Shown here: positions 1 through 64,000 of the stretch, piece by piece | Layout: each line of letters opens with the position of its first letter | Position numbering within the stretch: the first letter of the stretch is position 1 | From: Candidatus Zipacnadum vermilionense | GTDB taxonomy: Bacteria > Armatimonadota > Zipacnadia > Zipacnadales > Zipacnadaceae | DNA: 64,000 nucleotides | Direction: 5' to 3' | Assembly (NCBI GenBank): GCA_029821755.1 | Contig: JALGSV010000013.1 | Span: 1-64,000, forward strand | The notes under the pieces: model-generated | The model's input: only the letters and a program-made list of their open reading frames with translations | Databases searched by the model: none | Told to the model about the DNA's origin: nothing | Position numbers and translations under genes: made by a program

Positions 1-1116
1 TGCGACGTCTTCTGGGTGGACGCCGGCTGGTATGGTGACGCGCCCTACCAGGAGGACTCCACCGTCTTCAACAGCCAGTGGGCCCGTCAAGCCGGCAACT
101 GGCAGCCTCATGCCGCCATGTACCCGCATGGGCTGGCTCCCCTGGGGGAGGCGGTGCAGGAGGCAGGAATGAAGTTCCTGCTGTGGGTGGAAACCGAACG
201 CGCCTGTGTCTGGACCCGCCTAGCCAAGGAACACCCCGAGTGGATGCTCGGCCCCCTCCATGACAACTGCCTGGTCAACCTGGGGCTGCCGGAGGCGCGA
301 GAGGGGATTACCGACCTCATCTCGGAGCTGATCACCCAGGGCCACCTCGGCGTCTACCGCCAGGACTTCAACATGAGCCCGGCGCCCTTCTGGGAGCTGG
401 CCGACGCGCCTGACCGGATCGGCATGAGCGAAATCCGGCATATCGAGGGGTTATACAAGTTCTGGGATGACCTGCTGGAGCGCCACCCCGGGCTCTACAT
501 CGACAACTGCGCGGGCGGCGGACACCGGATTGACCTGGAGACGATCTCCCGCAGCATTCCGCTCTGGCGAAGTGACTACCAGTGTACCCCCGGTTTTGAC
601 CCCCTCGGGATGCAGGCGCAGACGCAAGGGCTGGGCCTCTGGGTGCCGCTCAGTGCCGCGGTCTGGGAGGGGACTAGCCTCTACGGGGCGCGCAGCGCGA
701 TGGGACCGGCGGCCTGCCTGACCACCAATCAGTTCGAGACCGCGCCCCCACCTCCCGTGCCCCTCGACATCATGCGGCAGGGCCTGGAGGAGCAAGCCCA
801 GGCGCGGCCCTTCTTCTACGGCGACTTCTACCCGCTGCTCTCGTACAGCCTGGCCGACGACGCCTGGTGCGCCTGGCAGTGGGACCGGCCCGACCTGGGG
901 GCAGGCCTGGCCCTTCTCTTCCGCCGCCAGCATAGCCCCTTCCCGCGGATGGAGGTCAAGCTGCAGGGGCTGGACCCGGAGGCCAGGTACGAGGTGCGAG
1001 ACGCGGACACGGGAGCAATTGAGGAAAGGACGGGGAAGCAACTGACGGAGGAAGGCATGTCAGCGGACATCGCCGAGCAGCCGGGGTCGAGGCTGTGGTG
1101 GTACCGCTGCCTGTAG
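1..1116 (+). CDS. GH36-type alpha-galactosidase, 5' end outside window
   Basis: This encodes the C-terminal 371 residues of a retaining alpha-galactosidase, which removes alpha-1,6-linked galactose from galactomannans or raffinose-type sugars. The reading frame is already open at base 1 (Cys-Asp-Val-Phe-Trp), so the start lies upstream; the GTG at 16 is internal. The segment covers much of a clan GH-D TIM barrel. The DAGWYG strand is near the start. The nucleophile Asp is in YRQDFN (codon at 364-366), followed by the Gly-rich DNCAGGGHR segment, and the acid/base Asp is in LWRSDYQ (codon at 574-576). A short beta domain closes the protein. It is followed after 240 bp by a GH4 glycosidase and later by a GH2 beta-mannosidase, which supports a role in galactomannan use. 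Family assignment rests on the motif set. The exact substrate is inferred. Confidence 0.85.
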   Translation, partial: CDVFWVDAGWYGDAPYQEDSTVFNSQWARQAGNWQPHAAMYPHGLAPLGEAVQEAGMKFLLWVETERACVWTRLAKEHPEWMLGPLHDNCLVNLGLPEAREGITDLISELITQGHLGVYRQDFNMSPAPFWELADAPDRIGMSEIRHIEGLYKFWDDLLERHPGLYIDNCAGGGHRIDLETISRSIPLWRSDYQCTPGFDPLGMQAQTQGLGLWVPLSAAVWEGTSLYGARSAMGPAACLTTNQFETAPPPPVPLDIMRQGLEEQAQARPFFYGDFYPLLSYSLADDAWCAWQWDRPDLGAGLALLFRRQHSPFPRMEVKLQGLDPEARYEVRDADTGAIEERTGKQLTEEGMSADIAEQPGSRLWWYRCL

Positions 1117-1126
1117 GCCGCCCCTC

Positions 1127-1290
1127 CCGGTGGCACCGGCGTCTCGCCGGTGGGGGTGGCGGTGCTGTGCGCCGTCCCCTGCAGGGCGCGGGCTCGTACC
1201 GCGCCCTCGGCGCCAGCGGCAACCCTGGGCGGCGCCTGCGCCGCCCGCCGTTCGCCGGCAAGTACCGGTCACACCCCTGGAACTAGGGAA
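1127..1290. repeat. Intergenic palindromic repeat cluster
   Basis: This gap after the GH36 stop holds a perfect hairpin: CACCGGCG at 1134-1141, loop TCT, CGCCGGTG at 1145-1152. Further GC-rich imperfect inverted repeats run to about 1270. The same hairpin recurs exactly at 29832-29850 and in degraded form near 24066, so it is a dispersed repeat and not a gene-specific terminator. There is no T tract. Confidence 0.7.
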
Positions 1291-1356
1291 GGAAACCCTC
1301 CCTCCCTCGTTGAATACCCCCGCGTTTGCCTCCCACGCGAACACAGAAAGGACACC

Positions 1357-2667
1357 ATGCCCAAGATCGCCATCATCGGCGCCGGTTCCATTGGCTTCGC
1401 CCAGACCCTCATCAAGGACGTGCTCTCCTTCGAGTCCCTGCGCGACTCCCACTTCAACCTGATGGATATCGACGAGGAGCGCCTCGACGTTACCTACCAG
1501 GTGACCCAAAAGCTCTTGGAGCAGGAGAAACTGCCGGCCACGATCAGCAAGACCCTCGACCGGAGCGAGGCCCTCGACGGCGCCGACTACGTCATGTGCG
1601 CCATCTTGGCCAACGGGATCGAGCCCTTCGCGAACGAAATCAACATCCCCTTCAAATACGGCATCACCCAGCCGGTGGGCGACACCATGTGCGTCGGGGG
1701 TATCTTCCGCGCCTTGCGCACCATCCCCATCCTGGTGGACATCTGCCGCGATGTCGAGCGCCTCTGCCCCGACGCCTGGATGCTGAACTACACCAACCCC
1801 ATGACCATGCTCACCTGGGCCTGCAATGTAGCGACCAAGGTGAAGTTCGTCGGCCTGTGCCACGGCGTGCAGGGCACCGCCAGCGAGCTGGCCCGCCTGG
1901 CCGGCTATGAGCCCGAGCAGACCAAGTACTGGGCCGCCGGTATCAACCACATGGCTTGGTTCCTGCGGATCGAGGACCTCGCCGGCAACAGCCTCTACCC
2001 CCAGCTCTGGGAGCGCCTGGAGCGTGAGGGTCCTCCAGAGGGCGACAAGCTCCGCTGGGACCTGGCGAAATACGTCGGTTACTACATGACCGAGTCTTCC
2101 GGCCACCTCTCCGAGTACGTCCCGTACTATCGTAAGCGCCCCGACCTCCTGGCACAGTTCGACTCGCCGGGTATGTTCGCCGGCGAGCACGGGGTCGTTC
2201 TGGAAGCCTACCGCTCGCACTGGAAACCCCACGCCGAGCGCACCTTCAAGCAGATCCGCGGCGAGGAACCCATTCCCTTTGGCGCCCGCAGCGCCGAATA
2301 CGCCTCGAACATCGTTAACGCGCTGGCGACCGGCGAGCTATACTGCTTCAACGGCAACGTCATGAACCACGGCCTAATCAGCAACCTCCCCGAGGGCGCC
2401 TGCGTCGAGGTCCCGTGCTTCGTGGATAACCTGGGCATCCATCCCACTCCCGTCGGGGCGCTGCCGCCCCTCTGCGCGGCACTGAATCAGTCCAACCTCA
2501 GCGCCCAGGGCATGGCCGTCGAGGCCGCCCTCACCGGCGATCGGGAGATGGCGTTCCACGCCGTCTTCGCCGACCCGCTCACCTCGGCCATGCTCGCCCC
2601 CGGCGAGATCAAGGCCATGTTCGACGAGTTGTTCGAGGCCAACCGGCAGTGGATGCCGCAGTTCTGA
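1357..2667 (+). CDS. GH4 family glycosidase (alpha-galactosidase/alpha-glucosidase type)
   Basis: A 436-residue NAD+- and Mn2+-dependent glycosidase of family GH4, which cleaves glycosides by a transient oxidation at C3. The ATG at 1357 follows an AGAAAGGA ribosome site and gives the Rossmann start IAIIGAGSIGF at residues 4-14; the open frame upstream runs through repeat DNA and is unlikely to be translated. Family motifs: Asp36 at the end of beta-2, NYTNP at 144-148, CHGVQ at 168-172 (metal-binding Cys) and GINHMAW at 195-201. The length fits the family (about 430-450). The motif pattern is closer to MelA/AglA-type enzymes than to 6-phospho-glucosidases, but the substrate cannot be fixed by eye. 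With the GH36 gene upstream, the cell would have two mechanistically different alpha-galactosidase-type enzymes side by side. Confidence 0.88.
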   Translation: MPKIAIIGAGSIGFAQTLIKDVLSFESLRDSHFNLMDIDEERLDVTYQVTQKLLEQEKLPATISKTLDRSEALDGADYVMCAILANGIEPFANEINIPFKYGITQPVGDTMCVGGIFRALRTIPILVDICRDVERLCPDAWMLNYTNPMTMLTWACNVATKVKFVGLCHGVQGTASELARLAGYEPEQTKYWAAGINHMAWFLRIEDLAGNSLYPQLWERLEREGPPEGDKLRWDLAKYVGYYMTESSGHLSEYVPYYRKRPDLLAQFDSPGMFAGEHGVVLEAYRSHWKPHAERTFKQIRGEEPIPFGARSAEYASNIVNALATGELYCFNGNVMNHGLISNLPEGACVEVPCFVDNLGIHPTPVGALPPLCAALNQSNLSAQGMAVEAALTGDREMAFHAVFADPLTSAMLAPGEIKAMFDELFEANRQWMPQF

Positions 2668-2668
2668 T

Positions 2669-2700
2669 TCCGCGTGGCGCGGGCCTCCCTGGCCCGCCCA
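2669..2700. repeat. Short interspersed palindrome after GH4 stop
   Basis: The hairpin GCGGGCC (2679-2685), loop TCCCT, GGCCCGC (2691-2697) begins two bases after the GH4 stop, preceded by CCGCGTGGC. Related CGTGGnGnGGGCTT/CC sequences follow other genes (24095, 29911), so this looks like a member of the same repeat family. It may also act as a transcript-end stabiliser. Confidence 0.5.
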
Positions 2701-2757
2701 AACAGCGGCGACGGTCTGGCAAGGGATACAACAAGACCAGAGAAGGAGGGTACGGCA

Positions 2758-3711
2758 GTGGCGTACACATTCCTCGACCTAGCATACGACGTTCTCAAGG
2801 AGTCGGAGAAGCCCCTGACCCACCAGGAGATATGGGATGTGGCTAGTAGCTCAAGGTCGGCCGCCAGGGTCAATACAAAAGGCAAGACCCCTTCGGCGAG
2901 TCTCGGGGCGCTGCTGTACGTGGACGTGCGAGACAACGACTCCTCCAGGTTCATCAAGGTCGGAAGGAGACCCGCCCGGTTCTTCCTTGCCGAGAAGAAG
3001 TCGTCGCTGTCACCGGACGTCGCGAAGCTGCTCGATGCCAGTGAGGCCAGCGAGCCTGACAAGGGCGCGCACTATCTCGAGCGGGACCTGCACCCGTTGC
3101 TCGCATATCACGCCTACGCCAACCCTTCATTCAACCGGGGCAAATCCATCCATACGAAGACGATTCGCCATCAGAAGTCGCGGAAGACGGGCTACAGTGA
3201 ATGGCTCTACCCTGACATGGTGGGGTTCTATCTGCCTGTCGACGATTGGACCACGGAGGTCATCGGGCTGAACAGGCTTTCCGACAACAACTCGCTACGC
3301 CTCTTCTCCTTCGAGCTCAAGAGAGAACTAACGCGAGCCAACTACAGAGAGGCTTACTTCCAAGCGGTATCCAACTCGTCGTGGGCACACGAGGGGTATC
3401 TGGTCGCTGCCCGCATCGTCCAGGACGACGAGTTACTCTCTGAACTGGAGCGGCTGGCATCGTCCTTCGGGATCGGGATACTGCATCTCGACCTGACGGA
3501 CTTCGGGGGATCATCAACCATCTACCCGGCACGGGTACGGAGCGAATTGGACTGGGAGACCATCAACAAGCTGCCCGAGCAAAACGAGGGCTTCAGGCTG
3601 TTCCTGCAAGATGTGAGAATCGACTTCGAGGGGAAGCGAGTGCACAAGACTGAGTACGATGGCATCCTGGAGGACCCTGAGAAGTACATCATTGACAAGC
3701 TCAAGGCCTAA
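2758..3711 (+). CDS. HARE-HTH plus PD-(D/E)XK-like (COG2958/HrgA-type) protein
   Basis: 317 residues. The GTG start at 2758 is chosen because AGGAGG (2744-2749) sits 8 bp upstream. Residues 2-80 resemble a HARE-HTH (HB1/ASXL) winged helix, with the motif YDVLKESEKPLTHQEIW, a Gly-Lys turn and a final RFFLAEK strand. Residues 104-317 resemble the COG2958 family: YPDMVGFY places Asp153, and SFELK gives Glu186 and Lys188, which together match a PD-(D/E)XK nuclease core, with NYREAYFQAVSNSSW after it. Such proteins occur near restriction-modification genes, but no methyltransferase or other defence gene lies next to it here. Its codons (tat, caa, aat, aga) are less GC-rich than those of the flanking glycosidases, which suggests separate acquisition. 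The nuclease activity is inferred. Confidence 0.7.
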   Translation: MAYTFLDLAYDVLKESEKPLTHQEIWDVASSSRSAARVNTKGKTPSASLGALLYVDVRDNDSSRFIKVGRRPARFFLAEKKSSLSPDVAKLLDASEASEPDKGAHYLERDLHPLLAYHAYANPSFNRGKSIHTKTIRHQKSRKTGYSEWLYPDMVGFYLPVDDWTTEVIGLNRLSDNNSLRLFSFELKRELTRANYREAYFQAVSNSSWAHEGYLVAARIVQDDELLSELERLASSFGIGILHLDLTDFGGSSTIYPARVRSELDWETINKLPEQNEGFRLFLQDVRIDFEGKRVHKTEYDGILEDPEKYIIDKLKA

Positions 3712-3865
3712 CGTGCGACCGGCGGACGGCTTCCAGCGGCACGTGAATGCCCGGACGGCTAGTCGCCAAGGGACAGTCGCAAGCAACAGTGACGGGACGG
3801 ACGGCTGTCGCAGTGCGGACGCCGCGGAAACCGTCCCTGCAAATTCGGGTGCATAAGGAGACCCC
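3712..3865. other. Intergenic region, nothing recognised
   Basis: 154 bp between the HARE protein and the next gene. It holds no open frame with coding character and no clear promoter or hairpin. The only functional signal is the AAGGAG ribosome site at 3855-3860. Confidence 0.5.
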
Positions 3866-5284
3866 ATGTACGCAGAGCGCATCGTCAAGAGTTTCGAGCA
3901 GGACAAGAAGCGGCCCCACAAGGCCGAGTTTCGCATCAAGAAAGAGAAACGCGGCTGGCGCCTTCTTGACGGCAACACCGCCCTCGCCTTCTTCTATCCC
4001 ACCTTCCTGGACATCTGGTCCTTCTCGCCCTTCGAAGAGCCCGTCCTCTACAACGAGGAAGACCCCGGCGCGGTGGTGGACCTGTACACGGTCCACAACA
4101 CGATGGTGAACCTCGCGGCGCACGGCTGGCCCCGCCACTGGTTCTGCGACGGAGTACACGTCAACGACATGGTCTCCTGGAAGTGGATCAAGAAGACCGG
4201 CGCTGAGTTGGAGGCGGAGATCACCGGCGTCTTCGGGGAGGAGCGCATCCGCTGGATCCTGCGCGTCTTCTACGACCCCTCCTGGGCCCGCTACCGCTAC
4301 GAGGTGACTATCGACGCCTGGATGATCGAGCCCTTCGGCTTTGAGCCCTTCAACATGATGCTCGCCGGGGCCCTCTGTTCCTGTTGCGAGGACCGCCGCT
4401 GGACCCACTCCCTCTGGGAGGACTGCGAGGGCCACCTCCAGCGATTTGTTCACTCCAACGCGCTGTTCAATGTCACCGACTACGGCGACGACAAGGGCTG
4501 CTGGCGCACCCGCAACATCCCCTACCGCGGCGGCTGGGTCGCCTACGCCGCACATGACTCCTTCAACCCGGGCGTTCTCATCCGCGACAACAACGTCCCC
4601 ATGAAGATAGCCCTCTGCAGCCAGCTCTTCGATGAGCATGTGATCTGGAACGATGCAGGCACTGAGAATATCGACGAGGACGGCATGTTCCACTTCCACA
4701 TGGTCTGCGAGTTCGTGAACCTCGGCGACCCCCTCGCAAAGCGGCTACTAAAGAAGGCCCAGGACCCGATGAAGCCCCGGCAGTGGCGCAAGCAAATGGT
4801 CGCCTTGGCCTTCCACATGGGCGTGGAGAATGATTTCGAGGAGCCAGTGGACCCCTGGCAGCCGGAGGACTGCCCCATTTTCGTGCTCCGGCTGGCCCAG
4901 GACGGCCCCGTAGTCTGGGCCGATGATGCCGCCCGCAGTGGCAAACGCTCCATCCGCCTGACCAACAACGTCATCAACGACCGCAACGAGATGTTCCCCG
5001 TCGGCGCGGTCTGCAACGTCAAGGCGTACACCAAGTACCGTCTGAGCGGCTGGATCAAGACCAAAGGCGTGGAGCGCTTCGCCCGCCTGGAGTTGGCCTC
5101 CTTCGAGTACAGCTACACCAACCTCATCGACCTCTCCGCCTCGTCCAACGTAGCCGGCACCAAGGGCTGGACCCGCGTCGAGGCGGTCCTCGACAGCGGC
5201 GAAGAGGTCTACCTCATGCCCTTCCTGCGCCTCTACGGCCCCGGTGTGGCCTGGTTCGATGACGTGAAGCTCGAAGAGGTGTAG
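3866..5284 (+). CDS. Uncharacterised protein with C-terminal carbohydrate-binding-like domain
   Basis: 472 residues, with the ATG at 3866 five bases after AAGGAG. No signal peptide is visible. Residues 1-320 are rich in Trp, Tyr, Phe and Asp (for example WPRHWFCDGVHVNDMVSWKW and WMIEPFGFEPFNMM) and have the look of a beta-rich sugar-handling fold, but I do not recognise the family. Residues about 340-472 resemble a CBM4/9-like jelly roll: SGKRSIRLTNN, then YRLSGWIKTKG, and a final VAWFDDVKLEEV strand, the usual closing signature of such modules. Its place between glycosidases suggests work on plant-type oligosaccharides. It may be an intracellular glycosidase of a family I cannot name. Confidence 0.6.
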   Translation: MYAERIVKSFEQDKKRPHKAEFRIKKEKRGWRLLDGNTALAFFYPTFLDIWSFSPFEEPVLYNEEDPGAVVDLYTVHNTMVNLAAHGWPRHWFCDGVHVNDMVSWKWIKKTGAELEAEITGVFGEERIRWILRVFYDPSWARYRYEVTIDAWMIEPFGFEPFNMMLAGALCSCCEDRRWTHSLWEDCEGHLQRFVHSNALFNVTDYGDDKGCWRTRNIPYRGGWVAYAAHDSFNPGVLIRDNNVPMKIALCSQLFDEHVIWNDAGTENIDEDGMFHFHMVCEFVNLGDPLAKRLLKKAQDPMKPRQWRKQMVALAFHMGVENDFEEPVDPWQPEDCPIFVLRLAQDGPVVWADDAARSGKRSIRLTNNVINDRNEMFPVGAVCNVKAYTKYRLSGWIKTKGVERFARLELASFEYSYTNLIDLSASSNVAGTKGWTRVEAVLDSGEEVYLMPFLRLYGPGVAWFDDVKLEEV

Positions 5285-5325
5285 GCCTGTCCCCACGGGC
5301 CGGCGACGCAGCTCCCCTTGTCCAG

Positions 5326-5348
5326 CCCCTCCCCCGCCCGGGGAGGGG
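5326..5348. terminator. GC-rich hairpin after the CBM-like gene
   Basis: CCCCTCCCC (5326-5334), loop CGCCC, GGGGAGGGG (5340-5348) forms a perfect 9-bp stem about 40 bp after the stop codon. There is no T run, so it may act as a 3' stabiliser or a Rho-assisted stop and not a classic intrinsic terminator. Confidence 0.45.
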
Positions 5349-5386
5349 CCACGGGATGGGCTTCGCACCGGCTGATGCACTTGCCT

Positions 5387-5395
5387 TGGTATAAC
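5387..5395 (+). promoter_or_regulatory. Possible extended -10 promoter for the GH2 gene
   Basis: TGGTATAAC (5387-5395) matches an extended -10 element (TGn plus TATAAC). No good -35 box lies 17 bp upstream. Transcription would start near 5402, leaving a leader of about 15 nt containing only the strong ribosome site GGAGGAGG (5401-5408). Confidence 0.35.
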
Positions 5396-5416
5396 AGTTA
5401 GGAGGAGGAATTGACT

Positions 5417-7927
5417 ATGCGCGGCAGCTTGTCACTCAACGGAACCTGGGGACTGGCCTGGGCGGAGGGAATACCGGTGATGGGTTCTACCTACTTCACC
5501 GGGGAGAAGTGCGAGATGCGGCAACTCGTGCCCGCCGACTTGCCCGCGCCCATCCACGAAGCGCTGATGGACCACGGCCTCCTGCCCGACCCCAACTACG
5601 GCCTCAACTCCCTGGCCGCCCGCTGGGTGGAGGAGCAGTACTGGACCTGCCGTCGCACCTTCACCGCCCCGTCGGAAGCCACCGAGGCTCCGGCCTGGCT
5701 GGTCTTTGACCGCCTGGAGATGATGGCCTCCGTCTGGCTCAACGGCGAAGAGATCGGTAAGCACGCCAACGTGCACCGCCCCGCCCGGTTCGAGGTCACC
5801 GGCAAGCTCCGCCCCGGCGAGAACACCCTCGCCGTGCTGCTCACCGCCGGCATGCACGAGGTCTGCGACCGGCCTGTCCGTGACTACATGCCCGACGAGG
5901 TCTCCCTGCTCACCCGTCGCCCCTGGCTGCGCAAGCCCCAGTACCAGTGCGGCTGGGACTGGAACCCGCGCCTGATGAACCTCGGCATCCTCGGCGACGT
6001 GCGGCTCGAATGGAGTTCCGGCCCCCGCCTGGACCAGGTCACTGTCTTCGCCGTACCCAGCGAGGACCTCTCCACCGCCACCTTCAGCGCCCGCGTAACG
6101 GTGGATAACCCCTCTGAGACCGAGGTGGTGGGCACACTCCGCCTCCGCCTCGCCGAGACCGGCCAGGAAGTCGCCGTCCCCGTTACGCTTCCCCCCGGCG
6201 AGAGCCGCCCGGAGGCCATCCTGGAACTCGCCGAGCCTCGCCTCTGGTGGCCGATCGGGCAAGGCGAGCCCTTCCGCTACACGGTTGAGGTGTCCCTGGA
6301 GGCCGGTGGCGAGACCCAGACGGCGCTACGCAAGACCGGCGTCCGCCGCGTGGAGATGGACCAATCGCCTCACCCAGTCACTGGTCGCTACTGCACCCTC
6401 AAGATCAACAACCGCCCCGTCTTCTGCAAGGGCGGCAACTGGGCGCCCGCCGACCTGATGTACAGCCGCGTCGAGCCCGAGCGCTACCGTCGGCTGGCCG
6501 AGCTGGCGGTGGAGGAGAACTTCAACATGATGCGGGTCTGGGGCGGCGGCATCTTCGAGGCCCCGCTGCTGGAGGTCTGCGACGAACTCGGTCTGCTGGT
6601 CTGGCACGACCTGCTCTTCGCCTGCGCCAAGTACCCAGGCGACTTCCCCGAGTTCGCCGCCGAGGTCCGCCGCGAGGTGACTTGGGGCGTGCGCGAGCTG
6701 GCCCATCACCCCTCGCTAGTCGTCTGGTGCGGCAACAACGAGATTGAGTGGGGCGACTGGGCCTGGGGCTACGATGACCAACCCCGCACCCATCCCCACT
6801 ACGCCATGTTCCACCACGACATCCCCCAGATTGTCCATCGCGAGGACCCTTCCACGCTTCATTGGGTCAGCAGCCCCTCCTCGCCGGACTACCTACACCC
6901 CAACGACCCCACCGCCGGCGACCAGCATCCCTGGAGCGTCTCCATGAACTCCGGTGGCGCCGACTGGTGGATCTACCGCGATAACGTGGATCGCTTCCCC
7001 AATGAGGGCGGCGTCCTCGGCGCTAGCCCCCGCGCCACGCTCCTGCAATTCCTGCCCGAGGCGGACCGGAAGCTCTTCTCCCCCACCTGGTGCCATCACG
7101 ACAATCCCTTCGCCTCCATGGACAGTCCTCCTGGGTCGCTGGGCCGCGGCTACCGGACGCTAGACCTCTGGGCCGGCCGCGACGCCCGCGAGATGAATCT
7201 GGAGGACTACGCTTACCTCAGCGGCCTCTTGCAGGGCGAGGGCCTCGCCGAGTACGTCTCCAACTACCGCCGCCGCATGTTCAGCAGCGCCTCGGCCATC
7301 TTCTGGTCCTTCAACGACTCGTGGCCGGTCACCAACGGCTGGACCACCGTGGACTACTACCTGCGCAAGAAGCTCTCCTACCACCCCGTCCGCCGCGCCT
7401 TCCAGCCGGTGACGGTAGTGGTCGCCGAGGAGGACGGCGCAGTCCGCGTCTTCGGCGTCAACGACACCCCCCAGGACTGGTCCGGCGACCTCCGCTACGG
7501 CCTCTTCGCCCTAGCCGGCGGGTTGCCCCAGGACGAGAGCCTGTCGGTCACCCTCCCGGCCAACACTTCCACCGTCCTGGCCGAGTTCCCCCGCAGCGCA
7601 TGGGAATCCGCCGGCACCACCACCACCGGCGCCTTCGCCGTGTTGCTGCAGGACGGCTGCCATCACGCCCAGTACCGCCTCTTCGTGGAGCGCTTCAAGG
7701 ACCTGGTCCTCGCCTCGCCGGAGATCACCGTCACCGTAGAGACCGGCGTAGCCACCTTCCGCTCCGACACCTTCGCCTGGGGCGTCTGCCTCGACCTGGA
7801 CGGCGAGGCCCCGCTAGTCGACAACTGCTTCGACCTGCTCCCCGGCCTCCCGTATCCGGTGCCCTGGGCAGGCCCGGAGGCCCCGGTGGTGTTGAGGGTC
7901 GGCAACGCGGAGATACCCGGTCGTTGA
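5417..7927 (+). CDS. GH2 family beta-mannosidase
   Basis: 836 residues. The ATG at 5417 lies 8-9 bp after GGAGGAGG, preferred over the TTG at 5411. The layout is the GH2 one: an N-terminal sugar-binding jelly roll (residues 1-200), Ig-like domain (about 200-315), TIM barrel (about 320-650) and a C-terminal beta domain. In the barrel FCKGGNWAPAD, MMRVWGGGIFE and WHDLLFACAKYP are the usual beta-mannosidase strands. Glu442 in WCGNNEIEW is the acid/base. The nucleophile is probably Glu530 in PNEGGVLGASP, where most relatives have SEFGxQS. No signal peptide is seen, so it should act in the cytoplasm on imported manno-oligosaccharides. It closes a block with GH36 and GH4 alpha-galactosidase-type genes, consistent with galactomannan use. 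Confidence 0.9.
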   Translation: MRGSLSLNGTWGLAWAEGIPVMGSTYFTGEKCEMRQLVPADLPAPIHEALMDHGLLPDPNYGLNSLAARWVEEQYWTCRRTFTAPSEATEAPAWLVFDRLEMMASVWLNGEEIGKHANVHRPARFEVTGKLRPGENTLAVLLTAGMHEVCDRPVRDYMPDEVSLLTRRPWLRKPQYQCGWDWNPRLMNLGILGDVRLEWSSGPRLDQVTVFAVPSEDLSTATFSARVTVDNPSETEVVGTLRLRLAETGQEVAVPVTLPPGESRPEAILELAEPRLWWPIGQGEPFRYTVEVSLEAGGETQTALRKTGVRRVEMDQSPHPVTGRYCTLKINNRPVFCKGGNWAPADLMYSRVEPERYRRLAELAVEENFNMMRVWGGGIFEAPLLEVCDELGLLVWHDLLFACAKYPGDFPEFAAEVRREVTWGVRELAHHPSLVVWCGNNEIEWGDWAWGYDDQPRTHPHYAMFHHDIPQIVHREDPSTLHWVSSPSSPDYLHPNDPTAGDQHPWSVSMNSGGADWWIYRDNVDRFPNEGGVLGASPRATLLQFLPEADRKLFSPTWCHHDNPFASMDSPPGSLGRGYRTLDLWAGRDAREMNLEDYAYLSGLLQGEGLAEYVSNYRRRMFSSASAIFWSFNDSWPVTNGWTTVDYYLRKKLSYHPVRRAFQPVTVVVAEEDGAVRVFGVNDTPQDWSGDLRYGLFALAGGLPQDESLSVTLPANTSTVLAEFPRSAWESAGTTTTGAFAVLLQDGCHHAQYRLFVERFKDLVLASPEITVTVETGVATFRSDTFAWGVCLDLDGEAPLVDNCFDLLPGLPYPVPWAGPEAPVVLRVGNAEIPGR

Positions 7928-7952
7928 CGCCCTCATCTGCCACTGCTACAAT
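7924..7952 (+). promoter_or_regulatory. Sigma70-type promoter for nfnAB
   Basis: TTGACG (7924-7929), 17-bp spacer, TACAAT (7947-7952). The -35 box overlaps the stop codon of the GH2 gene. The predicted transcription start near 7959 leaves a leader of about 100 nt before nfnA. The -35 box is identical to that of the mlaE promoter. Confidence 0.75.
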
Positions 7953-7999
7953 GCCGCTGTCAGGGCTGTTTTCGGATTCCCCCATGCAGACCCGAACTT

Positions 8000-8053
8000 G
8001 CCTGGCGTGGTTCGCCAGGCTTTACCGCGTCTGTCCCGCGCTGGCGCGCCAGG
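8000..8053 (+). promoter_or_regulatory. nfnA leader with alternative hairpins near the ribosome site
   Basis: GCCTGGCG (8000-8007) pairs with CGCCAGGC (8013-8020) around a TGGTT loop. A second self-complementary stretch, CTGGCGCGCCAG (8041-8052), carries another CGCCAGG copy at 8047-8053. The two CGCCAGG copies could compete for the same partner, and the second contains the AGG that is the only ribosome-site candidate (7 bp before the ATG at 8061). This could be a translational switch. No known riboswitch is recognised. Confidence 0.4.
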
Positions 8054-8060
8054 TGCTTAG

Positions 8061-8903
8061 ATGAAAACGATCGTCGCCAAAGAAGAAATCGCCCCTCAAA
8101 CCTACCGCTACGTCATCCGTCACCCCAAGCTTGCCCGCAAGCGCCAGGCCGGCCAGTTCGTCATCCTGCGCATGCACGAGGGCGGCGAGCGGGTGCCGCT
8201 GACCATCGTGGACTCCGATCCCGAGGCCGGCACCGTCACCCTCATCTTCCAGGCCGTCGGCCACTCCACGCAGGAGCTGGCCGAGTTGGGCGTCGGCGAC
8301 AAGCTTCTGGACCTCGCCGGCCCCCTGGGCAAGCCTACTCACATCGAGAACTACGGCACCGTCTGCGTCATCGGTGGCGGCTATGGCACTGCCCCGGTCC
8401 TGCCCATCGCGACCGTCTTCAAACAGGCCGGCAACCGCATGTTCGGCATCATCGGCGCCCGTACCAGGGACCTCGTCATCCTAGAAAAGGAGTTGGGCGA
8501 GATCTGCGACGATCTGCGCGTGGCCACGGACGACGGCAGCTACGGCGTCAAGGGCTTTGTCACCGACGTCCTGGCCCAACTCCTGGCCGAGGGCAATAAG
8601 ATCGACTTCGTGCTCGCCGTGGGCCCTACGCCCATGATGCGCGCCGTTTCCGTGCTGACCAAGGAAGAGGGCATTCCCTGCATGGTCAGCCTCAACCCGC
8701 TGATGATTGACGGCACCGGCATGTGCGGCGGCTGCCGTGTCGAGGTAGACGGCCAGACCAAATTCGCCTGCGTAGACGGCCCCGAATTCGACGGCCACCT
8801 GGTCAACTACCATCTGCTCATGAAGCGCCAGGGCGCCTACAAGCACGAGGAGAACATGGCCCTGTCGGTAGGTTCGCACTGCAAGATCGGCCTTGACGAC
8901 TAG
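8061..8903 (+). CDS. nfnA: NfnA-like NAD-dependent ferredoxin:NADP oxidoreductase small subunit
   Basis: 280 residues, the usual NfnA/SudB length. The subunit carries FAD and one [2Fe-2S] cluster and handles NAD(H) in the electron-bifurcating NADH-dependent ferredoxin:NADP+ oxidoreductase. The FAD domain holds RVPLTIVD (residues 45-51). The NAD domain starts at VCVIGGGYGTAP (101-112). The cluster motif DGTGMCGGC has Asp217, Cys222 and Cys225, with the third Cys237 in FACVDGPEFDG. The partner nfnB follows after 160 bp but is frameshifted. Orphan homologues of this subunit also pair with dihydroorotate dehydrogenase or glutamate synthase, but the nfnB neighbour favours Nfn. Confidence 0.85.
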   Translation: MKTIVAKEEIAPQTYRYVIRHPKLARKRQAGQFVILRMHEGGERVPLTIVDSDPEAGTVTLIFQAVGHSTQELAELGVGDKLLDLAGPLGKPTHIENYGTVCVIGGGYGTAPVLPIATVFKQAGNRMFGIIGARTRDLVILEKELGEICDDLRVATDDGSYGVKGFVTDVLAQLLAEGNKIDFVLAVGPTPMMRAVSVLTKEEGIPCMVSLNPLMIDGTGMCGGCRVEVDGQTKFACVDGPEFDGHLVNYHLLMKRQGAYKHEENMALSVGSHCKIGLDD

Positions 8904-9063
8904 GGGCGTTTCGCGCAGCGACACGCGCCCGTTCGCTAACCGAGACGCTCCCCGCACAGGCTTCCTATCCTGTCCGTCCCGCGCCAGTATTGCCTAACTC
9001 GCGCCGGCGGAGTGCCTGCGCCATCCACTCGGGACGAGGTCCCGTGTCACCGGAGACAACACC

Positions 9064-10486
9064 ATGCCCGAAGCCCCCACTCGCGCCTCGCGCCAGTCCA
9101 TGCCCGAGCAGGCGCCCGCCGACCGCATCACCAATTTCAATGAGGTCCCCCTCGGCTATAGCACCGGGCAGGCCCTCACCGAGGCCTCCCGCTGCTTGCA
9201 GTGCAAGAAGATGCCCTGCGTCGCCGGCTGCCCGGTAGCCGTGGACATCCCCGGCTTCATCGCCCTGGTCAAAGCCGGCGACTTCGCTGCCGCCGCCCGC
9301 AAGATAAAGGAAACCAATTGCCTCCCCGCCGTCTGCGGCCGGGTCTGCCCTCAGGAGTCGCAGTGCGAGGCCCTGTGCGTGCTGGGGAAGAAAGGCGAGT
9401 CGGTGGCTATCGGCCGTTTGGAGCGCTTCGTGGCCGACTTCGAGCGCGAAGGCAACCTGGCCGAGAAGCCCACTGTGTCCGTGCCCACCGGCCGGCGCGT
9501 CGCCATCGTCGGCTCTGGCCCCGCCGGCCTCACTGCCGCCGCCGACCTCGCCCGCCTCGGCCACGAGGCCCACATCTTTGAGGCGCTCCACGAAATGGGC
9601 GGCGTCCTGGTCTACGGCATCCCCGAGTTCCGTCTTCCCAAGCGCATACTTAAGTCCGAGGTGGAAGCTCTCCAGGACCTCGGGGTCACTCTCCACACCA
9701 GTACCGTCATCGGCAAGCTCGACACCATCGAGGACCTCATGACCGAGGAGGGCTTCGACGCCGTCTTCGTCGGTACCGGCGCCGGCCTGCCCACCTTCAT
9801 GGGCATCCCTGGTGAGAATCTGCTGGGCGTCTACTCGGCTAACGAATTCCTCACCCGTTCCAACCTCATGCGCGCCTACGACTTCGGCCGAACCGACACC
9901 CCCATCGCCCACGGCCAACGGGCCATGGTCGTGGGCGGGGGCAACGTCGCCATGGATTCGGCGCGCACCGCCCGCCGGTTGGGCGCGCAGAAAATCATCC
10001 TCTCCTACCGCCGCTCCCGGGAGGAGATGCCAGCCCGCGCTGAGGAGACCCACCACGCCGAGGAAGAGGGCATCGAGTTCCACCTGCTCACGGCCCCCGT
10101 GGAGTTTCGGGGCGACGAGAACAGCCGCCTGCGCGCGGCGCTGCTGCAGAAGATGGAACTGGGCGCCCCCGACGACAGCGGCCGCCGCCGCCCGGTGCCT
10201 ATCGAGGGGTCGGAGTACGAGGAGCCCATCGACGTGGTGGTCATCGCCGTCGGTGCCGGCGCCAACCCCCTCATCAGCAGCACCACCCCCGGCCTGGAGG
10301 TCAATCGCAAAGGTTACATCGTCACCGACGAGGAGACCGGCGCCACCAGAGGAGACCGGCGCCACCAACCTCCCCGGCGTCTACGCTGGCGGCGACATAG
10401 TCACCGGCTCCGCCACGGTAATCGAGGCCATGGGCGCCGGCCGGAAGGCGGCGGCGGCAATGGACAAGTATCTGAAGGGGGAGTGA
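9064..10486 (+). pseudogene. nfnB: NfnB-like large subunit, frameshifted by 19-bp tandem duplication
   Basis: This matches NfnB (also GltD/GltA-like), the flavoprotein that holds FAD, two [4Fe-4S] clusters and NADP(H) and performs the bifurcation. Cys clusters lie at residues 44/47/52/56 and 91/95/101/105. The FAD motif GSGPAGL is at 150-156, and a later NADP motif is VVGGGNVAMDSAR with YRRSREEMPAR. After codon 422 the frame is lost: the 19-mer starting GAGGAGACCGG occurs twice in tandem (10330-10348 and 10349-10367). Read as is, the protein gets a foreign tail ending at 10509. Removing one copy restores NLPGVYAGGDIVTGSATVIEAMGAGRKAA and a stop at 10484-10486, giving a normal 467-residue protein. 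That lost segment is the conserved C-terminal FAD-contact region, so the enzyme as written should be inactive. It may be a real recent mutation or an assembly error. Confidence 0.85.
10330..10367. repeat. Exact 19-bp tandem duplication inside nfnB
   Basis: Two adjacent identical 19-bp copies, 10330-10348 and 10349-10367. 19 is not a multiple of three, so the duplication shifts the frame. Deleting either copy restores a conserved protein end. Confidence 0.95.
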
Positions 10487-10502
10487 CCTCACCCCCTGGT
10501 CC

Positions 10503-10646
10503 GCGATAGATGCCATCGTGGAACACGACAAGGTCGGCGAGGTAGCTGAAAGCGAGTTGATGACACCGGTCACCAAAGCCAGGGAACTACGCGCCACGGT
10601 GAGGAAGGGGCTCGCCCGGCCTCGCCCCACATTCGTTCCTGACTGA
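10503..10646 (+). other. Open frame without a start, possible gene remnant
   Basis: Between nfnB and the oxidoreductase gene a frame stays open for 47 codons, reading AIDAIVEHDKVGEVAESELMTP and on to VPD before a TGA at 10644. The composition looks protein-like, but there is no upstream start distinct from the nfnB tail and no recognisable family. It could be the 3' remnant of a lost gene. Confidence 0.2.
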
Positions 10647-10658
10647 CTACCGGCCCCT

Positions 10659-11234
10659 ATGAAACCGGAAACCGCCCTCAACGTTGCCCTGGTAGGACTC
10701 GGTTTTGGGGCCGAATTCATCCCCCTCTACCTGCATCACCCGGAGGTGGCATCGCTTACCCTTTGCGATTCCAATGAGGACAAACTGGCGATGCAGGGGG
10801 ACCGCTACGAGGTCCACCGGCGCTGCCCGCATCTCGAAGAGATACTGGCGGATGAGAGCATCGACGCCGTCCACCTGGTGACCCCGATCCCGCTGCACGT
10901 GGAGCAGACGCTGGCCGTGCTGGCGGCAGGCAAGCATTGCACCTGCACGGTGCCGATGGCGACCAGCTTAGACGGTCTGCGCGCCATCATCGCCGCACAG
11001 CAGCGTTCGGGCAAGAACTACATGATGATGGAGACGGCGGTCTACTGCCGGGAGTTTCTCTTCGCCAAGGAGTTGGTCGAGCAGGGCGTCATCGGCAAGC
11101 TCCAGTTCTTACGGGGCGCCCACTACCAGGATATGGAGGGCTGGCCGCCGTACTGGGCCGGGCTGCCGCCCTTCTGGTACGGCACGCACGCGCTGGCGCC
11201 GCTGTTCGCGCTCGCCGACGCGCGCGCGGAGAAG
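10659..11234 (+). pseudogene. Gfo/Idh/MocA oxidoreductase, N-terminal half (interrupted)
   Basis: The first 192 codons are a clear Gfo/Idh/MocA sugar dehydrogenase. They hold the NAD Rossmann motif VALVGLGFGAEF, AVHLVTPIPLHVEQTLAVLAAGKH, and the start of the alpha/beta domain up to FALADARAEK. The frame then runs into unrelated DNA and stops at 11288 (tail EGVLELLLLL...). The missing C-terminal half, beginning VHCFGSGTMRED, is found intact at 11929-12498, so the gene was split by a roughly 0.69-kb insertion. The ATG at 10659 has no obvious ribosome site. Relatives act on glycosides or inositols, and fit with the sugar enzymes around. As written, both halves should be inactive. Confidence 0.85.
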
Positions 11235-11928
11235 GAGGGGGTCTTGGAGTTATTGCTCCTGCTGCGGCGCTGGCGACCGGATCAATAAGTCGGAGGAGCG
11301 GACTGGTGGGGTACAGCACACAACGAACCCCTGCCGGGAGAGGAGATGCGACTTTCATAGCGAGCCTTCACGCTTTCTGGGGGGGGAGATACGCACCATA
11401 CTACTAAGGGGAGGGGAAATCAACAGAGGGGATGATTGAAGTGAGTTGGCTGGATCGATTCGCAATCTGGTGCTATAAGCTAGAGCATGACCGCACTCCA
11501 GCTCGGACGCCGATGAATCCGGCGACCAGCTGGGACAAGCGGGTGAGCGTGTGGCGCAGCGAGGGTTTTGAGGTCGTTGACATGCAGACACCACGCTTCA
11601 CTGAGGGACAGATGGAACGGGCCTATGTGATGGGGCAGGAGTGCGGCGCCTATGAAGCCCTCATCATTGCGGTGCCACTCGTGTTCTGGTGGATATTGGA
11701 CCTACTGGTGGACTTGCCGACTTGGGCGCACGCGCTTATCACCATCCTTGGTCTGGTCCTCGTGACGTACGCTGTGCTGTCTGTCTCCTTGTTTTTCCGA
11801 CGCCACCTCGCCGACGACTGGGCGCGATGACCGCCGCCCTGTACCTGCGGGTCAGCACCACCAAGCAAGCCCAGGAGGGCCTCTCCCTGGACGCCCAGGA
11901 GAAGCTGTGCCGCGAGGCTGCCACCATG
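11235..11928. mobile_element. 0.69-kb insertion carrying serine-recombinase head
   Basis: The boundaries are inferred from where the oxidoreductase sequence stops (about 11234) and resumes (about 11929). The insert contains a two-helix membrane-protein gene and, overlapping it by ATGA, the first 31-32 codons of a serine recombinase. The 7-mer GGAGAAG occurs at the left junction (11228-11234) and near the right end (11898-11904). A functional serine-recombinase element would be far larger, so this is a deletion remnant or an assembly join that lost most of the element. The ends are uncertain by some tens of bases. Confidence 0.65.
11441..11830 (+). CDS. Small protein with two membrane helices inside the insertion
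   Basis: About 129 residues with a GTG start at 11441, nine bases after AGAGGGG (11425-11431). An ATG at 11432 is in frame but touches that site. The N-terminal 75 residues are charged and soluble (WDKRVSVWRSEGFEVVD). Two hydrophobic stretches follow: EALIIAVPLVFWWILDLLV and HALITILGLVLVTYAVLSVSL. The protein ends FFRRHLADDWAR. The stop TGA overlaps the recombinase ATG (ATGA at 11827-11830), so the two were probably translated together in the parent element. I do not recognise the family. Confidence 0.55.
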   Translation: MSWLDRFAIWCYKLEHDRTPARTPMNPATSWDKRVSVWRSEGFEVVDMQTPRFTEGQMERAYVMGQECGAYEALIIAVPLVFWWILDLLVDLPTWAHALITILGLVLVTYAVLSVSLFFRRHLADDWAR

Positions 11929-12498
11929 GTGCACTGCTTCGGCAGCGGGACCATGCGGGAAGACCTGGTAAGGCCGTACGGCAACCCCTTCCCGATAGAG
12001 ACCGCTATCTTCAAGCTGGCCGGCAGCGATATCTGCGCCGAGGCCACCCGCTCCCTGTTCCACCTGGCGCGGCAGTATCAGGAGAGCTTCAACGTCTATG
12101 GCGAGAAGGCGGTCTTTGAATGGGAGCAGGTAGCGGGGGAGCGCCCGGTGCTCTTCCACATGGCGCCCTTGGACGAGGGCACCCAGAACCGCGGGCGGCC
12201 TGACAGTGTGGAGCGCGTACAGCCTCCTGACTACGCCCACCGCCTCCCGGAGCCGATCCGCCGCTTCACTCACTATGGTGTCTACGACGAGTCGCACCCG
12301 CACCTCTCTTTCCTCCAAGGAGGCGGGCACGGCGGGTCGCACCCGCACTTGGTGAATGAGTTCGTGCAGAGCATCGTCGAGGGCCGCGCCCCCTGGATAG
12401 ACGCCTACCGGGCCGCGGACTGGTGCGCGGCGGGCCTCTGCGCCCACGAATCGGCGCTAAGGCAGGGCGAGGCCGTCATGGTACCGAGCTTTAGGTAG
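11827..12498 (+). pseudogene. Serine-recombinase head fused in frame to the oxidoreductase C-terminal half
   Basis: One frame runs from ATG 11827 to TAG 12498 (223 residues). Residues 1-31 (AALYLRVSTTKQAQEGLSLDAQ...) are the start of a large serine recombinase, with the catalytic Ser10 in YLRVS. From residue 35 (VHCFGSG, base 11929) onward it is the C-terminal half of the Gfo/Idh/MocA enzyme begun at 10659. That part holds IETAIFKLAGSDICAEATRSLF, FNVYGEKAVFEWEQ, GGGHGGSHPHLVNEFVQSIVEGR and a normal end. The recombinase lacks nearly its whole catalytic and DNA-binding domains, so neither function should survive. Whether the in-frame join is translated is unknown. Confidence 0.75.
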
Positions 12499-12560
12499 CG
12501 CCCGCCACCCTCCCGCGATGGGACGGGCTTGCGGAGGGGCGCCGCTAGCGACAGGGCGGG

Positions 12561-12584
12561 GCGGGGTACGGGCCCCCGTCCCGC
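12561..12584. terminator. Hairpin between convergent genes
   Basis: GCGGG (12561-12565), bulge GT, ACGGG (12568-12572), loop CC, CCCGT (12575-12579), CCCGC (12580-12584). It sits in the 125-bp gap between two convergent genes and could end transcription from either side, though it lacks a T tract. Confidence 0.35.
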
Positions 12585-12623
12585 ACAGCAGCTGTTCCGC
12601 GGACGCCGGTCCGAGGGCGCAGT

Positions 12624-14615
12624 TCACCGCCCGTTCTCGTTGATCCCCCACGGATTCCCCGGATACCATAACACCTCGAGTGACTCCCAGGGGATCCCGC
12701 CCTTGCGCGGCTGCCAGCCGCCGGGCATGACGCTGACCGCCTCCTCCGTCAGGCCGGTCGCGCGCCACGGCGGCCCCGCGAACTCCCGCCCGTTGACGGT
12801 GCGGAAGCGCATCGAGCAGTCGCGAACCGTGTACGAGGTCGCCAGTTCGACCAAGTCCCGCTCCGGCATCTCCGGCCGCAGGTACCGTATCCGCCGCGTG
12901 TGGAACAGCGCGTAGTCCTCGAGGCTCGCCTCCTGCAGCGCCCCCAGGAAGTCTCCCAGGCTGGGGAACTCGTCCACGCTCGCCACCTCCGCCGCGAAGC
13001 CGTTGAAAATGTGCAGCAGGTCCACCGCGGGGAACTTGCGAGCCTCCCCACGGTAGTTGTCGATGGTGATCGTCTTGTACTTAGGATACGACTCCAGCCG
13101 CACCTTGGCCTCCAGGCCCACCGCCGAGAACGCCAACGGCCGCAGCGCCAGCAGGCACCGCCCCGCCCGCACCCCAAACCACTGCTTCGGCTCGAACTCT
13201 CCCTCCCAGGAGGCATAGGCCCTCTCCCCCACTCGGACCTCCTCCACCTCCCCCAGGTGCTCCGCAAAGATCGTCATCAGCGACAGTCGCGAAACCTCCA
13301 GCTCGGACAGATTCTGCGCGGGATGGCAGGAGACCAGGGCGCTCGGTCCCTGCTGGACAGTCACGTAGTGAGCGCGATTGCGCACCAGGTCGGCCTCCCC
13401 CCGCCACTCGCCATCCTCCCCGGTCATGCTGGGCACCTCGTCGTTAATGGTATAGCGCAGGTGCACGGTGCTCCCCACCGGCTTCTGGCCTTGGCGCGGG
13501 TAGGTGACAAAGAAAGCATTGGGCTGCCCATTATCCCCATACCCGGTGCTGGAGGTGCCCAACGAGTAGTCCGGCGTGATGTAGGTCGTGCACACCGTCC
13601 GCCGGGAGGGCATCTCCCCGGAATCCCCGTACTCCGCCGTAGCCTCCAACTCGAAGGGGCAGGGCTTGTGCAGGAACAGCTCCGCCAAGTCCTCGTCGAG
13701 ATGGTAGTGCCCGGCCACGTACCAACACATCTGCGCGATGTTGAAGGGGATATTGCCGCAGTGGTGATAGACCAGGTCCGGCGTCGGGTCGAAAAGAACC
13801 ATCGGCGAGAGCCCCGAGGCGGCCTCGCCCAGGACCGTCCAAACCAAGGTGCGCACGTTGCTCAGATGGCCGACGGCGTCGGTGGTGTAAGCGCGGCTGT
13901 GCGGCCCCGCCTGCTGGTGCGCCTCCGGGTGCCAGTGGCAGGCCAGATCGGCCCACAGCCGCCGCTCCAGCAGTCGCGCGATCTCCCGATCACGCTCGGC
14001 CTTGGAGTACTCGGCGATCTCCGCCATAGCGTGCAGCGTAAGCGGCGAGTAGGTTGGCGAGTTGTACTCCGCGCTCAGCCCACCCCGATAAAGCTGCTCC
14101 TGGAACTGGCGCAACTGGAACTGCCCGTGCGCTATCGCCCCGTGATCCTTGAGGATCTCCCCACCCAGGACCAGACTCATGGTGCCCTTGGCGGGCATAT
14201 TGTCGTTGTACCCGTGGAACTGGTAGTCACACTGCCGGTTACCGGGGAAGTCACCATGCCCTTCGGCGGTCAGGTCCAGCAGAGCGTGCCAGGCCTCGTG
14301 CGACATCCGCTCGTGATGCAGCAGGTACAGGATGGGCGCGATATTGGAGGCAAAGATGTTGAAGCGCTTCCCGTCGTACTCCTCCACCTCCGTGCCCAGT
14401 ACCACCGCATCGGCCAAACGCTGCTGCTGCTCGGTACCCGCGTACAGGGCAAAGCAGACCCACAGCCGCTCTCGATTGCCTAGGGGGGTATGATCCCGGA
14501 CCCAGGCGCCCGTCTCATCGAACCACGTCTCCGCGGCCGCCGCGGCCGCCGCGAAGTACTCTTTCTCCCGCGCGGCCTTCCCGGCCAACAGCGAACTAAC
14601 CGAGGGGGAACTCAT
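12624..14615 (-). CDS. Uncharacterised protein, probable alpha/alpha-toroid (lyase-like) fold
   Basis: 663 residues. The ATG at 14615 is chosen because a GGAAGGAGA site lies about 9 bases upstream on this strand; an ATG at 14726 is open but reads through repeat-like DNA. No signal peptide is evident. Residues 20-330 are helix-rich, with paired aromatic and His residues (YNSPTYSPLTLHAMAEIAEY, HWHPEAHQQAGPHSRAY, DLVYHHCGNIPFN), reminiscent of the alpha/alpha barrels of polysaccharide lyases. Residues 340-663 look like a beta-sandwich (STGYGDNGQPNAFFVTYPRQGQ). That two-part layout is typical of heparinase/alginate-lyase superfamily proteins, but I cannot name the family or prove catalysis. Confidence 0.55.
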   Translation of the reverse strand: MSSPSVSSLLAGKAAREKEYFAAAAAAAETWFDETGAWVRDHTPLGNRERLWVCFALYAGTEQQQRLADAVVLGTEVEEYDGKRFNIFASNIAPILYLLHHERMSHEAWHALLDLTAEGHGDFPGNRQCDYQFHGYNDNMPAKGTMSLVLGGEILKDHGAIAHGQFQLRQFQEQLYRGGLSAEYNSPTYSPLTLHAMAEIAEYSKAERDREIARLLERRLWADLACHWHPEAHQQAGPHSRAYTTDAVGHLSNVRTLVWTVLGEAASGLSPMVLFDPTPDLVYHHCGNIPFNIAQMCWYVAGHYHLDEDLAELFLHKPCPFELEATAEYGDSGEMPSRRTVCTTYITPDYSLGTSSTGYGDNGQPNAFFVTYPRQGQKPVGSTVHLRYTINDEVPSMTGEDGEWRGEADLVRNRAHYVTVQQGPSALVSCHPAQNLSELEVSRLSLMTIFAEHLGEVEEVRVGERAYASWEGEFEPKQWFGVRAGRCLLALRPLAFSAVGLEAKVRLESYPKYKTITIDNYRGEARKFPAVDLLHIFNGFAAEVASVDEFPSLGDFLGALQEASLEDYALFHTRRIRYLRPEMPERDLVELATSYTVRDCSMRFRTVNGREFAGPPWRATGLTEEAVSVMPGGWQPRKGGIPWESLEVLWYPGNPWGINENGR

Positions 14616-14925
14616 AGGTGACGATCTCCTTCCCGACGATACCTTTGGCCTACCGGCGTCTTCGGGAGCCTCCAAGTCTGGCGCACCCCGAGGGCCCGCA
14701 ACCAGGGATGATTCGACGCGAGGCACGGCACACCTCCCCCTCCCCGCGGAGGGGGCCGGGATCCCCGCGCAGTTCGTGCGCAGCTAATCACGGCCCCTCC
14801 TGGCGCCCCCTGGCCCATTGCCGACAGATGGAGGTTGCGCCCGTCCCCAACCGCCACCTTCCGCCGTAGCCCAGAACCCCTCCCCTCCCCCTGCCGCTGC
14901 GCCCCCCTCCGCGTCCGCAGTCACC
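14616..14925. other. Divergent intergenic region
   Basis: About 310 bp between divergent genes. It is pyrimidine-rich on the plus strand (long C/T runs at 14868-14950). Apart from the minus-strand ribosome site near 14624-14633, no hairpin or gene is recognised before the mlaE promoter. Confidence 0.5.
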
Positions 14926-14954
14926 TTGACGCCTCCCTCCTCCCCCCCTATAAT
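14926..14954 (+). promoter_or_regulatory. Near-consensus sigma70 promoter for mlaEFD
   Basis: TTGACG (14926-14931), a 17-bp C/T-rich spacer, and TATAAT (14949-14954). The -10 box overlaps the first in-frame ATG (14953-14955), so transcription should begin near 14961, downstream of that ATG. This argues that mlaE starts at a later codon. Confidence 0.8.
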
Positions 14955-14988
14955 GCACTCACCCGCGAGGGGCACTCTGGCCGCGTGC

Positions 14989-15774
14989 GTGGCAGGTGAA
15001 ATCTTCTTGTTCGCCGCTCTCGGTCGTCAGGTCTTGGCGTTTTTCCAGTACTTCGGCGAGCTCACCCTTCTCCACTGGGATACCTGGCGCGGGCTGCTGA
15101 GGGGGCGCCTGAACGTCCACGAGACCATCAAGCAGATGGCCTCTATCGGCATCGGTTCGCTGCCGATTGCCGCGCTGACGCTGGCCTTTGCGGGCATGAC
15201 GCTGGCTTATCACATCGCCCACACCGCCCAACGCTACGGGGTGAGCAACCTCGTAGGCTACGGGGTTGCCGAGTCGATAGTCCGGGAGTTGGGGCCGGTG
15301 CTGGTAGCGGTAGTGGTGGCTGCTCGTTCCGGCTCGGCGATGGCGGCGGAACTGGGTACCATGAAAGTCACCGAGCAGATTGACGCCCTGCGCTCCATGG
15401 CCGTCTCGCCGGTGAACTATCTTGTATTGCCCCGCTATGTCGCGGCTGTCATCCTGGTGCCGGCCCTGGCCTTCATCGGGGATGTGGTAGGGGTGGTTGG
15501 CGGCTACATCATGGCCGTGATGAGCCCTTACATCAACGAGACACAATACTTTTCGTCGATTCCCGGTAACACCGAGCCGTGGACGGTTACCGCCGGCCTG
15601 CTCAAGGCCGTAGCCTTCGGCGTCGTCATTGCCATTGTGGGCTGCCACCAGGGCCTCTCTTGCCGCATGGCCTCGGAGGAGGTCGGCCGGGCGACCACCC
15701 GGTCGGTGGTCTACGCCATTATGCTGGTCTACGCTGTGGACATGGCGCTCACCGCCATCCTGTACCCGGTATGA
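14989..15774 (+). CDS. mlaE: MlaE-family phospholipid ABC transporter permease
   Basis: Inner-membrane permease of the Mla/MCE system that moves phospholipids between inner and outer membranes. The GTG at 14989 gives 261 residues, the typical MlaE length, and lies downstream of the predicted transcript start. The ATG at 14953 is in frame but overlaps the -10 box. Family features: a first amphipathic segment, the conserved ELGPVLVAVVVAARSGSAMAAELGTMKVTEQIDALRSM block, and about five hydrophobic helices. Its stop overlaps the mlaF start (ATGA at 15771-15774), so permease and ATPase are coupled. The start codon is the main doubt. Confidence 0.88.
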   Translation: MAGEIFLFAALGRQVLAFFQYFGELTLLHWDTWRGLLRGRLNVHETIKQMASIGIGSLPIAALTLAFAGMTLAYHIAHTAQRYGVSNLVGYGVAESIVRELGPVLVAVVVAARSGSAMAAELGTMKVTEQIDALRSMAVSPVNYLVLPRYVAAVILVPALAFIGDVVGVVGGYIMAVMSPYINETQYFSSIPGNTEPWTVTAGLLKAVAFGVVIAIVGCHQGLSCRMASEEVGRATTRSVVYAIMLVYAVDMALTAILYPV

Positions 15775-16538
15775 TCACCGACCAGGACCCGGTCATAGCC
15801 CTGCGCGGCGTCTATTACTCGGTGGCCGACACCGTCATCCTTGACAACGCCTGGTGCGAGATCTACCCCGGCGAAATCTTCGGCATGATGGGCATGAGCG
15901 GGGTCGGCAAGAGCACCTTGCTGCGCCTCATCATGGGCCTGATCAAGCCCCAGGCCGGCGAGGTCGAGGTGCTGGGAACCGTCGTCAATGACCTAGGCGA
16001 GCATGCGCTCAACCAGTTGCGCGCAACAATGGGCATTTCCTTCCAGGGCGCTGCGCTCTTTGATTCGATGACGGTAGCCGAGAACGTGGCCTTCGGCCTG
16101 CGGCATCCGCGTCAGATGCTCTCCGAGGAGGAGATAGACAAACGCGTCGCTCAGTACCTGGAGATCGTGGGCATGGAGGGCCACGAGAGCAAGCTCCCCT
16201 CGGAGCTCTCCGGGGGTATGCGCAAACGCATCGGCATCGCCCGCGCCATCATCACGACCCCGCGGATTATGCTCTACGACGAGCCCACCGCGGGACTGGA
16301 CCCCATCATGTCAGGCGTAATCCTGAAGCTCATTGGGGACCTGCGCTCTCAGTTCGGCATGACCTCCGTAGTGGTCACGCACGAAGTGGACGAGTTGTTC
16401 TCCGTGGCGGACCGCATCATCATGCTCTACGGCGGCCGCGTTGTGGCCGAAGACACGCCGAAGAACCTCCGGTGTTGCACCACGCCCGTCGTCAAGCAGT
16501 TTGTGGAGGGGGCCCCCGTCGGGCCCATCAAAGTGTAA
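15771..16538 (+). CDS. mlaF: MlaF-family ABC transporter ATPase
   Basis: 255 residues. This is the ATPase that powers the MlaE permease. Walker A GMSGVGKST is at 41-49, a Q-loop falls at ISFQGAALFDSMTV, the signature is LSGGMRKRIG, Walker B is IMLYDEPTAGLD, and the switch His is in VVTHEVDE. SFQGAALFDSMTVxENVAF is characteristic of Mla/Mkl ATPases. The ATG at 15771 overlaps the mlaE stop, and mlaD begins 28 bp downstream. Confidence 0.93.
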   Translation: MITDQDPVIALRGVYYSVADTVILDNAWCEIYPGEIFGMMGMSGVGKSTLLRLIMGLIKPQAGEVEVLGTVVNDLGEHALNQLRATMGISFQGAALFDSMTVAENVAFGLRHPRQMLSEEEIDKRVAQYLEIVGMEGHESKLPSELSGGMRKRIGIARAIITTPRIMLYDEPTAGLDPIMSGVILKLIGDLRSQFGMTSVVVTHEVDELFSVADRIIMLYGGRVVAEDTPKNLRCCTTPVVKQFVEGAPVGPIKV

Positions 16539-16566
16539 ACAGGGACTCCCCGGGGGAGGAGCCAAC

Positions 16567-18204
16567 GTGTCCGTAGAGGTCAAAGTAGGCATTCTCTTCT
16601 TCCTGATCGCCATCCTAGCGGTGGCGGCCGGTCTGTTCCTCACCGAGATCACTGGCCGCCTGGGAACCTATCAACTGGTTGTTCACTTCAAGGACACCAA
16701 AGGCCTGGCAACCGCCGCGGATGTGCTCCTAGCCGGGGTCAGCATCGGCAAGGTGATCAGCGTCGAGTTGTCTCCTGACCCCAAGTTCCCGGACCACCCC
16801 GTAGCGGTCACCCTGGCGCTCAGGAAGAACGCCGCTCTATTCGAATCGGACAAGCTGGTGGTGGACCAGGGCACCTTGTTGGGCGACAAGTACGTCGCGG
16901 TCAAGCGCCCCAGCCAGCGGGAGATGGCGTCGCAGGGGATCAGACGCGGGCAGCGCATCGCCGCCAACACTCACCTTGCGGGTGGCTCTGCCGCCGGTTT
17001 CGCCGACCTGTCGGAGGAGATGGCCAACCTCATCGCCGAGGCCCGAGAATCGATTACGGCGGTCAGACTGACCTACGCCAGTCCGGAGATTCGCGAGAGT
17101 ATCGCCCTGTTCCTGAGCAATGTAACCCAGGCCTCCGGGCAGTTCCACGCTATCAGCACCAATACCTTGAACCTCATCGCCACGCTCAATCGTGTGGTCG
17201 AGGTCAACCAGGCCTCCGTCACCCGCACCGTGGGCAACATCGAGACGGCCTCCGGGGAGATCAAGGCCACCGTCCAACAGGTCCGCGAGGCCATCAACAG
17301 TATCGCCGCCGGACCCATCCCGACCCAGTTGCTGCTGATGGTAGCCAATCTTCGCAAGACCTCCGAGGACGTGCGCGCCTCAACCGAAGCCATCCGGGGG
17401 ATGATCTGCGACACGCAGAACCAGGAACGCGCCCAGTCCCTGCTGGCCGACATGGCCAAGACTGCCAAGGACGTCTCCGAGATCGCCGCCAGTATGAAGG
17501 AGCTGACGACGGACGAGCAGGTCCAGTCCAACGTCAAGGCGACCTTGGAGAACCTGAAGATCACTACCGACAATCTGCGCGAGGTCACCGAAGCCACTAG
17601 GCAGATCATGACCTCCAAGGAGAACCTGGAGGCGATCAACGCCACCATCGCCAACCTGCAGACCATGAGTGCTCAGGGCGTGGCGGTAACCCAGAAGGCC
17701 GATGAGGCGCTGGACCGCGTGGATCGCACCATGACCGAGCTCGGCCAGGTCACCTCCAGCCTCACTCCCGATCAGACGATAGGCACGGTGCGGTTGGAGG
17801 CAGTGCGGGGCGAGTCCCTGCGAGCCGATCTGAACTTCGATCTGCGCTATGGCCCCGATCCCTACTCCTTCTGGCGCGTGGGTGTCCGCGGCCTGGGGGC
17901 CAACGAGACGCTCAACCTGCAGCGCGGCATGGGCCTGGGCAAGGATGCCTGGATGCGCGCCGGTATCTTTGGCAATAGGCCGGGGGTGGCGGTGGACTAT
18001 CGCCTTTCCCCCTCTGGGGTGGTCGAACTGGAGGCCTGGCATCCTGGCAGGAACCAACTCGATCTGCGAACTTACTGGAAATTGGACTCCCATTACACGG
18101 TCACCGCGGGTATCGAGAGATTCCTGATGGACAATGATCCTTTCATAGGACTGCAGAGGGCTATCTACACGGGACCCAAACCCGCACCCAAGGCGGGAGA
18201 ATAA
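16567..18204 (+). CDS. mlaD: MlaD-family MCE protein with long helical and beta-rich C-terminal extension
   Basis: 545 residues, far longer than E. coli MlaD (183). The GTG at 16567 lies 6 bp after GGGGGAGGA (16552-16560). Residues 9-27 form the membrane anchor (ILFFLIAILAVAAGLFL). The MCE domain follows at about 35-125, with VHFKDTKGLATAADVLLAGVSIGKV and GTLLGDKYVAVK. Residues about 140-410 are long amphipathic helices rich in Ala, Thr, Glu and Gln, which in other MCE proteins build a periplasmic tunnel. Residues 415-545 switch to alternating strand pattern (LRADLNFDLRYGPDPYSFWRVGVRGLG, YRLSPSGVVELEAWHP), with a porin-like look. The last part may insert in or dock to the outer membrane; that is inference. 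Confidence 0.88.
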   Translation: MSVEVKVGILFFLIAILAVAAGLFLTEITGRLGTYQLVVHFKDTKGLATAADVLLAGVSIGKVISVELSPDPKFPDHPVAVTLALRKNAALFESDKLVVDQGTLLGDKYVAVKRPSQREMASQGIRRGQRIAANTHLAGGSAAGFADLSEEMANLIAEARESITAVRLTYASPEIRESIALFLSNVTQASGQFHAISTNTLNLIATLNRVVEVNQASVTRTVGNIETASGEIKATVQQVREAINSIAAGPIPTQLLLMVANLRKTSEDVRASTEAIRGMICDTQNQERAQSLLADMAKTAKDVSEIAASMKELTTDEQVQSNVKATLENLKITTDNLREVTEATRQIMTSKENLEAINATIANLQTMSAQGVAVTQKADEALDRVDRTMTELGQVTSSLTPDQTIGTVRLEAVRGESLRADLNFDLRYGPDPYSFWRVGVRGLGANETLNLQRGMGLGKDAWMRAGIFGNRPGVAVDYRLSPSGVVELEAWHPGRNQLDLRTYWKLDSHYTVTAGIERFLMDNDPFIGLQRAIYTGPKPAPKAGE

Positions 18205-18471
18205 AGGACCCGTCGCGAGATCGGCGCCAGCCGTCCGGACTGGCGACGGTTGGTTCCCTGGACACCCCCTCTCTCGCCTAGCGCACGGAACCTGCGCAGG
18301 ACGGGATCGAGGTCGAGACCCTTTCTGGCTGTTCCGCTGCCTCCTCTCTTGCTCAGGGCACCCGCGCCCAGAGGGGGGCAGGGGGTGAGGTCCCAAAGCC
18401 GTCGGTTCCGTATCTCATCACGAAACGAACGCCGGGATGCCCGGCGTACCCAACGACGGGGAGGTTGTTTG
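18205..18471. other. Intergenic region before rplI
   Basis: 267 bp with GC-rich low-grade inverted repeats (GCCGTCCGGACTGGC near 18229-18243; CCCGCGCCCAGAGGGGGGC near 18360). No clear promoter is seen. The ribosome site GGGAGGT (18459-18465) belongs to rplI. Confidence 0.4.
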
Positions 18472-19035
18472 ATGGAGGTTATCCTACTACACGATATCGA
18501 GCGCGTCGGCCATGAGGGCGACCTGGTCAAGGTCAGCGATGGCTATGCGCGCAATTACCTATTCCCGCGGAAACTTGCCGAGAAGTGCACTCCTGCGGCC
18601 AAGGCGGCGCTCGAGCAACGCCGACGCGCCATCGAACGGCGCCAAGAGGAGAAACGCCAGGCCGCCAAGTCCGTCGCCGAGCGCATCTCTGGCACCGGCG
18701 TCGTCATCACCGCCGCTGTCGGGGAAAGCGGGCGTCTGCATGGGCAGGTGACCACCCAGCAGATTGCCCAGGCCCTCGGTTCCCAACTGGGCGCCCAGGT
18801 GGACCGACGCGACATCGAGGTGCCCTCCCCCATCCGTGAGTTGGGCGATTTCACCATCTCCGCGCGCTTGTACAAGGACGTCAAGATAGACATCCCTATC
18901 CACGTCGTCTCCGCCAACCCGCCGGAGGAGTCGCCGGAGGAAGAGCCCGTCGAGCCGGAACCGGCCGAGGTCGAAGCCGAGGTCGAAGCCGAGGTCGAAG
19001 CCGAGGTCGAAGCCGAGGTCGAGCCCACTCAGTAG
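18472..19035 (+). CDS. rplI: 50S ribosomal protein L9 with acidic repeat tail
   Basis: 187 residues; the ATG at 18472 follows GGGAGGT by 6-7 bp. Residues 1-148 are a normal L9. They hold MEVILLHDIERVGHEGDLVKVSDGYARNYLFPR, the connecting helix rich in Glu, Arg and Gln, and the C-terminal rRNA-binding domain (SGRLHGQVTTQQIAQAL, SPIRELGDFTISARLY). L9 usually ends near residue 150. Here about 37 further residues, nearly all Glu, Val, Ala and Pro (EVEA repeated), form a strongly acidic tail encoded by a 12-bp tandem repeat. rplI next to dnaB is a common bacterial order. Confidence 0.95.
   Translation: MEVILLHDIERVGHEGDLVKVSDGYARNYLFPRKLAEKCTPAAKAALEQRRRAIERRQEEKRQAAKSVAERISGTGVVITAAVGESGRLHGQVTTQQIAQALGSQLGAQVDRRDIEVPSPIRELGDFTISARLYKDVKIDIPIHVVSANPPEESPEEEPVEPEPAEVEAEVEAEVEAEVEAEVEPTQ
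18967..19026. repeat. 12-bp tandem repeat encoding EVEA in L9 tail
   Basis: The unit GAGGTCGAAGCC occurs four times exactly (18967-18978, 18979-18990, 18991-19002, 19003-19014) plus a fifth altered copy (19015-19026). The unit is a multiple of three, so copy-number changes would lengthen or shorten the tail without a frameshift. Confidence 0.9.
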
Positions 19036-19150
19036 CACGACTATCCTGGGCGTCCCCACCGAGACACTGGCCTCCTTGCCTTCGCGTTGCGAACGCAACT
19101 TTCCCGGCCCCTTCGTGGGGACGCCAATATGTTAGCAGCAGAGGACCCGC

Positions 19151-20575
19151 GTGGCTGACACTCGCGATACCCAAGTCGGCGCGACGGTCCTGCCTCCGCA
19201 GGACCTCGAAGCAGAGCAAGCGTCCCTCGGCGCCATCCTGGTGGAGCCGGGGGCCGCTACCATTGCCATGGGCGTGCTCGAGTCCACCGACTTTTACCGC
19301 GAGGCCCACCAGACCATCTTCCGCGCCATGCAGGCCGTCCACCTCCGCAGTGAGCCCGTGGACCTCATCACCGTTAGCGCCGAGCTACGCCGCCAGGACT
19401 TGCTCGACCGCGTCGGCGGGGCTGAGTACCTCGACAGCCTCATCAGTACCGTCCCCACCGCGGCTCACATCGGCCGCTATTCCACCCTGGTAGCCGAGAA
19501 GTCCGTCCTGCGCAAGCTCATCCGTACCGGCGCCGATATCCAGGCCCTGGCTTACGACAACCCCGCCGACATCGGCGAAGTCCTGGACGCCGCCGAGCAG
19601 CGCATCTTTGAGATCGCCCAACGCCGCACTGTCTCCGACTTCGCTCCCCTCGGCCCCTTGGTGCAGGAGACCTTCCACAAGTTCGAGCAGCTCGACCGCA
19701 ATCCCGGCTTCTTCACCGGCGTCCCCACCGGCCTGACCCAGTTCGACAAGCTCACCTCTGGCCTCCAACCTGGTGAGCTGATCATCGTCGCGGGTCGACC
19801 CTCCATGGGTAAGACCTCCCTAGCGGTCGCCAACTTCGCCCTGCACGCGGCGGTCCAACAGAACGTCGGCGTGGGCATCTTCAGCCTGGAGATGTCCCGC
19901 TACCAACTGGCCGAGATGCTCCTGTGCGCCCACGCCCGCGTCAACTCCTGGCACCTGCGCCAGGGCGGCACTCTCCCGCACGAGGAATGGGCCAAGATTG
20001 GCCAGGCCCTGTCGGACCTGCCCAACGCCCCCATCTTCATCGACGACACCCCAGCCATCCCCGTCATGGAGCTGCGCTCCAAGGCCCGCCGCCTCAAGGC
20101 CCAGCACGACGTCGGGCTGCTCATCGTGGACTACCTTCAACTGGCCTCCGCCGGCGGCAACTTCGGCACCGACAACCGCCACCAGGAGATCTCTATCATC
20201 GCCCGCGCGCTCAAGAGCCTCGCCCGCGAGTTGGAGATACCCGTGGTGGCGCTCTCCCAACTTAGCCGCCGGGTGGAGCAGCGCGAAGATAAGCGCCCCG
20301 TCCTCTCCGACCTCGCCGAAAGCGGCTCGATCGAGGCCGAGGCCGACCTGGTCTGCTTCCTCTTCCGCCCCGCCTACTACGAGCGCAAGAAGCCCACGCA
20401 GGAGGCCGAGTCCGGCGGCCAGTCCACCGGGGAGCGACGCAGCTACGATCAGCCCTCCAAGGCTGAGATCATCATCGCCAAGCACCGCAGCGGCCCGGTC
20501 GGCGTCGCGGACGTCATCTTCCACCCGCAGTACCGCACCTTCTTCAACGTCGACCGCTATCGGGAGGGCATGTAA
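19151..20575 (+). CDS. dnaB: Replicative DNA helicase DnaB
   Basis: 474 residues, the usual DnaB length, starting at GTG 19151 after AGAGGA. It unwinds DNA at the replication fork as a hexamer. The N-terminal domain (about 15-120) has LPPQDLEAEQASLGAIL and the C-terminal RecA-like ATPase has Walker A GRPSMGKTS at 215-223. FSLEMSRYQLAEMLL and LLIVDYLQL (Walker B) follow, with SRRVEQREDKRPVLSDLAESGSIEAEAD for the loop/arginine region. No intein is present. The stop TAA shares its last A with the purD ATG (TAATG), so the genes are tightly coupled. Confidence 0.96.
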   Translation: MADTRDTQVGATVLPPQDLEAEQASLGAILVEPGAATIAMGVLESTDFYREAHQTIFRAMQAVHLRSEPVDLITVSAELRRQDLLDRVGGAEYLDSLISTVPTAAHIGRYSTLVAEKSVLRKLIRTGADIQALAYDNPADIGEVLDAAEQRIFEIAQRRTVSDFAPLGPLVQETFHKFEQLDRNPGFFTGVPTGLTQFDKLTSGLQPGELIIVAGRPSMGKTSLAVANFALHAAVQQNVGVGIFSLEMSRYQLAEMLLCAHARVNSWHLRQGGTLPHEEWAKIGQALSDLPNAPIFIDDTPAIPVMELRSKARRLKAQHDVGLLIVDYLQLASAGGNFGTDNRHQEISIIARALKSLARELEIPVVALSQLSRRVEQREDKRPVLSDLAESGSIEAEADLVCFLFRPAYYERKKPTQEAESGGQSTGERRSYDQPSKAEIIIAKHRSGPVGVADVIFHPQYRTFFNVDRYREGM

Positions 20576-21855
20576 TGAGAGTGCTGATCGTGGGCAGCGG
20601 CGGGCGGGAGCATACCCTCGCCTGGGCCCTGTCCCGCTCCCCCGCTGTCACGCGCGTCGACACCGCCCCTGGCAACGCCGGTACCGCCCTGGTCGGTGAG
20701 AACGTGCCTCTCGCCGTCAATCAGGTGGACGACCTCCTCGCCTTCGTCCAGCGCGAGGGCGTCGGCCTTACCGTCATCGGGCCGGAGCGCCCGCTCATTC
20801 ACGACGCCATAGTGAGCCGTTTCCGCGCCGCCGCGCAACGCGTCTACGGCCCTACCGCCGCCGCCGCACGCCTGGAGGGCAGCAAGTCCTTCACCGACGA
20901 GTTCCTCGCTCGCCACGGTCTTAGCCGGAAATGGTTCGACGTCTTCGACAGTCCCAGCCCGGCCCGCGACTACGTCCGCCAGAAAGGCGTCCCCCTCGTC
21001 ATCAAGGCCGACGGCGATGCCTTCGGCAAGGGCGTCAAGGTCTGCGTCACCCTCGCCGAGGCCGAGGACTGGATCGACCGTTGTCTGGTGCAGAAGGAAT
21101 TCGGCGCGGCCGGCGAGCGCATCGTGGTCGAGGAGTGCCTCGTCGGGCCGGAGTGCTCCGTGCAGGTCTTCACCGACGGCGAGACCATCCTCCCCATGGC
21201 CCCCGCGCAGGACTACAAGCGCATCGGCGACAACGACACCGGCCCCAACACCGGCGGCATGGGTTGCTACTCTCCTGTCCCTGCTTTGGACCCGGAGACG
21301 CTCGATTACATCTTGCAGCAAGTGATCCGTACCACCGTCACCAAGATGGCCGAGGAGGGATCGCCAGTTACCGGCACCCTCTACGCAGGCGCCATTCTTA
21401 CCGACCACGGCCCGGAGCTCCTGGAGTACAACTGCCGCTTCGGCGATCCGGAAACCCAGGTAGTCATCCCGCGCCTGGAGAGTGACCTGCTGGAGGTCCT
21501 CCAGGCCTGCGCCGAAGGCCGCCTCTCCGAGGTCACCCCGCGCTGGACTGACCGCCGCGCTGTCTGCGTGGTGGTCGCGGCCGGTGGTTACCCCGGCGAC
21601 TATGAGAAGGGGCACCCGATTGTCGGTCTGGAGGAGGCCGAGGCGGCGGGCGCCCTGGTCTTCCACGCTGGCACCAAGTCCGCCGACGGCCAAGTCGTCA
21701 CTGCCGGGGGCCGGATTCTGGGCGTTACCGCCCTGGGCGACTCCTTCGCCGAGTCCCGCCGCACTGTCTATCGCGCCCTCGACCACCTGCATTTCGAGGG
21801 CGCCTACTGGCGCACTGACATCGCCCTCCGGGCCGAGCAAGCAGAGAGCCGGTAG
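20575..21855 (+). CDS. purD: Phosphoribosylamine-glycine ligase
   Basis: 426 residues, full length. PurD joins glycine to 5-phosphoribosylamine using ATP, the second step of purine synthesis. The start MRVLIVGSGGREHTLAWAL and DTAPGNAGTA are diagnostic. The ATP-grasp part holds VIKADGDAFGKGVKV, VVEECLVGPECSVQVFTDG and GPNTGGMGCYSPVP, with LEYNCRFGDPETQ for metal binding. It overlaps dnaB by one base and heads a pur run with purE, purF and purM on the same strand. Confidence 0.95.
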   Translation: MRVLIVGSGGREHTLAWALSRSPAVTRVDTAPGNAGTALVGENVPLAVNQVDDLLAFVQREGVGLTVIGPERPLIHDAIVSRFRAAAQRVYGPTAAAARLEGSKSFTDEFLARHGLSRKWFDVFDSPSPARDYVRQKGVPLVIKADGDAFGKGVKVCVTLAEAEDWIDRCLVQKEFGAAGERIVVEECLVGPECSVQVFTDGETILPMAPAQDYKRIGDNDTGPNTGGMGCYSPVPALDPETLDYILQQVIRTTVTKMAEEGSPVTGTLYAGAILTDHGPELLEYNCRFGDPETQVVIPRLESDLLEVLQACAEGRLSEVTPRWTDRRAVCVVVAAGGYPGDYEKGHPIVGLEEAEAAGALVFHAGTKSADGQVVTAGGRILGVTALGDSFAESRRTVYRALDHLHFEGAYWRTDIALRAEQAESR

Positions 21856-21870
21856 CCCTCTACCGCGTAG

Positions 21871-21907
21871 GGCGGGCTTGCCGCCTGGTGGTGACTGATA
21901 ATCAGTC
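21871..21907. promoter_or_regulatory. Inverted repeat and perfect palindrome upstream of purE
   Basis: GGCGG (21871-21875), GCTTG, CCGCC (21881-21885) belongs to the interspersed palindrome family. Eight bases later lies a perfect palindrome GACTGAT-A-ATCAGTC (21893-21907), 25 bp before the purE ATG. It is unlike its GC-rich surroundings and could be a repressor site or a leader hairpin. Confidence 0.45.
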
Positions 21908-21931
21908 GAAGACCGTCGAGGTCACCCAACT

Positions 21932-22414
21932 ATGCCCAAACCCAACAAGCCCCTGGTCGGTATCGTCCTGGGGAGCGTCTCCGACCGCGACAAGATGCAA
22001 AGCGCGGTCGAGCTGCTCGATAAACTCGGAATCCCCAATGAGTCCGTAGTGCTCTCCGCACACCGCACACCTGAGGAGTGCGGCGAGTATGCCCGCACCG
22101 CAGCGGAGCGGGGGATCATGGTCCTCATCGGTGGCGCCGGCTGGTCGGCGGCCCTGCCCGGAGTCCTGGCCGCCCACAGCCTCCTACCCGTCATCGGCGT
22201 GCCCTTGTCCAGCTCGCCGCTGGCCGGCAAGGACGCCCTCTATTCCATGATCCAGATGCCGCCGGGCGTGCCTGTGGCCACGGTGGGAATCGACACCGCC
22301 CGCAACGCCGCCTACTTGGCCGCCCGCATCATCGCCTTGACCGACGCCCCGGTAGCTCGCGCCCTATCAGAGCAGCGCGAACAAGTCCGCCGCAGCATCG
22401 TCGAACCAAGGTAG
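21932..22414 (+). CDS. purE: N5-carboxyaminoimidazole ribonucleotide mutase
   Basis: 160 residues, the normal class I PurE size. It moves the carboxyl of N5-CAIR to C4 in purine synthesis. Motifs: GSVSD at 14-18, SAHRTP at 42-47 with the catalytic His44, and GGAGWSAALPGVLAAHSLLPVIGVPL. The class I type normally works with PurK, which is not in this window. A GTCGAGGT site lies upstream of the ATG. Confidence 0.95.
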   Translation: MPKPNKPLVGIVLGSVSDRDKMQSAVELLDKLGIPNESVVLSAHRTPEECGEYARTAAERGIMVLIGGAGWSAALPGVLAAHSLLPVIGVPLSSSPLAGKDALYSMIQMPPGVPVATVGIDTARNAAYLAARIIALTDAPVARALSEQREQVRRSIVEPR

Positions 22415-22591
22415 CCCTTCCGTATAGCGCGGGCCTTCTGGCGGCGCTCCCGCTGCCGTTCAGTTGTCGTCCCAACTGCTACTCTCCCTGTCTCTGAGCC
22501 TGCCGTTGCGCCTGTCCCTCAACCTGTCGGTAAGAGGTGCCGCATCTCAATACCTTGCCCCGCCCGCTATCGTTCATGTCCCTCCGCCGGC

Positions 22592-24037
22592 CTGCTGCCC
22601 TATGTCGGCGGCGGGACCTTCCGCCCCCACTGGCGCGACGCCTGTGGCGTCTTCGGCGTCTGGGGGCCCAACGTGGAGGCCGCCCGTCTCGCCTACTTTG
22701 GCCTCTATGCCCTCCAGCATCGCGGCCAGGAGAGCGCCGGCATCGCCACCGGCGACGGTCACGAGGTACGCCTGCATAACGACCTCGGCCTGGTCGCACA
22801 GGTCTTCTCCGAGGACATCATCCACTCCCTGACCGGCCATGTCGGCCTGGGCCACGTACGCTACTCCACCACCGGCACCAACTCCCTCGCCAACGTCCAG
22901 CCCATGACCGGCGAGCATCGCGGCGTCCCCTTCGCTCTGGCGCACAACGGGAACCTAGTCAACGCTTTGGTCCTCCGCGAACGCCTGGAGGCTCGCGGAC
23001 ACATCTTCACCTCCACGTCCGACACTCAGGTCATCGTCAACCAAATCACCGACTCCTCCGCTGACACTCTGGAGGAGGCCATCGCCGAGACCATTCCGCT
23101 GATGCAGGGCGCCTACTCCTTGGGGATCATCACCCCCGACCGCCTCATCGCCGTCCGCGATCCCCATGGCGTTCGCCCGCTGTGCATCGGCCGCCTTGAC
23201 GATGACGGCTGGGTCGTGGCCTCCGAGTCCTGCGCCCTCAACGTCATCAACGCCCGTTTCGTTCGCGAGGTACAGCCCGGCGAGATCGTCACTCTCAACG
23301 GCGACGGCCTGGAGTCCCGCCAGGTGGTCGAGCCGCACCGCAAGGCCTGCTGCATCTTCGAGTTCATCTACTTCGCCCGCCCCGACTCGGACATCTACGG
23401 CAAGAACATCTACGCCTCACGCATGCGCATGGGCAACATGCTGGCCTTGCAGGCCCCGGCCGACGCCGATCTGGTCATCCCCGTCCCCGAGACCGGCATC
23501 CCGCACGCCATCGGTTTCGCGCAGAACTCCCACATCCCCTTTGGCGAGGGCTTCATCAAGAACCGCTACATCCACCGTACCTTCATTCAGCCCGAGCAGC
23601 GTATGCGGGACCTGGGCGTGCGCATGAAGCTCACCCCTCTGCGCGAGGCCCTGGCCGGCAAGCGCGTCGTGGTGGTGGACGACTCCATCGTCCGCGGCAC
23701 CACCACCCGCCCGGAGCTGGAACTCCTCCGCGACGCCGGGGTCCGGGAGATTCACCTGCGCATTTCCTGCCCGCCCATCAGGTACCCCTGCTTCTACGGG
23801 ATAGACACCTCCGCCGGCCGCAAGGAGCTCATCGCTGCCCGTATGAGCGTACCCGAGATTCGCGATTTCCTGGGCGCCGACAGCCTGGAGTATCTGAATC
23901 TTCCCAACCTCTACAAGGCCGTTGGTCTCCCCCGGGGCAACTTCTGCACCGCCTGCTTCGACAACAAGTACCCCATCCCCATTCCCGAGCAGGTGAAGGC
24001 AACAAAGTTCGAGTTGGAGGAGCAGAAGAAGGGCTAG
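22592..24037 (+). CDS. purF: Amidophosphoribosyltransferase, start codon unresolved
   Basis: PurF makes 5-phosphoribosylamine from PRPP and glutamine, the first committed purine step. The mature N-terminus is Cys (codon 22643-22645) in ACGVFGVWGPN. The rest follows the family: YFGLYALQHRGQESAGIA, RYSTTGTNSLANVQP, EFIYFARPDSDIYG, GEGFIKNRYIHRTFIQPEQRMR, VVVVDDSIVRGTT (PRPP loop) and a Cys-rich end (ISCPPI, NFCTACFD) suggesting an Fe-S cluster type. No ATG, GTG or TTG lies in frame upstream of the Cys. The first candidate start inside the frame is GTG 22673, which would delete the nucleophile. I give CTG 22592 as a placeholder. A one-base change in the C5 run 22624-22628 would link the Cys to ATG 22576 or 22602. 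Confidence 0.88.
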   Translation: MLPYVGGGTFRPHWRDACGVFGVWGPNVEAARLAYFGLYALQHRGQESAGIATGDGHEVRLHNDLGLVAQVFSEDIIHSLTGHVGLGHVRYSTTGTNSLANVQPMTGEHRGVPFALAHNGNLVNALVLRERLEARGHIFTSTSDTQVIVNQITDSSADTLEEAIAETIPLMQGAYSLGIITPDRLIAVRDPHGVRPLCIGRLDDDGWVVASESCALNVINARFVREVQPGEIVTLNGDGLESRQVVEPHRKACCIFEFIYFARPDSDIYGKNIYASRMRMGNMLALQAPADADLVIPVPETGIPHAIGFAQNSHIPFGEGFIKNRYIHRTFIQPEQRMRDLGVRMKLTPLREALAGKRVVVVDDSIVRGTTTRPELELLRDAGVREIHLRISCPPIRYPCFYGIDTSAGRKELIAARMSVPEIRDFLGADSLEYLNLPNLYKAVGLPRGNFCTACFDNKYPIPIPEQVKATKFELEEQKKG

Positions 24038-24120
24038 CGCGGGCCGCCAAGCCTGCGTCCCTTGCTGGTGGCACCGGTATTTCGCCGCTGCTCCGCGTGG
24101 CGTGGGCTTGCCCGTTTCCG
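24038..24120. repeat. Degraded interspersed palindromes between purF and purM
   Basis: This holds GGTGGCACCGG followed by TATTTCGCCG, a diverged copy of the 1134-1152 hairpin, and then CCGCGTGGCGTGGGCTTGCCCG, a relative of the GCGTGGGGCGGGCTT repeats at 29911 and 2671. No gene is present. Confidence 0.5.
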
Positions 24121-24138
24121 CTCCCCAAGGCCGCAACC

Positions 24139-25185
24139 ATGACCAAGCGACCCCTTACCTACAAATCTGCCGGCGTCGACATCGAAGCCGGAGAGCGCGC
24201 CGTCGCCCTGATGAAGGACTCTTTGCTCGCCACGTACGACCCCGGCGTCCTGACTGGCCTCTCCGACTTCGGCGGTATGTACGCCCTCGACCCTTCCCTG
24301 CGTGAGCCGGTCCTGGTTTCCTCCACCGACGGCGTGGGGACAAAGCTCAAGATCGCCTTCGCCCTCGACAAGCACGATACGGTCGGACACGACTTGGTGG
24401 GGATGTGCGTAGACGACGTGATCGTCCAGGGTGCCCGGCCGTTGTTCATGCTGGACTACCTGGCGGTGGGGAAGCTCCGGCCGGAGGTGGCGGCGGATAT
24501 CGTGCGGGGAATTGCGGAAGCCTGCCGGCAGGTGCCTTGCGCACTCATCGGGGGCGAGACGGCGGAGCTGCCCGGCTTTTACGCCCAGGGCGAGTACGAC
24601 ATGGCCGGCTTCGCAGTGGGAGTGGTAGAGCGTTCGAAACTCATCGACGGCTCGGCGGTCGGCGCGGGGGATGTCCTACTCGGACTGGGCGCCTCCGGCC
24701 TGCACAGCAACGGCTACTCCCTGGCCCGCGCGGTGCTGCTGGATCAGGCTGGCCTGGCGCTGGACCAGAGCCCGCCCCAGCTGGACCGCACCCTCGGCGA
24801 GGAACTCCTGAAGCCCACCCGGGTCTACGCCGGCTCCCTGGGCCGTCTCTTCGCGCAGGGCCGTTACCCGCACGCCCTTTCGCACATCACCGGCGGCGGC
24901 CTGCCTGGCAACCTCTGTCGCGTCATCCCTGCCGGCCTCCAGGCCCGGGTCAAACTCGCCACCTGGCCGATCCTCCCCATTTTCTCGCTAATCCAGACGC
25001 TCGGCAACCTCGCCGACGAGGAAATGTACCGTACCTTCAACATGGGGCTGGGCATGGTCGCCGTCGTCGCGGCCGAGGAAGCCGACCAATGGCAAGCCTG
25101 GCTGGAGGCGGAGGGCGAGAAGGTGTATGTCGTAGGAGAAGTCGGGCAAGCCGCGGGCGAGATGGAGAAGGTGGTCCTCTCGTAA
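24139..25185 (+). CDS. purM: Phosphoribosylformylglycinamidine cyclo-ligase
   Basis: 348 residues; the ATG at 24139 gives the standard N-terminus TYKSAGVDIEAGERAVALMK. PurM closes the imidazole ring of AIR with ATP. Diagnostic segments: SSTDGVGTKLKIA, DLVGMCVDDVIVQGARPLFMLDYLA, LIGGETAELPGFY and LGLGASGLHSNGYSLAR, with ITGGGLPGNLCRV and FNMGLGMVAVV in the C-terminal half. It ends the pur run; the following gene is convergent. Confidence 0.95.
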   Translation: MTKRPLTYKSAGVDIEAGERAVALMKDSLLATYDPGVLTGLSDFGGMYALDPSLREPVLVSSTDGVGTKLKIAFALDKHDTVGHDLVGMCVDDVIVQGARPLFMLDYLAVGKLRPEVAADIVRGIAEACRQVPCALIGGETAELPGFYAQGEYDMAGFAVGVVERSKLIDGSAVGAGDVLLGLGASGLHSNGYSLARAVLLDQAGLALDQSPPQLDRTLGEELLKPTRVYAGSLGRLFAQGRYPHALSHITGGGLPGNLCRVIPAGLQARVKLATWPILPIFSLIQTLGNLADEEMYRTFNMGLGMVAVVAAEEADQWQAWLEAEGEKVYVVGEVGQAAGEMEKVVLS

Positions 25186-25210
25186 GCCCGCCCCAAGCCT
25201 CACGCCCGTC

Positions 25211-26866
25211 CTACCCCCTCACGGCCCCCAGCCTCAACCACAACTTCGTGCCCTCCCCCGGCCGGCTGTCTAGCTGCACCGTTCCCTTCAGCTCCTCCTC
25301 GATGATCCGCCGGCACGAGTACAGCCCCAGCCCCGTCCCGTGCGGCTTGGTGGTGAAGAAGGGCTGGAAGAGCTTTCTCTGTAGCTCCTCGGGGATGCCC
25401 GGCCCGTTGTCAGCGACCCCGATGACCACTTCGTCCTCGTCCAGGCTCGTGCTCACCGTAATCTGCGCCTCCGGCCGCCCCTCCACCGCGTCCAGCGCAT
25501 TCACTACCAGGTTCAGCACCGCCCGGTAGAGCTGATCGGGATCTGCCATCACCTGCGGCAACCCTTCCTCCAGCGAGGTCTCCAGTCCGATCTTGCGGTG
25601 CGCGGCTTCGGTGGTGAGCAGCGCAATGCCCTCCTCCAACACCGCATTGACCTCCACCGGCCTCAGCTCCCCCGTCCCCACCCCGGCAAAGGAGTACAGC
25701 CGCTGCACCAACGCCCCCAGCCGCCGTATCTCCCGCCGCAGAATCTCGTTGGCCTCCTCCGGCAACTTCTCCCCCGCCGCCAGCATATGGATCAGCGGCG
25801 CCAGCGGCGAGATGATATTGCTCATGTCGTGCGCCAGCGACGCCGCCAGTGTCCCGATCGTCCCTAGCTTCTCCGACCGGATCAGTTGGTCCTGGGCCTC
25901 TTCCAGCTCCTGGTATGCCTGCTTGAGATGCGTATACAGGCGAGCGTTCTCGATAGCGGCGGCCGCCTGTGCGGCGATGGTGCGCACCAGATCCACATCA
26001 TTCTCAGTGAAGAGCGCCGTGCCGGAGGTCGTGTCGAAGAACAGCACGCCCAGAACATCATCCCGGCGGATAAGCGGAGCGCAGATAGCGGACCGGATCT
26101 GGAAATCGCGTACTGAGGCCATGGCGGCAAATCGCTCATCGGTGCTGGCATCGCTAGTCAAGATCACCTGCCGTTCCTGGGTAGCCCGGTCCACAATGGA
26201 CCGACTCAGGGTCACCGGCTCGCCTGAGCGAGGCACCGGCTCACGGTGGCGCACCACCCGCGGGACAAACTCACCGCGCTCCGCCAGGAGAAGGAAGGCT
26301 CTCTCGGCCGGGATCACCTGCATCAGCAAGTCCGTGATCCGCTCCAGCAGGGCGCTCAGGTCCAGAGTCTCGCTCAGGGCCTGACTGACCTTAGTCAGCA
26401 CGGCTAGGCGCTCGTTGCAGGCCCCGGCGTCCTCCGCCAGTCCCGTCTCCGGCGCGCCCAGGTCCACCGAGTACACCACGTTCCCCGGCGTCTCTCCGTT
26501 CTCCGCGACTTGATACCCTCCGATGAACTCCACTGCCGGCGGCGCCTCCGCCTCCGGCCGTTCCGCCACCAGCTCCAGCCACGTCCGGCCCACCCGGATC
26601 TGGTCCCCCGGCGCCACCACCGTCGGCGCGTGCACCCGCCGCTGTCCGATGTACGTCCCGTTCGCGCTCCCCAGGTCCTCCAGCGTCCACCCTTCCGGCA
26701 GTTTCCGCAGCCGCGCATGACGCCGCGACGCCCGCAGGTCCAGCGGCAGGCATACTTCATTGCTGGACAACCGCCCCAGATGCACCTCGGGGGGCACCAG
26801 CGGGAACTCCATCCCCGCCATGTCCTGACTGAGAATCCGCAGCTTGTACATCTCACTGTCGGCCAT
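25211..26866 (-). CDS. FHA-GAF sensor histidine kinase
   Basis: 551 residues; the ATG at 26866 follows GAGGAG by 8 bases. No membrane helix is seen, so the kinase is soluble. Residues about 25-95 are an FHA domain (VHLGRLSSNEVCLP, SRRHARL, LEDLGSANGTYI), which binds phosphothreonine. Residues about 150-310 are a GAF domain (ICAPLIRRDDVLGVLFFD). A short coiled coil leads to the phospho-acceptor His346 in SLAHDMSN. The ATPase domain has NLVVNALDAVEG (N box), VADNGPGIPE (G1) and GTGLGLYSC (G2). No response regulator is adjacent. It is divergent from a secreted esterase gene. An FHA input on a kinase suggests crosstalk with Ser/Thr kinases elsewhere in the genome. Confidence 0.9.
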   Translation of the reverse strand: MADSEMYKLRILSQDMAGMEFPLVPPEVHLGRLSSNEVCLPLDLRASRRHARLRKLPEGWTLEDLGSANGTYIGQRRVHAPTVVAPGDQIRVGRTWLELVAERPEAEAPPAVEFIGGYQVAENGETPGNVVYSVDLGAPETGLAEDAGACNERLAVLTKVSQALSETLDLSALLERITDLLMQVIPAERAFLLLAERGEFVPRVVRHREPVPRSGEPVTLSRSIVDRATQERQVILTSDASTDERFAAMASVRDFQIRSAICAPLIRRDDVLGVLFFDTTSGTALFTENDVDLVRTIAAQAAAAIENARLYTHLKQAYQELEEAQDQLIRSEKLGTIGTLAASLAHDMSNIISPLAPLIHMLAAGEKLPEEANEILRREIRRLGALVQRLYSFAGVGTGELRPVEVNAVLEEGIALLTTEAAHRKIGLETSLEEGLPQVMADPDQLYRAVLNLVVNALDAVEGRPEAQITVSTSLDEDEVVIGVADNGPGIPEELQRKLFQPFFTTKPHGTGLGLYSCRRIIEEELKGTVQLDSRPGEGTKLWLRLGAVRG

Positions 26867-27014
26867 AGTGGCTCCTCGGAGGCGCAAGTGGCAAGTGTCA
26901 AGTTGGGGTCGGGAACCCTCCGCCCCGGTTGTTCGCCAAACATGACAGCATTTCCTACTTCTCCTGCGGGCAGGATTCCACCCACCGTGCCGGGAATACC
27001 CCTGAAACCAAGCT
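26867..27014. other. Divergent intergenic region
   Basis: 148 bp between the histidine kinase and the esterase gene. A short tandem GGCGCAAGTGGCAAGTG lies at 26881-26897, within the kinase leader. No confident promoter box pair is found for either gene. Confidence 0.4.
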
Positions 27015-29774
27015 ATGCTCTCCTCAAGACGGTCACTCCTCAATACGGCTGTTCTACTCGCGCTGCTTGCCCCTTGCGCCGCGCCCGTCTCCGCCGCGGG
27101 CCAGTTGGTCTGGTACACCTCCCAGGTGGACGACTCCCAGCATGCCTATGGCGTTTATCTCCCTGACACCCCCGCTCCCGGCCCTCAGGGCTACCCTGCC
27201 GTCTTCCACGGCCACGGCTACGGCTGGGGCGTCAGCGCCAGCTTCTCCGACTGGCAGCAGGAGTGGGCCAACGGCCACGGCTGGGTGCTCATCAACATCA
27301 ACGCCCGCGGCCCCAACTTCTACGGTGGCATCGGCGACGTAGCCGTTCAGGAGGTCGTGCGCGACGCCTCCGCCCGCTTCAACCTCGACCCCGACCGTCT
27401 CTACTTCACCGGCGTCTCCATGGGCGGCACCGGCGCCTACCGCCAGGCCATCCTCCACCCGGACGTCTTCGCCGCCGCCGCCCCCGTCGACGGTTGGACC
27501 GACTACCGCCTTTGGCACAAGAAGTGGTATTCCCGCACCGATAACCAGGAGGCCATCGAGGAATTCCGCCGCCCCTTGCTCGAGTCCATGTCCCCCCTCT
27601 TCCTTTACGATCGCCTGCAGTGGGGCGCGCTGCTGTTGATGATCAGCGGCCGCGATACCGTCGTGTGGCCCGAGGAGGGCCTGCGCATGGCCCGCGCCCT
27701 CAGCGACGACGAGAGTTGGCAGTTCGACATGCAGGTCGTCGTCAACGACCAGGCCGGCCATGGCGGCTCCAACGATCTGGAGCGTATCTACCGTTTCTTC
27801 AAGAGCCGCCGCCGCGTGCCCCGCCCCCCCCGCTTCACCATCAGCACCCTCGGCCTGAGCTACGGCGCGCTCTACTGGGCCCGGGTGGACAAGTTGCACT
27901 TGCTCGGGGTCGGCGCCCGCCTGCGGGTCATCTCCCGCGAGAACCAGGTAGAGGTACTCACCCGCAACGTCGACCGCTTCACCCTCCTGCTGCCCTCCTC
28001 CCCTCTGGCCGGTAGCGAGCAAGTCTCTGTCGTGGTGGACGGCTTCCCCGCCTTTACCGGCCTCCCGGATACCCTCTCCCTCGCCGCGCGCCGCACCCTC
28101 AAGGGCGAACTTGCCGGCTGGGCCCCCAGCGCCCGCCCCGACGCCCCCCTGCGCAAGCGTGCCGGCCTCGAGGGCCCTATCGGCGAGGCCCTCAACCAGC
28201 CCTTCCTCGTCACCTACGGCAACGACGGCCCCGCCGAGGCCGTTAGCCGCCATCGCCAGGAGGCCGAGAACTTCTGCCAGGCCTGGAACGACTTCAACGT
28301 CCGCGCCGCCGCCCTCGAGCCTCGCCCCGAGGCGGAAATCTCCCCCGCCGAGATGGAGCGCCGGTCGCTCGTCATCTTCGGCTCCCTGGAGACCAGCCGT
28401 CTGCTTCAGGCCGCCCAGGCCCAGCAGCCGCTACCCGTGGAGGTCCACGAGCGCGGCGTCACCGTCCGCGACTCTCTCCGTGGCGACCGCCACTACCAGG
28501 GCCGCCAGTTCGGCGTCTTCTTCGCCTACCCCAACCCCCTCACCGGCTTCCGCAACTACCTCGTCGTCTGCAGCGGCGAGTGGGCCACCGAAGCCGACGG
28601 CACCCAGCTCCGCGGCCTGGGCTACGACCTGGAGAAGCTCAACTGGGCCTATCCCGACTACGTCATCTTCAACACCGACCAGTCCCAACTCCCCCGGGTC
28701 GACAATATCAACAACAAGCCCTCCGTGACCTGCTACGAGGCCGGCTACTTCGTGGAGGCGGGCTTCTTCGACGAGCAATGGCGCGTGAACCCACTCCTGA
28801 ACCTGGAGCGCTTCGAGTATCAGTTGCCCTCCGGCGTGCGCCGCGTCCGCGTAGGCATTGCCAGCCTCGCCGGCGACCAGGCCCGCGTCCGCGTCACCGA
28901 CGAACTCGGGGGCCCTCAGCGCGCCGCCCGGGTTACGGTCACCCTCCTCCCGGAGGGACCGAATACGAGCCCCCCTCGGAACGAGCGGGGTGAAGTATCT
29001 GGCCCACTCCCGCGCACCCTCTCCGCCCCTACCGACGACGACGGCTGGGCCACCTTCCCCCTCGGCGGCGCCTCGGACTTCACCGTTCTCAACGTCATGG
29101 CTACCGGCGCGGTCTACGACTGGCGCCTCGACACGCTCGCCCACAGCGCCTGGACCTTGCCCGGCCGCCTCGGCGCCCGTCCCCGCCAACTGGTCACACT
29201 TCTCGAAGCAGGCGAGGCATGCGAGTTGGCCCTCGACGTAGCCAATCTCTCTTCCAAGGCCCACCCGGTCACTGTCTCGCTCCTCGTCCCTGGTGGGCGT
29301 CTACAGCCGAAGAAGCAGCAGATCTACCTCCGCCCCGGCCAGACCGCGACCGCCTCCTTCTGGTGGCATCCGCACGATCTGCCCCCCGGCCGTTACAACC
29401 TCACCGCCCAGGTCACCGATGGTGCCGCCACCCTCGAGCGCCGGCTCCTCGCCGAGATCGGCGGAGCTTCCGGGAGCGTCCACCTCCGCAACCTGCGGGC
29501 CGCGCATCCCCTGGACACCACCCTGGTTGCCCTCACCGGGCAGTTGGTCAACACCGGCCCCCAGACCATACAGGTCCCGGTGACCGGCTACCTGATGGGC
29601 CTGGGCCTCGCCTTGCCTCGCCGCACCGTCACCCTCCCGCCCGGCACGCCTGTAGATGTGTCGTGGCGGGTCAGCCTCACCCCCGCGCAACTAACCGCCG
29701 GGCACTACGAAGCGCGCCTGTATGTCCCAGGCCAGCAAGGGAGCACGCAGACATGCGAATTCTCGCTGCCGTAA
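27015..29774 (+). CDS. Secreted alpha/beta-hydrolase (esterase/peptidase-like) with C-terminal beta domains
   Basis: 919 residues. Residues 1-28 form a signal peptide (basic start, VLLALLAPCAAPVSAA, cleavage near the AAG). Residues about 30-270 are an alpha/beta-hydrolase of the esterase D/dipeptidyl-peptidase kind. They hold the FHGHGYGWG oxyanion loop, the nucleophile Ser135 in GVSMGGTGA, the acid probably in MISGRDTVVWPEEG, and His in DQAGHGG. A middle region has a possible GEWATEADGTQLRG module. About 640-919 are beta-sandwich repeats with CARDB-like phrasing (LEAGEACELALDVANLSSKAHPVTVSL, LRPGQTATASFWW). It probably cleaves an ester or peptide in exported polymers. The next gene starts 22 bp inside its end, suggesting a transcription unit. 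Confidence 0.75.
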   Translation: MLSSRRSLLNTAVLLALLAPCAAPVSAAGQLVWYTSQVDDSQHAYGVYLPDTPAPGPQGYPAVFHGHGYGWGVSASFSDWQQEWANGHGWVLININARGPNFYGGIGDVAVQEVVRDASARFNLDPDRLYFTGVSMGGTGAYRQAILHPDVFAAAAPVDGWTDYRLWHKKWYSRTDNQEAIEEFRRPLLESMSPLFLYDRLQWGALLLMISGRDTVVWPEEGLRMARALSDDESWQFDMQVVVNDQAGHGGSNDLERIYRFFKSRRRVPRPPRFTISTLGLSYGALYWARVDKLHLLGVGARLRVISRENQVEVLTRNVDRFTLLLPSSPLAGSEQVSVVVDGFPAFTGLPDTLSLAARRTLKGELAGWAPSARPDAPLRKRAGLEGPIGEALNQPFLVTYGNDGPAEAVSRHRQEAENFCQAWNDFNVRAAALEPRPEAEISPAEMERRSLVIFGSLETSRLLQAAQAQQPLPVEVHERGVTVRDSLRGDRHYQGRQFGVFFAYPNPLTGFRNYLVVCSGEWATEADGTQLRGLGYDLEKLNWAYPDYVIFNTDQSQLPRVDNINNKPSVTCYEAGYFVEAGFFDEQWRVNPLLNLERFEYQLPSGVRRVRVGIASLAGDQARVRVTDELGGPQRAARVTVTLLPEGPNTSPPRNERGEVSGPLPRTLSAPTDDDGWATFPLGGASDFTVLNVMATGAVYDWRLDTLAHSAWTLPGRLGARPRQLVTLLEAGEACELALDVANLSSKAHPVTVSLLVPGGRLQPKKQQIYLRPGQTATASFWWHPHDLPPGRYNLTAQVTDGAATLERRLLAEIGGASGSVHLRNLRAAHPLDTTLVALTGQLVNTGPQTIQVPVTGYLMGLGLALPRRTVTLPPGTPVDVSWRVSLTPAQLTAGHYEARLYVPGQQGSTQTCEFSLP

Positions 29775-31045
29775 AGAGGTCGCGAATCGCCAGTCGCCAG
29801 TCGCGGGTACGGAGTAGGCCTCTCCCGGTGGCACCGGCGTCTCGCCGGTGTGGGGTGGCGGCGGGGTGTCCCCTCGGGGTAGTGCAGGCTTCCAAGCCTG
29901 CTCCCCGTCCGCGTGGGGCGGGCTTCCAGCCCGCCCTCTGGGCGGCCCTCCTCGCCCTCCTCACCCTCCCCGTCCTCGCCGACCCTCAGCCCTTGCTCTT
30001 GCAAACCCTCTCCGGACAGGAGTGCACCGCCACACTCAGTCCCGCCGGCGCCACCGTCTACAGCGAGACCTTCACCGGCCATTTAACCGCAGGCGCCAAT
30101 GAGATCATCTGCTGGGGCCCACACCTTCCGGTCAAGGCCGACACGCTTCGCCTGGCGGTCCCGACTGACCTGCGCGTGCTGCACTGGCAGGACGAGCCTG
30201 CCCTCGGCGGCCGCCGTTGGACGGTCCGGGCCCCGCGCGAGGGCGATTATCGCCTCACTGTCAGCTCCGACCTGGCGCAACTGACCGGCAAGTTCTCCTA
30301 CCGCCTCGCCTGGCAGGGCGACCAGGCCGAGCTGCGCCTCCGTCTCGCGGTGACCAACGCCCTACCGCAGTCCCTGGCCCTGCAGATTGTCGCCTACCAG
30401 CCGGTTGCCAACGCCGCCGAGCCCGGCGCCGCGCCCCCGCCGCCGCTCACCATGGCCGGCCCCCTCCTTCTGCTGCCCGGCACTGAGCATCGTCGGCAGA
30501 TCGCCGCTCTGCCTGGCCTCTTTGGCGAGACCGTCTACGAGTACGACGGCGGCCCCGTCCGCGAGTACCTGGAGCTCTTTCCCACCCACGACCAGATTAC
30601 TGCCCTCGTCTCCCTTCCCCCGGGCGACGTGACGGTGGAGTTCCCCAACGACGCCCAGCGCCAACCTCTAGCGGTCGGCGCCCTCCCCGCTCCGGCCAAT
30701 AGCCAGCTCGTCCTCCCCCTCGGCGACACTCGCGACCTCGTCGTCCGGCGCACCCTCCTGGCCCAGCGCAAGGAGGCCCTGGAGTTCGACAAACTGGGGA
30801 GGCTGAGCGGCTTCGATCTGGTGGAGGACTGCTGCCTGGAGGTCACCAACTACACTGCGGTGCCGGCCCATGTGCGCCTCTGGGAAACCCTGATGGCCCA
30901 ATGGGAGCTGGAGGCCACCCCCCGCCCGGCCACGACCAACGGCGGTCGCGCCTGTTGGGAGGTCATGCCCGGCCCCGGAGAGACCGCGGTGGTGCGGTTC
31001 ACCTTGACCAAGCACACCGGCACCCGCGCCGACTCCCTACCCTAG
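29753..31045 (+). CDS. Secreted beta-rich protein, DUF4139/MuiA-like; repeat-derived N-terminus
   Basis: 430 residues from ATG 29753, preceded by AAGGGAG 9 bp upstream. The start overlaps the esterase end by 22 bp. The hydrophobic export segment LWAALLALLTLPVLADP sits unusually late (about 62-78). Between MRILAAV and this segment the code passes straight through three palindromic repeats (29832-29935), giving a long Arg/Pro/Gly-rich n-region. The mature part (LSPAGATVYSETFTGHLTAGANEIICWGPHLPVKADTLRLAV) resembles the N-terminal DUF4140/DUF4139 layout of mucoidy-inhibitor-like proteins, and the C-terminal strand pattern LEVTNYTAVPAHVRLWE is compatible. Function is unknown. A GTG start within the repeats would also yield a usable signal peptide. 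Confidence 0.55.
   Translation: MRILAAVKRSRIASRQSRVRSRPLPVAPASRRCGVAAGCPLGVVQASKPAPRPRGAGFQPALWAALLALLTLPVLADPQPLLLQTLSGQECTATLSPAGATVYSETFTGHLTAGANEIICWGPHLPVKADTLRLAVPTDLRVLHWQDEPALGGRRWTVRAPREGDYRLTVSSDLAQLTGKFSYRLAWQGDQAELRLRLAVTNALPQSLALQIVAYQPVANAAEPGAAPPPPLTMAGPLLLLPGTEHRRQIAALPGLFGETVYEYDGGPVREYLELFPTHDQITALVSLPPGDVTVEFPNDAQRQPLAVGALPAPANSQLVLPLGDTRDLVVRRTLLAQRKEALEFDKLGRLSGFDLVEDCCLEVTNYTAVPAHVRLWETLMAQWELEATPRPATTNGGRACWEVMPGPGETAVVRFTLTKHTGTRADSLP
29832..29935. repeat. Three palindromic repeats inside a coding region
   Basis: CACCGGCG-TCT-CGCCGGTG (29832-29850, identical to 1134-1152), GCAGGCTT-CC-AAGCCTGC (29884-29901) and GGCGGGCT-TCC-AGCCCGCC (29917-29935). They are normally intergenic in this window, but here they lie in frame within the N-terminal coding part of the 29753 gene. 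Confidence 0.9.
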
Positions 31046-31400
31046 GCAACTGACGCCCGCCCGAATCTGACTGCCACCCGCGCCCGGCCTCTACCTGCCC
31101 TCCCCCTCGCCCGAGCGAAGCGCGGGAGAGGGGCAGGCGTTCAGGCGAGGGCGGCAGCAAGCAAGTCTTGTATCCGGACTCCACCGATTCATCCCGGAAA
31201 CACGCCCCGATTCCCCTGCCTGATTCCCCATCTCCCCGCCCCATTTCTTCCTCGCCCCTCTGCCCGGCGCCCGCGTGCCTGCGCCGGGCGGGGGCGCCGG
31301 CGCCCACCACATGCCGCCAGAGGCAGGTCACCTCTAAAGTCAGCCCCCCTACCTGCCGAGGTCTACTTCAGCACCGATTCGCGCCGGGTGCACCCGATCC
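31046..31400. other. Intergenic region before flp
   Basis: About 355 bp. It includes an inverted pair of GC-rich segments (CCTGCCCTCCCCCTCGCCC at 31093-31111 against GGGAGAGGGGCAGGCG at 31124-31139), likely a transcript-end structure. No gene or clear promoter is recognised before the flp ribosome site. Confidence 0.4.
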
Positions 31401-31415
31401 AAAGGAGGCAAACCC

Positions 31416-31583
31416 ATGTTCGACTATCTCAAGCGGCTGTGGAAGGACGAGGAGGGGCTGACCACCGTGGAATATGCCCTGCTGCTCGTCCTGATCGTCG
31501 TGGTGGCGGTCACCGCCTGGCAGACGCTGGGCACTAACGTGAAGGACAAGGTCAACAGCGTCGCCAATACGGTAGCCGGCTAA
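31416..31583 (+). CDS. flp: Flp-type pilin (Tad pilus subunit)
   Basis: 55 residues; the ATG at 31416 lies 7 bp after AAAGGAGG (31401-31408). Class IVb prepilin of the Flp/Fap family: a short charged leader ending in Gly14, then LTTVEYALLLVLIVVVAV, with the conserved Glu19-Tyr20 pair of Flp pilins after the cleavage site. The hydrophobic helix is followed by a short polar tail. It would be cut by the TadV-type peptidase encoded downstream and assembled by the TadA-TadB-TadC machine. It is very short, and would be missed by a 60-codon gene-length cutoff. Confidence 0.93.
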   Translation: MFDYLKRLWKDEEGLTTVEYALLLVLIVVVAVTAWQTLGTNVKDKVNSVANTVAG

Positions 31584-31592
31584 GACGCTCGG

Positions 31593-31629
31593 CGACCCTG
31601 GCGGCTGACCGCCTTGCCGGGCAGGGTCG
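31593..31629. terminator. Hairpin between flp and tadV, likely attenuator
   Basis: The outer arms are CGACCCTG (31593-31600) and CAGGGTCG (31622-31629). Inside is GGCGG-CTGA-CCGCC (31600-31613). It lies 10 bp after the flp stop. Such structures often let the abundant pilin mRNA accumulate above the assembly genes. No T run follows. Confidence 0.5.
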
Positions 31630-31839
31630 GGGGTCGGGGAACCCCCCGTCCTCGTCTCGCCGACCTTGCCCGGCCTTCTTCGCTCCGGCGCCTCTCCTCC
31701 CAGTGAGCGCCGACCACGGGGGACGCTTCGGACGACTGCTTCTCCTCGTCGAAGCACCAACCAGCCAGCGGCTGTCGCCCGCATCAGACCTGGCTAGGGT
31801 CACGTCGCGACAGCCGCCGGCCTTTCAAGGAAACGACTG

Positions 31840-32361
31840 ATGGCTCCCGATTGGCAGGGACTGTGCAACCTGTGGGTACTTTTCGCGGTCACCGCCGCCA
31901 GCGTGACAGATCTACGCTGGGGCAAGATCTACAACCTCGTGACCGTTCCCGCTCTCGCCGCCGGCCTCACGCTCAACACCCTCGCCGCCGGCTGGGCCGG
32001 TCTCTCCCTCAGTTTGCAGGGGATCGGCGTCGGCCTGGCCCTCCTGCTCACTACCCTGCTTTTCGGCCAGTACCTAGGTGGCGGTGACGTGAAGCTCCTC
32101 GCCGCCCTCGGTGCCTTGCGGGGGCCCAGCTTCGTCCTTGCCACCCTCGCCGTAGCCATACCGCTCGGCGGTCTCATGGCTCTGGGTCTGGCCCTATCCC
32201 GCGGCGCGCTCAGAGACAGCGTCCGCCGCCTGGGCTGGTCGCTCTACGGACGCTTCGTGCTGGGCGAAGCAGGGCAACCGGACACCGCTTCTTCGCTCAA
32301 GTTTCCCTATGCCCTCGCCCTGGCCGGCGGCGCCCTCGCCGCCTTCTGGTGGCAGCCCTGA
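31840..32361 (+). CDS. tadV: TadV/CpaA-type prepilin peptidase
   Basis: 173 residues, all hydrophobic helices apart from short loops. A24-family aspartic peptidase that trims the Flp leader at the inner membrane. The two catalytic aspartates are visible: Asp24 in SVTDLRWGKIYN and Asp83 in the family motif GGGDVKLLAALGA. The size is that of the short, methylase-free Tad type. The ATG at 31840 follows CAAGGAA. The 256-bp gap after flp contains the attenuator and no other gene. Confidence 0.92.
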   Translation: MAPDWQGLCNLWVLFAVTAASVTDLRWGKIYNLVTVPALAAGLTLNTLAAGWAGLSLSLQGIGVGLALLLTTLLFGQYLGGGDVKLLAALGALRGPSFVLATLAVAIPLGGLMALGLALSRGALRDSVRRLGWSLYGRFVLGEAGQPDTASSLKFPYALALAGGALAAFWWQP

Positions 32362-32560
32362 CCCCACGGAGGCACTTCCCGTGCTGCGCCGTCTCCGCAT
32401 AACTAGTACAGTGATTCGCCAGGCCGGTGCCGTCTCCGGCGCCCCGGCGCGACCAGTCAAGCAATTGTCTGTCTCAACCCCTTTTCTATCTCTCATACCG
32501 TCTTCCCACTCCTCCCGCCCTCCCGCGAGCGCATGCATGCATGCCCAGGAGGGCCGACGC

Positions 32561-33049
32561 GTGCGCCATCTGCGTGCGGCGGGGTGGCACCGGCAGGCGC
32601 GCGGCCGCGGCGTAGTCAGTGTCGAACTGGCCCTGGTTCTGCCCCTCTTGCTGCTCCTGCTTCTGGCCATCGCCGAGATCGGCATGATCGTTGTCGACTC
32701 ACTGGCGGTGGGCAATGCCTGCCGGGAGGGCACCCGCGCCGCCGCCCTGGGCAAGAGCACCACCGAAATCCGGTTCGTAGCCATCTCCGCGTTGCCGCCG
32801 TCCTTCCAGCTGGACGCCCAGAACTTCACCCTGGAGCGCCGCAGCCTCTCCAGCGGCGTCTGGAGCGCCTGGACTACCTTGGGTGATACCGTCTCGGGAG
32901 AAACGACGCTCAACGACGCCGCCACCGGCAACCAGATCCGCGTGACTCTCACCTATCAGCACTCTCTGGTTACCGGCCTGATCCTGCAAGCCGCCAACCA
33001 GGACGGCACCATAACTCTCAGGACCGCGTCCGTCATGTTGAGGTACTAG
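32561..33049 (+). CDS. tadE: TadE-like pseudopilin
   Basis: 162 residues from GTG 32561, seven bases after AGGAGGG (32547-32553). The open frame further upstream has no ribosome site. The leader RHLRAAGWHRQARGRG is basic, followed by VVSVELALVLPLLLLLLLAIAEIG, the TadE hallmark with Glu5 of the mature helix. The C-terminal part is beta-rich (VTLTYQHSLVTGLILQ). TadE-type minor pilins help start Flp fibres. A GCATGCATGCATGC run (32531-32544) lies just upstream. Confidence 0.85.
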   Translation: MRHLRAAGWHRQARGRGVVSVELALVLPLLLLLLLAIAEIGMIVVDSLAVGNACREGTRAAALGKSTTEIRFVAISALPPSFQLDAQNFTLERRSLSSGVWSAWTTLGDTVSGETTLNDAATGNQIRVTLTYQHSLVTGLILQAANQDGTITLRTASVMLRY

Positions 33050-33188
33050 GGACTCGACCCGGAAGCCCCGCTGCGCGCCGCGACCCGTGGTCGCCTGCGT
33101 CTATGGCACGTCTTACCCGCCGTAATCACGGCGTCCGCCGTCTCTGCTGTCGAGTTCGTCATTCAGCCGTCATTCAGGTTGCATTCCT

Positions 33189-34370
33189 ATGGTCCGAATC
33201 GTGATGTCCGAACCCAAGTCCGAGGGTGCCCTGCGCCTGTACCGCCACCTGTCGCGCCACAACCGCGTACAGGTAATCGGCGCTGCTTACGACGGCGTCG
33301 AGGCGGCGCAGATGGCGCTGGCCCTCCTGCCGGACGCCCTCGTGGTGGAGGAGGGCACCGCCGGCCTCTCTGGAGCGGAGGTCTGCAGCCTGGTCAGCCG
33401 CACCGCCCCGCAGGTCCCCTGCGTCCTGCTTGCCCAGCGGGCCGACCTGCCCACGGCCCGCGCCGCTATGCGCGCCGGCGCCCGGGTCCTCTGGGCTGAG
33501 GACGAGGACCTCAGTTCCGCGGTGGCCTCCCTCCAACAGCTCGTCACCCAGGTCCAGGCCACCGGCTCTCCGGATTTCCAGCGCCTCGCCGATCCGACCC
33601 GCATGCCCCTCGCCTTCGTGGGCATCTCCGCCAAGGACGGCCAGGGCGCTACCACGCTCCTTGCAGCCCTGGCGCTACAAGTCGCCCGCGAGCATGAGGG
33701 CGAGACGGTGCTGCTCGACTGGCGCCCGCAACTCAGCGACCTCTCCACTCTCCTCGGCCTCCGCCCCCGCTACTCCCTGGTGGACCTGGCGCCCCACGGG
33801 GCCGACTTGGACCCGGAGGCCATCAGCGCCTGCCTGGTCCGCCACGACTCGGGCCTCTGGGTGCTTCCCGGCATGCTTCAGCCCGACCACGTTTGGCTGC
33901 GGCCCCTGACTCGCGACTTCGCCGCCCAGTTGCTCGGCGTGCTCCGGCGGCGCTTTCGCTTTGTCTTCTGCGACCTGCCCACGGTCCTGGGCCCGGCCGA
34001 GCTGTACCTCGCCCGCCACGCTCAGGCGGTGCTGCTGATCACCAGCCTGACCGATGCCGGTGCCATGCGCAGCGTCGCGACTCTAACCGACCTGCTCCGC
34101 GCGCAAGACTTCTCCGACGAGCGCCTGCGTGTGGTCGTGACCCGCCAGGATCGGTCCAATCCCTTTAGCAGCGAAGACCTCTCCAACCTCGTCCACTTGC
34201 CGGTCACCGCCGCCATCCCCGAGGACCCCTCCCTCCCGCGCTCCCTCCGCAACGGCGAATCCGCGGCCAGTCGCCGCGGCCCCGCCGCCGCGGCCCTCCA
34301 GGACCTCGCCTCCACCCTCATCACTCATCCCCTCTCCTCGCCTGCCCCAGCTCCTTTGACCGCGCAGTGA
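33189..34370 (+). CDS. tadZ: TadZ/CpaE-like pilus localisation protein
   Basis: 393 residues. Residues 1-120 look like a receiver domain, with DALVVEEG as the fourth-strand area and IRCVLL-like PCVLLAQR, but without a clear phospho-acceptor Asp. Residues about 140-380 are a ParA/MinD-type ATPase: FVGISAKDGQGATTLLAALALQVA is a deviant Walker A, VLLDWRPQLSDLSTLLGLRPRYSLVDL is the A' region, and FVFCDLPTVLG is Walker B. This receiver-plus-ParA layout is that of CpaE/TadZ, which place the Tad secretion machine at the cell pole. Its position between tadE and tadA agrees. Confidence 0.88.
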   Translation: MVRIVMSEPKSEGALRLYRHLSRHNRVQVIGAAYDGVEAAQMALALLPDALVVEEGTAGLSGAEVCSLVSRTAPQVPCVLLAQRADLPTARAAMRAGARVLWAEDEDLSSAVASLQQLVTQVQATGSPDFQRLADPTRMPLAFVGISAKDGQGATTLLAALALQVAREHEGETVLLDWRPQLSDLSTLLGLRPRYSLVDLAPHGADLDPEAISACLVRHDSGLWVLPGMLQPDHVWLRPLTRDFAAQLLGVLRRRFRFVFCDLPTVLGPAELYLARHAQAVLLITSLTDAGAMRSVATLTDLLRAQDFSDERLRVVVTRQDRSNPFSSEDLSNLVHLPVTAAIPEDPSLPRSLRNGESAASRRGPAAAALQDLASTLITHPLSSPAPAPLTAQ

Positions 34371-34529
34371 ACCTGTGGCTTTCGCCCCAGAGATGACTGT
34401 GCAGTGTATCGGTGGCGCCGCACGACCGCGTTCTCCCCAGCCTTACGCCCCCCCTATCCCCTTCGCGAAACCTCGTTTCCAGTCTCTGGACCCGATTTCT
34501 CCACCGCCCCTCCCCGCCGGACAGGCGGG

Positions 34530-34547
34530 CCCGCGACTTGTCGCGGG
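34530..34547. repeat. Perfect hairpin upstream of tadA
   Basis: CCCGCGAC (34530-34537), loop TT, GTCGCGGG (34540-34547), flanked by GCGG-rich DNA in the 243-bp gap before tadA. It probably belongs to the interspersed palindrome families of this genome. Otherwise the gap shows no gene or clear promoter. Confidence 0.55.
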
Positions 34548-34613
34548 CGGGGGTAGGCCTAACCCCTTTAGTCTCTCGCCAGAACCTCCGAGATACCTAC
34601 ACGGTGGTACTCT

Positions 34614-35975
34614 ATGGCTGCAACGGAAAACCTCTCCTGGAGCGATGACGAACTCCACGTCTTCGCCGACTCACCCGCCGACCTCTTCAAGGCCCTGCGC
34701 GGCGAGGTCCATAGCGCTCTGCTCGGCACCGGCGACTTGCGCGAATTGCAGAACCTCTCCGAGTTCGAACTGTTCGAACGCATCCGCGCCCTGACTCGCG
34801 AGACCGCCCAAATCCGCGGCCTCGTGCTCACCGCCGGCATGCTCGAGCGCGTCCTGAGTGACGTCTTCGCCGAATTGCGCGGCTTCGGCCCCCTACAGGC
34901 CTTGCTCGACGACGCCACCGTCACCGAGATCATGGTCAACGGCGCCTCCCACGTCTTCGCCGAACGCAGCGGACGGCTGGAGTCTACCGACGTCTCCTTC
35001 ACCGATGATGGCCATCTGATGCGCATCATCGACAAGATCATCTCCCCCCTGGGACGCCGCCTGGACGAGGCCATGCCCATGGTGGACGCCCGCCTCCCGG
35101 ATGGCTCCCGTGTCAACGCCGTCATTCCGCCCATCGCCCTGTGCGGCCCCACTGTCACCATCCGCAAGTTCTCCAAGGTCCCCCTCACCCCGGAAGACCT
35201 CGTGGCCAACGCCACCTGGACCGAGGAGATCATGCTCTTCCTCCAGGCCTGCGTGCGCGGTCGCCTGAACATCATCGTTGCTGGCGGCACCGGCAGCGGC
35301 AAGACCACCACCCTCAACGTCCTGTCCTCCTTCATCCCCAATGACGAACGTATTGTCACCATCGAGGATGCCGCCGAGGTGCAAATGCGCCAGGAGAACG
35401 TCGTGCCCCTGGAGGCCCGCCCCGCCAACCTGGAGGGCCGCGGCGAGATCCCCATCCGCCAGCTCGTCCGCAACGCCCTGCGCATGCGCCCCGACCGTAT
35501 TGTCGTTGGCGAGGTCCGCGGCGCCGAGGCCCTGGACATGTTGCAGGCCATGAACACTGGCCATGACGGTTCCCTGTCCACCCTGCACTCCAATTCCCCT
35601 CGCGACAGCCTCAGCCGCCTAGAAACCATGGTACTCATGGCCGGCATGGAACTGCCCGCTCGCGCCATTCGCGAGCAGGTCTCCTCGGCTGTGGACCTCA
35701 TCGTCCAGCAGGCCCGCCTGCGCGATGGCACCCGCCGCATTACCGACATCACCGAGGTCCAGCGCATCGAGGGCGACACCATCACCCTCCAGGACCTGTA
35801 CAAGTTCCAGGCCCGCGGCATGGACGCCGATGGCCACGTGGTTGGCCAGCATCTTTGCACCGGCCTACGCCCGCAGTTCCTGGAGAAGCTTATAGCCCAG
35901 GGCATTGAGCTGCCCCCCGCCCTGCGGGAAATGTGGTCGGCCTCCGGACCGGGCTTCGGGGGGGTAACGCCATGA
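34614..35975 (+). CDS. tadA: TadA/CpaF-type secretion ATPase
   Basis: 453 residues. Hexameric ATPase that drives Flp pilus assembly at the cytoplasmic face. The N-terminal domain contains FGPLQALLDDATVTEIMVNG, then Walker A GGTGSGKTT at 224-232, Asp box TIEDAAEVQM, Walker B RIVVGEVRGAEALDML and the His box GHDGSLSTLHSNSPRDSLSRLE. All are the CpaF pattern. Its stop overlaps the tadB start (ATGA at 35972-35975). Confidence 0.95.
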   Translation: MAATENLSWSDDELHVFADSPADLFKALRGEVHSALLGTGDLRELQNLSEFELFERIRALTRETAQIRGLVLTAGMLERVLSDVFAELRGFGPLQALLDDATVTEIMVNGASHVFAERSGRLESTDVSFTDDGHLMRIIDKIISPLGRRLDEAMPMVDARLPDGSRVNAVIPPIALCGPTVTIRKFSKVPLTPEDLVANATWTEEIMLFLQACVRGRLNIIVAGGTGSGKTTTLNVLSSFIPNDERIVTIEDAAEVQMRQENVVPLEARPANLEGRGEIPIRQLVRNALRMRPDRIVVGEVRGAEALDMLQAMNTGHDGSLSTLHSNSPRDSLSRLETMVLMAGMELPARAIREQVSSAVDLIVQQARLRDGTRRITDITEVQRIEGDTITLQDLYKFQARGMDADGHVVGQHLCTGLRPQFLEKLIAQGIELPPALREMWSASGPGFGGVTP

Positions 35976-36901
35976 ATCTGCTCCTGATGGGCGTTGTTTT
36001 CCTGGCAGTCGCCGGGGCCGGCCTGGCTCTGGCCTGGCGCTTTGCCCCCGCGGAGGAGCCGGCCGCTTCGGCTGTGGCGCCCGCTCCGGAGCCCCGTACC
36101 CCCGTACTTCAGCATGACCCTGCTCCCGTCCTCAGCCACCTGCTGCGCCTCACGGGCTTCCAGTCCCGCTTGCGCTGGGAGGTGGTTCGCGCTGGGGTCA
36201 TGCTCTGGCCCTCTGAACTTCTCGCCCTCTCCGGTGGCCTGGCCGCTCTAGGTTGGGTATTGGGCGGCGTGATGCTCCATCAGAGCCTGCTCGGCCTGCT
36301 ACTGGCCGCCGCCGGACTGGCTGCCCCCTGGCTGGCCGTCGGCGCTCGCCGTGCCCAGCGCCTCAAGCGCCTTACCCGGCAGCTCCCCTCTGCTCTGACC
36401 ATGGTCGCCTCCTCCCTGCGCTCCGGCTACTCCTTCCTCCGTGCCCTGCAGGTCCTCGCCGACGAGATGCAACCCCCCCTCTCGGAGGAGGTCCGCCGCG
36501 TCCTGGATGAGACGGCCGTCGGCTTCTCCTTGGAGCAGGCGCTGACCAACCTCGTCCAGCGCACTCAGAGCGCCGATGTTAAGTTGGTGGTCACCGCCAT
36601 TCAGATCCAGTTGCGCGTAGGCGGCAACCTCGCCGAGATTCTCGACAAGACTGCCGCCCTGATCCGCGACCGTTTCCAGTTGGCTTCGGAGGTTTCGGCC
36701 CTCACAGCCGAGGGCCGTATGTCCACCGCCGTCCTGGTGGGCCTGCCCATTGGCCTGGGGCTGATCATCAACGTCCTCAGCCCCGGCTACCTGGACCCGC
36801 TCTGGACTGACCCGCTGGGCCGTATCATGCTGGGCCTGGCCGCCACCATGCTCAGCCTCGGCGTAATCATCATCAGAAAGATGCTCGACGTGACCATCTA
36901 G
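35972..36901 (+). CDS. tadB: TadB-like pilus assembly membrane protein
   Basis: 309 residues from ATG 35972, coupled to tadA by a 4-bp overlap. It has one N-terminal helix (LLLMGVVFLAVAGAGLALAW), paired helices near 88-125, a cytoplasmic T2SSF domain, and helices at the C-terminus. RLTRQLPSALTMVASSLRSGYSFLRALQVLADEM and VGGNLAEILDKTAALIRDR are typical TadB/GspF signatures. It forms the inner-membrane platform with TadC. Confidence 0.92.
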   Translation: MNLLLMGVVFLAVAGAGLALAWRFAPAEEPAASAVAPAPEPRTPVLQHDPAPVLSHLLRLTGFQSRLRWEVVRAGVMLWPSELLALSGGLAALGWVLGGVMLHQSLLGLLLAAAGLAAPWLAVGARRAQRLKRLTRQLPSALTMVASSLRSGYSFLRALQVLADEMQPPLSEEVRRVLDETAVGFSLEQALTNLVQRTQSADVKLVVTAIQIQLRVGGNLAEILDKTAALIRDRFQLASEVSALTAEGRMSTAVLVGLPIGLGLIINVLSPGYLDPLWTDPLGRIMLGLAATMLSLGVIIIRKMLDVTI

Positions 36902-36989
36902 GGAGGGTCTATGGTCGGGGGGGGTACCAAGCCGATCCGCTCCCCCACTCACCTCTCCCCTAGAGACCATAGCCCCGCAACCATCAACC

Positions 36990-37916
36990 ATGATAATCGC
37001 CATCGCCACCCTGGTCTTCCTCGCGATCTCCTTCGCCGCCATGTCGGCGCTGATGACCTACGCCTCCCGGCTGGCCGCGCTCGGGGCGGTGCTGCCCTAC
37101 CGCGAGACCGCCGGCACAGACGCCACTCTGCCCCAAGAGATGGCCCGCTCCCTCTGGGAGCGCGTCCTGCTCCCCCTCTGGACCCGGATGATGGAACTGA
37201 TGGCCCGGCTCCTCCCCGGTAACGCGCTCGAGCGCACCCAGCAGCGTCTGGAGCAGGCCGGACGGCCCCGCGACGGCGCCCGCGGCTATCTCGTCCTTCA
37301 GGGCCTCCTCGCCCTGCTCGGCCTCGCCGCGGTCATGCTGTTGCTGCGGGTCCACCCCCTCCCACCCCGCCTATCCACCGCCTTGCTCGTCGGTGCCCCA
37401 CTGTTGGCGGTGATGATCCCCAACTCCTTCCTCGATCGCCTGGCGGCCACGCGCCGTAGGGCCATCCAATGCGCCCTCCCCGACGCCCTGGACATCCTCG
37501 TAGTCAGCGTGCAGGCCGGGCTCAGCCTGGACGGCGCGGTGCTGGAGCTGGTGGACCGTGGGGGGGGGGCGCTGGCGGATGAGCTATCCCGCGCCCAGGC
37601 CGAGATTCGCGCCGGTCGCAGCCGCGATGCGGCCTGGCACGACATGGCTGACCGGACCGGCGTCAGCGAGTTGGCCACCTTCGTCTCCGCTGTCTGCCAG
37701 GGCGAACGCCTGGGTGCTAGCATCGCCTACATCCTCCAGACTCACGCCGACGCCATGCGGATCCGCCGAAGCCTCTACGCCCGCGAGCTGGCCGCCAAGA
37801 TCCCTGTCAAGATGCTCTTCCCCATGATCTTCTTCATCTTCCCCTGCCTCTTCGTAGTCATGCTCGGCCCCGGCATCGTCATGATGGTCCACAACTTCAA
37901 GGGCGTGATGTTCTAG
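36990..37916 (+). CDS. tadC: TadC-like pilus assembly membrane protein
   Basis: 308 residues from ATG 36990. A second GspF-type platform protein: an N-terminal helix (IIAIATLVFLAISFAAM), a helical pair near 103-145, the T2SSF domain with ALPDALDILVVSVQAGLSLDGAVLELVD and AVCQGERLGASIAYILQTHADAMRIRR, and a C-terminal helix (LFPMIFFIFPCLFVVML). It ends the recognisable Tad genes. No secretin (RcpA), RcpC or TadD gene is in the window. Confidence 0.92.
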   Translation: MIIAIATLVFLAISFAAMSALMTYASRLAALGAVLPYRETAGTDATLPQEMARSLWERVLLPLWTRMMELMARLLPGNALERTQQRLEQAGRPRDGARGYLVLQGLLALLGLAAVMLLLRVHPLPPRLSTALLVGAPLLAVMIPNSFLDRLAATRRRAIQCALPDALDILVVSVQAGLSLDGAVLELVDRGGGALADELSRAQAEIRAGRSRDAAWHDMADRTGVSELATFVSAVCQGERLGASIAYILQTHADAMRIRRSLYARELAAKIPVKMLFPMIFFIFPCLFVVMLGPGIVMMVHNFKGVMF

Positions 37917-38038
37917 CGTCCGCCCGGAGGCGCCGCCTAGGGGCCCGCGCCGCCCGGCGGAACATCCGGCTCACTTGGGAATCTCCAGAGGAAGTCTCCG
38001 TCGCTCCCCCCGCGAATTCATTGCTGGTGATTTGCTCT

Positions 38039-39193
38039 ATGCCCTCCCACCTCTGGACTCCCGCCGCCCCCCTCAGCCTGGGCCCCGCCATCGGTTCGCC
38101 GGGCGGTACGCACCCTCTGGCAGCAGATGGCGACCTCGTTCACGCGGTTTGGGCCTGGGCGGGTAACCTGCACTACCGCTGCTCCTCCGACGCCGGAAGG
38201 ACCTGGGCGGACCCTTCGCCCCTTGTCACCAGCGGCGCCGCCGAGTACCCTTGCTCCCTGGAGTTGCATGACTCACTGCTGCACTTGATCTGGCCTGACC
38301 GGCGCCATGATAGCTGGGAGGTCTACTACCGACGTTCGGAGGATAGGGGACAAACCTGGGGGGAGGACACGCGGCTCACTCCCGGCGTGCACCTCTTCCG
38401 TCCGGGGACCGCTCTCTCCGGCAACAACCTACACATAGTCTGGGGCAGCAATCGCCTGCTCAACCCCACCCCCAGCGGCAACCACACCTGGGGGGAGATC
38501 TACCACAAGTGTTCCCTTGACGCCGGCGAATCTTGGGAACCGACCCTCCGCCTCACCGCCCCCGACGCCACCGCCATGCGCCCCGCCGTCGCCGCTGTCG
38601 GCGACCTCGTCCACGTCACTTACTTCGACCGTCGCGACTCCCACCTCGACTGGGACTGGGACCTTTACTACCGCCGCTCACTCGACGGCGGCCGGACCTG
38701 GGAGCCCGAGTTGCGTGTCACCCACACCCCCACTCACCTCCGCCACCCCGCCGTCGTCGCCGACCCCCACGGCCGCGTCTGCTGCCTCTGGGAAGACGGA
38801 CAGCTCTTCGACGGCCGAACCTGGGCCGGGGACGCCGCCCTCTACGCCGCCGTCTCCGAGGACCACGGCGCCACCTGGGGCGAGACCCGACGCCTCACCT
38901 TCATTAACGCCCCTCACAGTTGGGCCACCCACTGCAAGACCTACGCCTACGGCTCCCGCGTGCACCTGGCCTGGGCTGACTCTCCCGAGGGCAGCGACCA
39001 ACCGCACAGCGCCTACTACATGACCTCTCCCGACTGCGGCCTCACCTGGGAGGCTCCCGAGCGCCTCACCCACCCCACGGACGGTCCCTGCTGGGCCGCT
39101 GGCGTAGCCGGCACGGATTCCTACGCCGTAGTCTCCCTGGCCCCCGAGGACACCCTTCACTACCGGCGCCGCGACCTGGGGCCCGCACCCTAG
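38039..39193 (+). CDS. Asp-box (BNR) repeat propeller, sialidase-like protein
   Basis: 384 residues from ATG 38039 (a TTG at 38021 is in frame). Six Asp boxes of the SxDxGxTW type are visible: SSDAGRTW, SEDRGQTW, SLDAGESW, SLDGGRTW, SEDHGATW and SPDCGLTW, each followed by a strand. That number fits a six-bladed sialidase-fold propeller. No export signal is obvious. The family includes exo-sialidases and other glycosidases or lyases; the arginine triad and Tyr/Glu pair of true sialidases cannot be confirmed by eye, so the substrate is open. It stands alone, convergent with a broken lyase gene. Confidence 0.75.
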   Translation: MPSHLWTPAAPLSLGPAIGSPGGTHPLAADGDLVHAVWAWAGNLHYRCSSDAGRTWADPSPLVTSGAAEYPCSLELHDSLLHLIWPDRRHDSWEVYYRRSEDRGQTWGEDTRLTPGVHLFRPGTALSGNNLHIVWGSNRLLNPTPSGNHTWGEIYHKCSLDAGESWEPTLRLTAPDATAMRPAVAAVGDLVHVTYFDRRDSHLDWDWDLYYRRSLDGGRTWEPELRVTHTPTHLRHPAVVADPHGRVCCLWEDGQLFDGRTWAGDAALYAAVSEDHGATWGETRRLTFINAPHSWATHCKTYAYGSRVHLAWADSPEGSDQPHSAYYMTSPDCGLTWEAPERLTHPTDGPCWAAGVAGTDSYAVVSLAPEDTLHYRRRDLGPAP

Positions 39194-39226
39194 CCTTTTC
39201 CTCAGCTAACCAGTGCGTCACTCTCC

Positions 39227-42200
39227 TCACTCCAACGTCAACGTCCCAGCCTTGGTCAGCGTCCGGCCTTGCCAGGTGAAGCTCGTGCCCTCCACCAGCG
39301 TCATCCACGTCTCTCCCTCCATGTACCGCACCGCCCCCACGCGCCCGACGAACTTCGTCCCCTGGGCCTCGTAGGTGAAGGGCTCCTCCGACATGAACAC
39401 CAGGTCCACTCCCCGCTGGTGCTCCAGGCGCAGGCCCTTCCCCCCGGCCAGGGCCGTGACCGTCGGCATCGCTTGGTCGGGATAGCGCGGGTACAGGACG
39501 GTCAGAAAACGTGTGGTGAGCGCCCCACCTGCATGCGATACCATACGGTATCCGTCGGCCGTCGGTAGGGCCAGCCATAGCTCCAGGCTATTCGGGGTCC
39601 AGGCCGCCGCGTAGATGCCGTTCATCTGACCCCCCAGGTTCCGCACCTCCTGGCCGTCCACCGCCGCCCACACATGGGCCACGCTATCCCGCCCCACTGA
39701 CGCCAAATGCCGTCCATCAGGCGAGAACGCCACCCGCACCATATTCCCATGCGCTCGATCGGCGCGCCACAGGTACTGCACCCGGTCGATCGTCCCGACC
39801 GCTCCGGCTGGAACGGTGGCGTCCCACACCGTCACCTTCGCATCATTCCAGGTGGCGTTCGGCAGTCCGCCCACCGCCAGTCGGCTCCCATCCGGCGAGA
39901 AATCCACCGAGTATCACCCGTCCTCCCAGTCCTTCCCCGCCCCCAGACCCAGCAGCAGCTTACCCTCGGCGATATCCCACACCGTCGCCCGTGTCTGCCC
40001 CGCTGCTGCCACCCGTCTTCCGTCCGGCGAAAAGGCCACTCCCGTCAACTTCCCTGACCCTGCCTCCTGCGCAAGCAATTCATCCCCTATCTCCGCCGCC
40101 CATACCCGCACCATCCCGTCGCCCGAGTCCGCCTCGGCCAGCTTGCTGCCGTCCGCGGAGAAGACCAGCCCCATCGCCCACCCCACCGGCGCCTCCCACA
40201 GCTTCTCCCCGGTCGCCACCTTCCACACCAGCACCTTCCCCCGATGCCCACCCGCCACCAGGCTCCCGTCCGGCGACACCGCCACCGAGAACAGCAGGTC
40301 TGTCGTCGGTCCCCACGTCCCCACCAGCTTCCCCGTGGCTCGCTCCCACAGCTTCACCGTGTAATCGGTAGCTATCACCTTCCCGTCCGGCCCGTTGGCG
40401 CCCCCCCCCCCGTCACCAAGTACTTCGAGTCGGCCGAGAAGCCCATCGAGTAAATTGGCGCCTCATGCGGCTTATCCACCGTGCGCTCCACTCCTCCCGG
40501 CCAGGACTTCGGCGCCGCATGCAGTAGCGAGTGCCCCTTCACCCCCCATACTCCCGTGTACGCCTTCTCTACCATCCCCTCCTCCACCCACATGTCCAGG
40601 TCGGTCGGCGCCACGAAGATCACCTCCATGGCCACCCCCAATCCCGGGTCCGGGAACCCCGGAAAGCTCACATACCCCGCCTTCCCCTGCGGGTTCAGCG
40701 TCGGCAGCGGCGAATGCACGTCCAGGTTCCACTCGGGACAATGCGGCCCCACCGTCGTCTCCTGGATGACGAAGTATTCCGGTCCCGCCGGGTCCTTCGC
40801 TTTCATCAGCAGGCACAGGCGGTCGTAGCTGTTCTCCATCCCCCCGGCCTGCGCCCCGGTTGACACCCGCGGAACCCGCGCGTGGCCATAGTCCACCGTC
40901 TCCAGTGACTGGAACGCCTGCCACTTTCCCCGGACCGCCCCATCGTTGGTCGGGCCACGGAAAGTAATCAGGTTGTGGTGCCGCGCCGTGCGCTGGCTGA
41001 TCCGGTCCGCCGCGTCCGTCTTCTCGGGATCGCAGAAGGTGCACGCCGGGTCCCGGCTGTACAGGTTCAGCCCATCCCCGGCCAGCAGCACCCCTTTCGC
41101 GAACATGTGGAACGATCCCTCATCCGCCTCATGGTGCCACTCCACCCGCCCATTCTTGAGCAGGAAGTAGGTCTCCTTCCCCGTCTCCCAGTGATTGCGG
41201 AAGACAAACCCGTAGTCGTCCCACGCCTGGCTGGTCAGCACTGGCGCCTCCGCCGGGGCCGCCGGGTCGGACAGGAACAGGTTGAGCGGCAGCCGGTTAT
41301 GGTACGCCGTAGCCTGCCCGTTCTGCAACCACGCCCATTGCGACCAGCGGCTGAGCTGGGGATCAGACTTCTCGTAGAGGGCCTGGTTCCACGCGAAGTG
41401 CCCGAAGTAGCGGTACCCCGCCCCCGGATGGTGCCCGATCGGCGGGATCATCCGGTTGCCGTGGAAAGTGGCATCGGGCGGCGTGAGTATCTCGATCAGG
41501 AACCGCGCCGCCTTCTGCCGCTGTGACTCCTTGGTGTAGTCGGCATAGCCATTCCGCTGCAGGGCCGTGGTCAACAGCATCGTGTTCTGCCACCAGAACG
41601 GGTAGTAGTTGGACAGGTTTTCCAGGTACACCCCATCCGGGCTAACGGTAGTCGCTACCTCCTCGTCCATCTCCGACTGGGCGAACTTCCGCCACTCCTC
41701 CGCTGCCGGATGCCCCGCGAAGAACACTCCCGCTAGCCCCAGCCCGCTCCACCGGCAGGAGTTGAAGTTGCCGAACGCCGCTAGCTTCCCCGGCGCGTAG
41801 TCGCTGTACCAGTTGTCCTCATCCCGCAGGATGTAGCCCAGTGCCAGAGCATAGTGCGTCCAGCGCTCCCTCTCCTCCGGCGGCAGCGCCCCCCACAGCA
41901 CATCGGCGTACAGCAGCGCCACCCGCATGTGCTGCCCGGTCGTCAGCACGTACACCGACGACGGATACCCCAGCGCCATCTGCTCTTTTACGGTATTCGT
42001 CGCGTCCCCCAAGTCCCAGTCCGACCGGATTCCCTGCGGGTTGTTGAAGCGGAACAGGTCCTTTACCTGTCCCGTCCGCAGCCACTCCAGCGCCTGCGTA
42101 TCCATCAGCGACACCCGGAAGCTCTCGTACTTCGGGTCGGTCTCGAACCGTTGCTTCGCCTCCGGCCCGAAGAACATCCGCGGATGCTCCTCCGTATTCG

Positions 42201-43491
42201 CGTCGTAGTCCAACACCCAGTCCTTCACCTTGTTCAGCGGGAAGTCGCACCACTTGTTCCGCAGCGCCCACAGGTAGCACGACTCCGGCGTGATCCGCGG
42301 CGCCCATCCCGTCTTCCCGCCCCACCAAATGAGGTAGCTGGGCTTGGTGGTAGCCTGCACCTGCTCCGGCGTCAGCACCGCCTTGGCCTTGCTGGTCAGC
42401 ACCAGCAACCAGTGCCTCTCCCCCACCGACATGTTGAGCTGCATCTCCTGCTTCATCACCGGGTCGCTGCCGAAGGTCACGTACCCCCCTCGCCACCGCC
42501 CGGTGCGCACTGGCACCACCCCCACCACATCGTTCTTACCGACGTCGGTGGAGTACATCCCTCCCCACCCGCCCCCCGACCAGCACGATCCCGCCCTCTT
42601 CCCCACCACGGTCGCATACGTTGCATGAGCAATCACCGGCCGCGACCTAATGCTCCGCGCAAACACCCCGTACTCCAAGTGCCGATCAGGCAGCAGATCG
42701 CCCAAGTTCAGAATCTGCATGTTCTGCCGGACCTCACGGTCCCACCCCAGCCCGTTCTGCCCGTACTCCGACACTTCGCAGAAGTCCCGGCCCGGGAAGA
42801 CGCGAATCCGCATCTCATACGTGCCGCCTCCGGCAAAGGTCAGCGCCTCCCGGTACGTTCGCCACAGAGGCCCCTCCTCGCTGACCGTCAGCGAGTGGCT
42901 CATGACCTTCACCTCCGCTGGCATCGCCCCGCTCCCCCGCCACACCCCATCCACACCACGGTACCCTTGCAGTATCCCCGGCAGCTCCCCCGCCGCCCGC
43001 GGTGAATCGTACGTCTCGCTCCCTCCCCACAGCCGCAGTCCTAGCGCCCCATTCTCCACCTCCACCACCGCTTGCTCCAAGTCCGTATGGCTCACCCCCA
43101 GCGCCGGGAACTCCGCGGCCGCAAACCCAGCCCCCGGATCATGGTACAGCACCAACCTTCGAGTCCCCCCCGCCGGCAGCTCGTCGAGCCAGAACGACAC
43201 CGTACCCTTACTCAGCCGCGTTACCGTCCCTTCCGTCTCGGAAAGCTGAAACGCCACGAGCCGGTCCCGGTCCGCATCATACAGCCGCAGACTCTCCACG
43301 CTGGCCCCTTCCGGGAAGCTCACGCGGTAGCTGAGCAGCTCGTCCGAGTAGCTGCGGTCGAGGTACTCCTTCAGGAGGAACTCCTCCTGCCCCGCCCGCG
43401 CCTTCCCGTCCTCAAACACCGGCGCCCCCAGCACCCGCGCCCCCACCAGGGCCAGTACTATAATCCCACAAACACGGCTAAGCTTGCTCAT
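39227..43491 (-). pseudogene. Secreted heparinase II/III-like lyase with WD40 propeller, disrupted twice
   Basis: The ATG at 43491 follows AGGAGGAG. A signal peptide (VCGIIVLALVGARVLG) leads into about 1,000 residues. An N-terminal beta domain comes first, then helical segments of an alpha/alpha toroid (ALALGYILRDEDNWYSDY, NLSNYYPFWWQNTMLL), then a lyase-like beta-sandwich with NGRVEWHHEADEGSFHMFAKG, the His/Asp pattern of heparinase II/III proteins. At a run of 11 C (40401-40411; G11 on the coding strand) the frame is lost and the chain ends at 40375. The lost part continues in another frame (40378 to 39914) as WD40-type blades (FSADGSKLA, FSPDGRRVA, VWKVATGEKLWE), stops at an in-frame TGA (39914-39916), and then resumes in the same frame to 39227 (FSPDGSRLAVGG, FSPDGRHLAS). 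Repaired, it would be about 1,420 residues. Confidence 0.8.
40401..40411. repeat. 11-base homopolymer at the frameshift in the lyase-WD40 gene
   Basis: Eleven consecutive C on the plus strand (G on the coding strand). Nine or twelve bases would keep the lyase and propeller parts in one frame. Such tracts slip easily in replication and in sequencing. Confidence 0.95.
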
Positions 43492-43632
43492 TGATCTCCT
43501 CCTGGGTTAGCGACTGCTTGTAGGGTCCGGAAAACAGAAGCAGACGCTCACCGCGCCACGAAGGCGAGCTCGACAGGTTGTCGCTTGAGACGGGATTCGG
43601 CGGGAAGGAGGTGAAACCCTCCCGACAGGGGG

Positions 43633-44457
43633 CTAACGGAGGTGTTGGAGCAGCGCCAGTTGGGGAGCGAGATCCTCAGGCGCGCCGAAGGTCTCGAGCG
43701 TGAGGACCTCGCAGCGCGGGAACGAGGGGAGCAGCGCTGCGAACTCGTCTACCTCCTCGGCCGTGATCCGCAGGTGCGCATCTATCCACATGCCCTGCTC
43801 CTGCCGGGCCCGCGAGAGGTGCACTTGGCGGACGGCCTCCAGGGGCAAGGCGGCAAGATAGTCTGCCCAGGGAATTCCCAGATTTCCGGCGCTAACCCGA
43901 GCGTGCGCGAGATCGAGCAGCAGCGGGCAGCCGGCGGCGGCAAGCAGGTCGGTGATGAACTCAGGCTCGCAGACGTGTTCGTAGGCCCCGCTGATCTCGG
44001 GCGGCATGTAATCCAGGTTCTCCAGCAGCAACGGCAGTCCGGGGAACAGGGAGCGCAAGTGGGTGAGATTGTCGAGAATCCGGCCGCGCGTCTCGGTGCG
44101 GGAGAGCGTGGGGCCGTCGGCGAGGGTGGGGCGGCCCTGGCCGAGGACTACTAGGCGGTCCGCGCTGAAACCCAGGTGCAGGGAGACCCAGTGCGGCTGC
44201 AGTCGGTCCACCGCGCGGGAGATGCGCCCGTCAGACAGTATCTCTGGGAAGCCCAGACTTCCCAAGTTCAGGATAGTGTCCTCGCCGGCCACGTGGTGGT
44301 ATTGCAGGTGCATCAGCGCCGGCTGCGGGCAGGGCGGATCGTCGGGAGCGGGGAGGCGCTTGTACTCGCAGTAGTCGTACAGCTCCGCCAGCGCAGAGTC
44401 GGCGAAAGGCCAGGCCTGCTGGGCCAGGGCGAGGCGTTGGGTGGGCAGGCTAGTCAT
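43633..44457 (-). CDS. DUF692/UPF0276 (MNIO-like) TIM-barrel protein
   Basis: 274 residues from ATG 44457. DUF692 proteins are TIM barrels binding two or three iron atoms; characterised members (MbnB, TglH) oxidatively modify Cys or Asp in ribosomal peptides. The expected metal-site pattern can be seen: SLHLG (His94), LLLENLDY (Glu146), LLLDLAHARVSAGNLG (Asp182, His185), QVHLSRA (His213), WIDAH (Asp226, His228) and LTLETFG (Glu255). The length is normal. There is no obvious precursor peptide, RRE or partner protein (DUF2063) next to it. Instead an aldolase homologue is divergent, followed by lyxose isomerase. A xylose-isomerase-like sugar role is the main alternative. Confidence 0.65.
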   Translation of the reverse strand: MTSLPTQRLALAQQAWPFADSALAELYDYCEYKRLPAPDDPPCPQPALMHLQYHHVAGEDTILNLGSLGFPEILSDGRISRAVDRLQPHWVSLHLGFSADRLVVLGQGRPTLADGPTLSRTETRGRILDNLTHLRSLFPGLPLLLENLDYMPPEISGAYEHVCEPEFITDLLAAAGCPLLLDLAHARVSAGNLGIPWADYLAALPLEAVRQVHLSRARQEQGMWIDAHLRITAEEVDEFAALLPSFPRCEVLTLETFGAPEDLAPQLALLQHLR

Positions 44458-44692
44458 CCGGCGTCCCGGTCCTGTCCGGTTGACTGGCGCGGCATCGCCG
44501 CCGCGATCGTGGAGTAAGAGTGACGGGCAGGGAGTGAATGGTGCATGGCTGCCGAAGGATTTCGACGCCGGGCCGAGAATTCCTTGCGCCAACGGACGCG
44601 GCGCGTCCGCTTCCCTCACTCGCCAGGCAGGAGAACCATCCCATCGGGTTGAATTATCACTGCAATCCCATCCCGACCGAGGTGCTGAGTCC
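44458..44692. other. Divergent intergenic region
   Basis: 235 bp between the DUF692 gene and the aldolase homologue. Both strands carry 60-odd-codon open frames but without ribosome sites or protein-like composition. No confident promoter pair is found. Confidence 0.4.
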
Positions 44693-45562
44693 ATGCCCCT
44701 TATGCCCTTCTCCCAACTGATGTCCGCCGCCGCTCGGGGCCGCTACGCCGTGGCCTACTTCGAGCCGTGGGACGAGGCTAGCCTGCTGGCCGTTATCCGC
44801 GGCGCCGAGCAGGCCGACTCACCCCTCATGGTGGGCCTGAGCGGCATCTACCTGCCGTCCTTCCTCCACGGGGACCGCCGCTACTTCCCCGCCCTCGCCG
44901 CGGCCGGGCGACTGGCCGCCGAGCAGGCCCGCGTCCCCGTTTCCTTCCTGTTCAACGAGACTCCTTACTGGGACTGGGCCGTAGCCTCTGTGGACCTCGG
45001 CTTCAACGTTGTTATGTACAGCAACCCCGACGACGACCCGGAGACCCACGCGGTGCGAACCGCCGAACTGGTCCGTACCGCAGCGGCGCGCGGGGTAGAG
45101 GTGGAGTCTGAGCTGGGCTCTCTGTTCGACGAAGCCGGAGACAACACCGACCCGGAGGCCGCCGCGGCGTTCGTTTTGCGCACCGGCGTCCATGCCCTGG
45201 GGGTCACCGTGGGCAACCGACACCTGGCGAGCGGAACCTACCACCTGGACCTAGGCCTGATCGCCCGCCTGGCCGAGGCCGTGCCGATCCCGCTAGTGCT
45301 ACACGGCGGGAGCGGGGCCGCGGACGACGAGCTACGCGAGGCGGTGGCGCGGGGCGTCCGCCAGGTCAGCTACGGCACCGCCCAGCGCCTGGCCTTCCTG
45401 GAGCGTCTGAGCGCTTCCCTGGCCCGCGACTGGCGCGCTCTGGACCCTCATGAGCTGCTCGGCACCGGCCTCCCCGATGATCTCCTGCGCCCCGGCTACG
45501 AGGCGGTCAGCGCCTTGGTGGAGGAAAAGTGCGCCCTGCTAGGGTCTGCGGGGAAGGCGTAG
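44693..45562 (+). CDS. Class II aldolase-like protein with altered catalytic residues
   Basis: 289 residues from ATG 44693. The fold is that of class II fructose/tagatose-bisphosphate aldolases (FbaA/KbaY): SAAARGRYAVAYF, VESELGSL (the EAELG motif), HALGVTVGNRH with His177, and VLHGGSGAADDELREAVARGVRQVSYGT with His204. Those two His are the usual second and third zinc ligands. The normal LxLDH motif (catalytic Asp plus first zinc ligand His) is replaced: by position it is FLFNET, with Asn88 and Glu89. The MIDGS segment is MYSNP. It may still bind metal through Glu but should not be a standard aldolase. It lies 28 bp upstream of lyxose isomerase, as one unit. Confidence 0.75.
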   Translation: MPLMPFSQLMSAAARGRYAVAYFEPWDEASLLAVIRGAEQADSPLMVGLSGIYLPSFLHGDRRYFPALAAAGRLAAEQARVPVSFLFNETPYWDWAVASVDLGFNVVMYSNPDDDPETHAVRTAELVRTAAARGVEVESELGSLFDEAGDNTDPEAAAAFVLRTGVHALGVTVGNRHLASGTYHLDLGLIARLAEAVPIPLVLHGGSGAADDELREAVARGVRQVSYGTAQRLAFLERLSASLARDWRALDPHELLGTGLPDDLLRPGYEAVSALVEEKCALLGSAGKA

Positions 45563-45590
45563 GCGTACGGCCGGCATCGAGGTGACATGA

Positions 45591-46262
45591 ATGACCCGCT
45601 CCGAAGTCAACCAGATCATCCGCGAGGGACTCGATTTCTGCCGGCGGATGAGCTTCCACTTGCCGCCCTTTGCCCTGTGGACGCCGGAGGACTGGGCCGC
45701 GCGCGGGCATGAGTGCGACGAGATCCGCGACAACATGCTCGGCTGGGATGTCACGGATTTCGGCCTGGGGGATTTCTCGCGGCATGGCCTATTGGTCTTC
45801 ACTATCCGCAACGGCAACGCCCAGCTCCCGCAGTACCTCAAGCCCTACGCGGAGAAGCTGCTCATCATTCGCGAGCGGCAGGTCACGCCGCTGCACTTCC
45901 ACTACAGCAAGATGGAGGACATCATCAACCGCGGCGGCGGCGAGCTGGTCCTGCAGGTATACAACGCCACCGAGGACTATCAGCTCGCCGACACCCCCGT
46001 GCAAGTCAACCTGGACGGTTGCGTCGCCACCGTGGACGCGGGCGCCCGACTGCGCCTGGCACCGGGCGCGAGCATTACCCTCCCGACGCACATGTACCAT
46101 CAGTTCTGGGCGGAGGGGGAGATGGTCCTGTGCGGGGAGGTCTCCGCGGTGAACGATGACAACGTGGACAACCACTTCTTGGGGCAGGTGGGGCGCTTCC
46201 CGGAGATAGAGGAAGACGAGTCGCCGCTCCACTTACTGTGTACGGAGTATCCGCAGGCATGA
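45591..46262 (+). CDS. D-lyxose ketol-isomerase (cupin type)
   Basis: 223 residues from ATG 45591, after GAGGTGA. Cupin-fold sugar isomerase that interconverts D-lyxose with D-xylulose and often D-mannose with D-fructose. The metal site is clear: His102 and His104 in TPLHFHYSKMEDI, Glu109, and His167 or His170 in THMYHQFWAEGE. FGLGDFSRHGLLVFTIRNG is a typical family stretch. It fits with the beta-mannosidase and PfkB kinase in this window as part of mannose or lyxose use. Confidence 0.88.
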   Translation: MTRSEVNQIIREGLDFCRRMSFHLPPFALWTPEDWAARGHECDEIRDNMLGWDVTDFGLGDFSRHGLLVFTIRNGNAQLPQYLKPYAEKLLIIRERQVTPLHFHYSKMEDIINRGGGELVLQVYNATEDYQLADTPVQVNLDGCVATVDAGARLRLAPGASITLPTHMYHQFWAEGEMVLCGEVSAVNDDNVDNHFLGQVGRFPEIEEDESPLHLLCTEYPQA

Positions 46263-46352
46263 CGGTAGGGCAGGCTTCCAGCCTCGCTTCGCGAGCGAGT
46301 AGGGGCCGGATGAGCGGCGTCCGCGCCGGGAATCCGGCCCGCCGGTTGCGGG

Positions 46353-46390
46353 GGAGGGGCCGGATTCGCTGCGCTCATCCCGGCCCCTCC
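46353..46390. terminator. Inverted repeat between convergent genes
   Basis: GGAGGGGCCGG (46353-46363) and CCGGCCCCTCC (46380-46390) form an 11-bp stem with a 16-nt loop, between lyxose isomerase and the convergent PfkB gene. It could stop transcription both ways. The preceding GGTAGGGCAGGCTTCCAGCCT (about 46264-46284) resembles the interspersed palindromes. Confidence 0.5.
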
Positions 46391-46418
46391 TCAAGCGCGC
46401 AAGAGGGTGCCCCCCTCC

Positions 46419-47363
46419 CTACCACTTCCCCGGCTCCTGCCGCTCCAGCAGCTCGATTACCTGGGTATACCCGCGAACCCCGGCGGTGGTCCCCGGCGCG
46501 GTGGTGGCGATCCCGCCCAGGGCGTTAGCGAAGCGTGTGGTCCGCTCCAGGTCCCAGCCCTGTAAGTGTCCGTACAGGAAGCCCGCCACGAAGGCATCCC
46601 CCGCCCCGCTGCCGTCGACCACCTCCACCGGATAGGCCGGCAGGCGCAGTTCCTCCTGCGCCGTGCGAACGTAGCTCCCCTCCGGTCCCATCTTCAGGCC
46701 CACCAGCTTCGCGCCGGCGTCCAGCAGGGCTTGCGCAATGTCCTCCGGGCGAGACAGGCCGGTGAGCTTCTCGGCCTCGGGGAGGCTGGGGAGGAAGAGG
46801 TCCGTGTGCGGCAGCAGCGGGCCCACGGCGGTCATCCAGCGGCCGGTGTCGTCCCAGGCAGTGTCCACGCACGTGGTCACGCCGGCGGCCTGGGCCTCGG
46901 CGAGGATCCGGGCCTGCGGCTCGCCGTCGAAGCCGGGCATGAGCAGCACCCCGGCCAGGTGCAGCAGCCGGGCCGACTTGATCGCCGCCATGTCCAGCGC
47001 GGCGGGATCGATGTGGCCGTCGGCGCCGAAGCAATGGATGTAGGTCCGCTCGCCCTCGCTATCGATGAGGATAAGCGTAGTGGAGGTCCCGGCGGTGGCG
47101 GTGCGTTGAATCCCGCCGACCTCGATCCCGTCCTGGCGCAGCCAATCCAGCACCAGGTCCCCGAATCCGTCCTGCCCCACGCAGCCCTGCACCTCTACCG
47201 ATACCCCCAGCCGGGCCAGGCTGGTCGCCGTATTGGAGGCGCAACCGCCGAGGCCGATCCCTGTCTCCCCTACCACCCCCAGCCGCCCCCGCTCCGGCCA
47301 GTCATCCACCGGCCGGGCCCAGACATCCGCGACCACAATTCCGAGACAGACGACATCGGCCAT
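46419..47363 (-). CDS. PfkB-family carbohydrate kinase
   Basis: 314 residues from ATG 47363, preceded by CAGGAG. Ribokinase-like fold: LGGCASNTATSLARLG (substrate-binding Gly/Asn region), GTSTTLILIDSEGERTYI, DTAWDDTGRW, and the C-terminal signature VDGSGAGDAFVAGFLYG with the catalytic Asp in GAGDAF. The substrate cannot be read from sequence. Candidates given the context are fructose, xylulose-type ketoses or keto-sugars. It follows a DUF1080 gene by 41 bp on the same strand. Confidence 0.85.
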   Translation of the reverse strand: MADVVCLGIVVADVWARPVDDWPERGRLGVVGETGIGLGGCASNTATSLARLGVSVEVQGCVGQDGFGDLVLDWLRQDGIEVGGIQRTATAGTSTTLILIDSEGERTYIHCFGADGHIDPAALDMAAIKSARLLHLAGVLLMPGFDGEPQARILAEAQAAGVTTCVDTAWDDTGRWMTAVGPLLPHTDLFLPSLPEAEKLTGLSRPEDIAQALLDAGAKLVGLKMGPEGSYVRTAQEELRLPAYPVEVVDGSGAGDAFVAGFLYGHLQGWDLERTTRFANALGGIATTAPGTTAGVRGYTQVIELLERQEPGKW

Positions 47364-47404
47364 AGGTAAGACACTCCTGGGGAACACCAGTATATGGAAC
47401 GGCC

Positions 47405-48031
47405 TCAGTGCGGATCGTACGTGTCGGAGCCCTGCTGGGGCAGGTGGACTAGCCAGATGTTGCGGTAGCTGACCAGGTCACCATGGTCCTGCAGGAGCAG
47501 GGGGCCGGGTTGGCCCAAGTCCTCGTCCAAGGCACCGCCGGTGGGACCGAGGAGCTCCACGTTGTTGTGGATGACCTGGTCGTTCTGCAAGACGGTCACC
47601 CGGGCCTGGCTGAGGACCTGGCCGGAATCGTCCACGCGGGCGGCGCGGAAGATGAGGTCGTAGGTCTGCCACTCCCGGGCGGGCTTGCAGACGTTGACCA
47701 GCGGGGCGAACTGGTTGTAGATGGCGCCGCAGTCACCCAGGCCGGGGACCTCCCAGCCGTAGGAGTCTAGCACCTGGATCTCGTAGCGGCCCTGCAGGAA
47801 CACGCCGCTGTTGCCCTTAGCCTGGCCGGTCTTATCGGGCATATCCGGCTCGCGCCACTCCACATGCACCCAGGCGTCGGTGAACTGCTCGGCGCTGACG
47901 ATGTTGCCGGAGGTAACGGTCATGCAGCCGTCAGCGATCTCCCAGATAGCGGCCTGGCCGTCAACCTGGCGCCAGCCGTCAAGCGAGGTGCCGTCAAAGA
48001 GCGTGATAGCGTTAGCGGGGCGATGAGACAT
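47405..48031 (-). CDS. DUF1080 (3-keto-disaccharide hydrolase-like) protein
   Basis: 208 residues from ATG 48031, after AAGGAGG. A concanavalin-like beta-sandwich typical of DUF1080: FDGTSLDGWRQVDGQAAIWEIADGCM at the start, then EWREPD, KGNSGVFLQGRYEIQVLDSYG and REWQTYDLIFRAARVD. No signal peptide is seen, unlike many relatives. Some DUF1080 members split 3-keto-glycosides made by Gfo/Idh/MocA dehydrogenases, and a broken gene of that family is at 10659. It is transcribed with the PfkB kinase. Confidence 0.85.
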   Translation of the reverse strand: MSHRPANAITLFDGTSLDGWRQVDGQAAIWEIADGCMTVTSGNIVSAEQFTDAWVHVEWREPDMPDKTGQAKGNSGVFLQGRYEIQVLDSYGWEVPGLGDCGAIYNQFAPLVNVCKPAREWQTYDLIFRAARVDDSGQVLSQARVTVLQNDQVIHNNVELLGPTGGALDEDLGQPGPLLLQDHGDLVSYRNIWLVHLPQQGSDTYDPH

Positions 48032-48166
48032 GAAGGGCCTCCTTGGGATGAGGGTGTATGGGAGCAGGGGTTCGACGGGAGGGGAGGAGAATCCTGCTGG
48101 GAGGGCAGAAGAGAAGGGGAATCGGGGGTCCGGGACACCGCGGGAAACGGCGCCCCTCTGAGGCTC

Positions 48167-48195
48167 TTGCCCGCGGTGCGCTTACCCGGTACAAT
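48167..48195 (+). promoter_or_regulatory. Sigma70-type promoter for carB
   Basis: TTGCCC (48167-48172), 17-bp spacer, TACAAT (48190-48195). The spacer and -10 are the same as at nfnA. The transcript would start near 48202, about 60 nt before the carB ATG at 48263. Confidence 0.65.
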
Positions 48196-48262
48196 ACCCT
48201 CCCGAAGGCGCCTCCCCTGGATTGTCCCCTATCCGCCTGCGCGCGCCTGCTAAGGAGTTCCC

Positions 48263-51200
48263 ATGCCTAAGCGTACCGACCTGCGCAAGATCATGATCAT
48301 CGGCTCGGGCCCGATTGTCATCGGCCAAGCCTGTGAGTTTGACTACTCCGGCGCCCAGGCCTGCAAGGCCCTCCGCGAAGAGGGCTATGAGGTCGTCCTC
48401 ATCAACTCCAACCCGGCTACCATCATGACCGACCCCGAGATGGCCGACCGGACCTACATCGAGCCCTTGAACCCCCAGTCGGTGGCCCGTATTATTGCCG
48501 AGGAGAAGCCCGATGCGCTGCTGCCTACGCTGGGAGGCCAGACGGGGCTGAACCTGGCGCTGGAACTGGCCGAGACCGGCGTGCTGTCGCGGAATAACGT
48601 GGAGCTGATTGGGGCCAAGCGGAAGGCCATTAGGAAGGCGGAGGACCGGGAACTGTTCAAGGACGCCATGCTGGCGGCGGGGTTGGATCTACCCCGGAGC
48701 GGCTTCGCGATGAGCCTGGCGGACGCGCGGCGGATAGCGGAGGAGATCGGGTTTCCGCTGATCAGTCGACCCTCGGCGACGCTGGGGGGGACGGGGGGCG
48801 GGACGGCGTATGACCTGGCCGAGCTGGAGGCGGTGGTGGCGCACGGGCTGGATGCCTCGCCGATGAATGAGGTGCTAATCGAGGAGTCGGTGATCGGGTG
48901 GAAAGAGTACGAGCTGGAGGTCATGCGGGATTCGCGGGACAACGTGGTGATCGTCTGCTCGATTGAGAACTTCGACCCCATGGGGATTCATACGGGGGAC
49001 TCGATCACCGTGGCTCCGGCGCAGACCCTGACCGACCGCGAGTACCAGAAGATGCGGGACCTGTCCATCCGGGTGATGCGCGAGATCGGGGTGGATACGG
49101 GCGGGTCGAATATCCAGTTTGCGGTCAACCCGGTGGACGGGCGGATGGTCATCATCGAGATGAACCCGCGGGTGAGCCGGTCCTCAGCGCTGGCCTCCAA
49201 GGCTACCGGATTCCCCATCGCCAAGATCGCGGCGAAGCTGGCGGTGGGGTATACGCTGGACGAGATCGCCAACGACATCACACGGGAGACGCCGGCGTGC
49301 TTTGAGCCGACTATTGACTATGTGGTGACGAAGATTCCGCGGTGGGCTTTCGAGAAGTTCCCGGAGGCGGACGCGCGGCTGATGACGCAAATGAAGTCGG
49401 TGGGCGAGGTTATGGCGATTGGGCGGACCTTCAAGGAATCGCTGCAGAAGGGGCTGCGATCGCTGGAGATCGCGCGGTTCGGGCTGGGGGCGGATGGGAA
49501 GGGGGCGCACTACGATGAGATGCCGCGGGAGGAGCTGGCGGCGCTGCTGAAGATCCCGCACCCGGACCGGCTGTTCCAACTGCGTAGCGCGCTGCGCGCG
49601 GGGCTGAGTATTGAAGAGCTGTTCGGGATCACGGGAATCGATCCCTGGTTCCTGGCGCATATCGCGGAGATAGTGGCGATGCAGGATGAGCTGGCCGCGC
49701 TGCGGGGCAAGCGGGCCATGACGGACCTAACGCGGGAGGAGCTGTGGAGCCTCAAGCAGGCGGGGTTCTCGGACCGGCAGATCGCGGTGCTGACACAATC
49801 GGAGGACGCGGAGGTACGGGCGCACCGGAAGGCGCTGGGCGTCACGCCTGTGGTGAAGCTGGTGGACACCTGCGCGGCGGAGTTTGAGGCCTTCACCCCG
49901 TATTACTACCTCACCTACGAGCAGGAGGACGAGTTCCGGGCCTCCGATAAGAAGAACATCATCATCCTGGGGGGCGGGCCCAACCGGATCGGGCAGGGGA
50001 TTGAGTTCGACTACTGCTGCGTCCACGCCGCCTTCGCGTTGCGGGAAGACGGGTACGAGACGGTTATGGTCAACTCGAATCCGGAGACGGTGAGCACCGA
50101 CTACGACACCTCGGACAAGCTGTACTTTGAGCCGCTGACGCTGGAGGACGTGCTGAACATCTGCGACAAGGAGCAGCCGCACGGGGTGATTGTGCAGTTT
50201 GGCGGGCAAACGCCGTTGAACTTGGCAGAGGGACTGGAGGCGAACGGGGTGCCGATTATCGGAACCTCGCCGGCCAATATCCGGCGGGCGGAGGACAGGA
50301 AGTCCTTCCAGGGGCTAGTGCAGAAACTGGGGCTGCTGCAGCCCAACAACGGTACGGCGACGACGATTGAGGAGGCGTTGGAGCACGCCAACCGCATCGG
50401 GTATCCGCTGGTGGTGCGGCCGTCGTATGTGCTGGGCGGACGGGCGATGCGGGTGGTGTACAACGACGAGCAGTTGGTCCGGTACATGAAGATGGCCTTT
50501 GAGGCGGCGCCGGATCACCCGATCCTGCTGGATGAGTTCCTGGAGGGGGCCGTCGAGATCGATGTGGACGCGATCGGCGACGGAGAGCGGTGCGTGATCG
50601 GCGGGGTGATGGAACACATCGAGGAAGCAGGGATTCACTCAGGGGATTCGGCGTGCGTGCTGCCGGCGTTCAGCCTGGCGGAGGATGAGCTGGAGGAGAT
50701 CAAGCGGCAGACGCGGGCGCTGGCCATGGAGCTCCAGGTCATCGGGCTGATGAACGTGCAGTACGCCATCCGGCGGGAGGCGATCTACATCCTAGAGGTC
50801 AACCCGCGGGCCTCGCGGACCATCCCCTACGTGAGCAAGGCCATCGGGGTGCCGCTGGCCAAGCTGGCGGCGCGGGTGATGGGGGGCAAGACGCTGGACG
50901 AGTTGGGCTTCACCCAGGAAGTCTCGATCAACCACACCGCGGTCAAGGCGCCGGTCTTCCCCTTCAACAAGTTCAGCGGGATCGACACGCTGCTGGGGCC
51001 GGAGATGAAGTCCACCGGGGAGGTCATGGGCATTGACCGGCACTTCGGGGCGGCCTTCGCCAAGGCGTATATCGCGGCGGGGCAGAAGTTGCCGATGCGG
51101 GGGACGGTCTTCATCTCGGTGCGCAATCGGGACAAGCGGGACATCATCTTCATCGGCAAGCGCCTGGCGGAGATAGGGTTCCACATCGTGGCGACGGAGG

Positions 51201-51580
51201 GTACGGCGAGCGTGCTGCGGCGGGCGGGGGTGGACGCGGAGGTAGTCTACCGCCTCCGGGACCCGCGGGGGCGGAATGTGCTGGACCTTATCCAGGAGCG
51301 ACGGATAGACCTGATCATCAACACCCCGCGCGGCGAGGAAACCCGCGAGGACTACCGCCTCATCCGAGCGGAGGCGGTGCTGTACGACATCCCGCAGATC
51401 ACGACGATGGCCGGCGCGATGGTGGCGGTCCTGGGCATCGAGGCGCTGCAGAAGGGCGAGATAGAGGCGCGGCCGCTGCAGGAGTATCACGAGGAGATTG
51501 GGGAAGTCGCGAGTCGCGAGTCGCGAGTCGCGAGTCGCGAGTGGGGAGTCGCGAGTGGGGAGGGGAGCAGAGGGGACTGA
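48263..51580 (+). CDS. carB: Carbamoyl-phosphate synthase large subunit
   Basis: 1,105 residues. It makes carbamoyl phosphate from ammonia, bicarbonate and two ATP for arginine and pyrimidines. Both halves start with the family signature: [20 protein letters not shown] near residue 11 and [20 protein letters not shown] near 567. Two ATP-grasp domains follow, with [13 protein letters not shown] and [15 protein letters not shown], and the C-terminal MGS-like regulatory domain has [30 protein letters not shown]. CarB usually ends around 1,075. The last 25 residues here ([15 protein letters not shown]...) come from a 7-bp tandem repeat. carA is not adjacent. Confidence 0.96.
51504..51566. repeat. 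Heptameric tandem repeat at the carB 3' end
   Basis: About nine 7-bp units, mostly GAGTCGC (51511-51517, 51518-51524, 51525-51531, 51532-51538, 51546-51552), alternating with GAGTGGG variants. They encode the extra C-terminal tail of CarB. A related GTCGCGAATCGCCAGTCGCCAGTCGCG stretch occurs at 29778. Confidence 0.9.
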
Positions 51581-51737
51581 CGCCGGAGCACAGCGGAGGT
51601 GTCTGTCGCCGTCGTGTTTAGCGCTTAACGACCCCTATCCGTGACCTCTTGCCTCGCAGGAGAAACGGTGTCCCTTGTCGAACAAAGTTCGGTGACGCCC
51701 CAGTTGTTGGAAAGCTTCTCGGGGAGGCGAAGAAGGA

Positions 51738-53018
51738 ATGAGACTCAAAGACCTGGACACTGAACTGATATCAAGGGCCTTCTCCCCCGCAAAGGAGATT
51801 GAAGACCCGCGGCTGTTCGCTGGCAGGCGGGAGGAGATCGAAGCGGGTATTCGCGCCCTGCTGAACCGGGGCGGGTTCCTTACTGTATTCGGTCTGCGGG
51901 GCGTCGGGAAAAGCTCAATCGCGCTTCAACTGAGGAACATCGCTGAGGGGAACCGAGAACTCGCGAAAACTCTCAATCTCGAAAGGCTGCTTCCGAGGAG
52001 GGAATTCAACTTCATAGTTCAGTACTACAAGGCCGATTCGTTCATCAAGGACGCCCGCGACCTGTTCTACCGGATCCTCTTCGGGGATGATGGCAACCGA
52101 GCGCTCTTCTCCCTGACGGACTCGGGCGACAAACGGCTGGAGGAGTTCAAGAGCGTCGCGGATTTCGGCGGCGAGGGAGGAATACCCGGGGCGAAGCTCA
52201 AGGCCCAGACTCGGCAGGAGAAAACGTTCAGACAGTACGTCTCCTCCGATCTGATCCAGCAGTTCAGGCAGTTGCTTGGCACGATCCAGAAGGATAACCA
52301 GAAGCGGACGGGGCTGTTGCTACTCATAGACGAGTTCGACCGGATTCCCGACAAGGAGGGCTTTGCGTCCATCGTTAAGGCGTGCTCCTCCGATTACGTC
52401 AAATTCGGCGTGGTGGGTATCGCGTCTACCGTGACTGAGTTGATCAGGGACCACAGCTCCATCGGAAGGCAAATTGACGCCGTCCATGTACCCCTCATGC
52501 CGCAGGATGAACTGCAACAGATTCTGAATCGAGCGGAATTCGTCGTCAGTAAGGCGATCACTTTCGACCCCGAAGCGGCGGCGGAGATCGCGGCGCGCTC
52601 TGAGGGCTTCCCGTTCTTCACCCACCTGCTCGGCAGGGAGGCCATGCTCCTCGCCTTTGACCGGGGGAGTCCCACGGTAACGACGGTGGACATAAGAAGC
52701 CTCTCCGAGAAGATCTCCCAAGGGCGCCTGCGCTGCATATATGAGGACATGTACCACAGTGCGGTCAAGAGTTCCGCTCAGCGCGAGCTTCTGCTGAAGA
52801 TGTTCGCCGAGCACTCGGAAGATGAGATCAACACCGAGGATGTGTACGCCCTCGCCGGGGAATTTGGGATCACCAACCCGTCGCAATTGATGAAGCAGCT
52901 AACCACCCCTGACAGCCCCGACGCCGCCCCGGTGTTGGTGAAGGTTCGCGAGCGGTGTTTCCGCTTTTCCGACCCGGTTTTCAAGACGTACGCCAGGCTG
53001 AGGGAATGGAAGCTGTAG
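51738..53018 (+). CDS. AAA/STAND-type ATPase with C-terminal winged helix
   Basis: 426 residues from ATG 51738. Walker A GLRGVGKSS is at 52-60, Walker B LLLLIDEFDRI at 193-203, and a sensor-like VGIASTVTELI follows. HVPLMPQDELQQILNRAE and ITFDPEAAAEIAARSEGFPFFTHLLGREA are typical of the Orc1/Cdc6-like and archaeal-ATPase lid domain. The end (INTEDVYALAGEFGITNPSQLMKQLTTPD...VRERCFRFSDPVFKTYARLR) reads as a winged helix. Such stand-alone ATPases are common in defence and mobile islands but their role is unknown. Base use is somewhat less GC-rich than in carB. Its last 13 bp overlap mtnA, implying linked translation. Confidence 0.75.
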   Translation: MRLKDLDTELISRAFSPAKEIEDPRLFAGRREEIEAGIRALLNRGGFLTVFGLRGVGKSSIALQLRNIAEGNRELAKTLNLERLLPRREFNFIVQYYKADSFIKDARDLFYRILFGDDGNRALFSLTDSGDKRLEEFKSVADFGGEGGIPGAKLKAQTRQEKTFRQYVSSDLIQQFRQLLGTIQKDNQKRTGLLLLIDEFDRIPDKEGFASIVKACSSDYVKFGVVGIASTVTELIRDHSSIGRQIDAVHVPLMPQDELQQILNRAEFVVSKAITFDPEAAAEIAARSEGFPFFTHLLGREAMLLAFDRGSPTVTTVDIRSLSEKISQGRLRCIYEDMYHSAVKSSAQRELLLKMFAEHSEDEINTEDVYALAGEFGITNPSQLMKQLTTPDSPDAAPVLVKVRERCFRFSDPVFKTYARLREWKL

Positions 53019-54121
53019 TGGCCACCATTCCCCCCACCGTAACCTGGCTTGACCCTCCCCACGGACTGGCGATCCGCATGATTGACCAGACTCTCCTTCC
53101 TGGCGAGTTAGTGATGCTGGACCTGCGCACCATCGAGGGCCTCTGCGAGGCTATCCGTTCCCTGCGCGTGCGGGGGGCGCCGGCGATTGGGTGCGCGGCG
53201 GCGCTGGGGCTGGCTCTGGTGGCGCAACAGACGGAGGCGGCGACCAGTGAGGAGATGCTGGCGGTGCTGGAGAAGGCGCGGGGAGAAGTCGCCTGCACGC
53301 GGCCCACGGCGGTGAACCTGTTCTGGGCGCTGGATCGGGTCATGGACATCGCGCGGCTGGCGGCGCTGATCGGCCCGGAACGGATTCGGGATCGGGTGCT
53401 GCATGAGGCCCAGGAGATCGTGGCGGAGGATGTGGAGCGGTGCCGGGGGATCGGGCGCATGGGCGCGCCGCTGTTGCCGGAGGCAGGGAACGTGCTGACT
53501 CATTGCAACGCCGGGGCGCTGGCGACGGGGGGCTATGGGACGGCGCTGGGGGTGATTCGGGCAGCGGTGGAGGCGGGGAAGAAGATTCACGTGTGGGCCG
53601 ACGAGACCCGGCCGCTCCTGCAGGGGGCGCGGCTAACGGCGTGGGAGATGCAGGCGGAGGGCATTCCCTGCACGGTGCTGTGCGACAACGCGGCGGGGGC
53701 GCTGATGGCCCAGGGGGAAGTGGACTGCGTGGTGGTGGGGGCGGACCGGATTGCCGCCAACGGGGACGTAGCGAACAAGATTGGGACGTATGGGCTGGCA
53801 GTCCTGGCCAAGGCGCATGGCGTGCCGTTCTATGTGGCGGCGCCGCTGTCCACCCTGGACCCGGCCACGCCGAGCGGGGCGGAGATCGTCATCGAGCAGC
53901 GGGACTGGCGGGAGGTCAGCCTGGTGGCGGGGAGGCTGGAGAAGTCGATCATGCCGGAGGGGGTGCCCGCGTACAACCCCGCCTTTGACGTGACCCCGGC
54001 GGAGCTGGTGACGGCCATCATCACGGAGAGCGCGGTGCTGCGCGCGCCGTATGGGGAGGCCATTGCGGAGCAGTTCAGCTTGATGGGGAAGGCGAATGGC
54101 GGAAGCCCGGCGGCGGGATAG
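53006..54121 (+). CDS. mtnA: S-methyl-5-thioribose-1-phosphate isomerase
   Basis: 371 residues from ATG 53006 (GTG 53018 is an alternative). It converts methylthioribose-1-phosphate to methylthioribulose-1-phosphate in the methionine salvage path. Motifs: SLRVRGAPAIGCAAA, NVLTHCNAGALATGGYGTALGVI with the catalytic Cys167, and VVGADRIAANGDVANKIGTYGLA with the catalytic Asp247, plus YVAAPLSTLD and AYNPAFDVTPAELV. The length is slightly above the usual 345-350. It overlaps the ATPase gene and is followed by a strong terminator. No other mtn genes are near. Confidence 0.94.
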   Translation: MEAVVATIPPTVTWLDPPHGLAIRMIDQTLLPGELVMLDLRTIEGLCEAIRSLRVRGAPAIGCAAALGLALVAQQTEAATSEEMLAVLEKARGEVACTRPTAVNLFWALDRVMDIARLAALIGPERIRDRVLHEAQEIVAEDVERCRGIGRMGAPLLPEAGNVLTHCNAGALATGGYGTALGVIRAAVEAGKKIHVWADETRPLLQGARLTAWEMQAEGIPCTVLCDNAAGALMAQGEVDCVVVGADRIAANGDVANKIGTYGLAVLAKAHGVPFYVAAPLSTLDPATPSGAEIVIEQRDWREVSLVAGRLEKSIMPEGVPAYNPAFDVTPAELVTAIITESAVLRAPYGEAIAEQFSLMGKANGGSPAAG

Positions 54122-54146
54122 GAGATAGGGGGAACAGGATACTGCA

Positions 54147-54174
54147 GGGCGCGGGCTAGGTCCCGCGCCCTTTT
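54147..54174 (+). terminator. Rho-independent terminator after mtnA
   Basis: GGGCGCGGG (54147-54155), loop CTAGGT, CCCGCGCCC (54162-54170), then TTTT (54171-54174). A perfect 9-bp GC stem and a short T tract, 25 bp after the mtnA stop. Confidence 0.85.
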
Positions 54175-54253
54175 CGTGTCAGCCCGGCAGCGTGTTCCCA
54201 GGACGGGGGCTCGCGTGGGGATCGAGCACATACCTGCCGCGGCGTTGGTCCGC

Positions 54254-57200
54254 CTAGCCTACTGCCTCGGTTGTGGTCGTGTCCGGGACCGGGACTAGCT
54301 CGCCGCTGACTAGGTCTATCGCCACGTCGGTGTAGTTGCCTGCGGCGTCGATGGCCCGTATCACAATGATCTCGACGCCCTCATCTACCTGGGCGTGAGG
54401 GATAGTGAAGGACATCAGGGCGGGGCTGAAGGGGGCGACGGTGACCGCGGCCGCGGACCAGCTCGCGTCGGCTCCGTTGTCGTCCTCGGCGTTCTTCCAG
54501 GCTATCGAGACTATCCCACTGCCCTCGTCAAACACCGTGCCGATCACGTCGGGCGGCTGCTCCTCCGTCGCGGTGCCCAGTCGTACTGTCAGTGCGGGGG
54601 CTTCGTTGTCCACCAGCAGATTGGTGACCAGGGCCTCCGCCTCCAGCCAACCGACCGGGTTGCTGCGGAGGTCATTGACGACCAGGCGCAGGTCGTAGCG
54701 CCCCGCGTCGAGGGCGGCCGTATCCCACTCGTAGTTCTCCTCTTTGGTGGGGCCGGTCAGCTTCTCCCAGGCGGCGCCGACGGGGCGGAGGTAGACGGTG
54801 GTCAGCAGCGCGTCATCGTCAGGGTCCGTGGGGTCCCAACTGATGGAGACCTGGTTGTGGAGAGCAGCGCCGGTTTCCGGGTCGCCGATCTCTAGCTGGG
54901 GCGCCTGGTTGGCGGGCAAGCAGGAGACCTTCACCCGGCGAACGAGCGTGAGCTGGTCCGCGGGGGCCTGCAGGCGCAGGCGATACTGGAGGAAGCGGCC
55001 GGCGGAGGCCCGGAGGGGGCTGCCGTTGGCGATCGGAGCCGACCAGGCGCTCCAGGAGCCGTCCTCCGGGTCGTCGCTATTGCCGGTGCGGCATTGGGCG
55101 AGGACCGCTCCCGCCGCGGCCTCGGCCTCCCAGGAGAGCTTGCCCCAGGTGGATAGGCGCTCGGCATCGAGGGGCGTAGACGTATAGATCCCCTCGCGGG
55201 CCGCGGCCAGGGCGCAGGCCAGGAGGCCGCCGGGACCGTTGCCGAGGGCGTAGGCGCGGCCGCCGGGGGCCAGTACCATCTGCGACACGAAACCGGCCGG
55301 GCTTTCCCGGAGCACGGAGGCGCTGCGCTGCGTATTGCCGTTGGCGTCGCGGATCAGGAAGATCTGACCATCGGGAGCGGTGCCGACGTAGACGCCGTCG
55401 CGAGTGGCCAGCAGGGCGTTGACCGGCGTGTCGGAGTTGTCGTAGACCATCTGGGCCTCGCCGCTGGGGGCTACGCGGATGACCTGGCCGCTGGGGAAGG
55501 TGCCGGCATACAGGTTGCCGGCTTGATCGACCGCAAGCGTGGTGAAGTCTTCGCCGGTGGAACCGTAGAGCAGACGGGCGACGCCATCCTGCGTCACGGT
55601 GTAGACCCCACCCTCCCCGGCGGTGGTGACCACCAGCTCCTGGCCACGCCAGGCGAGGCTCAGAAGGTGGTTAACTGGGAGAGTGGTCAGAGCCGTGCAG
55701 GCGCCGTCGGGAGCGATTTTGTACAGGACACCGTGGGGGCCGGCGCCCGCGTAGAGGGTGCCGTCGGGGGCGAGGAGCAGGGACCAGATGTACAGGGAGG
55801 AGATGCGGCACAACTCGGTGGCTTGGCCCTGGGGAGTGATCTCGAGAATCTTGCCGCTGGTGCTGCAGCCGGCCAAGACGGTGCCGTCGGGCCTGACGAT
55901 CAGGGCGGTCACCGCGAAGTCCTTGGTCTCGTAGAATAGCTCTGCCTTGTCCGCCTTGAAGCGGTAGATGCGGCCGCCGTCGGCACTGAAGTAGAGCGTG
56001 CCGTCGGGGGCGCAGGCCGCGGCCAGCAGCGTGCGCTCCGGGAGGGAGGCCACTTGCTTCCAGGTGGGGACGAGCAGGACGCCGCCCTCGCTGGCCAGTC
56101 CGGTGCCGCGGGTCTCGCCGTCGGCGAAGTCATCCGCTGTGGCATGGATGAAATCAGTGGGCTGGCGTAGGACCAGACCCACACCCTCCTCTCTCTCGCG
56201 CTCGGCCTCGTTGAGGAATTCCCTCTCTTCCTCAGGCTGGGATTCCTCGCGCGGCTCCCGAGGGCGGGGAGACGCGGCCGGTGGCGCGCCGACCGGGGAC
56301 TCGGGTTTGGCGGCTCCCGGGCCCCCCGGCGGGGAGGGTTGCATAGGGCGGGGGCGCAGACGCGAGACGACATCGGCGCGCAGGCCGGAGGCGGCCCAGC
56401 CCAGGGAGCGCGGCGGGTATTCGGGCAGCTGGAATTCCGTGCGGCCCATCGGCTTGGTGGACCAGACCATGCCCCTCTCCGGGGGCGAGGGAGGCTCGCG
56501 GGGGCCATCGCTGTCCTCGTCCGAGCCAGCAGGCGACTCCTCGCCGCCACCCGAGGGCGGGATGGGGCGCTGACCCTGGCGGTTCTCCACGGGCACCGTC
56601 AGGACCGCGCCGCCGAAGATCACCCAAGGCTCAGTCTGCTTGGCGCCGAACTCCTCGTAGCCCTGGCTCAAGTATAGGGGGACGGTGGCGCCGAGCAGGG
56701 CCTGGACGGACACGGGGAGGCCGGGGAGGCGGGTGGCGCCTACTGACATGCCCTCGTGGGGGCCGGCGGCGAGCACCAGGAGCTCCGTATTCTTCTCCTG
56801 GGAGGCGAACTCGTCGAGCATGCCTTGGAGGCTGTCGTAGTCAGGCGTGAGCACGTCGAGGTGACCGCGTAGGCTCGAGCCAAGGGAGCCGCCACAGACG
56901 CCGATTTCCAGGTTGGTGGCGGGCAAGTCGGCCGGGAGGTTGAGGGCGAGACGCCGGTCCACGGGCTGCCCCCCCCAGGGCCGGATGACGACGTGGACGT
57001 AAAGCGGCTCACCGGCCTTGGCTAGGGCCTGCTCGCTGTAGACCCGTTCGATAATGGCAGTGTCGTCGCGGTTGCGGAGAGTCGCCTCCACGCGCACAGA
57101 CTTGATGTCCTGCGGCTCCCAGAGATTGTACTTGAACAGGGCCGCAACTTCCATGATGCCCTGGACGATCTCCCCCATGGGAGACCCCTCGAAGTAGGAG

Positions 57201-58390
57201 GTGTTGGCGCGGGTGACATGCGCCCCTTTGGTGCCCTCAATGGTGAAGCTGGAGTCGATCATGCCGTGCGCACCTGCGCTGTAGGCGGCGTCCAGGGAGG
57301 ACACCAGGCCCATTGTCACCAGCGTGGGAGTGAGGCTTTCGTGCTCGACGACGCTGAAGTTGTAGGCGTACTTGAGGCCCGAGTCGTCGTCGGTGACGCG
57401 TACCTCTACCGGGACGCTGGGGGCCTGGGGGCCGACATCGCCAGCAACGGCCCAGGGGGTGTCTTGGCGCAGGGAGCCCACGCGCGCCATGGCCGAGCCC
57501 AGCTTGGCGGGCTGCTCAAGACTGGGGAGGATGCTGTGGATCCAGGCGGTGGTGAGGGGGAAGTCAATGCCGCCGAGCTTGAGCATCTGATGGCCGAAGG
57601 CGAGCACGCGGGGGCCCTGGGTGTAGGTGACGGTGCCCACGCCGGTGACGTCGAAATCGCCCCAGAGGAGCTGCACCCCCACCGAGGAGCCGGGTTCGAG
57701 CTTGACGTCCACGGGGTCGCGCATGGTGCCGGGGCCGGCGAGGGGGGTAACACCATAGGGCTGGAAGAGCTGACCGAGCCCCTTGAGCGCGTCGGCGGAG
57801 AAGCCGCTGCAGAAGAGGAGCGGCGCCGTCGGCCGCAGGGCGATGGTGTGCTCGTTGACGAAGGGAGCGGCGGGATTCCAGGAAACCTCAGCGTGGGTGA
57901 CGGTGCGACCGGCTAGCTGGACGCCGTAGTCGGCGCAAGCGACCTGCGGCCGCTCTTCGGCGCCGCTCTGGCGCTCCCAGGCCCGGAGCATGGAGTTGAT
58001 GGCGGTAATCCCGAAGATGGGCTCAGTCATGAAGGGCCAGGAGAAGGCGAGGGCGCCGATGAGCTTACCGTTGACGTAGACGGGGCTGCCGCTCATGCCG
58101 GAGATGACGCCAATCTTCTTCTCGCAGACGGGTCCGCTGAGCATCTTGCCCAGGATGATGTCCTCCCCCAGGTTGAACTTCTGCACAACCCCGAGGATCT
58201 CTACTTCGTCCTGGCTAATGGTCGTGCCCTGGTAGACGGTCTTAACCACACCCTTCATGCCGCGCTGAACCTCGTCGGTGGGCAGCATGGTCTGAGGATC
58301 GAAAAAAGGGGACAGGTCAGCCGCGGTGGCCACATCGGCAGCCAGGAGCAGCAGGATAGCAGCCAGGAAGGCGAGAGCGATGCGGTTCAT
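54254..58390 (-). CDS. SpoIVB-like S55 peptidase fused to beta-propeller and C-terminal beta domains
   Basis: 1,378 residues from ATG 58390, nine bases after AAAGGA. Signal peptide at 1-23 (ALAFLAAILLLLAADVATA). Residues about 30-250 are an S55 (SpoIVB-type) serine peptidase domain. KGVVKTVYQG is the start, GVISGMSGSPVYVNGKLIGALAF (95-115) holds the catalytic Ser motif, and GPRVLAFGHQML fits the end. A long linker region (about 600-730) is rich in Pro, Glu and Ser. About 760-1080 is a propeller of short blades (CAPDGTLYFSADGGRIYRF, DQAGNLYAGTFPSGQVIRV) like NHL/SMP-30 repeats. The end carries fibronectin/Big-like sandwiches (DPDDDALLTTVYLRP, DEGSGIVSIAWK). It is probably a periplasmic or surface protease. 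Its substrate is unknown; true SpoIVB acts in sporulation, but no other sporulation gene is here. Confidence 0.8.
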   Translation of the reverse strand: MNRIALAFLAAILLLLAADVATAADLSPFFDPQTMLPTDEVQRGMKGVVKTVYQGTTISQDEVEILGVVQKFNLGEDIILGKMLSGPVCEKKIGVISGMSGSPVYVNGKLIGALAFSWPFMTEPIFGITAINSMLRAWERQSGAEERPQVACADYGVQLAGRTVTHAEVSWNPAAPFVNEHTIALRPTAPLLFCSGFSADALKGLGQLFQPYGVTPLAGPGTMRDPVDVKLEPGSSVGVQLLWGDFDVTGVGTVTYTQGPRVLAFGHQMLKLGGIDFPLTTAWIHSILPSLEQPAKLGSAMARVGSLRQDTPWAVAGDVGPQAPSVPVEVRVTDDDSGLKYAYNFSVVEHESLTPTLVTMGLVSSLDAAYSAGAHGMIDSSFTIEGTKGAHVTRANTSYFEGSPMGEIVQGIMEVAALFKYNLWEPQDIKSVRVEATLRNRDDTAIIERVYSEQALAKAGEPLYVHVVIRPWGGQPVDRRLALNLPADLPATNLEIGVCGGSLGSSLRGHLDVLTPDYDSLQGMLDEFASQEKNTELLVLAAGPHEGMSVGATRLPGLPVSVQALLGATVPLYLSQGYEEFGAKQTEPWVIFGGAVLTVPVENRQGQRPIPPSGGGEESPAGSDEDSDGPREPPSPPERGMVWSTKPMGRTEFQLPEYPPRSLGWAASGLRADVVSRLRPRPMQPSPPGGPGAAKPESPVGAPPAASPRPREPREESQPEEEREFLNEAEREREEGVGLVLRQPTDFIHATADDFADGETRGTGLASEGGVLLVPTWKQVASLPERTLLAAACAPDGTLYFSADGGRIYRFKADKAELFYETKDFAVTALIVRPDGTVLAGCSTSGKILEITPQGQATELCRISSLYIWSLLLAPDGTLYAGAGPHGVLYKIAPDGACTALTTLPVNHLLSLAWRGQELVVTTAGEGGVYTVTQDGVARLLYGSTGEDFTTLAVDQAGNLYAGTFPSGQVIRVAPSGEAQMVYDNSDTPVNALLATRDGVYVGTAPDGQIFLIRDANGNTQRSASVLRESPAGFVSQMVLAPGGRAYALGNGPGGLLACALAAAREGIYTSTPLDAERLSTWGKLSWEAEAAAGAVLAQCRTGNSDDPEDGSWSAWSAPIANGSPLRASAGRFLQYRLRLQAPADQLTLVRRVKVSCLPANQAPQLEIGDPETGAALHNQVSISWDPTDPDDDALLTTVYLRPVGAAWEKLTGPTKEENYEWDTAALDAGRYDLRLVVNDLRSNPVGWLEAEALVTNLLVDNEAPALTVRLGTATEEQPPDVIGTVFDEGSGIVSIAWKNAEDDNGADASWSAAAVTVAPFSPALMSFTIPHAQVDEGVEIIVIRAIDAAGNYTDVAIDLVSGELVPVPDTTTTEAVG

Positions 58391-58417
58391 AGAGCGTGTC
58401 CTTTTACCACGGCCAGG

Positions 58418-58463
58418 TCGCCGGGCGAATACATATCAACAAAGAGAAGAATTCGCCGGGCGA
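58418..58463. promoter_or_regulatory. Paired direct repeats upstream of the S55 peptidase gene
   Basis: TCGCCGGGCGA occurs at 58418-58428 and 58453-58463, a 35-bp period. Between them is an AT-rich stretch (ATACATATCAACAAAGAGAA), which on the minus strand could hold a -10 element. The spacing and position 28-73 bp before the start codon suggest a regulator site. Confidence 0.4.
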
Positions 58464-58585
58464 CGGGAGGGGACCTTCTCGGAAGTGGGGAACGGAGGGG
58501 AGGTGCGGGCGCGACGCGAGTAATCTCACCCGGCATGCCCGGACGCATGCCCTTCTCTCCCCCGCCGGTGCCTGACGACGGGCAT

Positions 58586-59740
58586 CTAGGCCAAGCGATT
58601 GAGGGGGCCGCGCTCGACCTCAATGGCGTCGTGGGGACAGGCTTCCATGCAACAGAAGCACTGCAGGCAGCGGGTGTGGTCGATGCGGGCCGATTCAGCC
58701 AGGCGGAGGCAGGAGCCGGGACAGACGCTGGCGCACTGGCCGCAAGCGGTGCACTTGTGCGGGTCCACGCGCGGGCGGACGTAGAAGAAGCGGCGGCCCA
58801 GGGCGCCCGCCCAGCGGGGAAGGCGCTCGCTGAGGCGGGGGGCTCGGCGTAGGCGAGCCCGGAGGGGCGCCGGGTCGTCACCGATCAGGGTGAGGCGGGC
58901 TGAATCGCCGCAGCCGTAGCCGGCGACCGCCGCGGCGCGGGTGGTGGCTATCTCGCGGGGACCGAAGCCGGTGAGGGAGGCAGCCAGCGCGTCAAGAGCC
59001 ACCGCGTCGGCACCAGCGGCGAGCCAGCCGACCGAGCGGGGGTGGCCGCGAATCGGGCCGGCGCCCTCCATAGCAACCACCGCATCCAGCACCGACAGGG
59101 CCGGGGGAGCGGCGCCGAAGCAGTCGACAACGCCCTCGCTGAGTAGGGCGCCGGGACCGAGGGAGTGCAGGTCCATGCGCTGCCGCGGTGCGACCAGGCC
59201 GAAGGTGTTCTTCACCGCCGCGGTCAAGCGGGTTTGCATATGGGTCTTGAGCCGGGGGAGGTTGACTACGAAGTCCACCTCCCGCAGCAGGCGACTAAGG
59301 TAGGCCGTCCGGGTTTGCAGCGGATGGGGGACGGGGTACTCCTCATACCCGCGCGCAGCGGCCAGGGCGAAGTCGGCGGGGAGAGGGGCCAGGGCTCGGC
59401 GCTAGCCGGGGACATGGAACACCTCGTCGCTCTGGTCGGGCCGCGCGTAAGTGGGTTGGTCAGCGACCAGGAGGGCACAGCCGGCCTCGTGGAAGAACTC
59501 GGCGACGGCGCGGAGGACCTCCGGGGCGGTGCAGACGACCTGGTCCGGCGAGCGGGGATTGACGATGTTGGGTTTAAGCAGCACCCGGCGCCCGGGGCGG
59601 GCAAGGGCCTCAGTCTCCGGCAGCGCTTCCAGCGCCCGGCGTACGGCGGCCGAGACGGCCACAGGCGAGTAGTCGGGGCAGCGCTGCAGGCAGGCCACGG
59701 GGTGCGAGGAGGTCGGATTAGGCGAGGCAGGTGTCGGCAT
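58586..59740 (-). pseudogene. DUF362 4Fe-4S protein interrupted by an in-frame TAG
   Basis: The ATG at 59740 (PTPASPNPTS...) is preferred over one at 59761, which lies upstream of the predicted transcript start. The first part contains VLLKPNIVNPRSPDQVVCTAPEVLRAV and ADQPTYARPDQSDEVFHVPG. A TAG (59402-59404) then stops the frame. The same frame continues without other stops: RRALAPLPADFALAAARGYEEYPVP, then VVNLPRLKTHMQTRLTAAVKNTFGLV and WLAAGADAVALDALAASLTG. Two ferredoxin-type clusters at the C-terminus follow (CTACGQCASVCPGSC, CLQCFCCMEACP). Repaired it has 384 residues, the usual size of DUF362 proteins with an Fe-S tail. CAG to TAG is the simplest change. The function of the family is unclear (redox). 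Confidence 0.8.
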
Positions 59741-59751
59741 CGGACGCGGCC

Positions 59752-59780
59752 AATATAACATGAGGGTTCGGTAGGCGCAA
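59752..59780 (-). promoter_or_regulatory. Sigma70-type promoter for the DUF362 gene
   Basis: On the minus strand: TTGCGC (59780-59775), 17-bp spacer, TATATT (59757-59752). The predicted start near 59745 is only about five bases before ATG 59740, so the message would be almost leaderless. Confidence 0.6.
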
Positions 59781-59869
59781 CGACAGGCACAGAGGCTGCT
59801 GAACGACCGCGGTCCGGTGTCGTTGGAGCTGTCCCTGCGCCTGTCGTTGGCCTTGTCTCAACCAAGACC

Positions 59870-60541
59870 ATGCCACGCCCACATTTCGCCATTCTCATAC
59901 CGCAAAAGGCCCTGAACCGCGCCAAGACGCGGCTGCGTGCGGTGCTCGAGGCGCGCCACCGCCAGGTGCTGACGATGGCGCTCTTGCGGCGGACCTTGCA
60001 GGTGTGCGCCAAGGTCCCCGGATCGCATGGGTTGGTGGTGGATGGGCCGCCGGAGGTGGCGGCGGCGGCGGAGGCGTTCGGGGCGCGGTTGATCCCCGGG
60101 GGGCTGGCGGGGATGCGACGAGATGTGGGGGAGGTCGCCCACTCCCCGGTGGTGGGCGCCGACCACGCCTTGCTGATCGTCTCCAGTGACTTGCCCCTGG
60201 TCAACGTGCGGGACCTGGAGCAGGTGATCGCCGCGTGGCGAGAGGGAAACGAGGTCGTGCTGGTCCCCGACCGGCGGCAGCGGGGCACCAACGTGATGAT
60301 GGTGGACCGGCCGGAAACCTTCCCCTATGCCTTCGGCGGTGCGCTGGACCAGGGAAGCCTGGAGACGCACCTGACCCAGGCGGAGGGCACGGGGCTGTCG
60401 GTGACGGTACTAGACCTGCCGGACCTGGCCCTGGACCTCGATCTGCCGGCGGACCTGGCCGTTTTCGTGCGGGAGGCGCCGAAGGATCCACTGGCCCGAT
60501 ATTGCCTGGAGCATACGCAGGAGAGCTTTGTGTTTGAGTAG
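59870..60541 (+). CDS. cofC: 2-phospho-L-lactate guanylyltransferase (CofC-like)
   Basis: 223 residues from ATG 59870. A nucleotidyltransferase that activates 2-phospholactate (or phosphoenolpyruvate) with GTP in coenzyme F420 synthesis. The start AILIPQKALNRAKTRLRAVL is the CofC version of the nucleotide-binding loop. Other segments: LLIVSSDLPLVNVRDLEQVI with the metal-binding Asp, EVVLVPDRRQRGTNVMMV, and LDLPDLALDLDLPADLAVF, all typical. The usual partners cofD and cofE are not in the window. Presence of CofC implies that the organism makes F420. Confidence 0.88.
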   Translation: MPRPHFAILIPQKALNRAKTRLRAVLEARHRQVLTMALLRRTLQVCAKVPGSHGLVVDGPPEVAAAAEAFGARLIPGGLAGMRRDVGEVAHSPVVGADHALLIVSSDLPLVNVRDLEQVIAAWREGNEVVLVPDRRQRGTNVMMVDRPETFPYAFGGALDQGSLETHLTQAEGTGLSVTVLDLPDLALDLDLPADLAVFVREAPKDPLARYCLEHTQESFVFE

Positions 60542-60641
60542 CATTACACCCGGGGAAGCAGGAAAGGATCGCCAGAGTGGGAGCCGAGAGGGCTTGCGTG
60601 CAGGGAATCAGCGGGTGCTCCTCACAAAAACACCGGAAAAA

Positions 60642-60964
60642 CGCAACTTTCGGGCAGGTACAAGCGTCAAAGAAAGCGAAATAGGTATTTGCCGAGGGTG
60701 GATTCTCGTTCCTCATGCGTAGGCAGTGGGGGACTCGGGGAAAAAAACTGAGAAAAATAGCAACCTTCGGGCAGGTACAAGCGTCAAAGATAGCGAAATA
60801 GGTATTTGCCGAGGGTGGATTTTCGTTCCTCATGCGTAGCCAGTGGGGGACTCGGGGAAAAAACTGAGAAAAATAGCAACCTTCAGGCAGGTACAAGCGT
60901 CAAAGATAGCGAAGTAGATGTTTGCCAAAGGGTAGATTTTCGGCGAGGGTAGATTCTCATTCTC
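60642..60964. repeat. Three tandem copies of a 116-117-bp unit
   Basis: The anchor GGTACAAGCGTCAAAGA starts at 60657, 60774 and 60890, giving periods of 117 and 116 bp. Each copy carries GCGAAATAGGTATTTGCC, GAGGGTGGATT, CCTCATGCGTAG, GTGGGGGACTCGGGG and an A-rich end (AAAAAACTGAGAAAAATAG). The third copy is shortened and altered, and runs straight into the start of the next gene: TCTCATGTGTAGCC at 60961 matches CCTCATGCGTAGCC of the other copies. The block is much more A/T-rich than its surroundings. Both a noncoding-RNA array and a regulatory array are possible. Confidence 0.9.
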
Positions 60965-63682
60965 ATGTGTAGCCGACATGGTGCAACAATCTATGCCCTA
61001 CTGCTAGTCAGTGGGTGTCTGTTTGCGTCTGCGGTCTGGGCTGCTCCTGGGCAGGAGTCCTTTACACTGGGCGGCCCCTCGCCGCTGCCTGAGTCCCTGC
61101 TGGACGGACGACGGCCCTTGGAGGCCATCCAGAGCGCGCAGGGGGCGTGGGGCCTGAACACGTTAGCCGATCTGGGGAACACGGATTTGTCGCTGGAGCT
61201 ACGCCCCGGGCTAATCATGTCGCGGACCACCCACTCGGCGCTGGTGCCGATGTCTGGTGTCGCCTGGGCTAGCGCGCTGCAGCAGGATACTACCGATGTG
61301 CTCAGCCTAGCCTTTGGCCAGGGAAGCCAGATTAACGTTTCGCGCCTACTGACAAGCAGCCAGGACTTGGCCCAGCGGCTGATCAGCGGGTCGGAGACCC
61401 ACAAACTGGGGTTCAACCAGAGCTTTGGCTCGGGTCTAAGCTCCGGGATGTTCACCGTGGAACGGTCTTGGGTCAAGCAGCTGACCGCAACCGGGTTGAC
61501 CAAGAGCAATAGCCAGGTGCTGGGGCTCACCACCGGGCTGGGCCGGGGGTACAATCTGGCGGCCAAGCTCGCGGACACCTGGGATGGGGTGCAGTTCGGG
61601 CAGAGTTCCCGCGCCTTTGAGGCGACGCTGGGAATGCCTTTCTCGGGTGGCGACGGGTCGCTGGGGTTCTCCCGGACCTCGGCGATTAACGGCTTCACGC
61701 ACAGCGGAGCCACCACCTGGAGCCTGGCCGCGCCCCTGAACCTGTTCCGCGGGAAGGCCAACTTCACCGGAGCGCGCACGCTGAGTTTCGTCGATGCGGC
61801 AGAGGTGATCGAGAACTTGGCCTCCTTCAGCACGCCGCTGCCGGGAAAGGTGAGCTTCGCCGGCAACCTGCACACGATTGACTCCTCCACGCCGGGGGGG
61901 AAGACGCTCCTGGACCGGGGGATGATCGTGGAGTTCCCCTCCTTCTTCGGACAGGCGGGACACTTCGATACGCAGCGGCTAAGCCAGAGCCAGTCTGGAT
62001 CAGCGCATGAGCTCGCGGTGGACAACTTCACGCTACCCTTGGGGTTCATCGATCGCAAGGGAATCGCCGAATACCATCTGCTGAACGACGTCAAGAACGG
62101 AGTGAGGACGCGGGCAGTCTTCGGACAAATCAGCACACCGCTACCGCTAGCCGCTAACCAGGCCACCGCGCTGTACTCGATCAAGGACGACATCGATGCC
62201 AAAGGACGCACCTGGGAGCGCTTGTTCACGGTATTTGTACCGGTGAAGATGTTTGATGATACCACCCGCCTGGACTGGACGGCGTCCACAAACACCAGCC
62301 CTCGCTCGTGGCAACGGAATCGGCTGCTGGCGCTCAACATGCCACTGACCAGCCTGCTCAAGGGGGCCTCCTTCAGCCAGTCGTACCAGCGGCTCTCGAG
62401 CGGCGGCCCGTCGGGGACCGTTCTGACCAGCGCCTTCGCGGCGCCGTGGAAAAGCTTCGGCACCGCGGGCGACTTCAAGCAGCAGTACATCACGACCCAG
62501 ACCGAGAGCGGTTTCCAGACGCGTCTGATCACAGACATCGGCGCTCAGGTCAACCACGAGCGGCTGTCGCTGTCAAGAGAGTTCACTCGGACACGATCGG
62601 GGGATGCCTACAAGGACCGGCAGATGCTGGCCCTGGTCACGCCGCGCTTCCAGCTGTTCACCCCCAAGGCGACCATCTCGGCGGGGCGGGTACAGATCAC
62701 GGAGGAGCCGGGGGTGGACAGCAACAAGACCACCATGGACCTGGCCGCGCAACCTACGGAGAAGTTTTCGGTAGCGGCGCGATTGCAGCAGGAGACGACC
62801 GACCCCGGGGCTGACGTGCGGACCGAGCAGGTAACGACCTCCCTGGTCATGGGCAAGTACATGAGCCTGCAGGGGCGGATAGAGTCACGTGACCAGAATG
62901 ATCAGCCGGCGGCCGCGCTGGTGCGCACTTTCCGGATAAAGCGGGACCAGGCCAGCCCCGCCGGGGTGGGGCTGCTCGTCGGCTACGCCAACTGGGAAGC
63001 GCCGGGCGTGGCTGCGGCGGAGGCCCCGGATGTGCAACTCAAGGTGGGCGATGCGGCCAAGGGCGTAGGAGTACTGGCCCAGTACTCCGGCTACGACGCA
63101 ACCAAGCTCACTCCGTACAACGACCCGCTAGTGCGGATCTCCCTCAGCCACGGCGTGGTCGGTGGGATGAACGTCAAGATGGACTACGGCGACCAGGAGG
63201 GGCGGCTGGCCCCGGAGCGCAACTACGCACTGGGGATGCAGGCGCTCGGGGGGGACCTGCAGATCGGCTTTGCGCAGAACCCCTTGGACCGGACCGGGAA
63301 ATCCGTACTCCTGGCAAACCGCTATGACGCGGCCTTGCAGCGCACGATTGGCACGATCGACGTCAAGCTGGATTACCGGCTATATAACTTCCGGCAGCCG
63401 ATGGGCACCGAGTCGGCGGTGGACTACTACCGTGTGCAGCTGGCGGGCGGCGAGGAGGCCAAGGGCGGGAAGTTGGCGCTGGGGTACACGATGGGCGACT
63501 TCGTCCCGCAGCCCGATCCCAAGACGGCGGTCCCAGCCACCGTATTGGACCTATCGTACACACGGCGCTGGGAGGACAACGGTCACTTCATCGTCACCGT
63601 GCAGCGCACCACCGCGCCAGAGAACAACACGAGCATCCAGGAAAGCACTCAGGGCCGCTTGGAGTACAGCACGGTGTTCTGA
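60965..63682 (+). CDS. Large secreted beta-barrel-like protein, predicted outer membrane
   Basis: 905 residues from ATG 60965, which lies within the last repeat copy; no ribosome site is seen. Residues 1-26 form a signal peptide (IYALLLVSGCLFASAVWA; cleavage before APGQ). The rest is long runs of alternating polar and hydrophobic residues with Gly and aromatic turns (FEATLGMPFSGGDGSLGFSRTSAI, YALGMQALGGDLQIGFAQNPLDR, VDYYRVQLAGGEEAKGGKLALGYTMGDF). The last strand GRLEYSTVF ends in Phe, as outer-membrane barrels usually do for BAM recognition. No family is recognised. With mlaEFD it supports a two-membrane cell. The substrate or partner is unknown. Confidence 0.65.
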   Translation: MCSRHGATIYALLLVSGCLFASAVWAAPGQESFTLGGPSPLPESLLDGRRPLEAIQSAQGAWGLNTLADLGNTDLSLELRPGLIMSRTTHSALVPMSGVAWASALQQDTTDVLSLAFGQGSQINVSRLLTSSQDLAQRLISGSETHKLGFNQSFGSGLSSGMFTVERSWVKQLTATGLTKSNSQVLGLTTGLGRGYNLAAKLADTWDGVQFGQSSRAFEATLGMPFSGGDGSLGFSRTSAINGFTHSGATTWSLAAPLNLFRGKANFTGARTLSFVDAAEVIENLASFSTPLPGKVSFAGNLHTIDSSTPGGKTLLDRGMIVEFPSFFGQAGHFDTQRLSQSQSGSAHELAVDNFTLPLGFIDRKGIAEYHLLNDVKNGVRTRAVFGQISTPLPLAANQATALYSIKDDIDAKGRTWERLFTVFVPVKMFDDTTRLDWTASTNTSPRSWQRNRLLALNMPLTSLLKGASFSQSYQRLSSGGPSGTVLTSAFAAPWKSFGTAGDFKQQYITTQTESGFQTRLITDIGAQVNHERLSLSREFTRTRSGDAYKDRQMLALVTPRFQLFTPKATISAGRVQITEEPGVDSNKTTMDLAAQPTEKFSVAARLQQETTDPGADVRTEQVTTSLVMGKYMSLQGRIESRDQNDQPAAALVRTFRIKRDQASPAGVGLLVGYANWEAPGVAAAEAPDVQLKVGDAAKGVGVLAQYSGYDATKLTPYNDPLVRISLSHGVVGGMNVKMDYGDQEGRLAPERNYALGMQALGGDLQIGFAQNPLDRTGKSVLLANRYDAALQRTIGTIDVKLDYRLYNFRQPMGTESAVDYYRVQLAGGEEAKGGKLALGYTMGDFVPQPDPKTAVPATVLDLSYTRRWEDNGHFIVTVQRTTAPENNTSIQESTQGRLEYSTVF

Positions 63683-63713
63683 GGACGCGACGGAAGTCTC
63701 ACGGATCGTCGGC

Positions 63714-63740
63714 GGCGGGCCTTGCGGCCCGCCTTTTTTT
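63714..63740 (+). terminator. Rho-independent terminator after the barrel gene
   Basis: GGCGGGCC (63714-63721), loop TTGC, GGCCCGCC (63726-63733), then seven T (63734-63740). A textbook intrinsic terminator 32 bp after the stop. Confidence 0.93.
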
Positions 63741-63787
63741 GTGTGCCCTTGAAGGAGGCACTCCTTATTGGCTCATGAAGGCTGCCC

Positions 63788-64000
63788 TTGTTCTTACCGA
63801 TTATCGTCCGCGGACGCACTTTCTGCGCGTTGGCTATCCAGGAGTCACGCCACACGCTGCGAGAGGTGATTCCGGCGACGTGCGCGCAGTGCCCCATTCC
63901 GGGAATCACTGCCGCGCCCCCCTGCGGGCGGATGAACCTACGGGTGGAGATCAGCGTATTCGGCGGGCGCCAGAACGTGGAGATGCACTACGCGAGCTGC
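63788..64000 (+). CDS. Cys-rich protein, 3' end outside window
   Basis: A frame open to the window end, with a possible TTG start at 63788, six bases after GAAGG (63777-63781). It reads RTFCALAIQESRHTLREVI, then CAQCPIPGITAAPPCGRMNLRVEI and NVEMHYASC. The spaced Cys (CxxCP, PPC, ASC) suggest a small metal- or disulfide-bound protein. The ATG at 63775 lies in another frame whose translation lacks protein-like character. I know of no named family for it. Confidence 0.45.
   Translation, partial: MFLPIIVRGRTFCALAIQESRHTLREVIPATCAQCPIPGITAAPPCGRMNLRVEISVFGGRQNVEMHYASC

Follow-up and report, generated by a model that had tools for sequence, protein, structure and literature searches.

A DUF692 (PF05114) protein from Armatimonadota with histidine in place of asparagine at its predicted third metal site

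The PF05114 proteins with a known function have peptide substrates, and a survey of MNIO enzymes gathered about 14,000 proteins by this single Pfam signature and sought RiPP precursors and partner proteins beside them (PMC12452194). In TglH, Fe1 and Fe2 are bound by H71, H107, E151, D184, H216 and E258, and Fe3 by D184, N187, D229 and H231, while the Asp following the last Glu has been proposed as the general base in MbnB (PMC10880893). In their active form, MbnB and HvfB leave site 3 unoccupied and hold two irons in a mixed-valent centre; the site-3 Asn of HvfB is essential, N175A being inactive, and the role of this site is puzzling in both enzymes (PMC13419390). CbiR, a cobamide-remodelling phosphodiesterase of the same superfamily, shows that this fold can harbour an O2-sensitive hydrolase (PMC7733943).

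Here we describe P0001, a PF05114 protein encoded in a 64,000-nucleotide stretch of contig JALGSV010000013.1 (the window) from an Armatimonadota genome (115 contigs, 95% complete). A sequence-only reading had taken it for an MNIO-like enzyme in a sugar cluster without a peptide substrate. The PF05114 membership, the iron-site residues and the lack of a detected peptide partner held up in our analysis, but membership of the sugar cluster did not. A non-peptide role is plausible, and the His/Asn difference described below makes it testable. If a branch without RiPP context and with endonuclease IV-type ligands holds, part of PF05114 has been mis-described as peptide oxidases, and this natural difference would provide a testable hydrolase-to-oxidase route and a probe of site 3.

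The DUF692 gene and its neighbours

The genes at the locus are as follows.

43633 to 44457, minus strand: DUF692/PF05114 protein (P0001), 274 aa, assigned by profile match, ligands and AlphaFold2 model
44458 to 44692, no strand: intergenic stretch of ~235 bp separating the DUF692 and aldolase-like genes, which are divergent, short frames inspected
44693 to 45562, plus strand: class II aldolase-like protein (PF01116) with Asn88-Glu89 for the catalytic Asp and zinc-binding His, considered a neighbour outside the DUF692 function
45591 to 46262, plus strand: D-lyxose isomerase family protein (PF07385), its pairing with the aldolase conserved in G014 and G010
46419 to 47387, minus strand: PfkB-family sugar kinase (PF00294), 77% identical at the same place in G014 and G013
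47405 to 48031, minus strand: DUF1080 / 3-keto-disaccharide hydrolase family protein (PF06439), by profile match

The open frame of P0001 extends back to 44694, but homology begins after the ATG at 44457, and the gene was therefore assigned to 43633-44457; residue numbers used here include one Arg codon ahead of this Met. Its codon-position GC is 0.74/0.45/0.84, a pattern also shown by the neighbouring genes, and the frame is real and coding. Contamination was considered and rejected, since a congeneric genome carries these neighbouring genes at 74-80% identity. P0001 matched PF05114 (MbnB/TglH/ChrH) with 67.2 bits (E 1.7e-18), over residues 78-239 only, against a Pfam cut-off of 25 bits, which it thus exceeds; none of the NCBIfam MNIO equivalog cut-offs was reached, the best scores being 65 bits against 310 for BufB and 62 against 400 for ApyH. 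The AlphaFold2 model (pLDDT 85, pTM 0.87) retrieved MbnB and TglH as best Foldseek matches (~1e-11), with endonuclease IV at 3e-8 and ketose 3-epimerases (D-allulose, D-tagatose) at ~1e-6. The DUF692 assignment made from sequence is confirmed. Up to E 0.1, P0001 matched neither TIGR00587 and nfo-related models nor the xylose-isomerase-like family PF01261 (AP_endonuc_2), and no match to the CbiR model was found. The true Nfo of the host is encoded on another contig.

The identities that the sequence-only reading gave to the four neighbours agree with their Pfam families, and so does its observation of a changed aldolase active site, since the Asp-His of the HLDHG motif is replaced by Asn88-Glu89 in all eight Armatimonadota homologues. 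G014, of the same genus, and G010, of the same family, both carry the aldolase and lyxose isomerase pair with 70-80% identity; there, the aldolase is followed by thiamine-dependent dehydrogenase E1-beta and E1-alpha genes and no DUF692 gene is present; in the window, the divergent DUF692 gene occupies the place of those E1 genes. The aldolase module with E1 genes recurs, together with E2, in other Armatimonadota families. No PF05114 gene was found in the 14 other genomes of the GTDB family, and neighbour clustering of DUF692 relatives revealed no shared neighbours beyond lineage synteny; likewise, a Pfam tally of 115 neighbours gave no theme among the 25 families listed, a list in which a single occurrence could be missed. 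The DUF692-aldolase-lyxose isomerase neighbourhood, whose conservation had been proposed as a check on the sugar link, was thus not conserved in the sister genomes or around relatives, the outcome named beforehand as refuting, and the link is not supported. The simplest reading is that the DUF692 gene lies beside, and not within, the sugar module, and would be a recent lineage-specific acquisition.

Two further observations concern this region and the sugar genes. Genes of the Asn-Glu aldolase-like subfamily (44693-45562 on the plus strand, and L124-L130) recur across Armatimonadota in a module with those for PfkB, E1-alpha, E1-beta, E2 and D-lyxose isomerase, which may represent a sugar pathway not yet described. 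The host itself carries E1-alpha and E1-beta away from the aldolase module (L182, contig C17, 93.6-95.6 kb), 55-60% identical to those of G014 and preceded by a lipoyl-domain E2-like ORF. Separately, a heparinase II/III-like protein at 39227-43491 on the minus strand runs at its C-terminus into WD40 repeats, which carry on in two other frames (39914-40378 and 39227-39907); this suggests either that a single long gene has suffered frameshifts or that the assembly contains errors here.

Predicted metal ligands and D-x-x-H relatives

By alignment, the predicted metal ligands of P0001 are H51, H95, E147, D183, H186, H214, D227, H229 and E256. Two short stretches of codons are central to the comparison.

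43903 to 43914, minus strand: codons for D183-L-A-H186, D-x-x-N in canonical MNIOs and D-x-x-H in endonuclease IV, by alignment with TglH D184 and N187 (PMC10880893)
43774 to 43782, minus strand: codons for D227-A-H229, the site-3 D-x-H, which most relatives lack or carry at a shifted position, by alignment

All Fe1/Fe2 ligand positions of TglH are kept (H51, H95, E147, D183, H214, E256), as is the D-x-H of site 3, where D227 and H229 correspond to TglH D229 and H231. The site-3 Asn (TglH N187, HvfB N175), on the other hand, is replaced by His186. This Asn is present in 13 of 13 canonical MNIO sequences compared, including MbnB, TglH, the HvfB-like 3BWW and canonical MNIOs of Armatimonadota. 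The claim that all likely metal ligands are present therefore stands for the residues themselves, with a change at site 3 that the sequence-only reading could not see. In addition, the Asp after the last Glu, which gives E-R-D in canonical sequences, is missing in P0001 and its relatives, which have LETFG or LEYGG instead.

In an endonuclease IV from the same phylum, D178-T-A-H181 and D228-R-H230 align with these two stretches, and the remaining ligand positions are likewise filled by H, H, E, H and E; in endonuclease IV these residues are the zinc ligands. Since P0001 combines D-x-x-H with a kept D-x-H, its predicted ligand set equals the nine of endonuclease IV, namely H, H, E, D-x-x-H, H, D-x-H and E. 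A subgroup of six proteins (P0001, L037, L038, L039, L047 and L065) shares all nine residues without exception. Its five members besides P0001 derive from Chloroflexota, from Symbiobacterium (L039) and from a second Armatimonadota genome, G037, the only other genome of the phylum with a subgroup member; L065 is a Thermobaculum protein. In most of the remaining relatives D-x-H is shortened by one residue to D-H or D-S. Relatives also occur in the Bacillaceae (Rossellomorea, Gracilibacillus).

A contig scan of genomes with P0001 alone gave no relatives, and a scan with a four-sequence alignment found 41. Because the search pattern of the latter included LLD[LT]AH, the constancy of H186 in the resulting 43-member set is partly built in, and sets gathered without the motif were used to check it. 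A motif-free profile search of 291 genomes found D-x-x-H in 10 proteins, including the variant LLLDSAH, and D-x-x-N in 8, while LLFDLSH and FLLDIAH were seen in further hits gathered without the pattern. All 43 proteins of the retrieved set matched PF05114; 13 of them also matched AP_endonuc_2 (PF01261), and 6 weakly matched the CbiR model NF041277. Plasmid records yielded only PF05114 proteins with ~30% identity, labelled DUF692 where annotated.

Two genomes (G295 with L047 and G296 with L065) each encode a pair of PF05114 paralogues of the D-x-x-H kind, of which one has D-x-H and the other is of the NYS..CP type (L158 and L156), so that both subtypes coexist. Three candidates, L002-L004, were rejected as a different protein, as judged from the single example read from end to end, L036 of the host (contig C21, 3330-5231, minus strand). 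L036 resembles sialate synthases and carries a xylose-isomerase-like domain (LLENIAPF..CWDLSHAQ) at its C-terminus; L002 and L003 contain similar open frames, weak matches of like length in two other genomes of the family.

Placement relative to MNIOs and endonuclease IV

Profile-profile comparison placed the six-member subgroup between the two enzyme groups, since it matched MNIOs with an E-value of 9e-30 and endonuclease IV with 7e-7, while MNIOs and endonuclease IV matched each other with only 1e-3. In the maximum-likelihood tree, characterised MNIOs formed one clade (99/87), sister to a single Acidobacteria protein (98/94), and P0001 and the other D-x-x-H proteins fell outside it. The branch of P0001 is the longest in the tree, with 1.74 changes per column, and with such a long branch the AU test rejected neither its grouping with canonical MNIOs (p 0.21) nor that with endonuclease IV (p 0.39); a single clade of the six-member subgroup was likewise not rejected (p 0.20). 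The P0001 lineage is thus probably outside the characterised MNIO clade. The check by tree suggested in the sequence-only reading gave a position outside that clade by maximum likelihood, although AU p-values of 0.2-0.4 reject no rival placement. A position among xylose-isomerase-like proteins lacking the iron site, named there as refuting, was not what we found: the site residues are kept and MbnB and TglH are the best matches by fold.

Compared to the MNIOs MbnB, TglH and HvfB, then, P0001 shares the TIM barrel, the Fe1/Fe2 set H/H/E/D/H/E and the site-3 D-x-H, but has His and not Asn at site 3, scores far under the NCBIfam cut-offs and has no partner or precursor that we could find. Compared to endonuclease IV (Nfo), the nine ligand positions match, whereas the overall sequence is far more distant. 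No cobamide genes were seen beside the P0001 gene.

Proposed function and competing explanations

The reading that we favour, tentatively, is that P0001 is a solitary metalloenzyme of the PF05114 superfamily that acts on a non-peptide substrate through an endonuclease IV-like trinuclear site, with hydrolytic or lyase-like chemistry rather than as an O2-dependent peptide oxidase. His186 would hold the third metal permanently, favouring a stable three-metal site, and, much as endonuclease IV or CbiR does, P0001 would employ metal-activated water to break a phosphate ester or a comparable bond in a small soluble substrate, rather than O2 to oxidise a peptide Cys. COX1 (haem-copper oxidase) was present in two of the six subgroup genomes and was not detected in the other four, including that of the host. 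This weakly favours O2-independent chemistry, although the absence is also compatible with cytochrome bd or low-O2 chemistry. The lack of a detected COX1 in the host and the His at site 3 weigh against assuming O2 chemistry. Several results speak against the hydrolytic reading: by sequence and fold P0001 is nearest to oxidative MNIOs and not to hydrolases, the endonuclease IV, CbiR and AP_endonuc_2 models do not match it, the AU tests allow either grouping, the search pattern itself accounts in part for the invariant H186 of the 43-member set, and two subgroup genomes do have COX1.

A wider proposal, which we consider rather doubtful, is that D-x-x-H PF05114 proteins represent a living intermediate between endonuclease IV-type trinuclear hydrolases and MNIOs. 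They would constitute a widespread solitary non-peptide family (Chloroflexota, Bacillota, Armatimonadota) with its own small-molecule substrate, and peptide-oxidising MNIOs would have arisen from them when His was replaced by Asn and the third site was thereby freed.

Among the alternatives to a solitary hydrolase or lyase, the one that survives best, although we think it unlikely, is a non-peptide MNIO that relies on Fe2/Fe3 and O2 to oxidise a small-molecule substrate, possibly an intermediate in the sugar pathway encoded next to it; P0001 could even replace the E1 dehydrogenase genes found at this place in sister genomes. Every Fe1/Fe2 ligand is kept, MNIOs are closest in sequence and fold, and the gene sits, divergent from the aldolase, where the sister genomes have E1-alpha and E1-beta. 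However, relatives never adjoin sugar genes of such kind, sister genomes keep the aldolase module without a DUF692 gene, the host carries E2, E1-alpha and E1-beta elsewhere, and no COX1 was found in it.

The E-D-H-E metal tetrad is common to the xylose-isomerase-like superfamily, and its presence in P0001 (E147/D183/H214/E256), together with the shared fold, the Foldseek matches to D-allulose and D-tagatose 3-epimerases and the adjoining sugar genes, is what a metal-dependent sugar isomerase or epimerase would show. We regard this function as improbable: ketose 3-epimerases, which use one metal against two or three here, rank under MNIOs and endonuclease IV in Foldseek, PF01261 does not match P0001, H51, H95, H186, D227 and H229 would be superfluous for a one-metal epimerase, and the relatives have no sugar neighbours.

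A role in RiPP modification, with precursor and partner encoded at another locus of the genome, would fit the peptide substrates of characterised PF05114 members (PMC12452194), but it appears slightly less probable still. The host genome has no match to the DUF2063 partner (PF09836), of which none above cut-off was found in 15 family genomes, or to the DUF2282 precursor (PF10048), profiles that miss PME-type 2 partners and unrelated precursors. No Cys-rich precursor-like ORF was seen among the short frames of the intergenic stretch at 44458-44692, and no RiPP family recurred beside the relatives among the 25 neighbour families listed. As a positive control, a canonical MNIO of the same phylum (L030; 366 bits against BufB) showed DUF2282, MNIO, DUF2063 and DoxX genes in a row. 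The earlier statement that a peptide substrate is lacking is supported as far as genomic context is concerned. Moreover, the site-3 Asn that is essential in HvfB (PMC13419390) is His in P0001.

Other canonical MNIOs of Armatimonadota (L022-L026 and L029) adjoin membrane proteins with a PDPYEIAYLRGG motif, an arrangement that appears to resemble the TIGR04222-associated systems described for MNIOs.

Least probable of all is a decaying or functionless acquired gene, as might be suspected from the longest branch in the tree and from its occurrence in only one genome of the family, given that the frame is intact with host-like codon use, the structural model is confident and all nine ligands are kept despite that long branch.
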